Part shown: positions 1 to 64,000 of the stretch, piece after piece
Layout: each line of letters opens with the position of its first letter
How positions within the stretch are numbered: position 1 is the stretch's first letter
DNA from: Candidatus Planktophila sp.
GTDB taxonomy: Bacteria; Actinomycetota; Actinomycetes; Nanopelagicales; Nanopelagicaceae
Reading direction: 5' to 3'
Length of the DNA stretch: 64,000 nt
Assembly: GCA_030649935.1 (NCBI GenBank)
Contig: JAUSFN010000001.1
Location: forward strand, 1-64,000
Notes under the pieces: generated by a model
Database searches by the model: none
The model's input: only the letters and a program-made list of their open reading frames with translations
Told to the model about the DNA's origin: nothing
Position numbers and translations under genes: made by a program

Positions 1-1
1 C

Positions 2-148
2 TTTCGAGTACTGAAAAGCTCGCCAACGGTTGGATTAAATTTGCTTCCAGAAATCCGTGTTATTCCGCACTTCAACAAATTCTTTAAGTGGATTCCAGAG
101 AGCGCCGCCAAGCTCTTACTTCACGTTCCCGATGATTCAATATCCTAA
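2..148 (+). CDS. C-terminal fragment, possibly peptidase S51 (dipeptidase E-like) family
   Basis: The window opens inside a reading frame that runs from base 2 to a TAA at 146-148. The visible 48 residues contain GLNLLPEIRVIPHFNKF, which resembles the segment in S51 peptidases and related class-I amidotransferase-fold proteins where a conserved PHF follows a G-L-LP strand. The catalytic serine region would lie upstream of the window, so activity cannot be judged. The other two frames stop earlier or lack protein-like composition. The family call is tentative. The 175 bases between this stop and the next gene hold no ORF or hairpin that I can support. Confidence 0.4.
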   Translation, partial: FRVLKSSPTVGLNLLPEIRVIPHFNKFFKWIPESAAKLLLHVPDDSIS

Positions 149-323
149 AGGGTTTACCTGATCAGCAGTTATTTAATGGAGAGCAAATTCACTTGTCCCA
201 ACCCAGTGATTAAGAGTTAGAGGGTAACCGCAGCTAGAAGATTTCTCGCGCTAGAGAGTTCATTAAAAGTTCGATTTCAAATCACTTATGACCTATGAAT
301 AGTTGAGTGCTAACCTAAGAGTT

Positions 324-857
324 ATGGCTCAAGAGCTCAATACAACTCGTCTGAGGTTGCGCAACTGGCAAGTGGAGGATTTGCCGCGTTGGATAGAAAT
401 GAATTCAGATCCAGTCACTTTAAAATATTTTGTTCGAACTGACACTAAAGAGGAGAGTGAAATATCTTTTGAAAGAAATAAGATCTTCCTGGAGCTTCAC
501 GAATTCGGACTTTGGGCAGTAGAGGAAAAAGAGAGCGAGAATTTCATGGGATTCATTGGGCTTTCAGATCGGTCCCTCGAGGGGATTTCATTTACCCCTT
601 GCATAGAGATCGGCTGGAGATTGGATAAGGCATTTTGGGGCAGAGGGTATGCGACCGAAGGGGCTCGTGAAGTTCTAAAATTCGCTCAAGAAAACTTGAA
701 AATTGACCAGATATATTCTTATACGGCGAGAATAAATACCCCTTCAATAAATGTAATGAAGAAGATTGGACTTATAGCCAGACCAGAGCTTGATTTTGAC
801 CATCCCAAAATAAGTGCGGGTCTGCCGATACGAAACCACGTGGTTTTTTCGACCTGA
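324..857 (+). CDS. GNAT-family N-acetyltransferase (RimJ/RimL-like)
   Basis: This 177-residue protein begins with the RimJ/RimL pattern NTTRLRLRNW and carries the acetyl-CoA loop region GRGYATEGAREVLKFA around residues 110-125, after the IEIGWRLDKAFWG strand. A second half with INTPSINVMKKIGL matches the N-S-x-x-V-x-x-K-x-G element of the family. It probably acetylates an amino group on a protein or small molecule; the substrate is unknown. The longest frame starts at a TTG at 303, but the ATG at 324 places the family's conserved start at the usual distance, so I use that. It stands alone, with about 140 bases to typA. Confidence 0.85.
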   Translation: MAQELNTTRLRLRNWQVEDLPRWIEMNSDPVTLKYFVRTDTKEESEISFERNKIFLELHEFGLWAVEEKESENFMGFIGLSDRSLEGISFTPCIEIGWRLDKAFWGRGYATEGAREVLKFAQENLKIDQIYSYTARINTPSINVMKKIGLIARPELDFDHPKISAGLPIRNHVVFST

Positions 858-996
858 AAATCGCTGTGATTTCGCCATATCTGCTCTCAAAGGTAGAATA
901 TCCACGTGCGGCCGATGGATTGGCCTCAGTAACACCTAAATCGTTGGATAGAGGCAAGGCCTTCTAGTGGCTGGCTTCCTAAGGAAAGTAGTTTTC

Positions 997-2895
997 GTGG
1001 CAAAGACCCAAGCACACCTCAAAGACCTGCCAATAAAAAAGCGCGAGAACCTTCGTAACGTGGCGATTATTGCCCACGTAGATCACGGTAAAACGACTCT
1101 CGTAGATGCGATGCTCTGGCAGTCAGGTGCATTCGCGGCCTATAAGAAGCAGGGCGAAGGTCAAGAGCGCATGATGGATTCAATGGATCTAGAGCGCGAA
1201 AAGGGAATTACGATTCTTGCTAAAAACACCGCAGTTAAGCGCGGTGACACGATTGTTAACATTATTGACACTCCGGGCCACGCCGATTTCGGTGGCGAAG
1301 TTGAACGCGGACTTGAAATGGTTGATGGCGTTATCTTGTTAGTAGATGCTTCTGAAGGTCCCTTGCCACAGACCCGCTTTGTTTTAAGAAAAGCGTTGGA
1401 AAAGAACCTTCCAGTTATTTTGCTCATTAATAAAGTCGACCGCCACGATTCACGAATCGCTGAAGTTGTCGATGAGACGTACGAACTATTTTTAGATTTA
1501 GATGCCAATGAATCGCAGATTGAATTTCCAGTTGTGTATGCATCGGCAAAAGCTGGGCGTGCATCATTGACGCGTCCTGCCGATGGTGGAATGCCAGAGG
1601 AGGAAAACCTCGATGTTTTATTCGACACAATCTTTTCTGCAATTCCAGCGCCTATGTATCACGAAGGCGCACCGCTGCAAGCACATGTTACTAACCTTGA
1701 CTCATCACCATTCCTTGGTCGCCTAGCTCTATGTCGTGTTCGCGAAGGTGTTATTAAAAAAGGGCAGAACGTTACATGGATTAAGACCGATGGCACCATG
1801 GAGCGCGTAAAGATTTCAGAGCTCCTCATTACTGAAGCTCTTGAACGTGTACCAACGCTTGAGGCTCACCCTGGCGACATTATCGCTGTAGCAGGAATTG
1901 AAACTATTACTCTTGGCGAAACATTGGCAGACAATGAAAATCCACATGCGCTTCCGTTAATCATCGTTGATGAGCCATCGATTTCGATGACAATCGGTAT
2001 TAATACTTCTCCATTGGCTGGCAAAAGTGGGAAACTGCTTACTGCGCGCCAAGTTAAGAGCCGCCTTGATGCCGAGCTCGTTGGTAACGTTTCATTGCGT
2101 GTATTGACTACGGAGCGCCCAGATACTTGGGAAGTTCAGGGACGTGGGGAACTTCAGCTTGCAGTCCTTGTTGAAATCATGAAGCGCGAAGGCTTTGAAT
2201 TGACCGTTGGTAAGCCACAGGTTGTTATTAAAAAGGTTGATGGCAAAGTACATGAACCGATGGAGCGTTTAACAATTGATGCACCTGAAGAATACCTTGG
2301 TGTTCTAACTCAGTTAATGGCGCTTCGCAAGGGCCGCATGGAACAAATGGTTAACCACGGCACTGGTTGGGTTCGTCTTGATTATCGCGTTCCATCTCGT
2401 GGACTTATTGGTTTCCGCACTGAGTTCTTAACTGAAACTCGCGGAACCGGTTTATTGCACCACGTCTTTGATGGTTATGAAGCTTGGCACGGCGATATCC
2501 GCACACGCGGAACTGGTTCGCTCGTATCAGATCGTATGGGAGTTGTTACATCGTATGCGTTGTACGGTACTCAAGATCGCGGAAGCATCTTCGTTGAACC
2601 CGGCGATGAGGTGTACGAAGGAATGGTTATTGGCGAAAACTCGCGAAGCGAAGATATGGATGTTAACTGTGTTCGCGAAAAGAAACTTACTAACATGCGA
2701 GCATCAGGCACCGATGAATCAGAGCGTTTAATTCCGCCTAAGAAGCTCAACATGGAAGGTGCGTTGGAGTTCTGCCGCGAAGATGAGTGCGTTGAAGTTA
2801 CGCCGGCCGTTGTTCGAATCCGTAAGGTTGTCCTTGATGGCGACGAGCGCGCCCGCACAACTTCACGCGCCAAGAAGGCTAACCAAAACGTTTAA
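997..2895 (+). CDS. typA: Translational GTPase TypA/BipA
   Basis: TypA is a ribosome-associated GTPase related to EF-G and LepA that supports 50S assembly and growth under stress. The G motifs are intact: AHVDHGKTT (G1), the EKGITI switch (G2), DTPGHADF (G3) and NKVD (G4). They are followed by the beta-barrel, EF-G III/V-like domains and the TypA-specific C-terminal domain (GLIGFRTEFLTETRGTG). The length of about 632 residues is normal. The ORF track starts at a GTG at 967, but the GTG at 997 has AAGGAAAG eight bases upstream and is preferred. Its end faces the toxin gene with only four bases between stops, and an inverted repeat covers both stop codons. Confidence 0.95.
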   Translation: MAKTQAHLKDLPIKKRENLRNVAIIAHVDHGKTTLVDAMLWQSGAFAAYKKQGEGQERMMDSMDLEREKGITILAKNTAVKRGDTIVNIIDTPGHADFGGEVERGLEMVDGVILLVDASEGPLPQTRFVLRKALEKNLPVILLINKVDRHDSRIAEVVDETYELFLDLDANESQIEFPVVYASAKAGRASLTRPADGGMPEEENLDVLFDTIFSAIPAPMYHEGAPLQAHVTNLDSSPFLGRLALCRVREGVIKKGQNVTWIKTDGTMERVKISELLITEALERVPTLEAHPGDIIAVAGIETITLGETLADNENPHALPLIIVDEPSISMTIGINTSPLAGKSGKLLTARQVKSRLDAELVGNVSLRVLTTERPDTWEVQGRGELQLAVLVEIMKREGFELTVGKPQVVIKKVDGKVHEPMERLTIDAPEEYLGVLTQLMALRKGRMEQMVNHGTGWVRLDYRVPSRGLIGFRTEFLTETRGTGLLHHVFDGYEAWHGDIRTRGTGSLVSDRMGVVTSYALYGTQDRGSIFVEPGDEVYEGMVIGENSRSEDMDVNCVREKKLTNMRASGTDESERLIPPKKLNMEGALEFCREDECVEVTPAVVRIRKVVLDGDERARTTSRAKKANQNV

Positions 2896-2907
2896 GTTTT
2901 TACTTAA
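2892..2907. repeat. Inverted repeat over the typA and doc stop codons
   Basis: TTAAGT-TTTT-ACTTAA forms perfect 6-bp arms that include the TAA of typA and the TAA of the convergent toxin gene. It may weakly separate the two transcripts. It is too short to call a terminator with confidence. Confidence 0.4.
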
Positions 2908-3277
2908 TCGCTTTCTTTAAAATCGTTGCAATACCGGCAACATCCATGTCGCCTTTTGCTATGTCGAGAATCATCTTTTCGGCCGTATCAATCGGCATAG
3001 ATAGATCTCTGCCGTTCATGAGGCAGAAGATACGGCCAGAAGACCAGGCGATTCTCTTGTTTCCATCTATTAATGCATGGTTTCGGGCAAGAGAGTGAAT
3101 GAGAGAAGCTACTTTTTCCTCAAAAGTAGGATAAGCATCTTCGCCATAAATGGTGGTCTGTGGCCGCATCGCCGCAGATTCAAGGAGACCTTCGTCCCGA
3201 ATTCGAAAATCACCAATCAACGATTTTCCAATTTCAATTAGGTCATGTAAATCTAAGTAATCAATAGGGTCGCTCAT
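2900..3277 (-). CDS. doc: Doc-type toxin (Fic/DOC fold) of a type II toxin-antitoxin system
   Basis: The 125-residue protein has the size and layout of Doc toxins, which phosphorylate EF-Tu using ATP. The active-site loop reads HALIDGNKRIAW (about residues 66-77), matching the Doc form of the Fic motif H-x-[FL]-x-D-[AG]-N-K-R, with the histidine, aspartate and NKR all present. The N-terminal YLDLHDLIEIG and LLESAAMRPQ segments are also typical of Doc. Its start overlaps the antitoxin stop by four bases, so the two are translationally coupled. No disabling change is visible, so it is probably active when freed from the antitoxin. Confidence 0.88.
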   Translation of the reverse strand: MSDPIDYLDLHDLIEIGKSLIGDFRIRDEGLLESAAMRPQTTIYGEDAYPTFEEKVASLIHSLARNHALIDGNKRIAWSSGRIFCLMNGRDLSMPIDTAEKMILDIAKGDMDVAGIATILKKAIK

Positions 3278-3471
3278 TTAGACAGGCGGTCGAGAAGTTC
3301 GGCATCCTCAACTGATACTCGGGCAATTGCATCGGCCAGACGTTGTGGGCGGCGGGCGATATATGCATTAACGGCTGCAAGTGCAGCTTCCTGCATTGAA
3401 ATGCCATCTTGTTCAGCTGCAGCGCGCAAACCAGCGGTTTGTTCGGGGGTAAGTCGTAAGTTCATAGCCAT
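3274..3471 (-). CDS. Antitoxin, ribbon-helix-helix-like, partner of Doc
   Basis: This gene of about 65 residues lies directly upstream of doc with a 4-base overlap. The N-terminus NLRLTPEQTAGLRAAAEQDG followed by SMQEAALAAVNAYI resembles short RHH antitoxins more than classic Phd. The C-terminal RVSVEDAELLDRLSK is the likely toxin-wrapping tail. The ORF track begins at 3510, but that extension crosses the palindromic operator. The start at 3471 (MAMNL), or 3465, leaves the operator untranslated and fits the family. It would neutralise the toxin and repress the operon. Confidence 0.8.
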   Translation of the reverse strand: MAMNLRLTPEQTAGLRAAAEQDGISMQEAALAAVNAYIARRPQRLADAIARVSVEDAELLDRLSK

Positions 3472-3478
3472 GGCACAA

Positions 3479-3497
3479 TGGTACCAGAGTGGTACCA
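3479..3497 (-). promoter_or_regulatory. Palindromic operator of the toxin-antitoxin operon
   Basis: TGGTACCA-GAG-TGGTACCA places two copies of an 8-bp palindrome three bases apart, eight bases upstream of the preferred antitoxin start on the minus strand. Read as one site it is a 19-bp inverted repeat. RHH and Phd-type antitoxins usually bind such paired sites to autoregulate. On the minus strand an ATGACA/TAGATG pair with 18-bp spacing lies upstream and may be the promoter, but that part is weak. Confidence 0.65.
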
Positions 3498-3709
3498 CAG
3501 GTGACTGCATCTAGGGCGGAGAGAGAGGTTCTGTCATATTGGTCGGGCAAGATAACCACCGTGAATCGAAAGATTTCGGAATTAATTACGTTTTAACGGT
3601 TACAGCTATTACGGAATTGATTCAAAGGAATTCTTCTATGAGGTTTCCAACCCCTCTAGACTCAGGAATTTTTAAGGATTAAAGTCAAGCAATCAAAGAG
3701 AGGATTTAA

Positions 3710-4201
3710 ATGAAACGTCTATCTCTGATCGTAATTTTTTTGTTGATTTCAGCAGTTTCACCTTTGCAACTTGCAAACGCTGCAATAAAGGATGGAAGTA
3801 AATGCTCACCTGCAGGTGCAAGTTTTAAACAAAATGGAATTAACTTTATCTGCACAAAAATATCTGGAAAAGTTGTGTGGAAAAAGAAATCGACAGTGCC
3901 AACCATCAAAGCTTCTACCGGAATACAAAGCAAATCATTCAACTTAGAAAGTGTTACTTTTTCCGATGATTTTGGATTGACAAGCGCATCGGGAAGAGTT
4001 AAAAATACCTCTGCAAAGGTAAAAAATGCTTTAATGACAATTACTATTTTCAATTCGGATGGCAAGTCTATTTATACGACTATGGTGGGTTCGGCACAGA
4101 ATGTTAACCCTGGGGAAACGGTAACAGTTCAATTTATTGGCACTGGTTCTTTGCCATCAGGTACTTTTAAATATAGCTTTCAAGTAGATACGGAATTTTA
4201 A
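3710..4201 (+). CDS. Secreted protein with an FxLYD-like C-terminal domain
   Basis: A clear Sec signal peptide (KR, hydrophobic stretch, cleavage near ANA-A at residue 25) precedes a short cysteine-containing segment (KCSPAG, FICTK), a lysine-rich linker and an Ig-like beta domain. The latter (VTFSDDFGLTSASGRVKNTS with VNPGETVTVQF) matches FxLYD domains, which are found in many Gram-positive extracellular proteins of unknown role. The ATG follows AGAGAGG. The two cysteines could form a disulfide in the exported protein. I do not recognise a specific function. Confidence 0.7.
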   Translation: MKRLSLIVIFLLISAVSPLQLANAAIKDGSKCSPAGASFKQNGINFICTKISGKVVWKKKSTVPTIKASTGIQSKSFNLESVTFSDDFGLTSASGRVKNTSAKVKNALMTITIFNSDGKSIYTTMVGSAQNVNPGETVTVQFIGTGSLPSGTFKYSFQVDTEF

Positions 4202-4227
4202 ACCAACTAACCAACTAGGGAGAAACA

Positions 4228-4560
4228 ATGCGAAAACTAAGACCGCTATCGTGGGTAATTATCATTACGAATATCTTGTTTGCCTGGTGGATTATCGGCG
4301 GAGTTGGAGGTGCCGTCAATGATAGTTGCACAGGAATGTCGGGAGATGAACTTTCTGCTTGTGAAGCAGGAACTGCTATCGGTGCCGGTCTTGGCACAAT
4401 ATTTATTCTATTCTTGTGGGTAATGGTCGACATTATTTTGCTTGTAATTTTTCTTGTCACCAATAAGAAGGGTCGAGAATGCCCAAGTTGTGGACGCAAG
4501 GTCAAGGTAGGTAAGACGGAGTGCGATAAATGCGGACACAGTTTTAAACAAGTGCAATAA
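4228..4560 (+). CDS. Small membrane protein with C-terminal zinc ribbon
   Basis: The 110-residue protein has two predicted membrane segments (WVIIITNILFAWWIIGGVGG and the long FILFLWVMVDIILLVIFLV) separated by a short loop with two cysteines. It ends in a cytoplasmic zinc ribbon, CPSCGRK followed by CDKCGHSF. The start follows AGGGAGAA. Hydrophobic proteins with rubredoxin-like tails of this type are common in actinobacteria and have no assigned role. It lies 26 bases after the secreted protein gene and may be co-transcribed with it. The next 104 bases contain no gene. Confidence 0.7.
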   Translation: MRKLRPLSWVIIITNILFAWWIIGGVGGAVNDSCTGMSGDELSACEAGTAIGAGLGTIFILFLWVMVDIILLVIFLVTNKKGRECPSCGRKVKVGKTECDKCGHSFKQVQ

Positions 4561-4664
4561 TTCTCAAAGGAGCATTGATTAGGTGATTTTCCTCATTAGG
4601 AGTCCTCAAATCATGCTTTAAAAGAAATCCCAAAATGTCAGCTACATACGATTGAATAGCGACC

Positions 4665-7600
4665 GTGAGTACACCGAAATTTAACCTGGTGCGACATGCC
4701 AAGAAAAGCGCTGAGTTGAAACTTTCATTGGAACAAAGCGGCGCGGTTACTCATCGCGGGTCACCATTGGTTGTGCAGGGTGGGCCGGGCACGGGCAAGA
4801 CAACGGTATTAATTGAAGCTGCGCTCGCACGAACAAATGATGGACAAAACCCGGATTCAATTTTGCTGCTGACTTTTGGGCGAGAGCGTGCCTCCGAACT
4901 TCGCGATTCGATTGCTCTTCGAACAACAAAGACAATGTTCGAACCCTTAGCCCGAACATTTCATTCGTTAGCCTTTTCAATTTTAAAGATGAAGGCTGAA
5001 AAGAGCGATCCTGAACCGATTTTATTGAGTGGTCCTGAACAAGAAAGTTATATAAAGGAGTTGCTAAAAGGCGACATCGAGGATGGCTATAGAGAGTGGC
5101 CAGAGGATTTACATGCGGCCCTTACAACAAATGGATTTGCGCGCGAACTTCGCGATTTAATTCTGCGCGCATCAGAGCGAGGGATTGGTCCTGCACAGTT
5201 AGAAAAACTCGGAATATCAAAGGGCGAAAAATATTGGTTTGCTGCATCAAAGTTCTGGCAGCGATATTTGAATTCGATGGTGATGCGAGAAATTAGTGCA
5301 ATTGATGCAAAGATGCGAATCGATCCTTCGGAGCTTGTTTCAAGGGCAACGCTGCATTTACACAATAACCCCGACGTGTTAGCAAAATTACGTGCGCGTT
5401 TCACCACCATTATGGTCGATGAGTTTCAAGAGAGTGATCCAGCCCAGCGAGCTTTACTTGCAACGCTAGTTGGCGCAGATGTAATTATCTGTACTGATGC
5501 CGATAGCGCCGTCGGACGCTTTCGTGGCGCCGATCCCGATGGCTTATCTGCGGCGTTAGATCCTTATCGCGCTAAGGAAATTGTTTTATCAACGGTTTAC
5601 CGTAGCGCCCAAGAAATCTTCAGTGTCGGTCTCGAATTTGCACTAGAAATGCCCGGCTCCCATATCACCCGAAAACGCAGCTGTGGTAATGAAAATTCAG
5701 GTGCAGTGGCGGTGCACCGCTTTAGATCAGGGGCTGAAGAGGCGGCATTTATCGCCCATCAATTTCGTAGCGCACATCTGCGCGAAGGAATTTCTTACAG
5801 CGATATGGCAGTTATTCTGCGTAACCCTGGGCTCACGGCCTCTGCGCTTCGACGAGCATTTTCATATGTTGGAATTCCTGTAGCAAGTGAACTGCAAGCT
5901 TTGGCTGGAAATCCCGCCATCGCACCATTTCTCTTATTAGCCCGCGTTGCAATTAAAGCGCAGCCAATGAACTTAGATACCGCCGAGCGATTACTGATGA
6001 GCGAGTTCGGCGGGGCAGATTCAATCTCACTTCGTCGAATTCGTCGCGCCCTAATTGCCGCGCGTGCCGATGGAGATGAACGCTCGGGGACACAGTTGTT
6101 ACTCGATGCAATCGATAAAGGTGAAATTTTTATAGAAGGCGCGGATTCAGTTATTCGTGTTCATACGTTATTAGAAAAAACCCGTGCCGCTGCTCGAAAT
6201 AAATCCGCCCTGGCCGATGATTTGTTGTGGGCGATTTGGGATAACGCCATGACAAGTGATGGTCAAAAACTTAGCGATGCTTGGCGTACTCAATCACTTC
6301 GACCCGGAGTTCGGGGTGCCGCCGCCGATCGCGACTTAGATGCCATGATGCAGTTATTTGAATCCGCTGCCAGATACTCAGAGCGTTTTCCATCATCGGG
6401 TCCAGCCGCCTTTATCGCCGAAATTGCAACCGAGGATATTGCAGGCGATGTTATTACCGCCAAGGGTGTACGCCCGGATTTTGTAGAGATTCTCACTGTA
6501 CATAGTGCGAAAGGACGTGAGTGGGATGTAGTTGCGATAGCGGGGCTTCAAGAAGGAACATGGCCTAATTTAAAGCAGCGCTCATCGTTATTAGGTGCCG
6601 AGCGGTTAGTTGAACGCCAACGCAACCCCGATACTCCACGTGATCAGTTAGATATCATCGCGGCTAATGGACTTATGCAAGACGAAGAGCGCTTGTTCCA
6701 TGTCGCTCTAACCCGCGCCAAAGGCTCACTTTTCATCACTGCAGTGCAACGCGATGATGAAGAGCCCTCACAGTTCTTTGAGGCGATCGAGGTTTTGGTC
6801 AATACAAACGATCTCGATGAGCCAGTCATAACCGAAGTTCCCCGCCCAATAACTGTGCCTGCGCTGGTTGCAGAACTTCGAAGTCAATTACATGGCGAAA
6901 ATGCACATACTGCTGCAGCGATACTTAAAGCTATGAGCGAAAATGGAGTTTATCTAGCCGATCCTCAATCGTGGATTGGGTCACTGCCTTTGAGTACCGA
7001 TGCACCAGTTATTGATGCCGACAAAGAAGTTGTTGTATCGCCCAGTGGCGCTGAATCTTTTGAAGAGTGCGGAGTCAAGTGGTTTTTACAAAACAGTGGC
7101 GGCGTTGATGGAGATAGCACAGCCCAAGTTCTGGGCTCTGCGATTCACGCATTTGCCGCAAAAATGGTTCAAGCGCCAAGTACGACTAAAGAAGAATTAA
7201 TTGCGACTCTACAAAGCTCATGGAAACTTATCGATCCAGATTCTGGATGGGTGAGTGCTTCCCATTTAGAAAACGCGGTTACGATGCTCGAAAAATTCGT
7301 TGACTACCATGTCAACACTACTCGCACAGTAGTCGATGCTGAAATGCGCTTTGATGTGAAATTGGGTCGTGCTCGAATTGTAGGAAGTGTTGACCGATTA
7401 GAAGTCGAAGCCGATGGCTCATTATTTATTGTTGACTTCAAAACAGGTGGCAGTGCAATTAGTGTTAAAGATGCAAAAGAGAATCTTCAGTTAGCTAGTT
7501 ACCAACTCGGAATCGCAGAAGGTGGATTTACTCAAGGCAATGTCAGTGCAGGTGCCGAGCTTGTTTATTTAGGTACAAGCACTGTGGGAGCAACAATTCG

Positions 7601-7766
7601 ATCTCAACATGGTATTGAAGTCGATGAGATTAAAAATAAACTCAATGAAATCGGCGAAGGTGTGGGCGCTGCTACCTTCTTTGCAACGGTCAATAAGCGC
7701 TGTAAAGGCTGCCCTGTGCGTAAGTCCTGCCCGGTCCAAAGCGATGGTCGGACGGTGATTTCATGA
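4665..7766 (+). CDS. adnA: AdnA-like helicase-nuclease subunit
   Basis: First subunit of the actinobacterial AdnAB complex, which unwinds and resects double-strand breaks. An N-terminal UvrD/Rep motor has Walker A GGPGTGKTTVL (about residues 38-48) and Walker B VDEFQES (about 250). A C-terminal RecB-type PD-(D/E)XK nuclease follows: GSVDRLE (about 907), DFKTG (924) and the LQLASYQ helix. Four cysteines, one in EECGVKW (about 798) and three in CKGCPVRKSC (about 1012), form the Fe-S frame seen in AddB/Dna2-type nucleases. It starts at a GTG with little Shine-Dalgarno signal. The stop overlaps the adnB ATG (ATGA). Size and gene order support the AdnA assignment. Confidence 0.88.
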   Translation: MSTPKFNLVRHAKKSAELKLSLEQSGAVTHRGSPLVVQGGPGTGKTTVLIEAALARTNDGQNPDSILLLTFGRERASELRDSIALRTTKTMFEPLARTFHSLAFSILKMKAEKSDPEPILLSGPEQESYIKELLKGDIEDGYREWPEDLHAALTTNGFARELRDLILRASERGIGPAQLEKLGISKGEKYWFAASKFWQRYLNSMVMREISAIDAKMRIDPSELVSRATLHLHNNPDVLAKLRARFTTIMVDEFQESDPAQRALLATLVGADVIICTDADSAVGRFRGADPDGLSAALDPYRAKEIVLSTVYRSAQEIFSVGLEFALEMPGSHITRKRSCGNENSGAVAVHRFRSGAEEAAFIAHQFRSAHLREGISYSDMAVILRNPGLTASALRRAFSYVGIPVASELQALAGNPAIAPFLLLARVAIKAQPMNLDTAERLLMSEFGGADSISLRRIRRALIAARADGDERSGTQLLLDAIDKGEIFIEGADSVIRVHTLLEKTRAAARNKSALADDLLWAIWDNAMTSDGQKLSDAWRTQSLRPGVRGAAADRDLDAMMQLFESAARYSERFPSSGPAAFIAEIATEDIAGDVITAKGVRPDFVEILTVHSAKGREWDVVAIAGLQEGTWPNLKQRSSLLGAERLVERQRNPDTPRDQLDIIAANGLMQDEERLFHVALTRAKGSLFITAVQRDDEEPSQFFEAIEVLVNTNDLDEPVITEVPRPITVPALVAELRSQLHGENAHTAAAILKAMSENGVYLADPQSWIGSLPLSTDAPVIDADKEVVVSPSGAESFEECGVKWFLQNSGGVDGDSTAQVLGSAIHAFAAKMVQAPSTTKEELIATLQSSWKLIDPDSGWVSASHLENAVTMLEKFVDYHVNTTRTVVDAEMRFDVKLGRARIVGSVDRLEVEADGSLFIVDFKTGGSAISVKDAKENLQLASYQLGIAEGGFTQGNVSAGAELVYLGTSTVGATIRSQHGIEVDEIKNKLNEIGEGVGAATFFATVNKRCKGCPVRKSCPVQSDGRTVIS

Positions 7767-10700
7767 GCTTGAATGCTAAATACTCACCAGAGGAGATCAT
7801 TGCCAAACTTCAGGCACATCCTAAGTTTGGCGCAACGATATCCCCAATCACTAAGTATCAATCGGCGATTATTAGTAGCGATCTTGAGCCATCCGTTGTA
7901 ATTGCTGGGGCTGGCTCAGGCAAAACGGAGACAATGAGCAATCGCGTTCTCTACTTAGTTGCTAATGGTTTTGTAAAACCCGATCAGATTTTAGGTTTAA
8001 CTTTTACACGAAAAGCTGCTGGAGAACTATCGGTACGAATACGCAAACGGATACGCCAACTTGCAACGTTGCCTGAGTTCAATCACATTACATCATCGGT
8101 AACTTCGGTGACAACTTATCACTCCTATGCAGGCAAACTTCTCAGCGAACATGCGATTAGATATGGAATCGATGCCGATGCCGAACCATTAGGCGAGGCA
8201 GCGCTTTGGCAGATTGCCTCCGATGTTGTGCGTAACTGGTCCGATGATACGTATCGAAACCAAAGCGCTGTGAGCACAGTTATTAAAGATCTATTGGGAC
8301 TTTCAAAGTTAATGCTCGAGCATCAAGTCAAAGCTGAAAATATTGCGGCAATTGGCGATGAGATTGTGCGGGAGTTGGCACCACTAACCGGTGCACGCAA
8401 TGAAGAGGTCCGAGCAGTCGAACGTGCAATGCTTCAACGGAACTCACTTTTGCCTATGGTTGATGCTTTCATGCAACGACGCAAGGCGGCAGGTGAATTC
8501 TCATTCGATGATCAAATGTCATTAGCCGCCGATATCGCAGAAAACTTTACCGATGTTGGTGTATTAGAGCGTGGAAAGTATCACGTGGTTTTACTCGATG
8601 AATATCAAGATACATCGCAATCTCAGGTGCGCATGCTCTCATCTCTATACGGTGGCGGGCATCCCGTAATGGCTGTGGGGGACCCATCGCAGGCTATTTA
8701 TACTTGGCGTGGTGCATCGGCGGGCACGATGGCATCTTTTACTAAGTATTTTTCTAAGAATCCTGATCAATGTGGAGCTGCACAATTTACACTCCCAACG
8801 ACATTTAGAAATGATGTAATGATTTTAGCTGCAGCCAATCGCATTAGTGATGAAATTAAGTTGGCGGGTGGCCAAAGCGTCGTTGAATTGGAAGCAAGAT
8901 CTAATGCTGGCAAAGGCGAAATCGCCTATGGAATCTTTGAAACTATCGATGCTGAAGCTGTGGCAGTTGCTGAATACATAAAAGAAAATTGGAGCCCAGC
9001 ACTTGGCAAAAGCACTGCAGTTTTAGTTCGAAAGCGGGCACAGATTACGGCGATTGAAAGCGCACTATGCGAACTGGGCTTACCTGTTGAAGTTATAGGC
9101 ATCGGTGGATTGATTCATGTGCCCGAAGTCGCAGATGTCGTATCGATGCTCAAAATTATTACTAACCCCGATTCAGGATCGTCATTGATGCGACATTTAA
9201 CTGGCCCACGTATTAACTTAGGTCCGCGTGATATTGCAGCACTCGGGTCATTTTCTCGCGAACGCGCAAGGGAGATGCACGCTGATTCGAAGAGTTTTAT
9301 TAAAAAAATCGCAGCTGGTAATCCCGATCAGTTGGAGGCCGATGATCAATTTGCGGGCTCGATTATCGATGCATTAGATGAGATACATAACGCGAAAAAG
9401 AATAGTTTTAGTGAAATCGGATTTCAACGTCTTGAGGTTTTTGCTGGCGATCTACGTCGATTGCGCTCTCGCGCTGGTGGGCAGATTAGCGATTTGATTA
9501 GTGAGGTTGAAAACTATTTAACTCTGGAGAGTGAGATAACTCTGCGCGATGGATCGCAAGCAGGCCGCCGGCATTTGGATCGCTTCTTAGATGAAGCGGC
9601 AAAGTTTGAACGAAGTGGCGGCACGGTAAGTGCATTTTTAGAGTGGTTAGATGTTGCCGCAGATGCCGAAGGCGGGTTGAAGGCAGGTGCCCCTGAAGTT
9701 CGCAGTGATGTAGTACAGATTTTGACTATACATATGGCAAAGGGCGCCGAATGGGACGTTGTTGCCGTACCAGGTCTGGCTGAAGGAACTTTCCCTGGAA
9801 ATAATTCAAGTGATCCCGACAACTGGTTGAAAAACGAGAAACACATTCCCTTTGCACTTCGTGGGGATGCAGAGGAGTTGCCAGTTTTTTCCTTAGATGG
9901 AGTTACGAAAAATAGTGATGCTGCAAAAGTGATAAAAGAGTTTGGTCGGCGTTGCGTTGAAAATATTAAGATGCGCGAAGAGATGCGCCTAGCCTACGTT
10001 GCAGTGACCCGCGCTAAATCGCATTTAATCTGCACAACATCGCGTTGGCGAGATGGAAGCAAGCCTGTCGAGCCAAGTGAAATTTTCTACCTCATCGCTG
10101 AGGCTGCAAGTGGACTCGGAGGTCGCATGCTCTCTGATGCGCCAGCACCCGAAGTTGGTGCTGAGAATCCAAGCATTGAAAATCCAATTACTGGGCAGTG
10201 GCCTTTTGATCCACTTGGTAATCGGCGAACCGCTTTTAACACAGCGGCTGAATTAGTCAATACAAGCCCGGCTCATACTTTGGGCGAAATCAATGACCTT
10301 GAAATTACTTCATGGATTAACGATGCCCAAGCTCTCATTACCGAAATCCAACACCGCTCACATAGTTTAATACACGTTCCGCTACCGCCAAGGCTTTCAA
10401 CATCGACACTGGTCGCACTTCATAAAGATCCACAAGAACTGGCGCTAAATATTCGTCGACCAATGCCGCGCGGTCAGGATCAATATTCGCGTCGCGGTAC
10501 TGCCTTTCACTTATGGGTAGAGCGCCAATTCACCGATGCCGACACATTATTTGGAGATGAGTATTTAGACTACTTAGATCCACTCGATGAAGATTCAAAG
10601 CTGGAGGATTTAAAGAGAGCTTGGCTATCGAGCGAGTTTGCTCATCGGACGCCAGTGCGCGTTGAGGTTCCATTTGAAACCACTATCGCTGGCGTATTGA

Positions 10701-10963
10701 TACGGGGTCGAATCGATGCCGTTTATGCAACGCCTACTGGCTTTGAGGTTGTGGATTGGAAGACTGGATCGACGATGCTCGGAGATTCGGCGGCAGTTCA
10801 GCTAGCGATGTATCGCCTAGCGTGGGCCAAACTTTCACGCACCGATGTATCTACGGTTAGTGCGGCTTTTCACTATGTACCTACTTCGGTTACCCACCGA
10901 CTCGCTGATTTATTAGATGAATCTGCATTGATTGCCCTCATCCAATCGATCGATGCACAATAA
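7763..10963 (+). CDS. adnB: AdnB-like helicase-nuclease subunit
   Basis: Partner of the preceding gene, overlapping it by four bases. It has a complete SF1A motor: GAGSGKTETM (about residue 48), DEYQDTSQ (279), GDPSQAIYTWRGAS, and the late motifs TIHMAKGAEWDVV and AYVAVTRAKSHL. The C-terminal nuclease keeps RGRIDAVYA (about 981), DWKTG (997) and QLAMYRLA, but lacks the four Fe-S cysteines of AdnA. In the mycobacterial enzyme AdnB supplies the main translocation motor; extending that to this protein is inference. It ends 12 bases before a convergent gene. Confidence 0.9.
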   Translation: MSLNAKYSPEEIIAKLQAHPKFGATISPITKYQSAIISSDLEPSVVIAGAGSGKTETMSNRVLYLVANGFVKPDQILGLTFTRKAAGELSVRIRKRIRQLATLPEFNHITSSVTSVTTYHSYAGKLLSEHAIRYGIDADAEPLGEAALWQIASDVVRNWSDDTYRNQSAVSTVIKDLLGLSKLMLEHQVKAENIAAIGDEIVRELAPLTGARNEEVRAVERAMLQRNSLLPMVDAFMQRRKAAGEFSFDDQMSLAADIAENFTDVGVLERGKYHVVLLDEYQDTSQSQVRMLSSLYGGGHPVMAVGDPSQAIYTWRGASAGTMASFTKYFSKNPDQCGAAQFTLPTTFRNDVMILAAANRISDEIKLAGGQSVVELEARSNAGKGEIAYGIFETIDAEAVAVAEYIKENWSPALGKSTAVLVRKRAQITAIESALCELGLPVEVIGIGGLIHVPEVADVVSMLKIITNPDSGSSLMRHLTGPRINLGPRDIAALGSFSRERAREMHADSKSFIKKIAAGNPDQLEADDQFAGSIIDALDEIHNAKKNSFSEIGFQRLEVFAGDLRRLRSRAGGQISDLISEVENYLTLESEITLRDGSQAGRRHLDRFLDEAAKFERSGGTVSAFLEWLDVAADAEGGLKAGAPEVRSDVVQILTIHMAKGAEWDVVAVPGLAEGTFPGNNSSDPDNWLKNEKHIPFALRGDAEELPVFSLDGVTKNSDAAKVIKEFGRRCVENIKMREEMRLAYVAVTRAKSHLICTTSRWRDGSKPVEPSEIFYLIAEAASGLGGRMLSDAPAPEVGAENPSIENPITGQWPFDPLGNRRTAFNTAAELVNTSPAHTLGEINDLEITSWINDAQALITEIQHRSHSLIHVPLPPRLSTSTLVALHKDPQELALNIRRPMPRGQDQYSRRGTAFHLWVERQFTDADTLFGDEYLDYLDPLDEDSKLEDLKRAWLSSEFAHRTPVRVEVPFETTIAGVLIRGRIDAVYATPTGFEVVDWKTGSTMLGDSAAVQLAMYRLAWAKLSRTDVSTVSAAFHYVPTSVTHRLADLLDESALIALIQSIDAQ

Positions 10964-10975
10964 CAATCGGTGAAT

Positions 10976-11785
10976 CTAGTGAACGTCAACCTCTATCTGT
11001 AGTGGCAAATGATCACTCATTCCCGAGTGCGGATATTGAATGTGTCGTACATCGGATGGTTTTAATGTTTGAGAGAGAAAGTAATCAATCTGAACTTTTG
11101 GATACCAACTTGGAAAAGTACGTTGTGATGCAAGTGAGCGCCATTTAAATCCTCGGACAAAGATTGCAAATGGAATATTTAGATCGCCCATAATAATAAT
11201 CTTGGATTTGTCGGTGACACCTAAAGTATTGGCCCAGTGCTTAATCTTCATTAATTGAAAAAAATTAAAGAAAGGAACAAACGAGAGATGAGCATTAATT
11301 ACTAACCAGCCATTATCTAAAACTGCACCGAGTGCACTGCGTGGATGATCACGGACGTAAAAGCGCTTCATCTTTCCATCAACTGGAAATGTCATCGGCA
11401 CACCAATTGGTGAGCCTTTTAAATCTAATCGGTGCCATGACATCACTGGAACTTTAGAAACTATTCCGATTCCATAACCAGGCAATGCGCCTTCGCTCTT
11501 TTCTGTAGCAACTTTCTCATCACCCTCATTAGGGTTGCGCCAATCTTCATCGGGTGAACCCATGAGCGATGGCGCAAATGCCCAGTGCGCGGCATTCATC
11601 ATCGTGGCAATATCGCCCACTTGATTGTGGTTTCCAGAGCGCGACAAAAAGTAGTCGACCTCTTGTAGCCCAATCACATCGCTTTTTAAGCGGTCGATTT
11701 GGGCGCTTAATAAAGCTGCGTTGTCTGCCTCTTCATCTGGAGGCATCGCCAGTCCATGAAGCAGATTCCACGAAGTTATGCGCAT
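10976..11785 (-). CDS. Endonuclease/exonuclease/phosphatase (EEP) family protein
   Basis: The 269-residue protein shows the ordered EEP motifs: ITSWNLLHG near the start, GLQEVDYF (the metal-binding glutamate), NAHLSF, IMGDLNIP and the terminal SDHLPL catalytic dyad. Such enzymes cleave phosphodiester bonds in DNA, RNA, lipid or small-molecule substrates. No signal peptide is visible, so it is probably cytoplasmic. It is transcribed divergently from nudC with only 28 bases between starts, and converges on adnB. Its position inside the repair cluster hints at nucleic-acid processing, but the substrate is not shown by the sequence. Confidence 0.85.
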   Translation of the reverse strand: MRITSWNLLHGLAMPPDEEADNAALLSAQIDRLKSDVIGLQEVDYFLSRSGNHNQVGDIATMMNAAHWAFAPSLMGSPDEDWRNPNEGDEKVATEKSEGALPGYGIGIVSKVPVMSWHRLDLKGSPIGVPMTFPVDGKMKRFYVRDHPRSALGAVLDNGWLVINAHLSFVPFFNFFQLMKIKHWANTLGVTDKSKIIIMGDLNIPFAIFVRGFKWRSLASQRTFPSWYPKVQIDYFLSQTLKPSDVRHIQYPHSGMSDHLPLQIEVDVH

Positions 11786-11813
11786 GGGGCGATGCTAGTA
11801 GTCTGACTCCTCC

Positions 11814-12764
11814 ATGAGCGCACGTAACCAATCACTCTCACCCATCGATCGCTCGAGCGAACTGCGTATCGATTCGGCTCAATTAGCCCTGCTCTGGCAA
11901 TCTGCACAGATTCTGCCTCTGATTGAAGGTCATATTGGCGCTGATGAGGAGCAACTCAGATTTCTAACTGCCGAAAGTGTGGAAACCCTATTGGTCTCTT
12001 TTGAAATTGGCGAACGATATTTCTTAGGTTTGGCTCGCGATGGCGGTCAAGCGTTTTTTGCATGGCGCACATCCTGGATCAATGAGCCAGTTAATGAGGA
12101 CATTAAATTTGAGGGCTTTAAAACTTTGCGTGAAGTCGGCGGAAGTTTGAGCGAGGTAGATTTAACTTTGGCAATGCATGCAGTGGGTTTAGGAAATTGG
12201 CATGCAAAGCATCCTCGATGTTCGCAGTGCGGGGCTGAAACGATAAGTGATTTAGGTGGAAGTGTGAGGGTTTGTTCAGTCGATTCGTCGCAACATTATC
12301 CACGGACTGACCCAGCGGTTATTGTCCTGGTTAAAGATGCCGCAGATCGAATCTTGCTCGGACATCAAAGCATTTGGCCTGAAAAACGTTTTTCAACTTT
12401 TGCCGGCTTTGTTGAACCTGGCGAATCTTTTGAAGAGTGTGTATCACGTGAAGTCTTTGAAGAGGCCGGTGTTTACTGCAACGATATTAATTATTTAGCA
12501 TCTCAAGCGTGGCCATTTCCGGCTTCAATCATGATCGCATTTGAAGCAATTACCGATCATCCAGATACCGCCAAGGCCGATGGAGTTGAAATTACCGAGA
12601 TAGCTTGGTTTAGTCGAAATGAAATGAAAAGCGCTATCGCATCTGGTGCATTGCTTCTACCGCCAACAATTTCAGTTGCGCGTAAGATGATTACGGGTTG
12701 GTACACCGCCGCTCCTGGCTATGAAGTTGCGGACTTAAAAAGCACCGAGGCGTGGAGACCGTGA
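11814..12764 (+). CDS. nudC: NAD+ diphosphatase NudC (Nudix)
   Basis: NudC hydrolyses NAD(H) to NMN(H) and AMP and can remove NAD caps from RNA. The Nudix box is complete, GFVEPGESFEECVSREVFEEAGV (about residues 200-222), preceded by a zinc ribbon (CSQCG with a later C) and followed by SQAWPFPASIM, which carries the NudC-specific SQPWPFPxS element. The 316-residue length is normal for actinobacterial NudC. Its TGA overlaps the uvrD2 GTG (GTGA). The placement between adnB and uvrD2 is the same as in mycobacteria. Confidence 0.93.
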   Translation: MSARNQSLSPIDRSSELRIDSAQLALLWQSAQILPLIEGHIGADEEQLRFLTAESVETLLVSFEIGERYFLGLARDGGQAFFAWRTSWINEPVNEDIKFEGFKTLREVGGSLSEVDLTLAMHAVGLGNWHAKHPRCSQCGAETISDLGGSVRVCSVDSSQHYPRTDPAVIVLVKDAADRILLGHQSIWPEKRFSTFAGFVEPGESFEECVSREVFEEAGVYCNDINYLASQAWPFPASIMIAFEAITDHPDTAKADGVEITEIAWFSRNEMKSAIASGALLLPPTISVARKMITGWYTAAPGYEVADLKSTEAWRP

Positions 12765-14434
12765 GCAACGATCTTCGTGCCGAAGAGATTCTTGAAGCTC
12801 TAGATAACGAGCAGCGCGCCGTTGCTCTGGCATCAAGCGGACCTGTATGTGTAATCGCGGGGGCGGGAACTGGCAAAACACGGGCGATTACACATCGCAT
12901 TGCCTACGCCGCAGCTATAGGAGTAATGGATCCACATAAGGTTTTAGCCCTGACATTTACCGCACGTGCAGCCGGCGAAATGCGTATGCGCCTTCGTTCA
13001 CTAGGCGTTCCGGCGGTGGCCGCCCGCACTATTCATGCAGCAGCCTTAAAACAGGTTACTTTTTTTTGGCCGCAAGTCTTTGGTGGTCGTACCCCGGACT
13101 TGATTACAACTAAAACAAGTTTTATCACCGAGGCGATTAAGCGAGCTGAATTAACAAGCGAACTTTCCATTACTTCGCGCGATTTAATCCGCGATATCGC
13201 ATCGGAAATCGAGTGGGCCAAGGTTTCACAAGTTGCACCTGCTGATTATTTATCTGAACTTGGTAAACGCCCAGTAAGGCCACGTATTAACGCCGAACAA
13301 GTAGCAAAGGTTTATACGGCGTATGAATCGGTTAAGCAGCAAGAGCGCGCAATGGATTTTGAAGATGTGCTGCTGTTAACAACTGCGATGATAGAACAAG
13401 AGCGCGAAGTTCGCGAACGCATTCAAGATCAATACCGTTTCTTTACAGTAGATGAGTATCAGGATATTTCTCCACTTCAGCAACGACTCATTAATGCATG
13501 GCTTGGTCCGCGCCAAGAAATCTGTGTCGTTGGCGATCCTGCACAGACTATTTACTCTTTTGCCGGTGCAACCCCGGTTTTTCTCAACTCATTCACTAAT
13601 CGTTTTCCTGAGGCTGAAGTTGTGCGCTTAACTACTGGCTATCGCTCAACGCCTGAAATCACTTTCATGGCCAATAGCATTTTGCGCAAATCACAAATGG
13701 GCCAAGAGTTAGTGGCACTCAATGACCACGGAGAAAAACCTTCGGTGGATGCTTTCAAAGATGATAGTTCTGAAATCGCAGGTATTGTTGACTGGATTAA
13801 AGGGTTATTGAGCCAAGGAACACCAGCGCAAGAGATTGCAGTGCTTGCTCGAACTAATAGCCAACTCAATTCCATCGAGCGCGCAATGAATACTGCAAAG
13901 CTGCCGTATCAAATTAGAAACAGTGAGAGATTTTTTGACCGTTCAGACGTGCGAGAGTTCTTAAAGTTAGTGCGAAACGCCTCCGTGATACCAACCCAAG
14001 GTGTTTCCTGGTTAGACGAGCTACGCACATTGGCACAGCCTTTCTTAACTGGTGCTCACATCGATGGAATCGCAGCCCTGCTGCATCTAGCACGTGAATT
14101 AGATGGCGATAATGGTTTTACTCCAAAAAATCTTCGCACATATTTGCGTGAACTCGAAGATCGCGTTCAACAAAATAATCCACCAACAATGCCGGTAACT
14201 ACCCTTGCAACCCTGCACGCAGCAAAAGGTCTTGAATGGGAGCGAGTATTTTTGATGGGGGTTAGTGAAGGCTTATTACCCCTCGAAAACTCATCGACCA
14301 CTAATGATCAGGCTTCTATCGATGAGGAGCGGCGCCTGTTTTACGTGGGAATCACGCGTGCCAAGGTCGATTTACACCTGAGCTATAGCGGAAAGCCTTC
14401 GCGTTTTCTTATTGAGGCAGGGCTTATCTCCTAG
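12761..14434 (+). CDS. uvrD2: UvrD2-type superfamily 1A DNA helicase, C-terminally short
   Basis: An ATP-dependent 3'-5' helicase with GAGTGKTRAI (about residue 33), DEYQDISPLQ (229), GDPAQTIYSFAGA, TGYRSTPEI, TLHAAKGLEWERVF and YVGITRAKVDL. The protein stops about ten residues after motif VI. Mycobacterial UvrD2 is longer, with a tetracysteine region and an HRDC domain; both are absent here. I use the GTG at 12761, which overlaps the nudC stop, rather than the GTG at 12752. Synteny adnA-adnB-nudC-uvrD2-whiB7 supports the name. Confidence 0.88.
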   Translation: MSNDLRAEEILEALDNEQRAVALASSGPVCVIAGAGTGKTRAITHRIAYAAAIGVMDPHKVLALTFTARAAGEMRMRLRSLGVPAVAARTIHAAALKQVTFFWPQVFGGRTPDLITTKTSFITEAIKRAELTSELSITSRDLIRDIASEIEWAKVSQVAPADYLSELGKRPVRPRINAEQVAKVYTAYESVKQQERAMDFEDVLLLTTAMIEQEREVRERIQDQYRFFTVDEYQDISPLQQRLINAWLGPRQEICVVGDPAQTIYSFAGATPVFLNSFTNRFPEAEVVRLTTGYRSTPEITFMANSILRKSQMGQELVALNDHGEKPSVDAFKDDSSEIAGIVDWIKGLLSQGTPAQEIAVLARTNSQLNSIERAMNTAKLPYQIRNSERFFDRSDVREFLKLVRNASVIPTQGVSWLDELRTLAQPFLTGAHIDGIAALLHLARELDGDNGFTPKNLRTYLRELEDRVQQNNPPTMPVTTLATLHAAKGLEWERVFLMGVSEGLLPLENSSTTNDQASIDEERRLFYVGITRAKVDLHLSYSGKPSRFLIEAGLIS

Positions 14435-14470
14435 CTTTTTTGGCAGATTTCGGAGAATTCGCGAAATCGG

Positions 14471-14510
14471 TTTAATTAAGTTGCGAATTCATCGACGCAT
14501 GCTTTACTCT
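14471..14510 (+). promoter_or_regulatory. Probable whiB7 promoter with AT-rich WhiB7 site
   Basis: The AT-rich TTTAATTAA (14471-14479) directly precedes a -35-like TTGCGA (14481-14486), with TACTCT (14505-14510) 18 bases further on as a TAnnnT-type -10. WhiB7 in mycobacteria activates promoters that carry an AT-rich stretch just upstream of the -35, including its own. Transcription from here would give a leader of roughly 400 bases before whiB7. Confidence 0.5.
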
Positions 14511-14565
14511 TGCTACTCCTACATTTCTTGGCGAAATGAGGGTGGATGGAAAGGGAGAAACGAAT

Positions 14566-14724
14566 ATGTCTAACGCATCATTCGTAACAGCAAGCGCTTC
14601 GCGTTCTGCTGCACTCACTTCTGTCCACACAACCAATAATCGCGGCTCTTGGCATACCTCAAAGCCTGCATTTTACGCAGCGTTTTATGCCGGATACGAA
14701 GCCACTTGGGGTTCTACTCGATAA
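14566..14724 (+). CDS. Leader peptide (uORF) of whiB7, 52 residues
   Basis: A short frame with a strong AAGGGAG ribosome site 9-10 bases before its ATG. The peptide MSNASFVTASASRS...GYEATWGSTR has no known domain and no membrane segment. It is rich in Ser, Ala and Thr, with a cluster of aromatic residues (FYAAFYAGYEATW) near its end. Twenty-two bases after its stop is an intrinsic terminator, and whiB7 follows. In mycobacteria whiB7 is controlled by exactly such an upstream ORF plus attenuator, so I interpret this as a regulatory leader peptide. The ORF track start at 14536 lacks the good ribosome site. Confidence 0.65.
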   Translation: MSNASFVTASASRSAALTSVHTTNNRGSWHTSKPAFYAAFYAGYEATWGSTR

Positions 14725-14746
14725 CATCGAAAAAGAACTAGAAGCC

Positions 14747-14783
14747 AAGGGCCTCGAATCCACACAGGATTCGGGCCCTTTTT
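14747..14783 (+). terminator. Intrinsic terminator/attenuator in the whiB7 leader
   Basis: AAGGGCCTCGAATCC, loop ACACA, GGATTCGGGCCCTT then T-rich tract. The stem has 14 pairs with one bulged T. The left arm can alternatively pair with GGATACGAAGCC at 14692-14703, inside the last codons of the uORF (10 of 12 positions), which would prevent the terminator from forming. Confidence 0.85.
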
Positions 14784-14873
14784 CATTACCCGAATACATC
14801 TAACTAAAAACAATCAAGAACTAACTAGGAAGAACCGGAGCACTACCTAACAGTAAAACGTTAGCCAACAGAG

Positions 14874-14904
14874 AGACCAGAAACTACAAAAGACCAGAAA
14901 CTAC
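14874..14904 (+). repeat. Direct repeat AGACCAGAAACTAC x2 in the whiB7 leader
   Basis: AGACCAGAAACTAC occurs at 14874-14887 and 14891-14904, a 17-base period, between the attenuator and the whiB7 ribosome site. It may be a slippage product; no function is evident. Confidence 0.8.
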
Positions 14905-14925
14905 GAGAGAGAAGAGGTGAGGACG

Positions 14926-15351
14926 ATGAGCGTTCTCTTCAGCGAACTATTAGTACCAGGCTGGGCAGAGGAGAAGATCGGTTTGGATGCCGTAACCGGC
15001 ACTCATAACGATGGCTCATCATTTAATTTGCCCTGCCACACTGCAGATCCTGAGATGTACTTCTCCGAAGATGAGTTAGCTGTTGCAGAGGCTAAGTCGC
15101 TCTGTGGTGGGTGTCCCGTGCGCACTCAGTGTTTAGAGGGTGCGCTATCGCGCAAAGAGCCAGCTGGTGTATGGGGTGGAGAGTTATTTGGAGATGGTCG
15201 TGTTATTGCACGCAAACGCAAAGCAGGTCGCCCAACAGCGATCGAAGTTGCAGCGCGCGATGTAAACGCACCAATAACAAGTATTACTACTTCGTTAGAG
15301 ATCTCTTCTCCTGTTTCTAGCCAAGCGATAAGCGAAGAGAGTGCGGCTTAA
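14926..15351 (+). CDS. whiB7: WhiB-family Fe-S transcription factor, WhiB7 type
   Basis: WhiB7 is the redox-sensitive activator of intrinsic antibiotic resistance in actinobacteria and works with the primary sigma factor. The four cluster cysteines are present: PCHTADPEMYF and SLCGGCPVRTQC (CxxCx5C). They are followed by the GVWGGELF turn and a basic RKRKAGRPTA segment that matches the AT-hook typical of WhiB7. A tail of about 40 Ser/Thr-rich residues extends beyond it. I choose the ATG at 14926, three codons inside the longest frame, with AGGTGAGG just upstream. Position after uvrD2 and behind an attenuated leader supports the WhiB7 assignment over other WhiB paralogues. Confidence 0.87.
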   Translation: MSVLFSELLVPGWAEEKIGLDAVTGTHNDGSSFNLPCHTADPEMYFSEDELAVAEAKSLCGGCPVRTQCLEGALSRKEPAGVWGGELFGDGRVIARKRKAGRPTAIEVAARDVNAPITSITTSLEISSPVSSQAISEESAA

Positions 15352-15452
15352 TTTGGCGTCATCGTGCGTTACTAACGGAGAATTTCATATAGTCCAGCGC
15401 TAATATGTCCCTAGTTTCTCCGTGAGGTCAACAACAAAATCGGGGGTTGCCC

Positions 15453-17267
15453 ATGCAGGAGTTCACAGATTTTCTAGCTAAGCAACCACCTTTCGACGCC
15501 CTGCCCACAGATGACATCGAGCGCTTAGCGAGCAAAGTTGAAGTCGAATACTTCGGCCTTGGAACGGTTATTGTCACCGCCGGATCAGAGCCTCTAGATC
15601 ATATTTATATGGTTAGAACAGGATCGGTAGAGGTATTAGATCGCGGAAATCTTGTAGATCTACTTGGACCGGGCGATGCTTTCGGACATATTTCTCTCTT
15701 GACTGGCTTACCACCACAGTTTTCTGTTCGTGCCGCCGAGGATACATTGTGTTATCGCCTACCAGATCCACGTTCAATCGTTCAAGATGCTTCTGCTTTA
15801 GCGTTTAATCATTTTGGCACTTTGGTAACTCGTCATCGCCTCACGGCCAGTGCTCTTATGTCAGATGCCCAATCAAATGTGGTTCGTTACATGCGCACGA
15901 TTATTTGGTGTGATGCTTCAGCATCCGTGCGTGAAGTTGCCAAAGATATTACTGATTCCGACCAATCGTGTGCGTTGATTCGTTCCGGAGATGAATTAGG
16001 TCTGGTAACAGATCGCGACTTTCGTAGTCGTGTAGGAGTTGGCGAGGTGAGTATTGATGCGCCAGTGCGCGCGATTATGAGTACGCCGATAATAACGGTG
16101 CCAAAAACCACCACGCTCGCTGCAGCATTTTTACTCATGGTTGAAGCAGGCGTGCATCACCTGGTAGTAATTGATGAGTACGAGAAACCGATTGGCATTG
16201 TGCGGGCGATGGACTTAGCCTCCGTTGAGCTTCGGAATCCCCTATTAATTCGCGGGGCAATCGAATCTGCTCATAACATCGAAGAACTTTCTAGCGCATC
16301 TCGTCTTTTATTGCCATCATTAGTTGAATTGCATGACTCGGGGATTCCTGCGCTACATGTTGGCGGGTTAATGTCCGCCATCGTCGGAGCAATTCTCGTT
16401 CGACTTCTCAAACTCTCTGACTCAATCGAATCTCCAGTAGCCCACTCTTGGCTCATGCTTGGATCAATGGCACGCGGAGAGCCGTTACCAATTTCTGATG
16501 TCGACACGGCAATTGTTTGGGCCGATCTTGCTGATTCAATTGACCCGGCAGAGGAGATTCAAAGAAATGCCAAGCAGATTCTTGATCAGATGGAGCTATG
16601 CGGGCTCCACCGCTGCCCCAATGGAGCCAATGCAGATAATCTACTTTTTACCCGTTCTAAATCCTCTTGGATTGAAGTATCAAGCGGTTGGTTAACCGAC
16701 CCGACAAGAGCCGGGGCGCTACTTTTGTCATCCATAGCAGCAGATAGCCAACCGCTCACACAATTGGCATTAGGTCGCACAATTACCGACACGATTCGGG
16801 CCACAACGCGCAGCAATGAATTTTTAGGAGCGTTGCTGCGTTTTACCTTGGCGAAGAAACCGCCGATTGGGTTTGTCCGCGGATTTGTTGTAGATCAATC
16901 GGGGGAACATCGCGGCGATTTAGATTTGAAGGCGGGTGGATTAACTCCGATCTGTGCGCTTGCTCGTTGGCTTGCCATTGCACAAGGTGACGTTCGAGGT
17001 AGCACTATTGATCGATTGAAGCGAGCGGCTTCGGCCGGATTATTGAGAGATGAAGAGGCCGACATTCTTATAAATGCATTTAAAGATATTTATCAATTGG
17101 TCTTTGAGGCCGAAATTGCTGCAATTCGTGGAGGGAGAGAAGGCTCAAGTTGGATATCTCCTCAAAATCTTGATTCACTTACGCGTCGACATCTGCGTGA
17201 ATCTTTTCGAGCCGTATCGGCTATCCAAACTCGCTTTCACAATGAGTGGGAAACGAGGTTAGGTTGA
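15453..17267 (+). CDS. Cyclic-nucleotide-binding, CBS and DUF294 nucleotidyltransferase protein
   Basis: Domains in order: a cNMP-binding-like domain (residues 1-125; GLGTVIVTAGSEPLDHIYMVRTGSVEV and GDAFGHISLLTGLP), a CBS pair (about 150-270), and a DUF294 GlnD-like nucleotidyltransferase with GSMARGEPLPISDVDTAIVW (about 340), keeping G-S-x2-R and D-x-D, plus its helical C-terminal domain. Such proteins are thought to sense nucleotides and modify an unknown partner. The ATG at 15453, right after GGGGG, is preferred over the TTG at 15447. Its stop overlaps the next gene (TTGA); DUF294 proteins commonly sit beside a DnaQ-like exonuclease, as here. Confidence 0.87.
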   Translation: MQEFTDFLAKQPPFDALPTDDIERLASKVEVEYFGLGTVIVTAGSEPLDHIYMVRTGSVEVLDRGNLVDLLGPGDAFGHISLLTGLPPQFSVRAAEDTLCYRLPDPRSIVQDASALAFNHFGTLVTRHRLTASALMSDAQSNVVRYMRTIIWCDASASVREVAKDITDSDQSCALIRSGDELGLVTDRDFRSRVGVGEVSIDAPVRAIMSTPIITVPKTTTLAAAFLLMVEAGVHHLVVIDEYEKPIGIVRAMDLASVELRNPLLIRGAIESAHNIEELSSASRLLLPSLVELHDSGIPALHVGGLMSAIVGAILVRLLKLSDSIESPVAHSWLMLGSMARGEPLPISDVDTAIVWADLADSIDPAEEIQRNAKQILDQMELCGLHRCPNGANADNLLFTRSKSSWIEVSSGWLTDPTRAGALLLSSIAADSQPLTQLALGRTITDTIRATTRSNEFLGALLRFTLAKKPPIGFVRGFVVDQSGEHRGDLDLKAGGLTPICALARWLAIAQGDVRGSTIDRLKRAASAGLLRDEEADILINAFKDIYQLVFEAEIAAIRGGREGSSWISPQNLDSLTRRHLRESFRAVSAIQTRFHNEWETRLG

Positions 17268-17923
17268 TTCGCCGCAGCAAGTTTGCTCGTTTTACTCGAG
17301 CAGAATTGAATTCCGATTGGCGAAACATTGATTACAGTGCACTTGATGTCGAGACTACTGGCCTTGCTTTAAAAGAAGATGAGATTATCTCTATCGGCGT
17401 GGCACACATTCAAGCAGGGAGAATTAAAACAGAAAATAATTTTTACCGTGAGATTCGACCAAAACGGCTCCCATCTCCCGAATCAATTCGAATACATAAT
17501 TTGCGTGGGATTGACCTAGAAGAGACTGCTCCAATTGAATCCGTAATACCCGATTTTGTTGCTCAAGTAGATGGGAAAATACTCATCGCCCATGCGGCTT
17601 GGGTTGAGTATGCTTTTTTAAATCGACACCTCCACAGAACTAATGTGAGCTTTTCAAAGCAGGTGATTGACACTGCGGCGCTGGCGCGAGCTGCTGGTTA
17701 TGCCGCCGATGTAAATGGAAGTGAACCTTCTCTCGAATTTCTTGCCCGCCGGATACATCTACCGGTCTATGCCCCGCATAATGCACTCGGTGATGCGCTC
17801 ACTACCGCGGTTGTATTCCTTGCTCTAGCAACAGAACTTGAACGAGAGCAGTTAGCTAAAGGTGCGTCAGGACTCACTTTGCGAAAGCTACTAGAGATTT
17901 CCGCGAAAAATGCTAAGAGGTAA
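17264..17923 (+). CDS. DnaQ-like 3'-5' exonuclease (DEDDh)
   Basis: A 219-residue protein with the DEDDh exonuclease motifs: LDVETTGL (Exo I), HNLRGID and HAAWVEYAFLNRHL (Exo II), and HNALGDALTTA (Exo III, with histidine and aspartate). It resembles the free-standing epsilon-type exonucleases paired with DUF294 proteins rather than the replicative epsilon subunit. The TTG at 17264 overlaps the upstream stop and follows GAGG; the GTG at 17246 in the ORF track is possible. No recognisable terminator lies in the 76 bases before the convergent tad genes. Confidence 0.83.
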   Translation: MIRRSKFARFTRAELNSDWRNIDYSALDVETTGLALKEDEIISIGVAHIQAGRIKTENNFYREIRPKRLPSPESIRIHNLRGIDLEETAPIESVIPDFVAQVDGKILIAHAAWVEYAFLNRHLHRTNVSFSKQVIDTAALARAAGYAADVNGSEPSLEFLARRIHLPVYAPHNALGDALTTAVVFLALATELEREQLAKGASGLTLRKLLEISAKNAKR

Positions 17924-17999
17924 TCAGTTGGGCCGGAGTGCAGAGGGTCAAAGTGCGTAGCTAAAAGTACACATTAATTAGCCAAGAGATTCAAATTAA

Positions 18000-18812
18000 T
18001 TAATTAGCAAAAAGGTTCAGATTTGTAAGCGATGGCCATAGTGCGAACAGGATTGAGATCGGCAAAATAAGGAAAACAACTGGAACCATCATTGAGATTT
18101 CGGCTTTGCCTGCCGCGTTCATAATGATATTTCGTTGATTGGCACGTGCCTCAACGGCATGTCTCGATAAGACCTCAATTAGTGGGGCTCCACGTAGAGT
18201 TGCTGTCACAATTGCATCAATAAATCTACGGATCATGACTGACTTCACGCGACGACCCATCGCATCAAGACTTAAGTGCAGCGGTTCGCCAGAGCGCACG
18301 GCCACAATGACAGTTGCAAACTCGTGCGAGAGTTCGCCATCGGCCGATTCAGCAATTCTATGCATTGCGCTCATAGGTGTTTCTCCGGCGGCGATGGCAA
18401 GAGTTAGCATCTCTACAATTGCTGGAAATTCAGCCTCAATTCTTTGGCGACGCTTTTTCACCTGGCCTGTGAGCTCTCTATCGATTAAAACAAAGTGCAC
18501 CAGAGAAGTTAATGTGGCCAAAAAAACGGCCGTGAAAATTGTATGGTTCGAGATTAGTAATAGCGCCATCACTAATGTTGCACTAGCTGCGCAGAAACCT
18601 ACTTGTCGAATACGAAAATTCTGATAATCCAGTTCACTGCACTTACCCAGTTCCTCTAAACGCAAATGAATGCCACGTTTATCCTGGATTTTATTTGCTG
18701 TCACTTTAGCGCGGCGCTCTAATTCTTTAAATGGATCACCCTGAGAGTCGAAAATAAATAGCAAACCACCGGGAACTGCAAAGAGCATTGATATGAAAAG
18801 GGTTGTGAACAT
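18000..18812 (-). CDS. tadC: Tad/T2SS F-family inner-membrane platform protein, TadC
   Basis: The 270-residue protein has membrane segments near residues 5-20, 72-105 and 240-265, with the cytoplasmic T2SSF domain between them (VEMLTLAIAAGETPMSAMHRIAE and LRGAPLIEVLSRHAVEARANQR). TadC pairs with TadB as the platform of Flp/Tad pili. The gene overlaps tadB by one base and is the last of a minus-strand set: GGDEF protein, tadA, tadB, tadC. The pilin-like genes that it would serve are probably those at 43.6-45.3 kb. Confidence 0.85.
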   Translation of the reverse strand: MFTTLFISMLFAVPGGLLFIFDSQGDPFKELERRAKVTANKIQDKRGIHLRLEELGKCSELDYQNFRIRQVGFCAASATLVMALLLISNHTIFTAVFLATLTSLVHFVLIDRELTGQVKKRRQRIEAEFPAIVEMLTLAIAAGETPMSAMHRIAESADGELSHEFATVIVAVRSGEPLHLSLDAMGRRVKSVMIRRFIDAIVTATLRGAPLIEVLSRHAVEARANQRNIIMNAAGKAEISMMVPVVFLILPISILFALWPSLTNLNLFAN

Positions 18813-19546
18813 TACCGAACTCCAAGCTTTGTACCAGTAAATACTCGAGGAGTTTGGGGCAATCTACCTAAACGATTCATCCACAGATATGCAATTGCGG
18901 TCATGAATAATCCAGCTACTAAAATGGCGCTACCAGCCGGAGTGGAATATGCGGCAGCTGTAGTCGGTTGTGTCGATAGAAGAAGCAAAAGTATCCACGG
19001 AGCTGCAGCAGAGAGATGCGCCGAATTCTTAATCCAGCCATGCTTAACTTCAATTTCTCGGCGCAAAGCTAAATCTTGTCGAAGAAAATCCCCTAAAGTT
19101 CGAAGTATTGCAAGAAGTTCGCTGCCTCCGAGTGATTTAGAAACTAAGAGAGCTTCAAAGATTTGATCGCTTCCATGGTGATGAAATAACTCCTTTAACT
19201 CATGAATAGCCTCACTAATGTCACCATGGCGATAGAGAGAAGTACGAAATTCAGTAAAAGCGGGCCGGAGTATTTCCGGTCCTCGCACTGAGAGTCCGGC
19301 AAGAGATTCAGTTAAAGATAAGCCAGACTGAATACCCGACATGAGGTGATCTATAACTTCAGGCCAGGCGGCTATCAATGCTGATTCGTTATGCATGTTT
19401 TTGCTTCGCAATTTCGTAAATGTAATCCCTGCAACGAGTATCCCGAAAGCCAAGGAGATAGTAAGAGCACCAGTGATGAGGAAAATGATCGCGATTGTCA
19501 CACAGGAAACTGCAGTGGTGCGAAGTTTAATTTTCAATGACGCCAC
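18812..19546 (-). CDS. tadB: Tad/T2SS F-family inner-membrane platform protein, TadB
   Basis: A 244-residue protein with N-terminal paired membrane segments, a T2SSF cytoplasmic domain (DHLMSGIQSGLSLTESLAGL, then GGSELLAILRTLGDFLRQDLALRREI) and two C-terminal segments. This is the TadB half of the actinobacterial TadB/TadC pair. It overlaps tadA by 13 bases and tadC by one, so the three are one transcription unit. Confidence 0.85.
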   Translation of the reverse strand: MASLKIKLRTTAVSCVTIAIIFLITGALTISLAFGILVAGITFTKLRSKNMHNESALIAAWPEVIDHLMSGIQSGLSLTESLAGLSVRGPEILRPAFTEFRTSLYRHGDISEAIHELKELFHHHGSDQIFEALLVSKSLGGSELLAILRTLGDFLRQDLALRREIEVKHGWIKNSAHLSAAAPWILLLLLSTQPTTAAAYSTPAGSAILVAGLFMTAIAYLWMNRLGRLPQTPRVFTGTKLGVR

Positions 19547-20574
19547 CAGTCACTCAGAGGTGCACCTATCGCTGAGAATTTGTCGGCATGGGGCAAAGTG
19601 CCAATTCCGCGATCATAGTCATTGCCATTCCAAAGCCATAGCGTCTCAATCTCAGCGCGATCATTTTCATATCTTCCGGTGAGGGCAGAAATCTCTTGAA
19701 TTCTGCGCATTCCACCTTGATCTAGAGATACATGAACAATTAAATCAAATGCCGAGGCGACTGTAGGTGCGATGAATTTGTGTGAAATATTTTCACCTGC
19801 CAACAGGGGAAGAGTTTGGAGTTTTATAATCGCATCACGCGGAGAGTTTGCATGAAGCGTACCCATTCCTGGAAGGCCTGAGTTAAGTGCAATGAGGAGA
19901 TCTAGAGCTTCGGCTTCACGGACTTCTCCAACAATGATGCGAGAGGGCCGCATTCGTAAGGACTCCTTTATCAAGCGTCGGAGCGGTATTTCCCCCTCAC
20001 CCTGCAGATTCGCACTTCGAGTTTGAAGTGCAACGACATCAGGAAGTTGAGGACTGAGTTCAAATACCTCTTCAATTGTCACCACACGTTCGCTTCGCGG
20101 AATTGCACCGGCTAATGCATTGAGCATCGTAGTTTTACCAGACTGCGTACCTCCGCTTACTAATATATTAAGTCCAGCTCGGACCGAGTTTTTCAGCGAA
20201 GTTGCCATGAAGACAGACATCACTCCACGCTCTACGAGATCGTCGATACCAAGGTTGCGCATCAAATGCTTCCGAATATTTACCGCCCAATGTTGTGCCG
20301 TAATTTCGGGAATAGCAACATGCAACCGTGAACCATCGGGCAGGCGGGCATCTACGAATGGATGCGAAAGATCAAGGCGACGGCCACTCCACATCAGCGC
20401 ACGTTCGACGATATTTCGTACATCTTCGCTAGTTAACAAGAGATTTGTTAATTCACTCTTTCCCGCACGTGCAATAAAAATCCGCTCTGGAGAGTTAATC
20501 CAAATCTCCTCAACCGTGGGGTCGCTCATAAAAGGTGCGATAGCTCCAAAAGTAATATCTATATCTAGGTCCAT
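19534..20574 (-). CDS. tadA: Tad pilus secretion ATPase TadA/CpaF
   Basis: The motor ATPase of the Flp/Tad pilus. Walker A is GGTQSGKTTML (about residues 140-150), with the Asp box VVTIEEVFEL, Walker B RIIVGEVREAEALDLLIALNSG and the His box GTLHANS, as in the CpaF branch of GspE ATPases. The 346-residue length corresponds to the core without the long N-terminal extension of many CpaF proteins. No CpaE/TadZ or prepilin peptidase gene is in this window, so the system must be completed elsewhere. Confidence 0.92.
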   Translation of the reverse strand: MDLDIDITFGAIAPFMSDPTVEEIWINSPERIFIARAGKSELTNLLLTSEDVRNIVERALMWSGRRLDLSHPFVDARLPDGSRLHVAIPEITAQHWAVNIRKHLMRNLGIDDLVERGVMSVFMATSLKNSVRAGLNILVSGGTQSGKTTMLNALAGAIPRSERVVTIEEVFELSPQLPDVVALQTRSANLQGEGEIPLRRLIKESLRMRPSRIIVGEVREAEALDLLIALNSGLPGMGTLHANSPRDAIIKLQTLPLLAGENISHKFIAPTVASAFDLIVHVSLDQGGMRRIQEISALTGRYENDRAEIETLWLWNGNDYDRGIGTLPHADKFSAIGAPLSDWWRH

Positions 20575-20619
20575 GTGGGAAATCTAAGTCGAGCATGGAG
20601 CGTTATTGAAAGAGGTTGA

Positions 20620-21102
20620 TTAATGCGTGGATAAAGGCGCCTCATCTAGCCGGTTGAGTAGTTGTAGTCCAGATTCCCCGCGTAGCGAGGTCACCATGGA
20701 TATCGAAATATGCAAACTCTCTTTGAGGGAGAGCGCTGAGGCTGAATGCAGGCGAGATATCAACTGCCGCGCAGCAAGCTCTCCATCAGCTATGAGCGCA
20801 ACACACTCATTAATTCCTAGCCGACCAATGCAATCTTCACTTCTGGTCAAAGTGCGAAGTTCATAGGAGAATTTCAAAATATCTTCAGCGCTAACTGATG
20901 CAGAGTTTTCACTTAGTTCGCGACGCATGAAAATAATTTTTACGGCGCTAAAACTCCTCTCACTCCGCGAAGAGAGTGTGACCTGCCTTCGCAGGAGTTC
21001 GTAAAAAAGGGCAGGTGCGGCTAAATGGGTCTGCGAATCACGAATTCCATCGTGAGAGAAAAGTGAGTTGTAATTGGGTAAATGAGTTAATCTCTCCTCC
21101 AT
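20620..21102 (-). CDS. Degenerate GGDEF-domain protein upstream of tadA
   Basis: The 160-residue product is almost only a GGDEF fold. LPNYNSLF matches the domain start (usually LTGLPNR), and DCIGRLGINECVALIADG occupies the position of the signature, but the G-G-D-E-F residues are replaced by GINEC. The usual metal-binding acidic residues are not evident, so cyclase activity is unlikely. It could bind c-di-GMP or act as a protein scaffold. The ORF track begins at 21216, but the Met at 21102 has AAGGA at good spacing. It precedes tadA by 45 bases in the same direction, which suggests a regulator of pilus assembly. Confidence 0.6.
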   Translation of the reverse strand: MEERLTHLPNYNSLFSHDGIRDSQTHLAAPALFYELLRRQVTLSSRSERSFSAVKIIFMRRELSENSASVSAEDILKFSYELRTLTRSEDCIGRLGINECVALIADGELAARQLISRLHSASALSLKESLHISISMVTSLRGESGLQLLNRLDEAPLSTH

Positions 21103-21472
21103 GGCACAGGATCCTTCCAAAGCAGCTAAGGCCCGCGCAGTAGTGGCATCCCTATTGATTGTCGAAGCAATTTTGATTGGCGCTGTAGGTGTGTGGTTGA
21201 TTGTTCTGGCAATCAAGGCCGATAAATTTGAACTTTCACCCCTTTTGGGTGAACTACTTTTTGTCGCTCTAGGAAGTGCCGGCTTAGCGGCATCGGCAGT
21301 TGGATATCGCCGGGGAAAGTACTTCGGTCGTTCTCCCGCCGTTCTTGCTAATTTGATCGCGCTTGGGGTGGTCTCTTATCAGGTGCAGGCAGGGCTGTGG
21401 TTTGTGGCAATTCCATTGGCCGCACTTGCACTGGCTACCGTAGTGGCAGCCCTTCGCGCAATTCCCGAGTAG
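21101..21472 (+). CDS. Four-helix integral membrane protein, actinobacterial type
   Basis: A 123-residue protein with four predicted membrane helices (LLIVEAILIGAVGVWLIVLAI, LLFVALGSAGLAASAVGY, SPAVLANLIALGVVSYQV, LWFVAIPLAALALATVVAAL) and a short basic loop. Proteins of this kind are frequent in actinobacteria and have no known role. Its ATG overlaps the ATG of the divergent GGDEF gene in CCATGG. There is no ribosome site upstream, so translation may be leaderless with TTAATC at 21088-21093 as -10. A GTG at 21141 after AAGG is an alternative start. Confidence 0.65.
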   Translation: MAQDPSKAAKARAVVASLLIVEAILIGAVGVWLIVLAIKADKFELSPLLGELLFVALGSAGLAASAVGYRRGKYFGRSPAVLANLIALGVVSYQVQAGLWFVAIPLAALALATVVAALRAIPE

Positions 21473-21605
21473 CCATTGCCAGAGTTCTCTGTAAATTTCC
21501 GCGCATTGTGGCCATTCTCGCTGTGTGGAGTGAAATTTCGAGTTCATAGCACGTACGCACTGCCTATAGGCTTGCGCCTTATCCACGCCAAGAAGGGGTT
21601 CGCCA

Positions 21606-24600
21606 GTGTCGGCACAGGATTTTGGGGCAAATGATTGGCTCGTAGATGAAATGTACGAGAAGTATGTAGCCGACCCAACTTCCGTTGACCCGACGTGGGT
21701 TGAGTACTTTAAGGTAAATAAACCCGGCAGCTCGGGGGTTTCAAACTCGCCTGCATCAACTCAACCCTCTCCTACTCTCTCAAAACCTGTTCCTCCAATA
21801 CCGAAGTCAGCGCAGATTCCAACCCAACAGGTTCCAGTACAACAACCAATTGTTAGAGATACCGCTTCACCTCAACCGACTCCGGCAGATCCAGTTGTTA
21901 AAGCAGCTCCGGTATTAGCCACGCCAAGTGCATCGACACTTACACCTATTCGCGGAGTTTCGGCACGTGTTGTTCAAAGTATGGAAGCTTCACTCACAGT
22001 CCCAACTGCCACATCAGTTCGTGCAATTGCCGCTAAGTTAATGATTGACAACAGAATTGTGATCAATAACCACCTTAAGCGTGCACGCGGCGGGAAAACA
22101 TCTTTTACTCACATAATCGCATACGCAATGATTAAGGCAGTTCGAGCGATGCCCGAGATGAATGCATTCTTTGGAGAGCTAGATGGAAAGCCGGCCGTTG
22201 GCCATCCTGAACACATCAATTTAGGTATTGCTATCGATTTAGCAAAGGCCGACGGTTCACGCCAATTATTAGTGCCATCGGTTAAGGGATGCGAGGCCAT
22301 GGATTTTGCCCAGTTCTGGCGTGCATATGAGAGCGTCATTAAAAAGGCACGTGGTGGAACTTTAACCGTTGAGGACTTTGCCGGGACTACCGTATCGATA
22401 ACAAATCCCGGAACTCTCGGCACCGTGCATTCTGTACCACGTTTAGTGCAAGGGCAGGGATTAATTCTTGGGGTAGGAGCACTTGATTACCCCGCTGAGT
22501 TCCATGGAACTAGTGATGAAATGCTTGCCCGAATGGCTATAAGCAAGGTTGTAACTCTTACAAGTACCTACGATCACAGAGTTATCCAAGGCGCACAATC
22601 CGGTGACTTCCTGCGAAGAATGAATGAGCTTTTATTAGGTGCCGATGGATTCTACGATGAAATCTTTGCATCACTGCGTATCCCTTATGAGCCGATTCGA
22701 TGGGCAAAGGATTTTGAGTTTAGTAAAGATGAACAGATTAATAAAACTGCGCGAATTCAGCAGTTGATTCACGCTTACCGCACATTTGGTCACTTAATGG
22801 CCGATATTGACCCCTTGGAATATAAGCAACGCTCACACCCTGATTTGGATGTTGTTACACATGGTTTGACGCTGTGGGATCTTGACCGTGAGTTTGCAAC
22901 TGGTGGCTTTGGTGGAAAAACCTTTATGTCACTTCGCAAGATTCTAGGCTTATTGCGAGACTCTTACTGTCGAACTGTCGGCGTCGAGTATATGTATATT
23001 GAAAATCGAGAAGAGAGACAGTGGATTCAAATGCATGTAGAAGTTGGTGCGCAAAGATTTGCACCAGAGGAGCATCTACGAATTCTTCATAAACTCAATG
23101 GCGCGGAAGCCTTTGAAACATTCTTGCAGACTAAGTTTGTTGGGCAAAAGCGTTTCTCACTTGAAGGTGGCGAGTCAGTCATTCCATTGCTAGATGCCGT
23201 TCTCTCTAGCGCTGCCGATCAGGGATTAGATGAGGTTTGTATTGGAATGCCGCACCGCGGGCGCCTCAATGTTTTAGCTAATATCGCCGGAAAATCACAT
23301 GGACAGATATTTCAAGAGTTCCAGGGACACTATGCAGAGAATCAAGTACAAGGCTCGGGTGATGTTAAGTACCATTTAGGCACTGAAGGGGTCTTTACTT
23401 CCCACTCTGGTGCCACAACAAAGATTTATTTAGCAGCTAATCCATCTCATTTAGAGGCAGTGAATCCAGTTTTAGAGGGCATTGTTCGTGCTAAACAAGA
23501 TGTATTGAATATCAAGAAAGCTTACTCAGTACTTCCGGTTTTGCTCCATGGAGATGCATCGTTTGCGGGGCAAGGCGTGAACGCTGAAGTCCTTCAAATG
23601 TCTCAGTTAGCGGGTTATCGCACTGGCGGAACAATTCATATCGTCGTTAATAACCAAGTAGGCTTTACCACTTCACCGCATGCCTCGCGTACTGCTACGT
23701 ACTCAACCGATTTCGCTAAAATTATCCAAGCCCCAGTGTTTCATGTGAATGGAGATGATCCTGAGGCCTGCGTTCGTATCGCGCGTTTAGCTTTTGAATA
23801 CCGACAAGAGTTTAATAAAGATGTAGTAATCGACATGGTTTGCTATCGTCGCCGCGGTCACAACGAAGGTGATGAGCCAAGTTTTACGCAGCCACTTATG
23901 TACAAGATGATCGATGCTAAACGCTCTACTCGTACTCTCTATATCGAAGCACTTATTGGTCGCGGGGATATCTCACTTGATGAGGCAGAAGAAGTCGCAC
24001 GTGATTACCAGAGTCAGCTGGAGGCGGTGTATGCCGCCGTTAATAATTTGCAAACAGAATCTGATCCGAACTTTAAAGCACCGGTTGCACCCGATGCTGA
24101 CGAAATTATAACTTCAATCAGCGAAGCTTTAGCGCGAGAAATTGCTGCGACGCAGTCGGCAGTTCCTGAAGGCTTCCATGTTCATCCAAAGTTATTACCA
24201 CAATTAGCAAAGCGCGTTGAGTCACTCAATGACTCCTCAATTGATTGGTCGACCGGTGAAATGCTCGCCTTCGGCTCTCTTCTGAAAGAAGATCGCCCAA
24301 TTCGCCTTGCAGGCCAAGATGCACGACGCGGAACTTTTAGTAATCGTCATGCAGTTATTATCGATAGAGAAAACGGAAACGAGTGGACTCCTCTTCGCGC
24401 GCTCAATAGTGATGAGAACCATTTCTTTGTGATCGATTCACTTCTCAGCGAATATGCTGCGATGGGCTTTGAGTATGGTTACAGCCTCGAGCGCGAGGAT
24501 GCATTGGTTCTCTGGGAGGGTCAATTTGGTGATTTTGCCAACGGCGCTCAAACAATTATCGATGAGTTTATATCCTCAGCCTTACAGAAATGGGGAGAGC

Positions 24601-25268
24601 GTTCATCGCTAGTTCTATTGCTCCCACATGGATATGAGGGCCAAGGTCCTGACCACTCCTCAGCACGGATTGAGCGATATCTACAACTGTGTGCCGAGCA
24701 AAATATGACCGTGGCCCAACCTTCTACACCAGCTTCCTACTTTCACTTATTACGTTGGCACGTCAAGAACCCAGCTCGTCGACCATTAATTATCTTCACA
24801 CCGAAATCTATGTTGCGACTTCGCGCCGCGGCGTCATCTCTCTCTGATTTTACAAGCGGACATTTCAGACCGGTTATTTCAGATGATTCAGTAAACAATG
24901 CATCGCGACTTATATTTTGTTCAGGAAGGATTTATCACGACCTCGTCGCAGAGCGTGCGAAAACAGGTGAAACATCAACTGCGATCGTTCGTTTAGAACT
25001 TCTTTATCCACTTCCAATTGAGGAAATGGTTGCAGAAGCTAATAAACATCCCAATGCAAATTTACTCTGGGTGCAAGACGAGCCGGCAAACCAAGGTCCT
25101 TGGTCGCACATTGCACTTCGAACATCTGAGCAACATGGGGGTCGCGGTTTTGGTTCTAGAATCTTGCGTCGTGTATCTCGCCGCGCAACTGCATCTCCGG
25201 CAACTGGAAATCACCACTTGCACGAGGATGAGCAAAAAGCCTTAATGCTCGAAGCTTTTACGCGTTAA
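21606..25268 (+). CDS. kgd: Multifunctional 2-oxoglutarate metabolism enzyme (KGD/OdhA type)
   Basis: The fused actinobacterial enzyme combines an E2 succinyltransferase catalytic domain with the thiamine-diphosphate E1 of 2-oxoglutarate dehydrogenase. The N-terminal helix (DWLVDEMYEKYVADP) leads through a Pro/Thr-rich linker to the E2 domain (about 125-345, with DHRVIQGAQSGDFL as the catalytic HxxxxGxxxG-like site). The E1 domain follows (GMPHRGRLNVLANI, YRRRGHNEGDEPSFTQP). It lacks a lipoyl domain, as usual for KGD. The 1220-residue length is close to the mycobacterial protein. GTG start after AAGG; TATAG at about 21571 could be the -10. Confidence 0.95.
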   Translation: MSAQDFGANDWLVDEMYEKYVADPTSVDPTWVEYFKVNKPGSSGVSNSPASTQPSPTLSKPVPPIPKSAQIPTQQVPVQQPIVRDTASPQPTPADPVVKAAPVLATPSASTLTPIRGVSARVVQSMEASLTVPTATSVRAIAAKLMIDNRIVINNHLKRARGGKTSFTHIIAYAMIKAVRAMPEMNAFFGELDGKPAVGHPEHINLGIAIDLAKADGSRQLLVPSVKGCEAMDFAQFWRAYESVIKKARGGTLTVEDFAGTTVSITNPGTLGTVHSVPRLVQGQGLILGVGALDYPAEFHGTSDEMLARMAISKVVTLTSTYDHRVIQGAQSGDFLRRMNELLLGADGFYDEIFASLRIPYEPIRWAKDFEFSKDEQINKTARIQQLIHAYRTFGHLMADIDPLEYKQRSHPDLDVVTHGLTLWDLDREFATGGFGGKTFMSLRKILGLLRDSYCRTVGVEYMYIENREERQWIQMHVEVGAQRFAPEEHLRILHKLNGAEAFETFLQTKFVGQKRFSLEGGESVIPLLDAVLSSAADQGLDEVCIGMPHRGRLNVLANIAGKSHGQIFQEFQGHYAENQVQGSGDVKYHLGTEGVFTSHSGATTKIYLAANPSHLEAVNPVLEGIVRAKQDVLNIKKAYSVLPVLLHGDASFAGQGVNAEVLQMSQLAGYRTGGTIHIVVNNQVGFTTSPHASRTATYSTDFAKIIQAPVFHVNGDDPEACVRIARLAFEYRQEFNKDVVIDMVCYRRRGHNEGDEPSFTQPLMYKMIDAKRSTRTLYIEALIGRGDISLDEAEEVARDYQSQLEAVYAAVNNLQTESDPNFKAPVAPDADEIITSISEALAREIAATQSAVPEGFHVHPKLLPQLAKRVESLNDSSIDWSTGEMLAFGSLLKEDRPIRLAGQDARRGTFSNRHAVIIDRENGNEWTPLRALNSDENHFFVIDSLLSEYAAMGFEYGYSLEREDALVLWEGQFGDFANGAQTIIDEFISSALQKWGERSSLVLLLPHGYEGQGPDHSSARIERYLQLCAEQNMTVAQPSTPASYFHLLRWHVKNPARRPLIIFTPKSMLRLRAAASSLSDFTSGHFRPVISDDSVNNASRLIFCSGRIYHDLVAERAKTGETSTAIVRLELLYPLPIEEMVAEANKHPNANLLWVQDEPANQGPWSHIALRTSEQHGGRGFGSRILRRVSRRATASPATGNHHLHEDEQKALMLEAFTR

Positions 25269-25349
25269 CTGGTGTATCTGTTGAATCAAGAACCAATTAG
25301 TTGCAATGTGCCTCATTTCGATAAACATTATTGGTAAGTTTCTAGTAAC

Positions 25350-25655
25350 TCATTTCTTTTTCCGGTACCTGAACAAAACGCGCCCGACCACTTCATGTGG
25401 AGTTATCCAACCCCACGTGCGCGAATCGCTGCTTTCATCACTGTCGCCCTCGACCCAATAATTGCCAGCATGAGCCTTTTGAATTCGCTTTATAAGAAAA
25501 ACACCGGGACGTTCTTCACGTTCAATCACAGCGATGCTTCCTAGAGGCGCACGAAGAGGTGGCTCTGGTAGCCAGAGCACAAGTAAGTGGTCACCATTGT
25601 TATAGGTAGGTGCCATTGAGCTGCCTTCCACCTTGACCGTGCCAAATTTGCTCAC
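25350..25655 (-). CDS. sodX: Signal peptidase-like protease for nickel superoxide dismutase (SodX)
   Basis: A short S26-family peptidase of 101 residues. It carries the catalytic serine in VEGSSMAPT (about residue 12), the lysine in FLIKRIQ (about 55) and the following GDSDESSDSRTWGWI box of LexA/Lep-type proteases. It lacks an obvious membrane anchor. In actinobacteria this gene sits beside sodN and removes the leader to expose the nickel-binding histidine. It is divergent from sodN with 58 bases between starts, consistent with paired regulation. It starts at GTG. Confidence 0.88.
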   Translation of the reverse strand: MSKFGTVKVEGSSMAPTYNNGDHLLVLWLPEPPLRAPLGSIAVIEREERPGVFLIKRIQKAHAGNYWVEGDSDESSDSRTWGWITPHEVVGRVLFRYRKKK

Positions 25656-25713
25656 GAGATGTAGTCTGTCACTTGTAAGGTTTACTCGCGATAATTTTTA
25701 AGGGAGAGATGCA

Positions 25714-26103
25714 ATGTTTGCACCAAAAATAACCGTCTACGCACACTGCGATCTTCCATGCGGTGTCTACGATCCAGCCCAAGCAAAAATTGAGGCATTA
25801 TCCGTAAAAGCATGCATGGAAAAGTACGCAGCAAATACCGATGCCGACTTCCGCTCACGATCTGTAGCAATCAAGGAAGAGCGCTCTCATCAAGTCAAAG
25901 AACACCTATGGGTGTTGTGGACTGATTACTTCAAGGCACCTCACTTTGAGGCATACCCACAGTTACATTCCCTCTTTAATGAGGCAACTAAACTTGCCGG
26001 TGCTGCAGGAACAAAGGGGACGCAAGATGTTGCAGTGGCAGATACATTAATTGCAAAGATCGATGAAATTGCCGAGATTTTCTGGGCTACTAAGAAGGCG
26101 TAG
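25714..26103 (+). CDS. sodN: Nickel-containing superoxide dismutase precursor
   Basis: NiSOD converts superoxide to hydrogen peroxide and oxygen. The nickel hook HCDLPCGVYDPAQAKIEA begins at residue 11, after the leader MFAPKITVYA, which must be removed so that the His N-terminus can bind nickel. The rest is the helical bundle of the family (EHLWVLWTDYFKAPHFEAYP) and the total of 129 residues is normal. A good AAGGGAG site precedes the ATG, and GATAAT at 25690-25695 is a candidate -10. Putative maturation protease SodX is divergent next door. Confidence 0.96.
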   Translation: MFAPKITVYAHCDLPCGVYDPAQAKIEALSVKACMEKYAANTDADFRSRSVAIKEERSHQVKEHLWVLWTDYFKAPHFEAYPQLHSLFNEATKLAGAAGTKGTQDVAVADTLIAKIDEIAEIFWATKKA

Positions 26104-26114
26104 AAATCTAACTA

Positions 26115-26160
26115 AACTGATCTAACTTAACTGATCTTAGTTAACTGATCTAACTTAACT
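26115..26160. repeat. 14-bp tandem repeat between sodN and the thioesterase gene
   Basis: AACTGATCTAACTT, AACTGATCTTAGTT, AACTGATCTAACTT, then AACT: three and a third units between convergent genes, reaching the thioesterase stop. The units can partly fold on one another and might form a weak bidirectional terminator, but no strong stem with a T tract is present. Confidence 0.85.
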
Positions 26161-26559
26161 AATAAGTGATTGAGCGGCGGTGCGCGCGAGGAAAGATACT
26201 CGCTCGACCGTCGCTCTTTTTATAATTGCCGCTGCAACTTGTCGCTCACCCTCATAGAGCTCGCACTCAAAAGTTAACTCTCGATTTTCAACTTCAATAC
26301 AGCGAGACGTGGCACGAAGCTCGGCACCAATCTCTGCTGGACTCAAAGAGATGAGTTCAATGCTGATTGCTACCGTTGTTTCACCTGGCTCTAAATACTC
26401 ATCCAGTGAAATCACGATTGCGTGCTCCATCAGATTGATAAGATGTGACTGAGAAACCACCGGTATATCTCCAACTCCTAGCGCAACACAAGTATCACCT
26501 GGGCGCACTGCCATTACGGAAAAGCCCACAGCTCCAAGAATTTCCTCGGCCGGTTTCAT
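26155..26559 (-). CDS. Hotdog-fold thioesterase family protein
   Basis: A 134-residue hotdog protein. The segment VSQSHLINLMEHAIVISLDEYLEPGETTVAISIEL has the active-site pattern of the FlK-like thioesterase group (central helix with E, then a T on the neighbouring strand). The C-terminal strands match the fold. The substrate is probably an acyl-CoA, identity unknown. It follows rsrA by three bases in the same direction, so it belongs to the sigR-rsrA transcript; a thioesterase gene in this place is familiar in actinobacteria. Confidence 0.78.
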   Translation of the reverse strand: MKPAEEILGAVGFSVMAVRPGDTCVALGVGDIPVVSQSHLINLMEHAIVISLDEYLEPGETTVAISIELISLSPAEIGAELRATSRCIEVENRELTFECELYEGERQVAAAIIKRATVERVSFLARTAAQSLIS

Positions 26560-26562
26560 CGA

Positions 26563-26973
26563 TTAAATGTCGCGTTCGTCCGGGTAGTCAGTTTGATAGC
26601 GAAACTCTTCAGTGTGCTCGATAGTAATTTCACGGTGTTCGATCGTTCCAAATTCGTCGATTTCTATTGAAATCTCGGTCGTCGTGAACTCCGTTAAAAC
26701 ATCAGTAGTAAATGCTCCGGCCATCTGAGTGTGAATCTGTTGAAATATCGAATCATGAAGATCTTCCGGTGCGGTTTCGCAGCATGTTCTGCGTAATACA
26801 TCTTGAATTAGACTGTGCATTTTCTTTTCATGAGCTAATTCAGCGCTGCAGTTAGGGCACTCAGAGAGATGAATTTCAATAGTGTGCACCATTGGCTGGT
26901 CGGTATTTCCTTCAAGTAAGAGAACAAAAGAGTTGAGAATTTGATTACATGGAACTACTTCAAATTGGTTCAT
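26563..26973 (-). CDS. rsrA: Zinc anti-sigma factor, RsrA-like
   Basis: RsrA holds SigR inactive and releases it when its zinc-binding cysteines are oxidised. The ZAS motif is HLSECPNC (H-x3-C-x2-C, about residues 35-42), with a further cysteine at residue 9 and a CC pair at 64-65. The protein is longer (136 residues) than typical RsrA because of an acidic, Thr/Glu-rich tail ([27 protein letters not shown]). Its ATG overlaps the sigR stop by four bases. Confidence 0.87.
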
Positions 26974-27605
26974 GGAGTTTCCTCCCGATTCGGCTCCAGT
27001 GCTTCAGGTGATTTGCTCGTTTTGACAGAGTAACCAAGATCCTTTGCATACTCAGTTAACCGTTCGCGAAGTTGTTTTCTTCCCCGGTGGAGTCTTGACA
27101 TGACGGTTCCGGCGGGTACACCCACAATTTCTGCAATCTCTTTATATGAAAAACCTTCTACATCGGCTAAATAGACAGCAATTCGAAACTCCTCAGGGAT
27201 TTCAATGAGCGCTCGTTTGATATCACTATCGGGAAGATTTTCAAGTGCTTCAACTTCAGCTGATTTTCCTAAGTTACTGGAGTGCGATGCGGCATCGGCT
27301 AACTGCCAATCTTCAATCTCTCCTCCAGAAATCTGAGGGCGACGCTGATCTTTACGGTAGGTATTAATAAAAGTCGTAGTTAAGACACGGTAGAGCCAAG
27401 CTTTTAAGTTTGTACCAGGTTCAAATTGGTGGAATGAGGCAAAGGCCTTGAGGTAGGTATCTTGGACTAAATCTTTAGCATCATGCGGATTTTTTGTGTA
27501 GCGAAGCGCTGCGGCATATAACTGGTTAGTAAAGACAAGGGCGTCACGTTCAAAGCGGATGGCACGATCCGCCGAGCTCTCTTTTACTAAATCAGTTGAT
27601 GTCAT
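26970..27605 (-). CDS. sigR: ECF RNA polymerase sigma factor SigR (thiol-oxidative stress)
   Basis: A group-IV sigma factor with region 2 ([26 protein letters not shown] and [19 protein letters not shown]) and region 4 ([34 protein letters not shown]), as in the SigR/SigH branch that drives thiol homeostasis genes. The 211-residue length fits. Immediate downstream pairing with a ZAS anti-sigma gene supports the call, as does the nearby aroA-rsgA-hisN run known from Streptomyces. I found no clear GGAAT-N18-GTT autoregulated promoter directly upstream, so it may be read with the SRAP gene 18 bases before it. Confidence 0.93.
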
Positions 27606-27623
27606 CGCAGCAAAAGGCTATCG

Positions 27624-28355
27624 CTAAAAGAGGGTTTCTGGCTCTCCTAATTCGATGCCAGCCGTAAGTTCTTGCGTATTTTGTGCAACTGAATTGACGG
27701 CGCTAGATACGGGGTGGGCCACAACGATTGCCGCGGGGGATTCGACGATCATTAGCTCCTTGAGATTTTCAATAGAATTATTTCTCGGGTCAAGCCATTG
27801 GTTCCAACGTTCATGAGGCATGAAGACGGGCATCCTACTGTGAATTTCAGCCAACTCACCTTGTGCCTCTTGCGTAATAATTGAAGCGCTTTGAATTAAG
27901 TCGCCGCTAGGTGCTCTCCAACTACTCCAAATTCCAGCCAGGGGTAACTGTTTCCCATTTCGCGAAGTGATAAAGAAGGGCTGCTTTGGTGCAAACTTCC
28001 CCAAGGCAGTTGCCCATTCGTAGTAGCCCTCGGCGGGGATTAAACATCGAGTTGATCTAAATGCAGATCGAAAAGTTGGCTTTTCGTGAATCGATTCGCT
28101 GCGTGCATTTATAGCGCGCGATTGTGAGGTTTTTGCCTCATTGATTCCGGTGAGCCACGGTGCAATCAACCCCCACGAAACTGTGGCCAATGCATTTTTG
28201 GTGAAATCACTGGAATCAGCGCGAACTATATAAATGGGATTTGTCGGTGCAATATTCCAATTCGCTGGCAGGGATTGTTGTGGGGAGCTACCAGTAACTT
28301 CAAACTGCTCCATAAGTTCACGCATATCAGCAGACTGCGCATATCTACCACACAT
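27624..28355 (-). CDS. SRAP/HMCES-type abasic-site crosslinking protein (YedK-like)
   Basis: SRAP proteins bind abasic sites in single-stranded DNA and form a protective thiazolidine link through Cys2. Here Met-Cys-Gly-Arg-Tyr opens the protein, and the other conserved elements follow: NWNIAPTNP, AEGYYEW (catalytic glutamate) and EIHSRMPVFM (histidine). The 243-residue length is normal. It is divergent from aroA with 22 bases between starts, and just upstream of sigR in the same direction. Confidence 0.92.
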   Translation of the reverse strand: MCGRYAQSADMRELMEQFEVTGSSPQQSLPANWNIAPTNPIYIVRADSSDFTKNALATVSWGLIAPWLTGINEAKTSQSRAINARSESIHEKPTFRSAFRSTRCLIPAEGYYEWATALGKFAPKQPFFITSRNGKQLPLAGIWSSWRAPSGDLIQSASIITQEAQGELAEIHSRMPVFMPHERWNQWLDPRNNSIENLKELMIVESPAAIVVAHPVSSAVNSVAQNTQELTAGIELGEPETLF

Positions 28356-28365
28356 ATGGAAAGGA

Positions 28366-28371
28366 TAGACT
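28366..28371 (+). promoter_or_regulatory. Candidate -10 of a leaderless aroA transcript
   Basis: TAGACT lies six bases before the aroA ATG and fits the actinobacterial TAnnnT -10. A transcript would start at or next to the start codon, which agrees with the lack of a ribosome site. Confidence 0.45.
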
Positions 28372-28377
28372 TAATCA

Positions 28378-29682
28378 ATGAATCTTAACGACGCCCACTG
28401 GCCCGCGATATTTCGCGGAACAAAACCAGTAGATATTTCTGTCGTTATTCCAGGATCTAAATCCGTTACAAATCGCGCCTTAATCCTGGCGGCCCAAGCC
28501 AATAGCCCATCGACATTGCGACGTCCTCTGGTCTCTCGAGACAGCGAGCTCATGGTTCAAGGCTTACAAGCTCTGGGGATTGGAATCGTCGAGCAGGATG
28601 GGATTGTAAATGGATTACCTGAGTATCAGTTAACCCTTACTCCCGCAGCGATGAGCGGTCCAGCCAGAATTGACGTTGGAAATGCCGGAACAGTAATGCG
28701 TTTTTTACCACCGCTTGCAGCTCTAGCAACTGGTGAAATCTCCTTTGACGGTGATTCACGCTCTCATGAACGACCACTTGCTCCACTCATTAAAGCCCTT
28801 GAACACATCGGTGTTTCAATTGAGCACGAGGGCCGATATGGCTTGCCACTTACACTCCACGGCACAGGCGCAGTCCGCGGCGGGGAAGTCACGATTGATG
28901 CAAGTGCATCTAGTCAGTTCCTATCTGCATTGTTATTAGTTGCTCCGAGTTTTACCGATGGAATTACCGTGACACATAAGGGTGACAAACTTCCGTCGAT
29001 GCCGCATATCGAAATGAGCGTTGCTATGTTACGTGGATTTGGTGCAACGGTTGTTGTTAATGAAGATGCTAATAGTTGGAGAGTTTTGCCTGGCGCACTC
29101 CATGGCTGTGAGTTAGTAGTAGAACCCGATCTTTCAAATGCCGCGCCATTTCTTTCAATTGCCATGCTCTGTGGTGGAAGCATCACAATTGCAGATTGGC
29201 CAGAAGAGACAACACAACCTGGAGATCAATTACGCTCAATTCTTTCTCGAATGGGCGCGCAGATTTCGATGAATGATGCGGGTTTAACGCTGACAGGCAC
29301 AGGAATTATTCATGGAATCGATATTGACTTGCATGACGTTGGTGAACTCACACCATCAATCGCAGCCCTTGCTGTTTTCGCAGATTCTCCGTCGCATCTT
29401 CGCGGAATTGGCCATTTACGTTCGCATGAAACCGATCGTTTAAGTGCATTAACACGTGAAATAAATTCTTTAGGCGGAAATGTTGAGGAACATAAAGACT
29501 CTCTTCATATAACCCCTGCGCCATTGCATGGCGGTGTTTTTCATACCTATGATGATCATCGATTAGCAACGGCGGGGGCTGTGATTGGATTAGTTGTCCC
29601 CGGAATAGAAGTCGAGAATATTGCCACTACTGGTAAAACTCTCCCAGATTTTCCTGGTCTCTGGAAATCACTTCTTGATTGA
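28378..29682 (+). CDS. aroA: 3-phosphoshikimate 1-carboxyvinyltransferase (EPSP synthase)
   Basis: The shikimate-pathway enzyme that joins PEP to shikimate-3-phosphate. Conserved elements: PGSKSVTNRALILAA (about residues 26-40), VGNAGTVMRFLPPLA (about 100), DSRSHERPLAPLIKAL, the substrate-binding SSQFLSALLLVAP, and HETDRLSALTREI near the C-terminus. The 434-residue length is standard. It heads a run with rsgA and hisN, with 19- and 12-base gaps, the same order as in Streptomyces and mycobacteria. Confidence 0.96.
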   Translation: MNLNDAHWPAIFRGTKPVDISVVIPGSKSVTNRALILAAQANSPSTLRRPLVSRDSELMVQGLQALGIGIVEQDGIVNGLPEYQLTLTPAAMSGPARIDVGNAGTVMRFLPPLAALATGEISFDGDSRSHERPLAPLIKALEHIGVSIEHEGRYGLPLTLHGTGAVRGGEVTIDASASSQFLSALLLVAPSFTDGITVTHKGDKLPSMPHIEMSVAMLRGFGATVVVNEDANSWRVLPGALHGCELVVEPDLSNAAPFLSIAMLCGGSITIADWPEETTQPGDQLRSILSRMGAQISMNDAGLTLTGTGIIHGIDIDLHDVGELTPSIAALAVFADSPSHLRGIGHLRSHETDRLSALTREINSLGGNVEEHKDSLHITPAPLHGGVFHTYDDHRLATAGAVIGLVVPGIEVENIATTGKTLPDFPGLWKSLLD

Positions 29683-29701
29683 GATTGTGAATAAGTAAGC
29701 G

Positions 29702-30724
29702 ATGGTTCCACGCGAATACGATGAGTCCGATGCTCGCATTAGAGCAGCGCGCAGTAGCCGTCCGCGCAGTAAAGATCGTCCACAGCACAACGATGCAATA
29801 TCAGCCTTGGTTACTACCGTTGATAGAGGTCGACAGACATGCATCACCGATAATGGTGTAGTTATTACCGCGATGCGTGCCCGAGAACTCGGTCCAAAGT
29901 CCGTGGTAGTCGGTGATGTTGTTTCTATTGTTGGTGACGTTAGTGGTAAGCAAGGAAGCTTGGCACGCATTGTTGGCGTTCAAGAGAGGCGTAACTCACT
30001 TAGTCGCACCGTTGATGATTCAGCTCAAGTAGAGCGAACAATTGTTGCAAATATTGATCAACTTGTAATCGTAGTCGCCGCTACTAACCCCGAACCACGC
30101 CGAGGATTAATCGATCGTTTCTTGGTTTCAGCTTTTACTGAGGGGATTTCACCTAAGTTAGTAGTTACTAAGACTGATCTTGGCACTGTTCCAGAGTTTT
30201 TATCGGAGTATTCAAAGTTGGGTGTTGAAATTCTGCATATGGCCTTAAAAAGTGAGTCAAGTGAAAGTGATTTAAAAGCCTTACACTCAATGCTCGAAGG
30301 AAAAATCTCTGTTTTAGTTGGCCATTCAGGTGTTGGAAAGTCGACTCTAATAAATGCATTAGTACCTAAAGCTGATCGTTTAACTGGAGATGTAAATGCC
30401 GCTACTGGTCGCGGTCGACATACCTCATCTAGCGCCATCGCTCTTCCACTTGCCGATAGCGATGGATGGATAATCGATACCCCGGGAATCCGAGCCTTTG
30501 GTCTTTCGCATATTGATACACATCGCATAGTCGATGCTTTTACCGATTTATCAGAAGTTGCTGCAAATTGTCTTTCAAACTGCTCGCATTCAGAGAGTTC
30601 TTGCTCACTCGATGCGTGGGCCGCCCCTAATGGCGTCGTGGATCTCGAGCGAACTGCACGTTTAGCAAGCCTGCGCTCATTACTGGCAGTAAAAGAGCAA
30701 CCGATTGAGAGTATTGAGGATTAG
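29702..30724 (+). CDS. rsgA: Ribosome small subunit-dependent GTPase A
   Basis: RsgA is a circularly permuted GTPase that checks 30S maturation. An OB-fold (about residues 30-100) precedes the permuted G domain, with G4 VTKTD, G1 GHSGVGKSTLINAL (about 205) and G3 DTPGIRAFGL. A C-terminal zinc region follows, CLSNCSHSESSC. All elements are intact at 340 residues. It lies 19 bases after aroA. Confidence 0.95.
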   Translation: MVPREYDESDARIRAARSSRPRSKDRPQHNDAISALVTTVDRGRQTCITDNGVVITAMRARELGPKSVVVGDVVSIVGDVSGKQGSLARIVGVQERRNSLSRTVDDSAQVERTIVANIDQLVIVVAATNPEPRRGLIDRFLVSAFTEGISPKLVVTKTDLGTVPEFLSEYSKLGVEILHMALKSESSESDLKALHSMLEGKISVLVGHSGVGKSTLINALVPKADRLTGDVNAATGRGRHTSSSAIALPLADSDGWIIDTPGIRAFGLSHIDTHRIVDAFTDLSEVAANCLSNCSHSESSCSLDAWAAPNGVVDLERTARLASLRSLLAVKEQPIESIED

Positions 30725-30736
30725 GATTCAAGCATT

Positions 30737-31546
30737 ATGGTTATGAATTCAGAGCAATACGTCGATGATTTAGCTCTGGCCCATCTGCTCGCAGACATCG
30801 CAGACTCGATTGCGATTGAGAGATATCAAGCTTTGGATTTAGTGATCACAACAAAGCCAGATAACACACCTGTTACCGATGCTGACCGCGCCGTAGAAAC
30901 TGCGATTCGACAAGCAATTGCTACACATCGCCCTGATGATGGACTGCTAGGTGAAGAGTTCGGTAGTGATTTCACCGGAGCAAAGCGCTTTTGGGTAATC
31001 GATCCCATCGACGGCACTCAAAACTTTATGCGAGGTGTACCCACATGGGCATGCCTAATTGCATTAGTTGAAGTTGCAGATGATGGAAGTCAAAGAGTGG
31101 TTGTTGGAGTAGCAAGCGCACCGGCCTTATCGCGTAGGTGGTTTGCTTCACAAGGAAAGGGATCATTTGTCACATTCAACGGAAATACCAAAAAGAATTC
31201 AGTCTCACGCGTGGCATCTTTAACAGATGCATCAATTGCATACTCGGATTTCAAACACTTCGAAGATCGACTTGAAGCATTTCAAAAGATGCTTGCTGCC
31301 GCTTGGCGAACTCGAGGCATGGGTGATTTCTGGTCGCATATGCTAGTCGCAGAAGGTGCAGTTGATGTGGCGATCGAACCTAGCTTGGCTGTATGGGACA
31401 TGGCCGCTTTGGACATAATAGTTCGCGAAGCTGGCGGGGCATTTACGAATGTGAGTGGTAAATCAGGTCCATTCGGGGGTAGTGGAGTGTCAACTAACGG
31501 AATCCTACATAATGCAGTCATTAATGGAATAAATCCGAGCAAATAA
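30737..31546 (+). CDS. hisN: Histidinol-phosphatase, inositol monophosphatase family
   Basis: A magnesium-dependent phosphatase of 269 residues with the IMPase motifs GEEFGSD, VIDPIDGTQNF (metal-binding D-P-x-D-G-T) and VWDMAALDIIVREAGG. The context aroA-rsgA-hisN matches the actinobacterial histidinol-phosphatase HisN rather than a general inositol phosphatase. It would therefore catalyse the penultimate step of histidine synthesis. The start may be 30737 or the ATG two codons later. Confidence 0.88.
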   Translation: MVMNSEQYVDDLALAHLLADIADSIAIERYQALDLVITTKPDNTPVTDADRAVETAIRQAIATHRPDDGLLGEEFGSDFTGAKRFWVIDPIDGTQNFMRGVPTWACLIALVEVADDGSQRVVVGVASAPALSRRWFASQGKGSFVTFNGNTKKNSVSRVASLTDASIAYSDFKHFEDRLEAFQKMLAAAWRTRGMGDFWSHMLVAEGAVDVAIEPSLAVWDMAALDIIVREAGGAFTNVSGKSGPFGGSGVSTNGILHNAVINGINPSK

Positions 31547-31599
31547 GTGCTGTACCTAATGAAAGAGTTTCAGAGGGTTTGGCGGAGAGAAGTGAATCT

Positions 31600-33843
31600 A
31601 TGAGTACAGTGTTAGAGCCAACAACTTTATCGATCGACGGTATGACCTGTTCATCATGCGTGAATACAGTCGAGAAGGCGCTCAATGCTGTAGAAGGCGT
31701 GAGTGCGACTATTAATTTTGCTACTGAGACCGCACACATCTTGGCTCCGGCCGATATGGACATGAAAGAGCTCATTAGAACCGTTGAGAAAGCTGGATAT
31801 AAGGCAGCGCTCTTACAAGATGGTCAATCAATAACGTTGCACAGTAAAAAATCGGCGCGTGCTCTATTTTTTGCCTTTATTTTTGCAGTTCCTGCCGTTG
31901 CGATCTCAATGGTTATGAGTTGGCACCACCAAATTGATATGTGGGTCCTTGATTCTCTCGACTACTTTGGCCTACCTCATCCGCTGTATTCAGCAACGGC
32001 GTGGGTGGTTATTGCTTTAAGCACGCCCGTAGTCCTGTTTGTTGCATGGCCGATTCACCGAGCCGCACTTCGCAATTTGAAACATCCGACTATGGATAAT
32101 TTGATGTCACTCGGTTCACTGTCGGCCTTTGCCTGGTCAATTTATGCAAACTCAACTGGCGAAGGCGATGTATATACCGAAGTTGCTGCAGGAGTTCTCT
32201 TCTTCGTAATTCTCGGCCGCTACTTAGAAACGCGCGCCAAGTCGCGCGCAGGTGCAGCACTCTCCTCACTTCTAGCCCTTGGTAGTAAAGAGGTAACGAT
32301 AATTCGAGAAGGATTGCCTGTAATTATTCCAATTGATGAACTCGAAATCGGTGATGAGTTCGAAGCACTTCCGGGGGCACGCATTGCAACGGATGGAATT
32401 GTCATTAAAGGTGAAAGTGCAGTCGACAACTCAATGCTTACAGGTGAATCGAAACCAGTGGATGTTCGTCCTGGCTCTTTAGTCGTCGGAGCCTCTGTAA
32501 ATCACAATGGACGCTTAATCATACGAGCAACAAGAATTGGCAGCGATACCGAGCTAGCGCGCATCACGGCAATGGTAATCAGTGCTCAAGGCACAAAGGC
32601 TCCTATTCAACGCCTAGCCGATCGAATCAGTGCAGTATTCGTTCCAATTGTGACATTAATGTCAATCGGAACATTTCTTGGTTGGTATTACACCGATCAC
32701 TCACTTACTCGCTCCCTCTCTGTAGCAATCACTGTTTTAGTCATCGCCTGCCCATGCGCACTTGGTTTAGCCACTCCTGTCGCCCTTCTTGTTGCATCTG
32801 GTCGCGGGGCGCAGCGCGGAATAGTTTTACGTGAACCACGAGTTTTAGAGGTTGCTCGTATAGTGGACACTGTTGTATTTGATAAGACTGGAACTCTGAC
32901 GCAGGGGGTAATGAATCTCCAAGAGGTTACGGTCTCTACTACTGCAGGTGCCGTACTGGGAAGCTCTTTTTCTGCACTAATGAGCGAGGAAGCAATTCTC
33001 TCGTCGGCTTTAGCTATTGAAACTCAGAACTCTCACCCAGTCGCCCTGGCAATTGTGCGATATGCACTTGGGAAAGGCGCGCGCTCCTACGAGGTTAGTG
33101 AGTTTGCCGTAACGCCAGGTTCTGGTGCTGCCGGTCGAGTACACATCGGAGATCACTCTCCGGTTGTACTCATTGGTTCACCCGCTGCCGTTGCACATAG
33201 CAGCACTGATTTTCACCCCGAAATAAAATTAGCTATCGCGCGAGGACAAGAGGCTGGACTTACAGTTTCAGTTCTTGCTTGGGACGGTGTTGCTTTAGCG
33301 GTATTTACCGTGGGCGATCAATTAAAAGAAGATGCCGCAGCAACGGTTACGGCTCTGCGCGAAATGGGAATAACACCCTGGCTCGTGACTGGGGACAGCG
33401 CACAAGTCGCCGCTTCAGTTGCAACAACTGTAGGAATTGATAGCGCCCACGTTGTTTCTTCGGCACTGCCTGAAACGAAGCATGAAATAGTTGAGCGGTT
33501 TAAATCAGAGGGACGTTGCGTTTTAATGATCGGCGATGGCATCAACGATGCTGCAGCGCTAACGGCCGCTAATTTATCAATGGCAATGGGAACAGGCACT
33601 GATACTGCGATTTCATCGGCCGATATAACTCTTATGAACTCTGGCCTGGGCAGTGTTATTGACGCACTTAAGTTAGCTAAGAAGACGTTAAGGATCATCC
33701 ATTTGAATATGGGCTGGGCTTTAATCTATAACGTGATTGGCCTGCCAATAGCCGCGCTCGGTTTACTTCGACCAATTTACGCCGCTGGCGCTATGGCTTT
33801 GTCTTCTCTCTTTGTAGTAACAAACTCACTTCGAATTAAATAA
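31600..33843 (+). CDS. copA: Copper-translocating P1B-type ATPase
   Basis: A Cu+ export ATPase of 747 residues: one N-terminal HMA domain with GMTCSSC, eight membrane helices, the TGES actuator loop (MLTGESKPV), the intramembrane copper site CPCALGLATP, the phosphorylation site DKTGTLT, the HP motif and the hinge GDGINDAAAL. I prefer the ATG at 31600, which follows GGAGAG, over the TTG at 31579. No chaperone or CsoR regulator is adjacent. Its stop abuts the stop of the convergent lipoprotein gene with no spacer. Confidence 0.94.
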   Translation: MSTVLEPTTLSIDGMTCSSCVNTVEKALNAVEGVSATINFATETAHILAPADMDMKELIRTVEKAGYKAALLQDGQSITLHSKKSARALFFAFIFAVPAVAISMVMSWHHQIDMWVLDSLDYFGLPHPLYSATAWVVIALSTPVVLFVAWPIHRAALRNLKHPTMDNLMSLGSLSAFAWSIYANSTGEGDVYTEVAAGVLFFVILGRYLETRAKSRAGAALSSLLALGSKEVTIIREGLPVIIPIDELEIGDEFEALPGARIATDGIVIKGESAVDNSMLTGESKPVDVRPGSLVVGASVNHNGRLIIRATRIGSDTELARITAMVISAQGTKAPIQRLADRISAVFVPIVTLMSIGTFLGWYYTDHSLTRSLSVAITVLVIACPCALGLATPVALLVASGRGAQRGIVLREPRVLEVARIVDTVVFDKTGTLTQGVMNLQEVTVSTTAGAVLGSSFSALMSEEAILSSALAIETQNSHPVALAIVRYALGKGARSYEVSEFAVTPGSGAAGRVHIGDHSPVVLIGSPAAVAHSSTDFHPEIKLAIARGQEAGLTVSVLAWDGVALAVFTVGDQLKEDAAATVTALREMGITPWLVTGDSAQVAASVATTVGIDSAHVVSSALPETKHEIVERFKSEGRCVLMIGDGINDAAALTAANLSMAMGTGTDTAISSADITLMNSGLGSVIDALKLAKKTLRIIHLNMGWALIYNVIGLPIAALGLLRPIYAAGAMALSSLFVVTNSLRIK

Positions 33844-33851
33844 TTATTTAA
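33836..33851. repeat. 16-bp perfect palindrome over abutting stop codons
   Basis: TTAAATAATTATTTAA contains the TAA of copA and the TAA of the convergent lipoprotein gene. There is no intergenic DNA between these genes, so any transcript boundary signal must lie in the coding ends. Confidence 0.7.
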
Positions 33852-34683
33852 GTATCACGTTCTTTGTGTCTTGTGCAACGAGTGATCCATCTTTTGCTGA
33901 ATACTCCATTGCAAAAAATTGATAGGTGCCTGGTTTGAGATTTTCAATTGAGACGCTCCAGGGTTTCCACGCTGGTGCCGCCTCTAACGCCGTTGTTGAC
34001 CCCTGTTGTATTAAAACTCCATCTTTGAATACTTTCCAAACGACGTTAGCCTCAAAAGTCGAAGCCATTCCATTAAGTGTGAATCCCTTAGCGGCAACGC
34101 TCTGATTCTCAGCCGGTGAGGTAATCCAAATCGGTGCAAGTACTTCGTATGTGAGGCCTCGCGAGAAAGGTTGAGTTGCATCCATGTGACCTGCAAGGGA
34201 TTCTATTTTCTTTCCATCGACTGTGAGCGAAATTTTCTTAACTGTCGTGTCCGCGGCTGTTGCTGTCCAGATCAATTGAGCAATGGCTAATGATTCTGCT
34301 TCGCTTCCAAGATTGAGTTTAGGGAAGGACAGATCAACTATTGCTAAATCGCCACTTATGGTTACGGAATTTATAGTCGTGCCTAAAGGCCAGAGTGAGA
34401 CATAATCAGAATCAGTGGGTTGTTGTGAAACAAGTTGTCGCAAGGCGGCAGTAATCGCATCTGGGGCCGGATTAGCTCTTACAAACTCACGGTAAAGACG
34501 GAACCCTCTGGAAGTATCGGCTACCCAATACTGAGCCAATGCCTTTGTACTTATTGTTGAAGATGCTGAAGGAGTTGGAGTGAAATCATTAGATGGCATT
34601 GAAGACTGACCACATCCGCTAAGGCCAAGTGAGATTATGACCCCAGCAATTGCAGCTAACATTAAAACTCTTCGATTCTTCAT
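33844..34683 (-). CDS. GerMN-domain lipoprotein with Gmad2 domain
   Basis: The N-terminus is a lipoprotein signal peptide with lipobox LSGC at about residue 25. A GerMN domain follows (AQYWVADTSRGFRLYREFV, SLWPLGTTINSVTISGDLAIVDLSF), then an Ig-like Gmad2 domain (ITSPAENQSVAAKGFTLNGMAS). Proteins of this layout are cell-surface lipoproteins in actinobacteria; LpqB also has a GerMN domain, but it is longer and sits beside mtrAB. The exact role is unknown. Confidence 0.82.
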   Translation of the reverse strand: MKNRRVLMLAAIAGVIISLGLSGCGQSSMPSNDFTPTPSASSTISTKALAQYWVADTSRGFRLYREFVRANPAPDAITAALRQLVSQQPTDSDYVSLWPLGTTINSVTISGDLAIVDLSFPKLNLGSEAESLAIAQLIWTATAADTTVKKISLTVDGKKIESLAGHMDATQPFSRGLTYEVLAPIWITSPAENQSVAAKGFTLNGMASTFEANVVWKVFKDGVLIQQGSTTALEAAPAWKPWSVSIENLKPGTYQFFAMEYSAKDGSLVAQDTKNVILK

Positions 34684-34898
34684 AATCCCATTCTCCCTCT
34701 TACTGCGGCTTTTAGGTCAAGAGATTGTAGGGAGATCTCTCATCGCCCAACGAGCAACAAAAAAGCGCTCACTACCTGGCACGATAAAACGCGCTTAATG
34801 CACTGGAAAGAGAAAATCTCGCAAGTGGAGAAGCGGAGAAATTTTACAAAACACAAATTTCGTAGCAATCCACTGCGAGATTTTCGATCTCTTCGATT

Positions 34899-34975
<77 letters not shown>

Positions 34976-35107
34976 TCGGTATCGGCAATCTTAGGCGTTG
35001 AATAGGTAAAGACCAAATCCATGAATCAATACCCATGGAAATGCTCTTTATCTCGCACTCTTTTTAGAAGATATTTGGCTTTAGTTGATATTTAAACCAT
35101 CACTTTT

Positions 35108-37945
35108 TTATTTCTTTACTTGTGCAGCGATTGCAGCAGCGATTGCAGATTTCAATCGATCCTGTGCTCGTCCATATGCAGCGAAGTCACCAATTGCAAG
35201 GGCCGCTTGTCCATCTGCCAATGCTTGCTTGGCAGATGCAAGTGCACTAGCCAAAGTGTCATTGGTTGTTCCACTCGTCGTCGGTGTTCCTCCTGAGGAA
35301 GTTGTACCGGAGTTACCACCGAATACTTGATCAAGTGCTCCCTTTAAAGTGTCGTCATATCCGATTTGATCTCCGAAGGAGACAAGTACTTTTTGGAGTA
35401 ATGGATACGCCGCCGAGTTTGCGGTAGCGCGAACGTAAACCGGTTGTACGTACAGTAATCCTCCACCAACTGGAAGCGTGAGCAGGTTACCTAGAACTAC
35501 ATCAGAGCCGCCTCGACGAAGTAGCGAGAGGGAGTTTGCAACTTCAGGCTTAGCTTCAAAATTAGATGCCACTTGTGAAGGGCCTGCGATGTTTGTGCTG
35601 CGTGGAAGTTGCAGAACTGTAATTTTGCCATAATCAGGACCCGCATCAGAGTTCACTGCAGCAAATGCTGACAAGTTCTCACGACCACCACGAGGAACAA
35701 ATGGAGTAGTAAGTGCAAACTCCGGCTTTGTATCCCCTGGCATCTGCAGAGTTAAGTAATAAGGAGGCTGGGCTCCTGCATTTGCTCCGAAAGTCGAAGG
35801 GTCGCGAGGTACGCGCCAGAAATCCTGGCCACCATAAAAGGCTGCAGCTGTTTTCACGTGATACTCAGAGAGAATTTCGCGTTGAACACGGAAAATATCC
35901 TCTGGATATCGAATGTGTGAGAGTAACTCCTTTGAAATCTTTGATTTTGCCTGAACGGTACCCGGGAAGGCTTTGCTCCACGTGGCTAAAACAGGGTCTT
36001 TTTCATCCCACTGATACAAAGTGACAGTGCCATCATATGCATCCACAGTTGCCTTTACTGAGTTGCGAATGTAGTTAACTCCTGTATTTCTTTGGGCAGT
36101 TACAGAGGATGAAGTTGCAGTGAGAACATCATTTGTCGCAGCTGAAAGTGAAATCTGCTTTGAATAAGGATAGCCAGCACTTGTTGTGTAGCCATCAATA
36201 ATCCATATTACTTTGCCACCAATTATCGCTGGATATGGATCTCCATCGAGTGTTAGCCATGGTGCAACTTTTGCAACTCTCTCACGAGGGTTACGCTCGA
36301 ATAGGATTTTTGAATCCTTATTAATAAGCGATGACAGTAAGAGTTTTTGCTCTTGGTACTTAAACGCGAAGACCAATTTATTAATCAGCGACCCAACTGG
36401 AACTCCACCGGTACCTGTGTAGGTATAGTTCTTTTGTCCATTAGCAGAAGAGTCATCTGGATAATCAAACTCAACAGGTGAGTCGGTTTTAATGCCACCA
36501 ATAATTGAATAATCAGGAACGTTTTCACCAAAATAAATTCGTGGCTGAAAATCGCCTAGACCCTTAGTTGGTGGCAGATCGCCAACTGCAAAGGAAGGCT
36601 TTCCATCGGCATCACGTGCATTTGCATACGCTGCAACAAATCCAAATCCGTGAGTATAGACAAGGTGATCATTGATCCAATTTCGAGATGGGTTACCAGC
36701 GATATTTAACTCACGAACGGCGACAACAACGTCGCGTTTTACCCCATCAATTGTGTATCGATCAAAATCGAGAGATTCAGGGAAGGCATAGTAAGGCTTA
36801 ATCTGTTGGAGTTGACGGAAAGTTGCAGAAAGGACATTTGGATCCATTAAGCGAATATTTGCAATCGTTGCTGCATCATCTGCAAGTTGTCCAGCCGAAG
36901 CCGTAAGAGTTGCCTGATAATCATTAACCTGTACACCATCTAGTCCATAGGCAGTGCGAGTCGCATCAATATTGCGCTGAATATATGGGGCTTCTTTAGA
37001 TGACTCACTCGGTTTTACCTGGAATTGTTGAATTGCACCTGGGTAGATTCCTGCGATTAAAACCGAAGAGACAACCAGAAGGGCTGTACCGGCTGCCGGT
37101 AGAACCCATGAGCGACGCACTATATTTGCAAAAAATAGTAGTGCGCAAACAACTGCAATTGCCGCCAAAATAGCTTTAGCGGGTAGGAGGGCATTTACAT
37201 CGGTATAGGTGAGCCCTGTGATGAGTTTGCTCTCTTTAAGTGCCAGCGCGTAGCGATCGAACCAGTAAGCCACTGCCTTTAATAAAACAACTCCTCCGAG
37301 TAATACTGAGAGTTGAACGCGTGCAGCAACTGTTGTGCGATCCTCTTGTACTTGTAAACGAATTCCTCCATATAAGTAATGAACAATTGCTGCGGCGATA
37401 ATGGCAAGGATTAATGTTGAAATACCCCATCCAATTAAAGTTTGCCAAAAAGGTAAACGGAATGCGAAGAAGGAAATATCCATATTGAACTGCGCATCGG
37501 TGACTCCAAACGGAGTCGAATTCTTAAATAGTAGCCAAGTCGACCAGACCAACGAACCGGATGTGCCAGCAAAGTAGAAGAGAGCAAGTCCCAAACCAAT
37601 AACAACCCAGCGTTTAATCGGTTCAATTTGCGCGCGATAACGTTCGAGATTATCGGCCTCAACGGTCATTGGTACATAAAGTGGGCGCTTTTTGTAGGCG
37701 ATCACAATATTTAAAAGTATGAGCGTTGCAGTAACTAATCCAGCGACTACAAAGAGCACAACTTTGGTCATTAATACGGTTGACCACACGGTTGTGAAGT
37801 TCACTGATTTAAACCAGAGCCAATCTGCATAGAAACCGCTCATGGAAACAAGGCCGAAACCAATAGCAACCACGATCGCGATTGTTATTTGAAGAGGGCC
37901 AAGTCGACGTTTGAAATTGAATTGGGGGGCTGCATTACTCATCAT
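35108..37945 (-). CDS. UPF0182 family large membrane protein
   Basis: A 945-residue protein with about seven N-terminal membrane helices (the first near residues 17-40) followed by a large extracytoplasmic domain (PYIQRNIDATRTAYGL, NWINDHLVYTHGFG). The C-terminus is an Ala/Gln-rich helical tail after a Gly/Ser/Thr linker (TTSSGGTPTTSGTTND). UPF0182 is conserved in actinobacteria and some cyanobacteria; its function is not established. The downstream PDZ/S16-type protease gene region is a usual neighbour. Confidence 0.92.
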   Translation of the reverse strand: MMSNAAPQFNFKRRLGPLQITIAIVVAIGFGLVSMSGFYADWLWFKSVNFTTVWSTVLMTKVVLFVVAGLVTATLILLNIVIAYKKRPLYVPMTVEADNLERYRAQIEPIKRWVVIGLGLALFYFAGTSGSLVWSTWLLFKNSTPFGVTDAQFNMDISFFAFRLPFWQTLIGWGISTLILAIIAAAIVHYLYGGIRLQVQEDRTTVAARVQLSVLLGGVVLLKAVAYWFDRYALALKESKLITGLTYTDVNALLPAKAILAAIAVVCALLFFANIVRRSWVLPAAGTALLVVSSVLIAGIYPGAIQQFQVKPSESSKEAPYIQRNIDATRTAYGLDGVQVNDYQATLTASAGQLADDAATIANIRLMDPNVLSATFRQLQQIKPYYAFPESLDFDRYTIDGVKRDVVVAVRELNIAGNPSRNWINDHLVYTHGFGFVAAYANARDADGKPSFAVGDLPPTKGLGDFQPRIYFGENVPDYSIIGGIKTDSPVEFDYPDDSSANGQKNYTYTGTGGVPVGSLINKLVFAFKYQEQKLLLSSLINKDSKILFERNPRERVAKVAPWLTLDGDPYPAIIGGKVIWIIDGYTTSAGYPYSKQISLSAATNDVLTATSSSVTAQRNTGVNYIRNSVKATVDAYDGTVTLYQWDEKDPVLATWSKAFPGTVQAKSKISKELLSHIRYPEDIFRVQREILSEYHVKTAAAFYGGQDFWRVPRDPSTFGANAGAQPPYYLTLQMPGDTKPEFALTTPFVPRGGRENLSAFAAVNSDAGPDYGKITVLQLPRSTNIAGPSQVASNFEAKPEVANSLSLLRRGGSDVVLGNLLTLPVGGGLLYVQPVYVRATANSAAYPLLQKVLVSFGDQIGYDDTLKGALDQVFGGNSGTTSSGGTPTTSGTTNDTLASALASAKQALADGQAALAIGDFAAYGRAQDRLKSAIAAAIAAQVKK

Positions 37946-38061
37946 GGGATAACGCTAGCGCACCAACAGGGAAGCAACTTTCCAGAATTGAAGGCGAATT
38001 AACGTCTTGCGCCAGGCCAGTGTGCCTAGTAGAGAGGCGAGAGGGCGAAAATCAGGCCTGC

Positions 38062-38811
38062 CTACTCCTTAGAGGTTAATGCCTTTAGGGCATCATCAAG
38101 GGTGGCGACGATCACGACTTTCATGCCTTTGGGGACGCTAGTGATCTCGTCGCGATTTCCAAAAGGAGCTAGAAATAACGTAGCACCTGCTTTATAAGCG
38201 GAGTGGATTTTTTCATTAATACCACCTATAGGGCCAACTTTTCCATCGATTGAGATCGTGCCGGATCCTGAAATATGGCGACCACGCAAAATATCTGTGG
38301 GTGTAAGTAACTCAATCACGCCAAGTGCAAAAATCATTCCCCCACTTGGTCCTCCCGTGCGCTTCACATCAAAATTAATATTCTCTTCAATGAGTTGATC
38401 CGAGGTGACCTCGAAATCTGGATGGCGCGAAAGATAACGCAATCCCGCACCTATCGCTTTACTCTGTGAACGAACCATGTCGGCATCGGCGGCCTTTTTC
38501 TCAGATTCAGTAGTTGCACCGGGTGGGTAAATCGCGGCGCGAGGGTAAACCGCCTCATCACTTCGAATCCATGCATAAAGTACTTCTGGACCGACTATCC
38601 AGTTATTAGGGTTAGTTACCCGAACCGACATTAAATCTAACCGTCCAGTGGCTGGATAAGATTTTTGATTTTTAACTGTAATAATTTTTTCGAAGATATT
38701 TTGAGCGTTGCCCGGCATGACAATCACAAAGGGAAGTGGAGCAATAAGGGCTAAGGTAAAGAAGATTCCAAGAATCGCAGTTGCAAAACGGGGAAGCGGT
38801 GAGAAGCGCAC
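38062..38811 (-). CDS. Membrane-anchored S16 (Lon-like) serine protease lacking a clear PDZ
   Basis: One N-terminal membrane helix (residues 12-30) is followed by an exterior region and a Lon-type proteolytic domain with the Ser-Lys dyad: serine in GGPSGGMIFALGV (about 157) and lysine in GGINEKIHSAYKAGA (about 200). Family relatives such as YlbL are about 340-360 residues and have a PDZ domain before the protease; this protein has 249 residues and I cannot see a PDZ. It probably cleaves exported proteins near the membrane. The small gene at 38824 precedes it by 12 bases. Confidence 0.83.
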   Translation of the reverse strand: MRFSPLPRFATAILGIFFTLALIAPLPFVIVMPGNAQNIFEKIITVKNQKSYPATGRLDLMSVRVTNPNNWIVGPEVLYAWIRSDEAVYPRAAIYPPGATTESEKKAADADMVRSQSKAIGAGLRYLSRHPDFEVTSDQLIEENINFDVKRTGGPSGGMIFALGVIELLTPTDILRGRHISGSGTISIDGKVGPIGGINEKIHSAYKAGATLFLAPFGNRDEITSVPKGMKVVIVATLDDALKALTSKE

Positions 38812-38823
38812 TTGAAAAGTTAA

Positions 38824-39069
38824 TTAAGCGCGAGGCTTAGGGCCGGGTTCTATGACCTCGGGCTGAGTGGGATTAGCAGCTGCCTCAACGTCTCGAGCCT
38901 GAGATTGGCGCAAAGACTCTTGAAAACGCTGAAACTGTCCAACAGATCTTTGTGTCGCCTGCTGATACTTACTTTGAAATTTGGAGATCCAGAGAACGTA
39001 GGCAAGTGCTCCCGTAAGTCCAATTGCGGGAACTATCCACCAAATTAAGGCTGTAGCTGCGCTCGACAT
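38824..39069 (-). CDS. Small membrane-anchored protein with coiled tail
   Basis: An 81-residue protein with one membrane helix (residues 6-26, ALIWWIVPAIGLTGALAYVLW) and a Gln/Arg-rich helical tail (SKYQQATQRSVGQFQRFQESLRQSQARD) that could form a coiled coil. It is co-directional with the S16 protease, 12 bases apart, so it may be a partner or substrate. I do not recognise the family. Confidence 0.6.
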   Translation of the reverse strand: MSSAATALIWWIVPAIGLTGALAYVLWISKFQSKYQQATQRSVGQFQRFQESLRQSQARDVEAAANPTQPEVIEPGPKPRA

Positions 39070-39262
39070 AGGGTCAGCCTACCCTGCCTTTCCAGCGCTC
39101 GCCCTCTTTCCCTTACGCACACGATTGCTCCATGCCTTTCAACGATGCCATGGCCAGAGAGTGTGAGCTTTGAACTTTCTGTGAGCCTACTCGAATATCT
39201 TTAGAGAATTAGCGGGAAGAAAAGGGAGCCCAATTAGGTTATATGGCTGAGAGGATTACCAC

Positions 39263-40579
39263 ATGACGCCATTTGGTTTTACACCTGACAGTTCCGATGA
39301 TGCCGACAATAAAAAAGGCGACGGTTCTGTTGATTTTGCTGCAATGATGGCGCAGATACAAAGTCAGATTCAAGAACAGTTTTCAAAGCTTGGAATGAGT
39401 GGTCCGGGTTTTGCGCCATCAAGTGAGGTACTACCCAAAAATATTGTTAGAGATACAGCAAAAAAATTTGTAACGGCTAAGGGTTCAGCACCAGTTGGAG
39501 CTAACGACGTGGCTGAGATTTCAGAGGCTTTTTCAATCGCGGAATTGTGGCTCAATGAGGCGACATTTTTTTCGCAAACAAATGTTTCTGCTAACTCAAC
39601 TCTTGCTAGAACTGATTGGGTCGATTCAACTCTATCTGGCTGGCAGAGTTCGGTAGAACCACTCGCCCTTGGTTTAACATCTGCAATCTCCGAACTACTT
39701 AAAGATTCCGCTAATCAAGAGGGTTCAGGTTTACCGGAAGAGGAGATAGCGATTCCAGTCGGAATGATTGCAACGTTACTTCGTTCATTCATCGGCTCTC
39801 TTATGGCAACACAATTGGGTCAATCAATTGGCGGATTAGCGGGTACTTCCACTGGAATTCATGATGTTGGATTACCGTTGGTAGATCCTGTTTACCCTGC
39901 GCTCGTTTCTCAAAATATTGATGAATGGGCCCAGGAGTTAGATATTCCGATCGATGAAGTTCGAATATTTCATGCGCTTCGAGAAAGTGCTGGTGCCCGT
40001 TTATTTTCACATAACCCATGGCTAATTTCATATATTCGAACCGCCATCACGGATTATGCAAAGGGTATACACATAGATATTGAGGCTATCCAACGCCAGG
40101 CGCAAGAGGCTTTCGATGCCTCAAGTAATGGTGGGAGTGAGTTCGATCCAACTAATCCCGAAACTTTCCAGATGGCGCTCAATGAAGGAATCTTTACACC
40201 TGAAGAGACTCCAGCTCAACGTGATGCTCTAACAAAGTTGGAAACAGTGCTTGCGCTCGTAGATGGATGGAACGAAGCAGTCGTTGCAGCTGCAGCAGGT
40301 GATCGCTTGCCAAATATTTCAGCTTTACAGGAAACGTTGCGTCGACGGCGTGCAACATCGGCACCGACACAACAACTCTTCTCAAATCTCTTTGGACTTC
40401 AAGTTTCACCGCGACTGGCGCGCGAGGCTGCAACTTTTTGGCGTTCAGTCACTGTATTACGTGATCTGCAATCACGGGACCAAATTTGGAGTGGAATTTT
40501 GCCAAGTGCGGCCGATCTATTAACTCCAGAAAACTATTTATCAAGTATTGAGATTCCCGACGACCTGTCCTCGCTTTAG
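39263..40579 (+). CDS. DUF2342 (zinc-dependent metalloprotease-like) family protein
   Basis: The 438-residue protein has the layout of the actinobacterial DUF2342 family: an N-terminal disordered part, IAELWLNEATFF, a Gly-rich SFIGSLMATQLGQSIGGLAG segment, and FHALRESAGARLFSHNPWL at about residue 235. Many relatives are annotated as zincins. At that site this protein reads RESAG, so I see no intact HExxH, and catalysis is doubtful. The last 20 bases of the gene, including the TAG context, are repeated immediately after it. Confidence 0.78.
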   Translation: MTPFGFTPDSSDDADNKKGDGSVDFAAMMAQIQSQIQEQFSKLGMSGPGFAPSSEVLPKNIVRDTAKKFVTAKGSAPVGANDVAEISEAFSIAELWLNEATFFSQTNVSANSTLARTDWVDSTLSGWQSSVEPLALGLTSAISELLKDSANQEGSGLPEEEIAIPVGMIATLLRSFIGSLMATQLGQSIGGLAGTSTGIHDVGLPLVDPVYPALVSQNIDEWAQELDIPIDEVRIFHALRESAGARLFSHNPWLISYIRTAITDYAKGIHIDIEAIQRQAQEAFDASSNGGSEFDPTNPETFQMALNEGIFTPEETPAQRDALTKLETVLALVDGWNEAVVAAAAGDRLPNISALQETLRRRRATSAPTQQLFSNLFGLQVSPRLAREAATFWRSVTVLRDLQSRDQIWSGILPSAADLLTPENYLSSIEIPDDLSSL

Positions 40580-40598
40580 ACGACCTGTCCTCGCTTTA
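40559..40598 (+). repeat. Tandem duplication of the 3' end of the DUF2342 gene
   Basis: GACGACCTGTCCTCGCTTTA occurs twice in direct succession (40559-40578 and 40579-40598), both copies identical. The first copy encodes the last residues; the second lies after the stop. Confidence 0.95.
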
Positions 40599-40704
40599 GT
40601 TTTTTGAAGTGGTTCGCGTTTTCGAAACTTCATTTGCGTTTTCAAAAATGGCCTTGCACATTGAATTAATGAAACTCCGCTCGTGAATTTCTCATATGTG
40701 TTTT

Positions 40705-40789
40705 TTCACCTTTGTTTTAACCACACCTTTGTTTTAACTACACATTTCTTTTAACTACACATTTCTCTTAACTACATGTTCTTATTACT
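40705..40789 (+). repeat. 17-bp tandem repeat, about five units, in a 567-base gene-poor gap
   Basis: Units such as CACACCTTTGTTTTAAC, TACACATTTCTTTTAAC and TACACATTTCTCTTAAC run head to tail at a 17-base period, with partial units at each end. The rest of the 40580-41146 gap contains GCGTTTTC repeats near 40617-40645 and a truncated hotdog-like ORF on the minus strand. No terminator or RNA gene is evident. Confidence 0.85.
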
Positions 40790-40848
40790 AAGCTTATGTG
40801 TCTGGCTTTATTCTTCTCTTGCTCCAGAGAGTGAGTAATTAGTTTGAG

Positions 40849-41055
40849 CTAAAACGCGGCGAATAAAACGACCCCTTTGATAATGAAGTTATTTAGAACC
40901 TGCGCTGCTCGAACTTCAACAATGAAGAGCGAACTCCCCGGGCGCTCATTCTTTATCAGCCTTCCCCTTGCTGATATAGAACAGTTATCCGAGGAGTTCG
41001 TAGTTGTAAAGTAAACAAAATCGGCCTGAGAATCAACTGAACAAAACGTTGACAA
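40849..41055 (-). pseudogene. Possible remnant of a PaaI-like thioesterase
   Basis: The minus strand encodes TALSTFCSVDSQADFVYF then ISARGRLIKNERPGSSLFIVEVRA and GVVLFAAF, which follows the strand order of the C-terminal half of PaaI-family hotdog thioesterases. The frame opens at a stop 18 bases before a TTG, and the N-terminal half with the active-site helix is absent because the YgjP-like gene begins there. A decayed gene fragment fits best; a chance ORF is possible. Confidence 0.35.
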
Positions 41056-41173
41056 AGCAGTTTTTAATCGTGTAGGCGTTTACCTTTGGCGCAGGCTTGT
41101 CTAGAAAATTAATATCTCTCAACACGTAGTTGAGTTTTCTCATCTTTTGGCTAGCGAGGGATACCTTCACTCC

Positions 41174-41791
41174 ATGAGTCTTGATAGTTTTTTGGATGAT
41201 CTAGAGCCCGATTCCGTCGAGGATTTAGATCGCGATGCCACTTTGCCCGGAATAAACGAGGGCGAGATTGTGGTGATTCGCTCAGCGCGCAGGAAAAAGA
41301 ACATTTCTGCCTACCGAGCGGGTGGCCGAATTGTGGTTTCTATTCCCGCCCGCATGAGTCGGGCCGATGAACGGGCGATGGTCCCGGAAATGGTGGCCAA
41401 AATCCGTGCCCAAGAGGCGGCAATCACTATGAGCGAGAGCGCTCTTGCAGATCGAATCGACCAACTTTTGCGAAAGTTCGCCCCTGAAATCACGATTCGC
41501 CCCTCAGATGTGAGCTGGCGAGCGATGCGTGAGCGCTGGGGCTCCTGTACCAGCGTAGACCGGAGGATTCGTATCTCTGACCGCCTCAAAGGCGCCCCGG
41601 CCCATGCCCTCGACTATGTTCTCTTTCACGAGGCGATTCACTTAGAGATTAGCGATCACAGCTTTGGATTTAAAGCGATCTTAGGGAGGTTTCCCTATAC
41701 CGACGTTGCAACTGCATATTTAGATGGCTATGAGGCGGCCGAAACGGCGCTTGCCTTACCGGAGGAGCTGAAGAAACTTCTAAAAAAATAA
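41174..41791 (+). CDS. YgjP-like zinc metallopeptidase (M48/DUF45)
   Basis: The 205-residue protein has the YgjP elements RERWGSCTS and FHEAIHLEISDHS (HExxH with a further histidine), the latter at about residue 155. The N-terminal IVVIRSARRKKNISAYRAGGRIVVSIPA is the usual beta segment. It probably acts in the cytoplasm on an unknown protein substrate. I take the ATG at 41174 rather than the TTG at 41147, because nine upstream residues do not match the family. Confidence 0.87.
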   Translation: MSLDSFLDDLEPDSVEDLDRDATLPGINEGEIVVIRSARRKKNISAYRAGGRIVVSIPARMSRADERAMVPEMVAKIRAQEAAITMSESALADRIDQLLRKFAPEITIRPSDVSWRAMRERWGSCTSVDRRIRISDRLKGAPAHALDYVLFHEAIHLEISDHSFGFKAILGRFPYTDVATAYLDGYEAAETALALPEELKKLLKK

Positions 41792-41848
41792 GCCCAGATA
41801 GGCGTAATTACGAGCACTCAAGGGTATCGTCATGCTTAATAACGCCTG

Positions 41849-41860
41849 CCCCGTACGGGG
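41849..41860. repeat. 12-bp palindrome CCCCGTACGGGG upstream of the DUF5679 gene
   Basis: A perfect palindrome 39 bases before the DUF5679 start, without a following T tract, so not a terminator. It could be a dimeric protein site or an RNA hairpin in the leader. Confidence 0.6.
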
Positions 41861-41899
41861 AGCACCCTCTGGGTTGCAAGCGTGGAGTGGAGGAAGAGA

Positions 41900-42058
41900 A
41901 TGGCAGAGACGTATAAAGGAACTGCTTACTGCGTGAAGTGCAAAGAAAAGCATGACTTCGAAGGAACCATTAGCGTGAGTGACTCAGGTCGCCGAACAGC
42001 TAAAGGTGTCTGCCCAGTCTGTGGCACCAAGATCAGCACTTTCCTTAAAAAAGCCTAG
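41900..42058 (+). CDS. DUF5679 family small zinc-ribbon protein
   Basis: This 52-residue gene is too short for the ORF track. MAETYKGTAYCVKCKEKHDF followed by GVCPVCGTKISTFLKKA gives two CxxC knuckles (CVKC and CPVC), a zinc ribbon of the actinobacterial DUF5679 type. The ATG follows GGAGGAAGAGA. The family is conserved next to the YgjP-like metallopeptidase and ThiF-like genes in actinobacteria; its role is unknown. A strong terminator follows 65 bases after the stop. Confidence 0.88.
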   Translation: MAETYKGTAYCVKCKEKHDFEGTISVSDSGRRTAKGVCPVCGTKISTFLKKA

Positions 42059-42082
42059 TAATTAAATTTCGCTCACCTCGAG

Positions 42083-42094
42083 CCGCACGTGCGG
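42083..42094. repeat. 12-bp palindrome CCGCACGTGCGG after the DUF5679 gene
   Basis: A perfect palindrome 25 bases after the DUF5679 stop and 29 bases before the terminator stem. Confidence 0.6.
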
Positions 42095-42122
42095 TGTGCT
42101 GAGCGTCTAGCAGTAGAGAAAG

Positions 42123-42152
42123 CCCCGACTCAGATGTGAGTTGGGGTTTTTT
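42123..42152 (+). terminator. Rho-independent terminator after the DUF5679 gene
   Basis: CCCCGACTCA, loop GATG, TGAGTTGGGG and six T residues: ten pairs with one G-T pair. It ends the DUF5679 transcript before the ThiF-pilin cluster begins. Confidence 0.93.
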
Positions 42153-42230
42153 CTTGTCGCACTCACGATGACGCGCTAAGCGATAAGAAATTAACTCCGC
42201 GTAGTCAATGCGCGATGTAGCCCACAGTAA

Positions 42231-43580
42231 ATGAAGGAAGATATTTCGACGGCTACCTTCTGGCGCACCCTTGTCACTATGGTAACTACAGAGACTGACA
42301 CCCAAACTCCCGAGAAAATTTCAGCACATCACAATTCATATCCCCGCCTTAAAAATGGCGTTTATATTAGTCGGGTAGCAACACCAGAAGAAGAGTCGAT
42401 GCACGTTGCAACATCACACCACGCAATCGAAATCTTTCATGGTGGGGCACGGGCAATTATCTCTCAACTCAACGGACTTCAAACTCCTGAAGAGATTAGT
42501 ACCGTTCTTTCAGCGCCAATTGAGGTGATTGATCGAATCCTCACCGAACTCAAAGATGCAAACTTCATCGACACAGTTCGAAATAAAATAACCTTACACA
42601 ATCGTTTTCAGTCGGCCATTGCATCCCGCTTGGCGAATACTCAGGATCAAAGTTTGGATGCAGCATTTAGCCAGTTGCAAAAAAGATTAGCCCCTGAACT
42701 CAGTCAAGCAACATGGATAGTTGGAGTCAATGACGGCGGCGTAGAATTGTTATCCAATCGCCAAAACTTTGGAATTGAAATATTCGGAAGCTCGCGTACC
42801 GCGACACTCATTTGTTCAATTTTGTTGGCAAGTGGTGTGACAAATACGCGAATGGCTCTTACGTCAACACAACAACATCCAACTGTTAGTGATAGCGATT
42901 TAGGCACGGGAGCGCTCCGCACGAGCGATATCGGTTTGAATTTTCGAAGCCGTCTCGAAGAGTTATCCCGTGAGTGGTCATTATTTCCAGTAGCATCTCA
43001 CCGTGGCTCCATCCATAAACAAATGGTCGAGTTAATCCCTGAACACAATCTTCGAATTATTGTCGGAAACTACGAACCTGAGCTGATTGAACATTTAACT
43101 CACGACAACCAGGATCACCTTTTTGTCGGAAAAATAGCTGGCGGAGTTGCAACATGCGGACCGCTTGTAAAGCCAGGCAAGACTCCCTGTATACATTGTT
43201 TGACGCTTGGAACGCAGGAAAGAAGCGGTAGATTTCAAAGAGAGTTAATGGCAACTCAAGGAACAAGTGATGAACTACCCATTGCAATTGCCCACCAGTT
43301 AGCTGCAATTGCCGCACATACTGCGCTGCGTTTCATCGATACAGGGGCATCATCATTGATTGGTGCGCAGATTCAGGTGAATTACCTTGAGCCTTTAACT
43401 CCGAAGCTGAACAGTTTTTCACGACATCCGCGATGTGAATGTGTGTGGAGGCAGGCGAATTCGGAGTTTTCCGACGAAGCAATGGTTCTTGGTTTTGCAG
43501 ATATACACAATGCCGAACTGCTTCACATTTCGCATGGGCAAAAAGTAGAAGACTTACACGAAATTTCACTAAAACTCTAG
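42231..43580 (+). CDS. ThiF/E1-like (TOMM leader-binding type) protein with degenerate nucleotide loop
   Basis: About the first 100 residues (YPRLKNGVYISRV, then AISQLNG and a winged-helix-like stretch) resemble the RiPP-recognition region of TOMM-associated ThiF proteins. The Rossmann part reads IEIFGSSRTATLICSILLASGV where active E1 enzymes have GxGxxG. Later, GGVATCGPLVKPGKTPCIHCLTLG (about residue 318) and CECVW (about 402) supply two CxxC-type pairs for a structural zinc. Adenylation is therefore doubtful, while peptide or protein binding is plausible. It is nine bases upstream of a pilin gene. The start could instead be the ATG at 42279. Confidence 0.75.
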   Translation: MKEDISTATFWRTLVTMVTTETDTQTPEKISAHHNSYPRLKNGVYISRVATPEEESMHVATSHHAIEIFHGGARAIISQLNGLQTPEEISTVLSAPIEVIDRILTELKDANFIDTVRNKITLHNRFQSAIASRLANTQDQSLDAAFSQLQKRLAPELSQATWIVGVNDGGVELLSNRQNFGIEIFGSSRTATLICSILLASGVTNTRMALTSTQQHPTVSDSDLGTGALRTSDIGLNFRSRLEELSREWSLFPVASHRGSIHKQMVELIPEHNLRIIVGNYEPELIEHLTHDNQDHLFVGKIAGGVATCGPLVKPGKTPCIHCLTLGTQERSGRFQRELMATQGTSDELPIAIAHQLAAIAAHTALRFIDTGASSLIGAQIQVNYLEPLTPKLNSFSRHPRCECVWRQANSEFSDEAMVLGFADIHNAELLHISHGQKVEDLHEISLKL

Positions 43581-43588
43581 GAGGAGCA

Positions 43589-43822
43589 ATGAACGGATTA
43601 CATACAAAACTTGTAAAGGTTGAGATATCCCTACAAGAAGGATTGACACGTGCACATAGACATTTCCATGCTCGTCTGCGCGATGAACGCGGGGATGTTC
43701 CCGGATGGGTGCTCGTAGTATTAATGACCACCGGACTAGTGACCGCAATCTGGACAATTGCAGCACCTCGCTTAAGTGCGATATTAAAAAATTCACTTGA
43801 TGCAATGAATGGAATTCGCTAA
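43589..43822 (+). CDS. Flp/DUF4244-like pilin
   Basis: A 77-residue protein: a basic N-terminal region, then RDERGDVPGWVLVVLMTTGLVTAIWTIAAPRLSAIL, a type IV-like hydrophobic helix preceded by a Gly-Asp boundary. This matches Flp-type pilins, in which a peptidase cuts before the hydrophobic segment. The ATG follows AGGAGGAGC closely. The ORF track extends it to 43439, but that part overlaps the ThiF gene and has no pilin features. It is probably the major pilin for the Tad system at 18-21 kb. Confidence 0.7.
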   Translation: MNGLHTKLVKVEISLQEGLTRAHRHFHARLRDERGDVPGWVLVVLMTTGLVTAIWTIAAPRLSAILKNSLDAMNGIR

Positions 43823-44240
43823 AGCTGTTAACATGCGCAATTTTTTAAAACAGTTAGAGAATTTCATGCGACGAAAAACTTCAGGTGCTAAAGCTCTTCT
43901 ATGTCTCGAGGATGGAAATGTTGAAAGTTCTTTGGTTTTAATCCCATTACTAATTCTTTTTCTAATGTGTATGCAGCTGATAATTGCCACAAACTTGCGT
44001 AATGGTGATTTTGCCATCGCGCAGGGCGATGCATCTCGGCGTGCAATATCCGGCGAGATTTATTCAACAGATAAAGTAATTGAACTCAACTCACCTGATC
44101 CATTTGCACACATCAGAGTGCTAATTTCGCACAGGCGAACAGGATTGCCGCATTTGGTTCCAGGACTGATCGCTTTAATGGGTGGCGCACCAACAACCGA
44201 TGTAAGGGGTGCAGCGATAATGGAGCCAATAAATGAATAA
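43809..44240 (+). CDS. TadE-like minor pilin
   Basis: The 143-residue protein has a short basic leader, then LEDGNVESSLVLIPLLILFLMCMQLIIATNLR, a TadE-type segment: acidic and Gly residues, Glu in the helix start, and a single hydrophobic helix. It overlaps the upstream pilin gene by 14 bases. An internal ATG at 43833 is possible. The rest is a small extracytoplasmic domain of unknown fold. Confidence 0.68.
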   Translation: MEFAKAVNMRNFLKQLENFMRRKTSGAKALLCLEDGNVESSLVLIPLLILFLMCMQLIIATNLRNGDFAIAQGDASRRAISGEIYSTDKVIELNSPDPFAHIRVLISHRRTGLPHLVPGLIALMGGAPTTDVRGAAIMEPINE

Positions 44241-44706
44241 ATATTGGAGGCTCGCTTATCCAAAACACGCTCTTACTTCCACAACTCATCTTCGACTTTT
44301 TAAAAGAAGATTCATAATTGATGAAAAGGGTAGTGCGATTGTTGAGTTCGTTATTCTTGCGATCCCTCTCTTTATCCCAATTTTCATCTATCTGGCAAGT
44401 TTCGCCTCATTGAGCGGTAACGAGGCGATTGTTCGAACGTTGGCGCGTGAGGCTTTGCGTGCTTATGTAGTTAGCGAAAACGATCACGCCGGACGAGAAG
44501 TTTCGGCACAAGCGCTTGCTGTAATTGCAGACCACTTAGGGTTAACAGATGGTGAGATTGACACACTTTCTGCCCGTTACGAGTGTTCTAAGAATCCATG
44601 TCTGTCAGCTAATGGGCGCATTAGATTAACGATTTCATTTATTGATTCACGGTCACGTCGGACCATAGAGGCATCTGCTCAGGAGCACATAAGCCCATGG
44701 ATGTAG
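44233..44706 (+). CDS. tadE: TadE-family pilus protein
   Basis: DEKGSAIVEFVILAIPLFIPIFIYL (about residues 30-54) is a classic TadE motif, with Gly-Ser, Glu and the hydrophobic helix. The following domain has a C-x4-C pair (ECSKNPC) suited to a disulfide outside the cell. It overlaps both neighbours by 8-10 bases, so the four pilin genes form one operon. Confidence 0.82.
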   Translation: MNKYWRLAYPKHALTSTTHLRLFKRRFIIDEKGSAIVEFVILAIPLFIPIFIYLASFASLSGNEAIVRTLAREALRAYVVSENDHAGREVSAQALAVIADHLGLTDGEIDTLSARYECSKNPCLSANGRIRLTISFIDSRSRRTIEASAQEHISPWM

Positions 44707-45278
44707 AGAATGTAAGCAATTCAGGCAATGCAAACAAGCGAAGTTTGAGAAATCTTTTAAAAAGTGAGCGCGGTTCGTTGAGCGTTGTAATTATTGGGTT
44801 ATTTTTCATCACTATTGCATGCTTAGTAGTAATGAGCAATGTAGCGACCCTACTGATTGCAAAGCGTTCTCTCGCGCAAGCTACTGAGGCTGCTGCCCAA
44901 CGCGGAGTTCATTCTCTAAATAAGTCCGCTTATTACACAGGCAAGGGAACAATGTTTACGGCTCCTCTCGCGATGATTACAGGACGTGAACACTCTCCGA
45001 TACCTATTGATTGCAATCGAGCCATTCTCGATGTAGTTCTTGAACTGCGTAATTGGAGTAATGACGATGGCTCCATGAAACGACATGAGCTTCAGGGGAT
45101 AGTTTTAACTAACATGGAGTGTGATGGATCATCACTCGAGATTTCTACTTACTCTGAAGTGAAATTTCCCTTTAAGGTTCCCTTTCTCAACATGGATTCT
45201 GCGGTTCTAACCTCGACCGTTGGAACTACTAATCAAGTTCAAGAGGGATTCTATCTCTTCGGAGTTCGCCTGCACTGA
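44697..45278 (+). CDS. TadG/TadE-like pilus protein
   Basis: SERGSLSVVIIGLFFITIACLVVMSNVATLLIAKRSLAQATEAAAQRGVH, beginning at about residue 24, is the TadG-like N-terminal helix and the adjoining Ala-rich helix that follows it in these proteins. The remaining 120 residues form an extracytoplasmic part with three cysteines. It closes the ThiF-pilin operon. The gene's last 16 bases are duplicated two bases further on. Confidence 0.75.
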   Translation: MDVENVSNSGNANKRSLRNLLKSERGSLSVVIIGLFFITIACLVVMSNVATLLIAKRSLAQATEAAAQRGVHSLNKSAYYTGKGTMFTAPLAMITGREHSPIPIDCNRAILDVVLELRNWSNDDGSMKRHELQGIVLTNMECDGSSLEISTYSEVKFPFKVPFLNMDSAVLTSTVGTTNQVQEGFYLFGVRLH

Positions 45279-45297
45279 TGTGTTCGCCTGCACTGAT
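45264..45297 (+). repeat. Duplication of the 3' end of the TadG-like gene
   Basis: GTTCGCCTGCACTGAT at 45264-45279 is repeated exactly at 45282-45297, an 18-base period. Both copies contain the TGA stop. Confidence 0.95.
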
Positions 45298-45387
45298 TAG
45301 ATTCAACGTTCACTCGAATTGCTACGGAGTTGGGTCTCTAATTTAACTGTTTTCATATTGTGAGGGGTACTCCGCTATTCTTCGTTA

Positions 45388-46488
45388 ATGGCCGCGCGTG
45401 AATATGGATTAGAAATCAACGTTATTGACGCGACCCTGGTTTCAATAGAGAAGGTATTAGACCTTCCCAAACTGCGAGAACAGGCAGTTATTTTGGAAAA
45501 CGAGGCAGGAGTTCCCCATCTTTGGGATGACCCAGAGAATGCTCAAAAAATTACTAGCCGTTTATCACGAGTACAAGCCGAGATAAACAAGTTAACTGGA
45601 CTTCGCAGGCGAGTTGAAGACTTACCTATTCTCTTTGAATTGGCCGCGAGTGAGCCTGAAGGAAGTGGCACTGAAGACGCTGAGCGTGAATTGGATTCAG
45701 TAAAAAAAGCAATTGGTGAGTTAGAGATTCAAACCCTGCTCAATGGAGAATATGACGAGAGAGATGCATTGATAACAATTCGATCAGAGGCTGGTGGAGT
45801 TGAGGCCGCTGATTGGGCGGAAATGATTATGCGAATGTATTTGCGTTATTGCGAGCGCCACAACTTTAAAGTAGATGTCTTGGAAACATCATATGCAGAA
45901 GAGGCCGGAATTAAGTCAACAACTTTTCGCGTTACAGCCCCTTATGCATATGGAACCTTGTCAGTAGAGCAAGGAACTCACCGATTAGTTCGCATTTCTC
46001 CATTTGATAGTCAAAGTCGACGCCACACATCCTTTGCAGGCGTTGAAGTTGTTCCAGTAGTAGAGCAGAGTGATCACGTTGAAATTGACGAGAAGGAAGT
46101 TCGCACCGATGTGTATCGCTCCTCTGGTCCGGGAGGGCAAGGCGTTAATACGACTGACTCTGCGGTTCGATTAACGCATATTCCTACTGGGATTGTTGTC
46201 TCATGTCAGAACGAGCGTTCGCAGATTCAAAATAAGGCAACGGCAATGGCGGTTTTGCAATCTAAGTTATTGGAACGCCGCCGGCAAGAAGAGCAAGAAA
46301 AGATGAATGCATTAAAAGGTGATAACTCCGGTTCATGGGGAAATCAAATGCGTTCATACGTTCTTGCGCCTTATCAAATGGTTAAGGATTTACGTACGGA
46401 TCATGAGACAGGAAATACGTCGGCGGTTTTAAATGGCGAGATAGATGATTTCATTGAAGCGGGCATTCGCTGGCGCCGCTCAAACTAA
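45388..46488 (+). CDS. prfB: Peptide chain release factor 2
   Basis: RF2 releases nascent chains at UGA and UAA. The catalytic GGQ is in [20 protein letters not shown] (about residue 245), and the stop-recognition SPF tripeptide is in [16 protein letters not shown]. The frame is continuous over 366 codons, so this prfB lacks the programmed frameshift known from E. coli, as is usual in actinobacteria. It opens the conserved set prfB-ftsE-ftsX-smpB-ssrA. The 3' end of the gene is duplicated downstream. Confidence 0.95.
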
Positions 46489-46549
46489 AACGAACGGCTA
46501 GTTGATTTCATTGAAGCGGGCATTTGCTGTTGCCGCTCAAACTGAAACG
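46446..46549 (+). repeat. 47-bp duplication of the prfB 3' end
   Basis: TGATTTCATTGAAGCGGGCA... at 46446-46492 recurs at 46503-46549 with four mismatches in 47 positions (period 57). The second copy, in the prfB-ftsE gap, keeps a reading frame that ends in TGA instead of TAA. Confidence 0.92.
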
Positions 46550-46715
46550 CGTGAATAAATTGATTAGCTGGGCATAGGTGTGGAATAAATAAAAGTTGAG
46601 AAAGTCCAGAAATACAAACCTTCGAATAGGAGATGGTTCAGCGCGGGAGTGGGAAATTACGGTCAACATCAGGCAAATCACAGATTTTCTGGGCCTGTTT
46701 CGGTGCTAGATGCGC

Positions 46716-46765
46716 GGAATCCGAAGCTTTTTCCATAAACTATGGGCAGGCCGAAATCGGATTCC
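46716..46765 (+). promoter_or_regulatory. Nested inverted repeats in the ftsE leader
   Basis: GGAATCCGA (46716-46724) pairs perfectly with TCGGATTCC (46757-46765), and CCATA/TATGG forms an inner hairpin between them. It ends 36 bases before the ftsE ATG and has no T tract. It may be an RNA element for ftsEX expression or a protein site. The remainder of the 313-base prfB-ftsE gap is the prfB duplication and unremarkable DNA. Confidence 0.4.
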
Positions 46766-46801
46766 CCGATATCCGACTCGCATATGCAATGGGAGATTTT
46801 A

Positions 46802-47491
46802 ATGATTCGCTTTGAAAACGTTACGAAGATCTATCCGGGCCAAGAGCGAGCCGCATTGGAATCAGTCAGTCTCGAGATCGTAAAGGGTGAGTTTGTATTC
46901 CTAGTCGGATTATCAGGTTCAGGAAAGTCAACCTTCCTTCGTTTAATTCTGCGCGAAGATCGACCTACCTCAGGAACAATTCATGTGGCGGGTAAAGATC
47001 TTAGAACTCTAGCCAATCATAAAGTTCCAGATTTGCGCCGTCAGGTTGGAACCGTCTTTCAAGATTTTCGTCTTCTACCAAATAAATCGATTACTGAAAA
47101 TGTTGCCTTTGCTCTGCATGTTTTGGGATATTCACAAAAGGAGATTAATCGTGAAGTTCCTGAGGTTTTGGAGCTTGTTGGCCTTGAAGATAAGGGCGAT
47201 CGCTTGCCCTCAGAGATTTCAGGTGGAGAGCAACAACGTGTGGCGATTGCCCGCGCATATGTAAGCCGCCCACCAATTTTAATTGCTGATGAGCCAACTG
47301 GAAACTTAGATCCTGCAACCAGTGTTGGAATTATGAAGTTGCTTGATCGAATTAATCGCGAGGGAACCACTGTCTTGATGGCTACTCATGATTCGGGCAT
47401 CGTTGACCAGATGCGAAAGCGAGTCATCGAGCTAGACCTAGGCCATGTAATCCGTGATCAGGTACGTGGTGTTTATGGTTATACGGGATAA
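46802..47491 (+). CDS. ftsE: Cell division ATP-binding protein FtsE
   Basis: The ABC ATPase that, with FtsX, controls peptidoglycan hydrolases at the septum. Walker [10 protein letters not shown] (about residues 36-44), Q-loop [11 protein letters not shown], signature ISGGEQQR and Walker [13 protein letters not shown] are intact, with the H-loop ATHD. The ATG at 46802 follows GGGAG; the longer ORF from 46742 covers the leader hairpin and has no family match. FtsX follows by 42 bases. Confidence 0.95.
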
Positions 47492-47533
47492 GAAGTTACT
47501 TGTGATTACATCATCTAGGAGTAAGGGTAAAAC

Positions 47534-48436
47534 ATGCGTACACGGTTTCTCGTAAGCGAAGTAGGTATTGGGCTGCGTCGAAATGTGACAATGACCTTTG
47601 CTGTAATCGTCACGACCGCCATATCGCTTTCGTTACTTGGAATCGGCCTTCTTGCAAACGCTCAGGTAGGGGCGATGAAAGATTATTGGTACGACAAAAT
47701 TGAAGTCTCTATTTTCTTATGTAGCTCACTCTCAGAGTCACCATCGTGTTCTGGCGGTATTGTCACATCAGGACAGCGCCTTGAAATTCAACAAGAAATT
47801 CAAGATATGCCCTCGGTTGAGAGCGTTTTCTATGAGTCACAGTCACAAGCATTCGCTCGCTTTCAAGAGCGCTTCAAAGGATCAGCGATTGCCCAAAATG
47901 TGACAGTCGATCAGCTTCCAGAATCATTTCGCGTGAAGTTAAAGGATCCAACGCAATTTGCCGTGATCGTCAGTGCTTTTACCGGCCGACCAGGGGTAGA
48001 TGTTGTACAAGACCAAAGAAGTATTTTGGAAAAATTCTTTAAACTCTTAGAAGTACTTCGCAACGGTGCCCTACTCGTTGGTTTAGCATCAGTACTTACT
48101 GCGGCGATGTTAATTAGCAATACTCTTCGAATCGCTGCGTTCAACCGTCGCCGTGAAACTGGAGTAATGAAACTGGTCGGCGCCTCCTCGTGGTCGATTC
48201 AACTCCCATTTCTTTTAGAGGGCATTATTTCAGCGATTATCGGTTGGGGATTGGCAACGGGATTATTGGCGGCTTTGAAAAGCGTTGTTGATACAAAAGT
48301 TGCACCTCTTCTGACATTTACTAAGTTCTTTAGTTGGAATGAAGTCTGGGTGGCATCCGGGTATCTCTTAGGAACCGGATTATTAGTCTCGACCGTTGCA
48401 TCTGTGATTACCCTGCGCCGCTACCTGAAGGTTTAA
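47534..48436 (+). CDS. ftsX: Cell division membrane protein FtsX
   Basis: The 300-residue partner of FtsE: one N-terminal membrane helix (about residues 20-45), an extracytoplasmic loop with two cysteines (SIFLCSSLSESPSC), and three C-terminal helices of the FtsX/MacB permease domain (NGALLVGLASVLTAAMLISN and others). It would transmit ATP hydrolysis to cell-wall hydrolases outside. Confidence 0.93.
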   Translation: MRTRFLVSEVGIGLRRNVTMTFAVIVTTAISLSLLGIGLLANAQVGAMKDYWYDKIEVSIFLCSSLSESPSCSGGIVTSGQRLEIQQEIQDMPSVESVFYESQSQAFARFQERFKGSAIAQNVTVDQLPESFRVKLKDPTQFAVIVSAFTGRPGVDVVQDQRSILEKFFKLLEVLRNGALLVGLASVLTAAMLISNTLRIAAFNRRRETGVMKLVGASSWSIQLPFLLEGIISAIIGWGLATGLLAALKSVVDTKVAPLLTFTKFFSWNEVWVASGYLLGTGLLVSTVASVITLRRYLKV

Positions 48437-48516
48437 ACACCTCGCTCTTAATGAGAGAATACGCCGGGAAGATTAGACGAGAAGTCTCGTTTTAAATAGA
48501 GGGCGGTGATGCGGTA

Positions 48517-49020
48517 ATGGTGAAAGAGGTCGGCCGCAAGGTCATTGCCCAAAACAAAAAGGCGCGCCACGATTATTCAATCGAGGATGTTTTTGAGTTC
48601 GGGTTAGTGCTCATGGGCACAGAGGTTAAATCCCTGCGCCTGGGGAGGGCTTCCCTCATAGACGGCTTCGCCATGGTCAATGACGGAGAGTTATGGCTCA
48701 GCGGAGTTCATATTCCTGAGTACACCGAGGGTACGTGGACCAACCACACTCCACGACGCGATCGCAAACTTTTGCTCCATAAATCCGAAATGACAAAGTT
48801 AATTGCAAAGCTCAAAGATTCGGGGACAACGCTGGTTCCACTCTCACTCTATTTTAAAGATGGGAAAGCTAAGGTGGAAATCGCTGTTGCCCGTGGAAAG
48901 AAGTCCCACGATAAGCGTGAGGCGATAAAGGCGCGCGAGGCCGATCGAGAAGTTGCTCGCGTTGTGTCGCGGGGAAATTCTGGAAAGAGCGGTAAGGCTT
49001 CTAAGCGCTACGAGGATTAA
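48517..49020 (+). CDS. smpB: SsrA-binding protein SmpB
   Basis: SmpB carries tmRNA to stalled ribosomes. Conserved segments include [29 protein letters not shown], the [14 protein letters not shown] loop and the basic tail [16 protein letters not shown]. Its 167 residues are typical. The tmRNA gene lies 386 bases downstream. Confidence 0.95.
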
Positions 49021-49406
49021 TTCTTCGTATTTCAAGAGAAGTAGCGCTTAGCGGGAGGCAACGATTTTTAGCCAGGCTGTATTTCGAAATCCATGAGAAT
49101 GAAAAATGATCGATAGTTAGATCGCGTTTAATTGAGACAAAGATAGGATTTCTCCATACTCCTGGCTGCAAATCTCGCCTCAACCTAATCCCGAGTGCGC
49201 ATCGTTAAATAACTCTGTGTAACTAAGCGTAATGTTTGAGGATTATGAAACCTTGCGATCATGACCTACAATTTATGCACCGCCGCTTCGATACCTCAAT
49301 TTTTGAGGTGATGTTGCGACGACAAGCAGTAGTTGACAATTAAATAGAGGATAAGAAATACGTTTCTTTTTCTCCAAGTCATATGTGTGAAAGCACAATA
49401 AATCTT
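49021..49406. other. Gene-free interval between smpB and ssrA
   Basis: I see no protein gene that I can support in these 386 bases. A small hairpin, ACCTCAA-TTT-TTGAGGT (near 49294), has no T run. A perfect TTGACA at 49333-49338 is a possible -35 for pre-tmRNA, but the matching -10 is poor. The minus-strand ORF 49001-49183 has no recognisable domain. Confidence 0.5.
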
Positions 49407-49774
49407 GGGGGTGAACGGTCTCGACTTTGGATGTTGAGGCAGGGGAAGCGGGCCGAGGAAGCCGGAATGATCTCGTAAACCAATAATCCGTGCAAAAAAT
49501 AACTGCTGACACTAATCAGCAAGCTTTCACACTCGCTGCATAAGCTAGTTTGAAGCCGTTAGCCCAGATGCCGCTCTCGGTCTGGAATCTAGCGTCGATA
49601 GAGGGCTTTTCATTGCATAGGTGTTACGAACTATGTGAGAGAACAGTTTCGTAACTGAGTTCGTCGAAGAGTTGTGTGGCAAAACTTCGGGACTGAGAAA
49701 GCGCTAATCACACTACGCCCGTAGAAGCCCTGTTTTTGCACCGAAGGACCCGGGTTCGATTCCCGGCACCTCCA
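49407..49774 (+). ncRNA. ssrA: Transfer-messenger RNA (tmRNA)
   Basis: The 5' GGGGGTG pairs with CACCTCC near the 3' end, and the T-arm GGACCCGGGTTCGATTCCC precedes it. The discriminator is A774; CCA is not encoded. The tag frame begins at GCT (49505) and reads ADTNQQAFTLAA before TAA at 49541-49543, close to the mycobacterial ADSxQRDYALAA tag. The 368-base length is normal, and smpB is nearby. Coordinates are set from the acceptor stem. Confidence 0.94.
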
Positions 49775-49784
49775 CAACGGGGGG

Positions 49785-49818
49785 CTAGTGGAATTCCAGG
49801 AAATACCTAGTGGAATTC
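49785..49818 (+). repeat. Repeat of part of the left inverted repeat
   Basis: CTAGTGGAATTC at 49785-49796 recurs at 49807-49818. The left end of the element therefore carries its end sequence twice in the same orientation. Confidence 0.8.
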
Positions 49819-49844
49819 ATAGCTCCTTGATTGCTTTTTAACAT

Positions 49845-49889
49845 AAAAACCCCGTACTTTCCATCAATTGGATAGTCCGGGGTTTTTTT
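49845..49889 (+). terminator. Rho-independent terminator downstream of ssrA
   Basis: AAAAACCCCGTACTTTCC, loop ATCAATT, GGATAGTCCGGGGTTTTTTT forms a long imperfect stem with a T tract. It would stop transcripts leaving ssrA and lies inside the inverted-repeat element, so the ancestral ssrA terminator may differ. About 200 further bases before the transporter gene contain nothing I can name. Confidence 0.85.
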
Positions 49890-50094
49890 ACATTGCACGC
49901 AAGTTGGGAGTTTTTGGAAGCAGCAGCACTCTCATTCCCACTTATTGCTCGATAGTGGGTTTACACTGCCATGCATGTCCCTAATGCAGCAAAGGCGAAC
50001 TCGTTTGCCTGGTTATTCTTGTTGCGATTGCGAACACTAACTCACTCCGCTCTTCGTTAAGCCAATCAATTCCCACTCTTTCGGAGGAGTTCAC

Positions 50095-50994
50095 ATGTCC
50101 AAAAATTTTAGGGTTAATTCTTATCTGACATTAGCAATGTTGTTTTGGGGTCTCGGAACGGTTCTCACGAAATCCGCCTTGAATAACTTTGATTCTTTGA
50201 CCCTGCTTCCAATCCAATTAGCGTCCAGCTCAATATTTCTAGGCCTATTGCTTTTTTTCTTACGTGAAAAAGAGTTGTCGGTCTCATCTCGTGGATCTTA
50301 TTTAAAACTTGCTCTTTTGGGAGTTTTAAACCCGGGGATTGCGTATGCGTTGGGTTTGAGTGGACTGGCGCAGATACCAGCATCCATCTCGGTAGTCATC
50401 TGGGCAACGGAGCCGTTATTGATTACGGTTTTGGCCTACTTATTCATTCGAGGAACGGTGAAGCGAGAAACCATCCTCGCAATATTTCTGGCTACCTCTG
50501 GCGTTTTATTGATAATAGGAAAACCGTCAGGTCAAAGCGAAATCTTTGGAATCCTCTTAACGTTTTTATCGGTTGGGGCATGTGCCGGATATTCGATACT
50601 TCTGAGTCTCATGAAACTTAAAGATGGCTCTCTCTTTATCGTTTTCATCCAACAATTGATTGCATTGATATTTGCGCTATTTCTCATGTTTGTGAAGTTT
50701 GTACATAGCGGCTTGCCTCCTATGAACATTTCTGAGTGGAGAATATTCGAAGCCGCAGTAGCAGGCATTGCTTACTACGGAATCGCTTTCTGGCTATATG
50801 TTTCTGGACTTCGCAGGACTTCTGCATTGAAGGCAGGAACGTTTCTTACATTGATTCCCGTCTTTGGACTATTTTTCAGCGTTCTACTTTTGAAGGAGCA
50901 CATTAATCAACGTCAAATTCTCGGATCCTTGATTGTCATTGCGGCAGTGGTTTCATTGTCGCTTTATGAGCGACGCGGTCGCACTTCCGACTGA
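50095..50994 (+). CDS. EamA/DMT-family transporter
   Basis: A ten-helix drug/metabolite transporter of 299 residues made of two EamA repeats (NSYLTLAMLFWGLGTVLTKSAL, and FGILLTFLSVGACAGYSILL). The substrate is not predictable. GGAGGAG precedes the ATG by six bases, a stronger ribosome site than most genes here. It is the only gene inside the inverted-repeat element at the ssrA 3' end, which suggests cargo. Confidence 0.88.
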   Translation: MSKNFRVNSYLTLAMLFWGLGTVLTKSALNNFDSLTLLPIQLASSSIFLGLLLFFLREKELSVSSRGSYLKLALLGVLNPGIAYALGLSGLAQIPASISVVIWATEPLLITVLAYLFIRGTVKRETILAIFLATSGVLLIIGKPSGQSEIFGILLTFLSVGACAGYSILLSLMKLKDGSLFIVFIQQLIALIFALFLMFVKFVHSGLPPMNISEWRIFEAAVAGIAYYGIAFWLYVSGLRRTSALKAGTFLTLIPVFGLFFSVLLLKEHINQRQILGSLIVIAAVVSLSLYERRGRTSD

Positions 50995-51190
50995 CATGGC
51001 GACACTTCTCTAGTTGTGTGAAATATTGGGAATTTCCCTGTGATTAGGGTTCTAATCAATACACAATAAGAGCCCGATTTACGGCTAAATATCGATTTCC
51101 ACTAGCCCCCCACAACGAACGAAGCAATTGAAAGTACTCGCATTTTCAAATAGTCGCGCGAGGCGCAGTGGATCAGCGTCTTGGCACAAA

Positions 51191-51201
51191 ACCTCCACAA
51201 C
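51191..51201 (+). repeat. Copy of the tmRNA 3' end sequence
   Basis: ACCTCCACAAC at 51191-51201 repeats the bases at the tmRNA 3' end and just beyond it (49768-49778). It could be the remnant of an attachment site from an element that integrated at ssrA. The surrounding 50995-51262 gap has no gene. Confidence 0.5.
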
Positions 51202-51262
51202 TCATGATGAACACTTTTGCCACCCCTTATGGGAAGGTGAGTTCATACTTACCGCTGAAATT

Positions 51263-52480
51263 TCAGTTAGAACTTTCAGTCTGAGAGCTTTCAGCGATTT
51301 TAAGAAAGAAACTTATTGAAAGAGTTGCAATCACAGTGGCGAGAACGCCGCCCACATACATGGGCAGGCGCAGGTCAAAGTTAGCCAAGACACCACCTAA
51401 GAGTGAACCGAAGGGCATCAATCCCCACACCAAAGTTCGACGGGTTCCATGAATGCGACCATAGAGTTCATTCGGAATTACACTTTGATACGTAGACATC
51501 AGCAAAATATTCCACTGAGTAATCGCAAATCCGACAAATGTTGCAAGGGCCACAAAAACATAGATATTTGGCGAGAAACCTTGAAGAAGCAATGAGACTG
51601 AACTCGAAACTATCCCAAATGTCATTAATTTATTTCGACCAAACTTACTGGACAGCCGTGGCGCAGCAAATGCTCCTACAATCGATCCAACTCCTTGAAT
51701 CGCCAGAATAACTCCGAACAATCTTTCCGGCAACTCCAACTCTTTGATGATGAAGAGAACCATCGTTGCAGTTCCCATGGAATAACAGAGACCAATGATC
51801 GCCGTCGTTAGCACCAATCGTCGCAATTCCTTCTGATTGAACAAGTATAAAATACCAAACTTCATATCTGCGATGAAATGGCTTGGCGCTTTTTCTGCAA
51901 CTTCCACTCGAACATCTTGTAGATACTTAATTGGAATTGACAGTGCCAATAATGCAGATATAGCAAAACCGATGCTGTTAAAGAAGAATGGCAGATAGAT
52001 TGCTAAAGCGTAAATAAAGCCACTTATTGGAGCTCCAATGAAGCCTTGGATCACTGTCTCTGATATTTGGAGCTTTGAATTACCTTTCTCAAAATCTTTC
52101 TCCTCCAAAATTTGTGGAATTAGAGATTGAGCGGTTGTATCGGCGGCAACCTCACAGACTCCGACAATAAAAGCCGTTGCTAATAGCCAGAAGATAGTTA
52201 CAAGGTCCGTTGCAATTAGCAGAGTTAAAACACCAACTACTCCGCTACGGATCGCATTTGCTCCAGCCAAGATATATCGTCGATCTACGCGATCTACCAA
52301 TGCACCAATAGGTATTGCAAAAAGCAGCCAAGGCAGCATAACCATTGCTCCAATTGAGGAGATCAAGACGGGGCTATCTGTTAAGGAAATTGCAAGCAGA
52401 GGTACCGCCGCGAGCATGACTCCATCGGAAAGGTTTGAAACGATGCTGGATGCCCACATTCGATTAAATGCGGAATTCAT
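51263..52480 (-). CDS. Major facilitator superfamily transporter (MFS_3-like)
   Basis: A 405-residue, twelve-helix MFS protein. NRMWASSIVSNLSDGVMLAAVPLLAISLT opens helix 1 and GALVDRVDRRYILAGANAIRS is the A-type loop between helices 2 and 3. The sequence resembles the EntS/MFS_3 exporter group. The ORF track begins at 52516, but MNSAFNRMW (52480) matches the usual start. Substrate is unknown; drug or siderophore export are only family-level possibilities. Confidence 0.85.
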   Translation of the reverse strand: MNSAFNRMWASSIVSNLSDGVMLAAVPLLAISLTDSPVLISSIGAMVMLPWLLFAIPIGALVDRVDRRYILAGANAIRSGVVGVLTLLIATDLVTIFWLLATAFIVGVCEVAADTTAQSLIPQILEEKDFEKGNSKLQISETVIQGFIGAPISGFIYALAIYLPFFFNSIGFAISALLALSIPIKYLQDVRVEVAEKAPSHFIADMKFGILYLFNQKELRRLVLTTAIIGLCYSMGTATMVLFIIKELELPERLFGVILAIQGVGSIVGAFAAPRLSSKFGRNKLMTFGIVSSSVSLLLQGFSPNIYVFVALATFVGFAITQWNILLMSTYQSVIPNELYGRIHGTRRTLVWGLMPFGSLLGGVLANFDLRLPMYVGGVLATVIATLSISFFLKIAESSQTESSN

Positions 52481-52619
52481 AGCTCCGACTTTACAGCGCT
52501 GGCCAATCTTTGCCAATTATTTCGCAAGTATAAAGATACTTAGCGGGAAGCGATGTGGAAATATCTGACCTTACTATTCTTTGAGTTATTAGTCTTGAAC
52601 TCCATACTTGCGAATCAAC

Positions 52620-53195
52620 TTATTTATTAAGCCAGCTATCCATCTCTGCAACTTTCAATTTCTTAATGATTGTCTTGTCACTGCATTGAATGACTTGTGA
52701 GCCAATCATCAAGTCATGAAGCGTTTTTTGACTACTTGTGAAAATAAATGATGCATCAATTATGTAATTGACCATAAATAAGAAGCCACCAAGAATCCAA
52801 TGCATAAGACCCTTGATGAGAACTTCGCGAACCACCATCTTTTTCCAGCCGAAAACTTCACCGGATTGTGAATCGACTATGACTTGACCCATTAGATAGT
52901 GGCCTGGCGTCGTGCCTTTTTCGGCAAGAGTGATAAACCAGATAATCCAGACAATACCTAAACCAAATCCAAATATCGCGGCGTCAATCAAAAATGCAAT
53001 TAAGCGCGATTGGGGGGTTGCCAGCTGACCATATTTTTCTACTCTGGAATTTTTTGCAGAGCCTCGATCGAAGAGGCTTGTGTGAACCTCCGACCTTGGA
53101 GATTGCGAATTCGTGGTTCTTGGCTCTGACTTTGAGAAAACTGAGGCTGTCTTTACGGGTGTTTCTTCGTCATCTCTAATGATTTTTCTATTCAT
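52620..53195 (-). CDS. RDD-family membrane protein
   Basis: A disordered N-terminal third (DDEETPVKTASVFSKSEPRT) precedes an RDD domain with ATPQSRLIAFLIDAAIFGFGL, GTTPGHYLMGQVIV and VNYIIDASFIFTSSQKTLHDLMIGSQVI. The R and two D positions of the RDD motif are recognisable. RDD proteins are of unknown or ion-transport-linked function. It stands alone between MFS and yceI. Confidence 0.82.
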   Translation of the reverse strand: MNRKIIRDDEETPVKTASVFSKSEPRTTNSQSPRSEVHTSLFDRGSAKNSRVEKYGQLATPQSRLIAFLIDAAIFGFGLGIVWIIWFITLAEKGTTPGHYLMGQVIVDSQSGEVFGWKKMVVREVLIKGLMHWILGGFLFMVNYIIDASFIFTSSQKTLHDLMIGSQVIQCSDKTIIKKLKVAEMDSWLNK

Positions 53196-53263
53196 TTCCG
53201 CAGGTTAGTTAGTTTTTCGGCGTTAAATTCAGTGAGTGGAACGCTGTGGATATCTAGATATGT

Positions 53264-53305
53264 GCCTGCCCACCCGAGCCTGCCCACCCGAGCCTGCCCA
53301 CCTAT
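53264..53305. repeat. 14-bp tandem repeat between the RDD gene and yceI
   Basis: GCCTGCCCACCCGA occurs twice, followed by GCCTGCCCACCTAT: three units at a 14-base period. It lies about 55 bases before the yceI promoter. Confidence 0.9.
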
Positions 53306-53359
53306 ACCTACCAAATTTCAATTGTGGGCCTCCGCTGTAAGGCGAGGTTAAATATCGAT

Positions 53360-53407
53360 TTGCGCATAGTTGAAATTTCAACTATAGTAGTTGAATATTC
53401 AACTACT
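53360..53407 (+). promoter_or_regulatory. yceI promoter with two perfect palindromic operators
   Basis: TTGCGC (53360-53365), 17 bases, TATAGT (53383-53388) is the promoter. Site A, ATAGTTGAAATTTCAACTAT (20-bp palindrome, 53366-53385), occupies the spacer. Site B, AGTAGTTGAATATTCAACTACT (22-bp palindrome, 53386-53407), covers the -10 and start. Their centres are 21 bases apart. A regulator bound here would block polymerase. The same core is upstream of the pirin gene. Confidence 0.82.
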
Positions 53408-53474
53408 CCTTGTGGGGTATTTGGATTAGTCCATATTCGATATCTACTAACGCCTTCCAGAGGGAGCAAATCTA

Positions 53475-54035
53475 ATGACAACTTCAGCTATTTCATCGTT
53501 AACCGGAACATACACAATCGATGCCAGCCATAGCCAGATTGGCTTCACCGCCCGTCATCTCATGGTGACAAAGGTGCGCGGCGCATTCAACGAGTTTTCA
53601 GGCGGAGGAGTCATCGATTTCGAAACTCCAGCTAACTCAAAGGTCGAACTCAAAATTCAGGCATCAAGTATTGATACTCGCAACGCAGACCGCGACGCTC
53701 ACCTTAAGGGTAACGACTTCTTCGACATGGTGCAGTTCCCAGAGATTTCATTTGTTTCAACATCAGCGGTAAAGAACGGTGATGCCTATGCAGTAACCGG
53801 CGATCTCACAATCAAAGGAGTTACTAAGCCTGTAACGGTTGAGTTTGATTTCACTGGAACAGCTGTTGATCCATGGGGCAACACACGTATTGGTTTTGAA
53901 GGTAAGACAACTATTGATCGCACCGAATGGGGCGTTAACTGGAATACAGCTCTTGAAGCTGGCGGAGTTCTTGTGAGCGAAAAGATCAATCTTGAGTTTG
54001 AACTTTCAGCTATCCGTAGTGCGGATGTCGCTTAA
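53475..54035 (+). CDS. YceI-like polyisoprenoid-binding domain protein
   Basis: A 186-residue lipocalin-like protein beginning GTYTIDASHSQIGFTARHLMVTKVRG and containing the YceI signatures STSAVKNGDAYAVTGDLTIKGVTKPV and GFEGKTTIDRTEWGVNW. YceI proteins bind long isoprenoids and are induced by stress or acid in some bacteria. There is no signal peptide, so it is cytoplasmic, unlike E. coli YceI. GAGGGAG precedes the ATG. Confidence 0.93.
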   Translation: MTTSAISSLTGTYTIDASHSQIGFTARHLMVTKVRGAFNEFSGGGVIDFETPANSKVELKIQASSIDTRNADRDAHLKGNDFFDMVQFPEISFVSTSAVKNGDAYAVTGDLTIKGVTKPVTVEFDFTGTAVDPWGNTRIGFEGKTTIDRTEWGVNWNTALEAGGVLVSEKINLEFELSAIRSADVA

Positions 54036-54105
54036 TTCAAGGGGCGTATGTGGGAAGCAATTACTCCCGCTGAGAAAAATCTCCTGAAACACTTAGATAG
54101 TAAAT

Positions 54106-54162
54106 GTTGGACTGCTAATCATAGGTTCTTAATTTAGAGAATCGATTGACTGGCAGTCCAAC
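54106..54162. repeat. 10-bp inverted repeat downstream of yceI
   Basis: GTTGGACTGC (54106-54115) pairs with GCAGTCCAAC (54153-54162) across 37 bases, followed by TTTC. It might act as a weak terminator for yceI or for the convergent gene. Confidence 0.4.
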
Positions 54163-54216
54163 TTTCATTGCAAGCCTCATTATCCATAATTGCCGCACCA
54201 CTTGCTTTCGGAGAAA

Positions 54217-54660
54217 TTAGTCTTGTCCGCCAGGACCATGACCATCCTTGCCTGTAGAGCCTCCGTTGCGAGGCCACTTTAATATCGGTCCAAATCGTGA
54301 TTTCGAATCTCCAGCAGGTGCATCAGTATCTAAACCTTTGGACGAACTTCCTTTGAATCCCAATTTTGCCAACAGTGGAGCGAGAACTTTAACGTCAGGA
54401 AAATATTCGCGGCGCATTGCTATGTAGCCCATGACTAATCCAAATAAACCAATGAGATGAACGAGGAATGGAAGATCTGGGTTGGAGAAAAACATCAAAC
54501 CAACCCACATCGACATAGCAACAAAAAAGCCATGAAGAATTTTCCTTATTACATTCACAATGAGAGATTTTGCTCTGACCGCAGAAAGAGCTATTGCGAT
54601 TGGTCCAGCGAGAAAGGCAATAAGGAATAAGATCGCAACAACTATCGCCAAACTCTCCAT
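54217..54660 (-). CDS. Three-helix membrane protein with hydrophilic Gly-rich tail
   Basis: A 147-residue protein with hydrophobic segments at about 3-25, 43-58 and 65-82, then a basic, Gly/Lys/Asp-rich tail (GSTGKDGHGPGGQD). I do not recognise the family. It is monocistronic, converging on yceI and co-directional with the GNAT gene upstream. Confidence 0.55.
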   Translation of the reverse strand: MESLAIVVAILFLIAFLAGPIAIALSAVRAKSLIVNVIRKILHGFFVAMSMWVGLMFFSNPDLPFLVHLIGLFGLVMGYIAMRREYFPDVKVLAPLLAKLGFKGSSSKGLDTDAPAGDSKSRFGPILKWPRNGGSTGKDGHGPGGQD

Positions 54661-54709
54661 TTTTCTCCCCTATATTTATGATTCGCTGGAATTTAACTGT
54701 ACTTGAGGT

Positions 54710-55282
54710 TCAAATCTCTTGCCACTCATCACGAAGTGCGGAAAAGAGAGCCATATCGATTTGGGAGCCATCGTATCGCCGTGATTTCTTACGTAAAATA
54801 CCTTCAAGACCATACCCGGCTGCCAGGAGTAGTTTCTTAGAAGCTAGATTCTCAACATCAACTAAAGCTTCGATTCGTTCAAAGCCCATCGATTCAAATC
54901 CAAAATTCGTCAACATTCGCGCAGCAGTTGTGCCAGTGCCTTTTCCGCGAGCATCAGATCTAATCCAGTAGCCGAGCTCTGCAACTAAATCGGGAAGATC
55001 CATGCTGTGGAAAGAGATGACGCCGGCGAACTTTCTATCGCCTCCATTACCGAATTCAATTGCAAAGGCAAGCTCTGTTTTTTCGGCTAGTGATTTAGGA
55101 GTTTTTTCGCGGACGAAGAACTCTGCATGGGCCATGGTGTAATCACGTGGCACTCGAGTGAATTTGGGGATTACTGGATCTTGGCAACTTGTGTAAATCT
55201 CTGGAATGTCACTCTCATTAAGTGGTCGCAGAGTTATTAATCCATGAGTAAGCGTTGGAACTTCAGATGGCCACCAGATCAT
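54710..55282 (-). CDS. GNAT-family N-acetyltransferase
   Basis: A 190-residue RimJ/RimL-like protein with ITLRPLNESDIPEIY near the start, ELGYWIRSDARGKGTGTTAARMLTNFGF as the acetyl-CoA loop (RGKGTGT replaces the usual RG.G.A) and ENLASKKLLLAAGYGLEGILRKK near the end. The substrate is unknown. It is about 34 bases downstream of the HNH gene in the same direction. Confidence 0.88.
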   Translation of the reverse strand: MIWWPSEVPTLTHGLITLRPLNESDIPEIYTSCQDPVIPKFTRVPRDYTMAHAEFFVREKTPKSLAEKTELAFAIEFGNGGDRKFAGVISFHSMDLPDLVAELGYWIRSDARGKGTGTTAARMLTNFGFESMGFERIEALVDVENLASKKLLLAAGYGLEGILRKKSRRYDGSQIDMALFSALRDEWQEI

Positions 55283-55315
55283 TGCGAAAGTATGGCAGTT
55301 ACATGGTCGTTACCC

Positions 55316-56860
55316 TTAAATGGTTTCATTTATCGGGCGCGCGGGTACAAAGTATTTTTTGCCAACAGGGGATGTCCACTCGCACGAGCCATCTGAATTG
55401 CTTACCAGTGCCCAGCGACCGTGTGTTTTTAATCGATGATGCCGACGACACAAGAGCCCCAGGTTCTCGGGTTTAGTTTCACCACCTGTCTCCCAGCTTT
55501 GCGCATGATTAATATCGCTCTTGGACGCAGGTTGGCGACAACCAGGGAAGCGACAAGTACGATCGCGGGCAAGAAGAAAATCTACGAGCGCTTGCGGCGG
55601 TTCATATTTCTCGCGTCCATAATCTAAAAGATTTCCTGTCTGCGGATCGGTAATAAATCTCTTCCATGTTGCATCAGATGCTAATTCACGTGCAACCGAT
55701 GCTGGAATTGCACCGTAACCCGAGAGTTGGCCTGGATTTTCCGCCAAACCAAGAAGCGTTGGAAGATCTATCGTTACATTGACCGTTACTGGACGACGAT
55801 GGGGGCGAACTTCATCGACATTATTAGCTAAAGCTTGCGAAAGAATTGCAGTAAGTGCATCGGCACGCTTATTATCGGCAGAGAGTAATGACCATGTTTC
55901 GGTTGCGCTCTGTGCGCCGGTTGCAGGTATACCTTCATGTGTGTCGCTCATGATGTTAGTGCTCTTTGCATCGGAATCAATCACAGTGTTACAGCTCATT
56001 GAATCGGAATCAACATGAGTCGATGTGTTTGCTGCATATTCGTTCCGCTTCTTCTCATCAATCTCGTTCATCTTCAATATGTAGCTCTCAATAGATTTCA
56101 TGACCATCTGTGCATCCTGTGCTGGAAGGATAGCCACCACAGTGGCCATGCCATCGGAATCGTTATAACAACTAACTCGACGCGATTCACGGGCACGATC
56201 AACAACCTGTTCAAACTCGGCAGGTGCTAAGGCAGCGATAGTAGTTCGAACTTTGTTGGCAACCTGTCCCGGAGTGTGAAATTCAGCGTGAGCTAATGCC
56301 TTTTCCTCTATCTGGTAAATCGCAAACTCACTTATGCCATTTCTAATAGCAGCAGCTGTTTCCTTAGCAATGACCGTGGCATGCGAGGCGGAGATTTCGC
56401 CCATTGCAAGTGCTGAACATGTATTTGGAAGATGATTGATTAAAGTGCGTGCCACATCAATTCGCATCTGCGCTGTATTTCCAGATAATCGCAAGGCCGC
56501 TGCGACTTCTTCCCGTTCAGCCTCATCAATCCCATCCCATGTCTTTTCGGGAGTTGATGGATCGTTGCCAGCCACTGCGACAATCGCCCTTTGCATCACC
56601 GCCTGTAACCAAGCACTTTGGCGCTCAAGTGCAGTTAAGAAATCGATACGTCCACTTTGATTCAACTCATTGGGATCAATGGCAACTAATCCGGTAAGAG
56701 TTTGAATACCTGGATATGCAGTGAGTAAGGCAACTACGCGGGCGTTGAGATCGGTATCGGTACCGCGGGCTGCTACAGAAGCGTTTCGTACAGAATCGTT
56801 TCGTACAGAATCATTTGTGCGCGATTCGTAATTCGCATTCTGAACCACTGTACTTGTCAT
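55316..56860 (-). CDS. DUF222/13E12-type HNH endonuclease
   Basis: The 514-residue protein has a helical DUF222 region (about 60-250) and a C-terminal HNH domain: CRFPGCRQPASKSDINHAQSW followed by NLGLLCRRHHRLKTHGRW. These REP13E12-like genes are abundant and mobile in actinobacteria. The N-terminus contains an in-frame 15-bp repeat giving NDSVR-NDSVR-NASV, so the length here may be polymorphic. Function in the host is not settled; nuclease residues look intact. Confidence 0.87.
   Translation of the reverse strand: MTSTVVQNANYESRTNDSVRNDSVRNASVAARGTDTDLNARVVALLTAYPGIQTLTGLVAIDPNELNQSGRIDFLTALERQSAWLQAVMQRAIVAVAGNDPSTPEKTWDGIDEAEREEVAAALRLSGNTAQMRIDVARTLINHLPNTCSALAMGEISASHATVIAKETAAAIRNGISEFAIYQIEEKALAHAEFHTPGQVANKVRTTIAALAPAEFEQVVDRARESRRVSCYNDSDGMATVVAILPAQDAQMVMKSIESYILKMNEIDEKKRNEYAANTSTHVDSDSMSCNTVIDSDAKSTNIMSDTHEGIPATGAQSATETWSLLSADNKRADALTAILSQALANNVDEVRPHRRPVTVNVTIDLPTLLGLAENPGQLSGYGAIPASVARELASDATWKRFITDPQTGNLLDYGREKYEPPQALVDFLLARDRTCRFPGCRQPASKSDINHAQSWETGGETKPENLGLLCRRHHRLKTHGRWALVSNSDGSCEWTSPVGKKYFVPARPINETI
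56775..56819 (-). repeat. In-frame 15-bp tandem repeat in the DUF222-HNH gene
   Basis: ACAGAAGCGTTTCGT, ACAGAATCGTTTCGT, ACAGAATCATTTGTG at a 15-base period encode NDSVR-type pentapeptides on the minus strand. Confidence 0.85.
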
Positions 56861-56943
56861 AGGTAGGACTCTCTACCGAGCCGCTGACATTTATAAAAAG
56901 TTATTAACAGGAAGCTTCAACTTTTCACTTCCGATGCTGCTTG

Positions 56944-58032
56944 TTAGCCCTCTTGCATCGTGGTAGGCGCTCCGTGAACTTTAAGAACATCGGATGCATT
57001 ACTCAGATCGGTTTCTGGGGTAGAAATTGAGCTCTGTTTTGATCCCTCACCACTGCGATTCAAAGGCTTCTTTGCATCATCTCTATACATGGCTGGAACC
57101 GTACCCAGTAAACCCTTTTGGAAATCTTCAAAAGCTTGGAGAACTTCACGCTTGGTATTCATGACAAATGGCCCCATCCATGCGACGGGTTCATTAATGG
57201 GTGCTCCACCTAAAATAAATAACTCCAACGCAGGAGAGCGGCTCTCTTGCGAATCGGCGGCCCGCACAACAATCGTGTCACCTTCACCAAAGACCGTGGA
57301 TTGACCAGTGTGTACAGGGCGATGTTCATCACCTACATAACCAAAACCTGCAGCAACGTAGACCAGTGCGTTGTAATCCTTACGCCACGGAAGACGAAGT
57401 TCTGCACCGGCCGCAACCGTTGCGTGGATTACAGTAATTGGAGTCTGCGTTGTTCCAGGACCAGAGTGTCCATCGACATCTCCTGCGATAACGCGAATCA
57501 ACGCACCACCATCGGCCGAAGATAAAAGCGCAACATCTTTAGCGCGTACATCTTGATAAGCAGGTGGAGACCATTTCTTGGCAGCAGGTAAGTTGACCCA
57601 CAATTGAAATCCGTGAAATAAACCACCGCTCATCACTAAACTCTCAGGCGGAGTTTCAATATGTAAAATTCCGGCACCGGCGGTCATCCATTGTGTATCG
57701 CCATTTGAAATTCTTCCGCCTCCACCATTGTTATCTTTGTGATCAAAGATTCCATCAATTATGTATGTAACGGTTTCAAAGCCGCGGTGTGGATGCCATG
57801 GAGTTCCCTTTGGTTCACCCGGGGCGTATTCAACTTCACCCATCTGATCCATCATGATGAAGGGATCGAGTTCGGACATATCTATTCCAGCAAATGTTCT
57901 ACGAACCGGAAAGCCTTCACCCTCATACCCCTGCGGCGCGGTAGTAACGTTTTTAACCGATCGGGCACGGGCTCCAGGAAGTTCACTCACACGTGGCAAA
58001 ACAGTTATATCGGCAACGGTTATAGCGGGCAT
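56944..58032 (-). CDS. Pirin family protein (bicupin, quercetinase-like)
   Basis: A 362-residue pirin. The N-terminal cupin has the iron-site pattern PHPHRGFETVTYIIDG in the form HPHRGFETVTYI with the second element GDTQWMTAGAGILHIE. The C-terminal cupin carries the PINEPVAWMGPFVMNTKREVLQAF element. Pirins are redox-sensing or quercetin-degrading iron proteins. GGAGAGA precedes the ATG. The upstream region contains the TAGTTGAA operator also found before yceI. A disordered tail of about 50 residues follows the cupins. Confidence 0.9.
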   Translation of the reverse strand: MPAITVADITVLPRVSELPGARARSVKNVTTAPQGYEGEGFPVRRTFAGIDMSELDPFIMMDQMGEVEYAPGEPKGTPWHPHRGFETVTYIIDGIFDHKDNNGGGGRISNGDTQWMTAGAGILHIETPPESLVMSGGLFHGFQLWVNLPAAKKWSPPAYQDVRAKDVALLSSADGGALIRVIAGDVDGHSGPGTTQTPITVIHATVAAGAELRLPWRKDYNALVYVAAGFGYVGDEHRPVHTGQSTVFGEGDTIVVRAADSQESRSPALELFILGGAPINEPVAWMGPFVMNTKREVLQAFEDFQKGLLGTVPAMYRDDAKKPLNRSGEGSKQSSISTPETDLSNASDVLKVHGAPTTMQEG

Positions 58033-58059
58033 ATTCTCTCTCCTTTGTTACCCCCAATA

Positions 58060-58079
58060 GTAGTTGAACTTTCAACTAC
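58060..58079 (-). promoter_or_regulatory. Palindromic operator upstream of the pirin gene
   Basis: GTAGTTGAACTTTCAACTAC has perfect 9-base arms around a 2-base centre and shares the TAGTTGAA/TTCAACTA core of the two yceI sites. On the minus strand TACTAT at 58055-58060 may be the -10, so a bound regulator would block the promoter. Confidence 0.75.
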
Positions 58080-58296
58080 ATGCAACCCGCACCAAACCCA
58101 AAGGACCGACTACGTCGATTTTCACAGTTAAGAGTTCGTAGAAATCCTATCTTTGTCTGAAGTAGACGATTGCGCTGAATTTTGCCTCACTATCAAGGCC
58201 CTGGGATTTCGAAGAAGGAGTCAACAAGAAAATCGAGAGTTCGGCAGTTTCCCCGACAATATCCACTATTTGCCTTACAGCACATACCCTTGGAAA

Positions 58297-58671
58297 ATGC
58301 TAAGAATCCAATGCATCACCATTGATTGCCACAATCCGACGGTCCTCGCGCAGTTCTGGGCACAAGCACTCGGCTGGAAGATGGATGAAAACCCCACGGA
58401 GAATGAGGCCTATATTGAAAGCAAACTAGGACCAACTAACACCGATGGCTACCCAGATATTCTCTTTATTAAAACGCCTGATCAGAAAAGTACCAAGAAC
58501 AGAGTGCACTTAGATCTTCGCCCGACAAATCAATTGGAAGAAGTGGAACGTCTTGAAAAAATCGGTGCCACACGAATTGAAATAGGGCAGTCTAGTTATA
58601 GCGAAACAACATGGATAGTTATGGCAGATCCCGAGGGAAATGAATTTTGCATACTTAAAGCTCTTGGTTAA
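58297..58671 (+). CDS. VOC-superfamily (glyoxalase-like) protein
   Basis: A 124-residue single VOC domain: IQCITIDCHNPTVLAQFWAQALGW at the start and VMADPEGNEFCILKAL at the end, the pattern of the Glyoxalase_6 group in actinobacteria. The role may be small-molecule modification or resistance; substrate unknown. The ORF track extends it to 58153, but the family starts at the ATG at 58297. Its stop overlaps the stop of pntB. Confidence 0.85.
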   Translation: MLRIQCITIDCHNPTVLAQFWAQALGWKMDENPTENEAYIESKLGPTNTDGYPDILFIKTPDQKSTKNRVHLDLRPTNQLEEVERLEKIGATRIEIGQSSYSETTWIVMADPEGNEFCILKALG

Positions 58672-58682
58672 AGAGCTTTAAG
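58654..58682. terminator. Perfect 12-bp hairpin spanning the overlapping VOC and pntB stops
   Basis: CTTAAAGCTCTT, loop GGTTA, AAGAGCTTTAAG. The palindrome includes both stop codons and encodes LKAL at both protein ends. No T tract follows on either side beyond TTTAAG, so a bidirectional terminator is only likely, not certain. Confidence 0.55.
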
Positions 58683-60059
58683 CGCAGAGACAACCTTTGT
58701 TAATGAGGCTTTGGCATCACCGAACAGGAGCATGGTCTTAGGATCATACAGAAGTTCGTTTTCGATTCCAGCAAAACCTGGACGCATCGAACGCTTTAAG
58801 AAGATGACATTAGCCGCGTTAGCAACGTGCAGAATTGGCATTCCATAGATTGGACATCCTGGAGTATTTTCAGCGGCAGGATTAACAACGTCATTTGCAC
58901 CAATAACAATTGCTACATCGGTCTGGCTAAAGGTTGGATTAATCTCGTCCATCTCCTCTAACTGATCGTATGGAACATTTGCCTCTGCCAACAACACATT
59001 CATATGTCCAGGCATGCGACCAGCAACGGGGTGAATTCCATATGCAACATCTATCCCTTTGGACATCATTAAGTCCGCTAATTCGCGCACGGTATGTTGT
59101 GCTTGTGCAACGGCTAAACCAAAGCCCGGCACAATTACCACGCGACGTGCATAGTTAAGCAGAATTGCAACGTCATCAGGTGAACCAGATCTTACTGGGC
59201 GCACTTCAGCTGAATCTGATTCAGCTTGCGGTTTCGCGGTGAAAGCGCCGAAGAGAGTTCCAAATAATGAACGTCCCATAGCCTCGGCCATTAAGCGCGT
59301 CAAGATAGTTCCAGAGGCACCGACGAGAGTTCCGGCGATGATTAAGAGAACTGAATCAAGAACATAACCACTTGCTGCCACAGTCAAACCAGTGAATGCA
59401 TTTAATAGCGAGATGACGATAGGTACATCTGCGCCTCCAACTGGAAGCACAAAGAGCACACCAAAGAGAAGTGATAAGCCGGCAAGGACAAGCAGAGGTG
59501 TAGTTCCTAGGGCTGACACAACCCAACCACCAACTCCAATTACGCTGACTAAGGTAGCGGCGATTATGAATCGGCCAGCAGGAAAGATCACTGGTCGAGT
59601 TGTCATAAGCTCCTGCAACTTCATGAAGGTAATAATCGAGCCGCTAAAAGATACACAACCGACGATTACGGTAAAAACGGTGAAAATAACTTCAGCCGTT
59701 GTCGCTTCATCGCCTAGGCGAAGGTATTCAACAATTGCGACAAGAGCGGCCGCTCCGCCACCTACACCATTAAATAGCGCAACGAGCTGAGGCATCTGCG
59801 TCATCTGCACTTTACGTGCTGCAGGTATACCGACGGCGAGTCCAACAAATATCGCTCCGAGAATCCAGCCCAGATTATTTAATGGAAGTGAAGATCCAGG
59901 TGCTGCATAAAAGAAGACAACAAGCGTTGCTAGCGTTGCACCAAAGGCACCGATTAAGTTTCCACGACGCGCAGTTTTTGGATGTGAAAGGCCTTTAAGG
60001 GCCAAGATGAATGCAACCCCTGCAGCTAGGCCTACGAGGTCATACAGTGTGCGGCTCAT
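58668..60059 (-). CDS. pntB: NAD(P) transhydrogenase subunit beta
   Basis: PntB forms the membrane channel and NADP(H)-binding domain III of proton-translocating transhydrogenase, which makes NADPH from NADH. About eight membrane helices occupy the first 260 residues. Domain III at the C-terminus has VIVPGFGLAVAQAQHTVRELADLM, HPVAGRMPGHMNVLLAEA and GANDVVNPAA. Its ATG overlaps the pntA2 stop by four bases. The 463-residue length is standard. Confidence 0.95.
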   Translation of the reverse strand: MSRTLYDLVGLAAGVAFILALKGLSHPKTARRGNLIGAFGATLATLVVFFYAAPGSSLPLNNLGWILGAIFVGLAVGIPAARKVQMTQMPQLVALFNGVGGGAAALVAIVEYLRLGDEATTAEVIFTVFTVIVGCVSFSGSIITFMKLQELMTTRPVIFPAGRFIIAATLVSVIGVGGWVVSALGTTPLLVLAGLSLLFGVLFVLPVGGADVPIVISLLNAFTGLTVAASGYVLDSVLLIIAGTLVGASGTILTRLMAEAMGRSLFGTLFGAFTAKPQAESDSAEVRPVRSGSPDDVAILLNYARRVVIVPGFGLAVAQAQHTVRELADLMMSKGIDVAYGIHPVAGRMPGHMNVLLAEANVPYDQLEEMDEINPTFSQTDVAIVIGANDVVNPAAENTPGCPIYGMPILHVANAANVIFLKRSMRPGFAGIENELLYDPKTMLLFGDAKASLTKVVSALKAL

Positions 60060-60337
60060 TTTTTCTTTCCCTTGAACATTTCAAGCATTCGATCAGTAAC
60101 GACAAATCCACCAACCATGTTGATGGTAGCTAAGACGATCGCTGCAACTGCAAGACCGAGTTCAAGATTGGTTGAACTGTGATCGGCCACAATAATCGCA
60201 CCGACCAAGATAACGCCGTGGATTGCATTAGCACCTGACATTAGTGGTGTATGAAGTGTGGATGAAACTTTGGATACAACTTCAAAGCCAACGAAAACGG
60301 CTAAAACGAAGATAGAAAGGATTGCTATCGGCTCCAT
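60056..60337 (-). CDS. pntA2: NAD(P) transhydrogenase subunit alpha, membrane part
   Basis: The 93-residue protein carries the short alpha membrane portion of the three-subunit enzyme: hydrophobic segments at about 3-20, 36-52 and 58-80, with TPLMSGANAIHGVILVGAI as the characteristic helix. It is separate from the soluble alpha part, as in actinobacteria and Rhodospirillum. Its start is next to the pntA1 stop. Confidence 0.92.
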   Translation of the reverse strand: MEPIAILSIFVLAVFVGFEVVSKVSSTLHTPLMSGANAIHGVILVGAIIVADHSSTNLELGLAVAAIVLATINMVGGFVVTDRMLEMFKGKKK

Positions 60338-61465
60338 TTATTTACCTCCTTCATTTCTACGAGACCCACCATGCGTAACGGCCGCCCCATTGATAATTTC
60401 ATCCTCGAAGTTGAGTGCGAATGCGACTTTTTCATCATCCTTGGCTGGAGTAGTGAAGAGAGTCAGAAGATTTACTACGTTGCGCGAGTATAAGAATGAT
60501 GCGTGGAAAGGAAGCTGACTTGGAACATCTTTTCCGCCCCAGATTCGAACTCCACCTGATGTTGTAATTATTTCGCCAGGCTTTGATCCCTCAACATTTC
60601 CGCCAGTTTCAGCGGCTAAGTCGATGATAATTGTTCCGGGTGCCATTGAATCGACCATGGCCTTTGTCATCAAACGCGGTGCTTGGCGACCAGGTACGGC
60701 GGCGGTAGTAATCACAACATGGGATTTGGCAATGAATGGTGTGAGAAGTGCTTGTTGTTGTGCCGCACGATCTTCAGTCATTTCGCGCGCATAACCACCA
60801 GTGCCTTCTAAAGCTTCGAGTTCAAGTTCGATAAATGTTGCACCCATCGAACGAACCTCATCGGCAGATGCTGGACGAACATCGTATGCAGATACAACGG
60901 CTCCTAAGCGACGTGCAGTTGCGATAGCTTGCAAACCTGCAACTCCTGCGCCAAGAACCAATACCTGTGCCGGAGTAACCGTTCCTGCAGCAGTCATGAG
61001 CATTGGGAAAAATCGAGGCGATAGTTCGGCCCCCACTAACGCTGCACGATATCCGGCGCATAAAGCCTGAGACGAGAGTGCATCCATTGATTGAGCACGC
61101 GAAATTCGCGGAACAAGTTCAAGAGAGAATGCAGTAACACCTGCAGCTGCTGCTGCATCGATTGAATCAACTGCAGTAACCGGTGACATAAAACTTATAG
61201 TTATTGCACCTTTCTTCAACGTTGCAATCTGAGTTGGTGTTAATGGTTGTACAGAGAGAACGGCATCAGCGGTGCTGAGAACCTCACCGTTCGAGATCGT
61301 TGCACCAGCGTTGACATAGTCAGCATCTGTTGCTTGCGAAAGTACTCCGGCACCAGATTCGATAACTACATCGAAACCTAGTCGAGTTAATTTATTGATA
61401 ATGTCGGGAACTAGCGCCACGCGCTTTTCTCCCTCATGAATTTCTTTAGCTACGGCTATAAGCAT
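60338..61465 (-). CDS. pntA1: NAD(P) transhydrogenase subunit alpha, NAD-binding part
   Basis: Domain I of transhydrogenase: 375 residues with KEIHEGEKRVALVPDIINKL at the start, the Rossmann loop VLGAGVAGLQAIATARRLGAVVSAYDVR (about 170-197) and the mobile RQD-type region near TAAVPGRQAPRLM. It is an alanine dehydrogenase homologue, but the pntA1-pntA2-pntB order settles the identity. It lies ten bases after argF in the same direction. Confidence 0.95.
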   Translation of the reverse strand: MLIAVAKEIHEGEKRVALVPDIINKLTRLGFDVVIESGAGVLSQATDADYVNAGATISNGEVLSTADAVLSVQPLTPTQIATLKKGAITISFMSPVTAVDSIDAAAAAGVTAFSLELVPRISRAQSMDALSSQALCAGYRAALVGAELSPRFFPMLMTAAGTVTPAQVLVLGAGVAGLQAIATARRLGAVVSAYDVRPASADEVRSMGATFIELELEALEGTGGYAREMTEDRAAQQQALLTPFIAKSHVVITTAAVPGRQAPRLMTKAMVDSMAPGTIIIDLAAETGGNVEGSKPGEIITTSGGVRIWGGKDVPSQLPFHASFLYSRNVVNLLTLFTTPAKDDEKVAFALNFEDEIINGAAVTHGGSRRNEGGK

Positions 61466-61475
61466 GCGGGAAATA

Positions 61476-62420
61476 CTACTGGCTCGAGCCTTTCAGGTCA
61501 CATCTGACAAGGTGATACAGCAATGATTGAATGGTGGTCCTACGGTGATATGCCTCGCGCCAAATTAGTGATTTTGTTCCGTCAATCACAGAGGCTTCGA
61601 CCTCTTCGCCACGATGCGCAGGTAAACAGTGCATGAACACAGAATCTTTTTGTGTGAGTGACATTAAGTTTTCTGTAACTGCAAATGGTGAGAGTGCTAG
61701 CACTTTCGCATCGCGTTCATCTTCGGAATCGCCCATGGACATCCATACATCGGTATACAAAACGCTTGCATCTTTTGCCGCTGCCTCTGGATCATGAAGT
61801 ACTTCAATCTTTCCGCCACTTTGCTTAGCAATATTTTGTGCGATTTCAACAACAACAGGATCAGGTGACCAATGACCGGTTGGAGTAGCCGCAACTACAT
61901 GTGCGCCCATTATTGCGCCCATAATTAACCAAGCATTCGACATATTGTTTCCATCACCTAAGTAAACAAATTTGCGTCCAGTAATATCTTTCCCAAAACG
62001 TTCGCGAATAGTTAACCAATCTGCAAGAAGTTGTGTTGGGTGATCATCATCAGTTAACGCGTTAATAACTGGAATCGATGCATGAGCGCCTAGTTCATTT
62101 ACATCTGCCTGAGCGAAGGTTCGAATTATCAAAGCACTGCAGTAACTGCTAATAATCTTTGCCGTATCGGCAATACTTTCACCGCGACCTAGTTGCAACT
62201 CATCACCGCGGATGAATATCGGGGTTCCTCCAAGATGGGCCACCGCCGTTTCTGAGGAGAGTCGGGTCCGAGTAGAAGGTTTGGTCATGTAAATCGCAAC
62301 GCTCTTATTGGCTAGAGCAGTGTTAGAGCGCAAGGGATTAGTTGCAAAATCAGCTGCCGTTTCCAGCAAGAGCTCTATATCTTCTCGACTCAGATCCTGG
62401 GTGCGCAGTAAGTCCTTCAT
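61476..62420 (-). CDS. argF: Ornithine carbamoyltransferase
   Basis: Joins carbamoyl phosphate and ornithine to citrulline in arginine synthesis. Carbamoyl-phosphate site STRTRLSSE (about residue 55), NALTDDDHPTQLLAD, the ornithine site with TDVWMSMG, and MHCLPAHRGEEV near the end are all intact. The 314-residue length is normal. No other arg genes are in the window; it sits upstream of the pnt genes in the same direction. Confidence 0.93.
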   Translation of the reverse strand: MKDLLRTQDLSREDIELLLETAADFATNPLRSNTALANKSVAIYMTKPSTRTRLSSETAVAHLGGTPIFIRGDELQLGRGESIADTAKIISSYCSALIIRTFAQADVNELGAHASIPVINALTDDDHPTQLLADWLTIRERFGKDITGRKFVYLGDGNNMSNAWLIMGAIMGAHVVAATPTGHWSPDPVVVEIAQNIAKQSGGKIEVLHDPEAAAKDASVLYTDVWMSMGDSEDERDAKVLALSPFAVTENLMSLTQKDSVFMHCLPAHRGEEVEASVIDGTKSLIWREAYHRRTTIQSLLYHLVRCDLKGSSQ

Positions 62421-62473
62421 TTGCGAATTCTACCCGTAGTTTCTCAGGCGCTGAAGGTATTCTAATCCACCTT

Positions 62474-62743
62474 ATGGGAATCTTCAGAAAAGGCGCAATC
62501 GAGAACGAGTCAGATACCGCTCTCTTAACCAGACCTGTCCTAGAAGAAGATGATGGCGGGCATGATCGCTTTGCCCATTATGTAAAGAAGGACAAGATAG
62601 TTGAGTCAGCGGTAACAGGTAAATCGGTTCGTGCACTGTGTGGGAAGAAATGGACGCCATCCCGAGATCCTGAAAAGTATCCGATCTGCCCAACGTGTAA
62701 AGAAATCTATGCAGGCCTGAAGCAAGCACCAGAAGATAAATAG
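62474..62743 (+). CDS. DUF3039 family zinc-binding-like protein
   Basis: An 89-residue protein of the actinobacterial DUF3039 family, with GGHDRFAHYVKKDKIVESAVTGKSVRALCGKKWTPSRDPEKYPICPTCKEIY. The cysteines (C in ALCGK and CPTC) and a histidine could bind zinc. The longer ORF from 62342 overlaps argF and has no family match; the ATG at 62474 gives the usual length. Function unknown. It is two bases before the GH18 gene. Confidence 0.87.
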   Translation: MGIFRKGAIENESDTALLTRPVLEEDDGGHDRFAHYVKKDKIVESAVTGKSVRALCGKKWTPSRDPEKYPICPTCKEIYAGLKQAPEDK

Positions 62744-62745
62744 CG

Positions 62746-64000
62746 ATGCACAGTAAGTTTCGCATCGCCACTGTATTGTTGCTGTGCACGATGTTTTCTT
62801 TCGCGCTCACCTCTAGCGCAGTGGAAAACCAACCTCGCACAATTGTCAGTGGGTGGATTCCTTACTATTCAGTCAAAACTGTTCTACCTTTTATAAAGAA
62901 ATTACCAACCTCAAATCCTCCAGTTGCAGGTGCACCAGTTACTTGCGAACCAAGTGAGTACACCCCTCAAGATATCGCTGCATTAAATGCCTCCTATTTG
63001 TTTACAAACAAAGACTTAATGAAAGAGGTAATGCCCTTTTGGTTCTCTTTAAAGTCGCCGACATTCATTCGTAATGACTACTTAACTGGCAATCCATCGT
63101 GGCCGATGGCTGACACGCTTTGTTTAATGCGTAAAACTGGTTTGAAGATTATTCCAACCATAACAGATGGCACCAACAAGTTAGTTTTAAGTGGATATTT
63201 AGCTAATCCTCAAATCCGAACAACGATAGTTAATACAATTGTAGATTTAGTCAATAAGAATGGGTTTGATGGAATTGATTTAGATTTTGAAGGTTTTGCC
63301 TTTGTGGATCCCAACACAACGTGGGCTAAAACTGCGCCGCTTTGGGTGAGCTTCATTAAAGAATTAAGTGTTCAACTCCACGCAGCGCAGAAACTCCTTT
63401 CTGTTTCTACGCCTTATGTATTTAATCCAATTGAAAAACAAAAGGGATACACGGTTTATGCTTGGGCGGAAATCGCCTCGAGTATCGATCGTTTAAGAAT
63501 CATGACGTATGACTATTCAGTTGCCAGACCTGGGCCAATCGGGCCTATAGCGTGGACTGAAAAAACTTTGAAGTATGCGATAAGTATTATGCCGGCCTCA
63601 AAGGTCTTTATTGGCTTACCCGGATATGGTCGAGATTGGATTACATCGATTGTAGGAACATGTCCTACAAATGCACCTGTAGGATTAAAAGTTGGGTCAA
63701 GAGCTGCAACTTTCAAAATGAATTATGCAAACACTAAAGCGGCAATCGATAAAGCAATTCCTGTCTTTGATGTGAAAAATAGTGAAGTAACGTATTCCTA
63801 TGTTCAGACATTTAATGGATTAACTTCCAAAGGGGCCGCGACTTCTTGCGCGGTATCACGCACAGTTTGGTATCAAAATGATCGCAGTTATACCGAACGA
63901 ATGAACTTAGTCGCCAAGTATCAACTAGGTGGAGCTGCTTTATGGACCCTTGGCATGGAGGATCCAACTGCTACTACCGCAATGCGAAATGTCGCGCTTG
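62746..64000 (+). CDS. Secreted glycoside hydrolase family 18 protein, truncated by the window
   Basis: A signal peptide (residues 1-25, VLLLCTMFSFALTSSA) precedes a GH18 barrel. The catalytic motif DGIDLDFEG (about residue 178) matches DxxDxDxE, with the acid/base glutamate present, and MTYDYSVARPGP and GAALWTLGMEDP mark later barrel strands. It may hydrolyse peptidoglycan or chitin-like polymers outside the cell. The frame is open to base 64000, about 418 residues in view; it is missing from the ORF track because it runs off the edge. Confidence 0.92.
   Translation, partial: MHSKFRIATVLLLCTMFSFALTSSAVENQPRTIVSGWIPYYSVKTVLPFIKKLPTSNPPVAGAPVTCEPSEYTPQDIAALNASYLFTNKDLMKEVMPFWFSLKSPTFIRNDYLTGNPSWPMADTLCLMRKTGLKIIPTITDGTNKLVLSGYLANPQIRTTIVNTIVDLVNKNGFDGIDLDFEGFAFVDPNTTWAKTAPLWVSFIKELSVQLHAAQKLLSVSTPYVFNPIEKQKGYTVYAWAEIASSIDRLRIMTYDYSVARPGPIGPIAWTEKTLKYAISIMPASKVFIGLPGYGRDWITSIVGTCPTNAPVGLKVGSRAATFKMNYANTKAAIDKAIPVFDVKNSEVTYSYVQTFNGLTSKGAATSCAVSRTVWYQNDRSYTERMNLVAKYQLGGAALWTLGMEDPTATTAMRNVAL

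Follow-up and report, generated by a model that had tools for sequence, protein, structure and literature searches.

A recombinase-less one-gene cassette inserted at the 3′ end of ssrA in a freshwater actinobacterium

The tmRNA gene (ssrA) of Candidatus Planktophila sp. is followed by a real insertion: a 1.33-kb cassette that is bounded by perfect inverted repeats, carries a single transporter gene and contains no recombinase. Relatives preserve the empty site, and in another genus the right end of the cassette is found again behind ssrA, at the identical base but bounding different cargo. With moderate confidence, we regard the cassette as a non-autonomous integrative element that uses the 3′ end of ssrA as its docking site and is moved in trans by a site-specific recombinase, most likely a tyrosine recombinase. 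The analysis covers a 64,000-nt stretch of DNA (hereafter the window) from a 1.82-Mb draft genome of 42 contigs, belonging to a family with small genomes; genome size and gene order suggest the freshwater acI/Nanopelagicaceae group.

Anatomy of the cassette and its cargo

At this locus, ftsX, smpB and ssrA are followed by the cassette and then by an MFS transporter gene on the opposite strand. The features are as follows (window coordinates):

49407–49775, + strand: tmRNA gene ssrA, intact, the putative docking site (ARAGORN; Rfam RF00023, 152.9 bits, extending to 49777)
49773–49779, + strand: left direct repeat copy CACAACG (7 bp), overlapping the last ssrA bases; the inner ACAAC is the repeat under a 5-bp reading
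49780–49793, + strand: left end GGGGGCTAGTGGAA, from sequence and repeat search
49807–49818, + strand: second copy of CTAGTGGAATTC, from repeat search
49845–49887, + strand: GC-rich hairpin followed by a T run, terminator-like, inside the element (inverted repeat and sequence)
50095–50994, + strand: EamA/DMT-family transporter gene, 299 aa, the sole cargo (Pfam PF00892, E 9e-37)
51016–51110, − strand: right end region, resembling the right boundary of an ssrA island in genomes G288 and G630
51097–51110, − strand: right end TTCCACTAGCCCCC, identical to the left end in inverted orientation (sequence and repeat search)
51111–51117, + strand: right direct repeat copy CACAACG; the empty site of genome G010 has a single copy

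A preliminary description of this DNA had placed exact 14-bp inverted ends at 49780–51110 with CACAACG on both sides, the left copy beginning just inside the tmRNA; both points hold, as CACAACG starts at 49773 and ssrA runs to 49775 (ARAGORN) or 49777 (Rfam). The tmRNA is kept whole, the cassette starts at 49780, and 3–5 bases of the C(CACAACG) found at the far end of the cassette belong to the tmRNA. The terminal inverted repeats are perfect over 14 bp and 94% identical over 18 bp, and the longer right-end sequence reads GGGGGCTAGTGGAAATCGAT. When 200 first-order Markov-simulated windows were scanned for inverted repeats that directly abut direct repeats, none scored above 19; the cassette scores 21 (14+7), and the pattern thus exceeds chance. 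The 7-bp duplication described earlier is present, but its length is ambiguous because the outer C and G of the repeat also pair with the ends: ends of 14 bp leave a 7-bp repeat, ends of 15 bp a 5-bp one (ACAAC), and the maximum is 8 bp (CCACAACG). Both border readings are symmetric, and 5 and 7 bp are equally possible from the sequence.

Two further features lie just inside the left end. The second copy of CTAGTGGAATTC, positioned 22 bp inward of the left-end copy at 49785–49796, is possibly an extra recombinase binding site. The hairpin at 49845–49887, which points in the direction of ssrA and went unreported by a simple terminator scan, would act as a terminator.

Gene calls and a domain search revealed no recombinase or transposase gene within the cassette, in agreement with the initial view that EamA is its only cargo. 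At E ≤ 1e-30, relatives of this EamA protein occur in one of 296 family genomes, namely G622 of genus g25; this 64% identical homologue resides in an ordinary gene context without cassette ends, and weak similarity reaches into the leader. The cargo therefore probably came from the DNA of a g25-like organism or arrived along with such DNA. Degenerate patterns detected no EamA relatives in viral contigs or genome contigs, and the plasmid matches are distant DMT transporters.

Empty sites and a second insertion at the same base

Evidence for insertion comes from three relatives. A genome of the same genus (G010) lacks EamA and carries ACCTCCACAACG once. Its empty-site region reads ACCTCCACAACGATCGAGGCAATTG, that is, a single CACAACG followed by the sequence found beyond the cassette in the window (84% identity over 92 bp). 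The empty site had been predicted as ACCTCCACAACGAACG, and the corresponding G010 sequence is ACCTCCACAACGATCG; the proposal of a non-autonomous passenger element is borne out to the extent that the element is inserted and lacks a recombinase. The cassette and the ~90-bp unit behind it in the window are both missing from two other genomes (G581 and G352), whose ssrA 3′ ends are 99% identical to that of the window and which have the same MFS gene directly downstream.

The ~90-bp unit (window 51107–51198) terminates with AACCTCCAC, which repeats the 3′ end of ssrA, and follows ssrA at 13 of 80 distinct ssrA sites. It was seen only at ssrA among the genomes searched, sometimes in tandem, and it contains two hairpins with compensatory changes in 7 of 16 pairs (loci L013, L014, L020, L023, L035, L036, L205, L244, L249, L269 and L270).

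Among the 296 family genomes, the right end of the cassette was found elsewhere only in G288 and G630, both of genus g25. The match spans 46 bp at 87% identity (E 4e-10 per genome) and continues more weakly to ~95 bp, a length over which the gapped alignment scores 98 versus 28 ± 5 for shuffles. Moreover, an exact 20-mer of the right end has two matches only among ~85,000 species genomes, again G288 and G630. In both, the match lies downstream of ssrA in the same orientation as in the window, at a distance of 2.8 kb (G288) or 4.2 kb (G630). The right boundary of this island reads ...CTAGCCCCC/CACTCA (the slash marks the boundary), and the junction CCCCC/CAC falls at the same base in the window, G288 and G630. 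The cargo differs, comprising in the island a TetR-type regulator and collagen-like/Lcl-like proteins, with no recombinase. On the ssrA side, the boundaries are CACCTC/CACTCAAGTG in G288 and CACCTC/CACTCTAGTG in G630; therefore, the repeat starts at the base where CACAACG starts in the window. The ssrA-side end carries a CACTCA repeat, and in its inner sequence part of the right end recurs in inverted form (TTCAGGCGTTAATC vs TTCAGGCGTAAATC). This 14-bp partial inverted repeat is not significant in a whole-locus scan, where similar chance matches are frequent, and it was counted only for its position beside both boundaries. The left G run is missing here and would, most simply, have been lost by a short deletion. 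The ssrA-side end is eroded in these genomes, and the left end is poorly conserved whereas the right end is conserved. As G288 and G630 are sister genomes, they were counted as one further insertion, bringing the number of independent insertions to two.

The G630 island is ~1.4 kb longer than that of its sister (L133 5493–6893 vs L136 around 4954). With the extra sequence, a 548-aa Lcl/DUF1566-like protein is complete in G630, whereas G288 encodes a truncated version, and the junction of the length difference displays an ~8-bp overlap, as a short-repeat deletion would give.

Search for a helper and competing explanations

Searches for the machinery that could move the cassette covered its own genome, its family and mobile DNA. 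The exact 14-mer end occurs in its own genome only as this pair, two-mismatch matches there are at control level, and across 394 genomes of the class the exact 14-mer is a rare sequence. Neither the own genome nor the 296 family genomes yielded a second pair of ends, and among one-mismatch copies in those 296 genomes, similarity extended beyond the 14-mer only in G288 and G630. It had been proposed to look for the ends near transposases in other genomes; the own genome and the 296 available family genomes gave no such partner and no transposase-bearing IS with matching ends. Likewise, searches of the family brought up no intact island with these ends that could be the parent. A search by tblastn with the two non-Xer integrases of the own genome, complemented by a motif scan, recognised no integrases in the ~20 kb around ssrA of the relatives examined. 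The own genome encodes XerC and XerD as well as two further integrases, one beside tRNA-Arg and one on a contig with phage-like genes, and G288 and G630 have Xer-type proteins and integrase fragments only; none has a known link to the cassette. Tn3-family transposases are absent from all 291 family genomes searched for them, and the best alignment of the cassette end to a Tn3 end was matched by 7% of shuffles and is not significant. Phage and plasmid DNA searched with the cassette ends returned nothing meaningful.

Several observations from these searches stand on their own. The 14-mer is present in 59 viral contigs; these, like the viral contigs with the palindromic core, were rejected as chance matches and terminator-like hairpins. 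A CTAGCCCCC-N5-GGGGGCTAG hairpin beside a conserved ACGTTGTAA/TTACAACGT motif is common to many viral contigs and is probably a terminator of one viral group (loci L273, L275–L285, L287–L289 and L291). In the own genome, a 405-aa tyrosine integrase is encoded just downstream of tRNA-Arg(ACG) (C35:22000-33000, L265), suggesting a tRNA-Arg genomic island. In addition, a 16-kb contig (C4:1-13000, L266) encodes a 381-aa integrase together with HNH-like and replication/primase-like proteins and is a possible prophage, satellite or plasmid.

The strongest competitor is a mobile insertion cassette of the DDE type, in which a passenger gene lies between the inverted repeats of an IS or transposon and is transposed in trans, with 5 or 7 bp of the target duplicated; in that case ssrA would be a preferred target or a coincidence. 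We consider this a plausible but rather less than probable account. Perfect short terminal repeats, a flush duplication, one gene with its own leader and no transposase match the published anatomy of such cassettes (PMC3913671), the G010 empty site demonstrates the duplicated target, and ends starting with GGGGGG beside a 5-bp duplication are a possible reading. Like MIC231 and mic-qnrD, the element holds one passenger gene between short inverted repeats. However, neither an autonomous copy or IS with matching ends nor a second end pair exists in the genomes searched, and both known insertions occupy the same base in the same orientation. The ends also begin with GGGG, and the 5-bp reading of the duplication is compatible with Tn3-derived non-autonomous elements (TIMEs; PMC4133298); in contrast to these, the cassette has repeats of 14–15 bp (18 bp at 94%) rather than ~38 bp and a fixed site, and the absence of Tn3 transposases from the 291 genomes and of significant end similarity weighs against this relationship. 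The earlier proposal of a DNA transposon with target duplication is one of two readings: the duplication stands by comparison with the empty site, while the same-base insertion in G288 and G630 favors site-specific integration.

An unlikely possibility is that a larger genomic island once sat in ssrA and that internal deletion removed its integrase and most of its cargo, the cassette being what is left: the attachment ends and EamA. Islands commonly use the tmRNA gene as a site (PMC4383910), G288 and G630 have longer islands that share the right end, and another insertion-like unit lies behind ssrA. The locus resembles Islander-type tRNA/tmRNA islands in its ssrA 3′-end target, its direct repeat including the last bases of the gene, the intact target gene, the relatives with an empty site and the recurrent use of the site in two independent events. 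It differs in its 1.3-kb size, single gene, missing integrase, perfect terminal inverted repeats and, apparently, a repeat of only 7–8 bp where islands contain a displaced gene fragment. The lack of an intact parent island among the family genomes searched argues against a remnant, which would require integrase loss in two separate lineages. Tycheposons likewise place cargo beside tDNA in small-genome aquatic bacteria; those of genome-streamlined plankton span 4–200 kb and carry a tyrosine recombinase (PMC10872708), and the cassette has neither the size nor the enzyme.

That EamA is an invertible (phase-variable) gene, flipped by recombination between the 14-bp inverted ends, was suggested at the outset and is now very improbable: a single gene flanked by perfect inverted repeats would suit such a switch, but an empty site exists, the 7-bp sequences at its borders repeat in direct orientation, the adjoining DNA has no invertase gene and no relative contains the flipped form. 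As these classes are defined, the cassette does not fit a Tn3-derived element, an invertible cassette or a tycheposon. An assembly artefact or chance repeat, conceivable in a draft of 42 contigs, is scarcely credible given the simulations, flanks that continue as in relatives and the independent recurrence of the right end.

Proposed site-specific integration in trans

We favor site-specific integration over a transposon that chooses its sites freely because two independent insertions share one base and one orientation. It is preferred over the DDE-type mobile insertion cassette for the same-base insertions, the att-like layout of the arms and the status of tmRNA as a classical integrase target. 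Such layouts are known from tyrosine recombinases: the ICEBs1 site has 5-bp arms and a 7-bp spacer (PMC3715440), the lambda att overlap measures 7 bp (PMC8371274), and tmRNA genes are standard targets of integrases as well as islands (PMC4383910).

If mobile at present, as we infer, the cassette would be excised as a circle joining its ends as TTCCACTAGCCCCC-CACAACG-GGGGGCTAGTGGAA, in which 14-bp arms surround a putative 7-bp overlap. A recombinase supplied in trans, presumably of the tyrosine type, would then recombine the circle with CACAACG at the end of ssrA, yielding ssrA-CACAACG-element-CACAACG and leaving the tmRNA intact. The asymmetry of the ends, with a conserved right and a poorly conserved left, can be likened to attP arms, which are often asymmetric. 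Several points count against site-specific integration: the predicted attB has little arm symmetry, no recombinase lies in the cassette and none was recognised near ssrA in the relatives examined, G288 and G630 have only Xer-type and fragmentary integrases, the independent insertions number only two, the ssrA-side end in G288 and G630 is eroded, and a 5-bp duplication is equally possible.

The cassette would behave as a recombinase-dependent hitchhiker, and we assign it to no named family. More speculatively, and with considerable doubt, it may represent a family of recombinase-less cassettes with one or a few genes and loxP-like palindromic ends, for which the ssrA 3′ end serves as a dedicated dock across genera of freshwater actinobacteria while the recombinase travels separately on a phage, on a plasmid or as a host Xer protein. 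The locus yields a defined attB/attP prediction. Streamlined freshwater actinobacteria still differ in their transporters, and a one-gene cassette entering a fixed, harmless site without an enzyme of its own would be a simple route to such differences.
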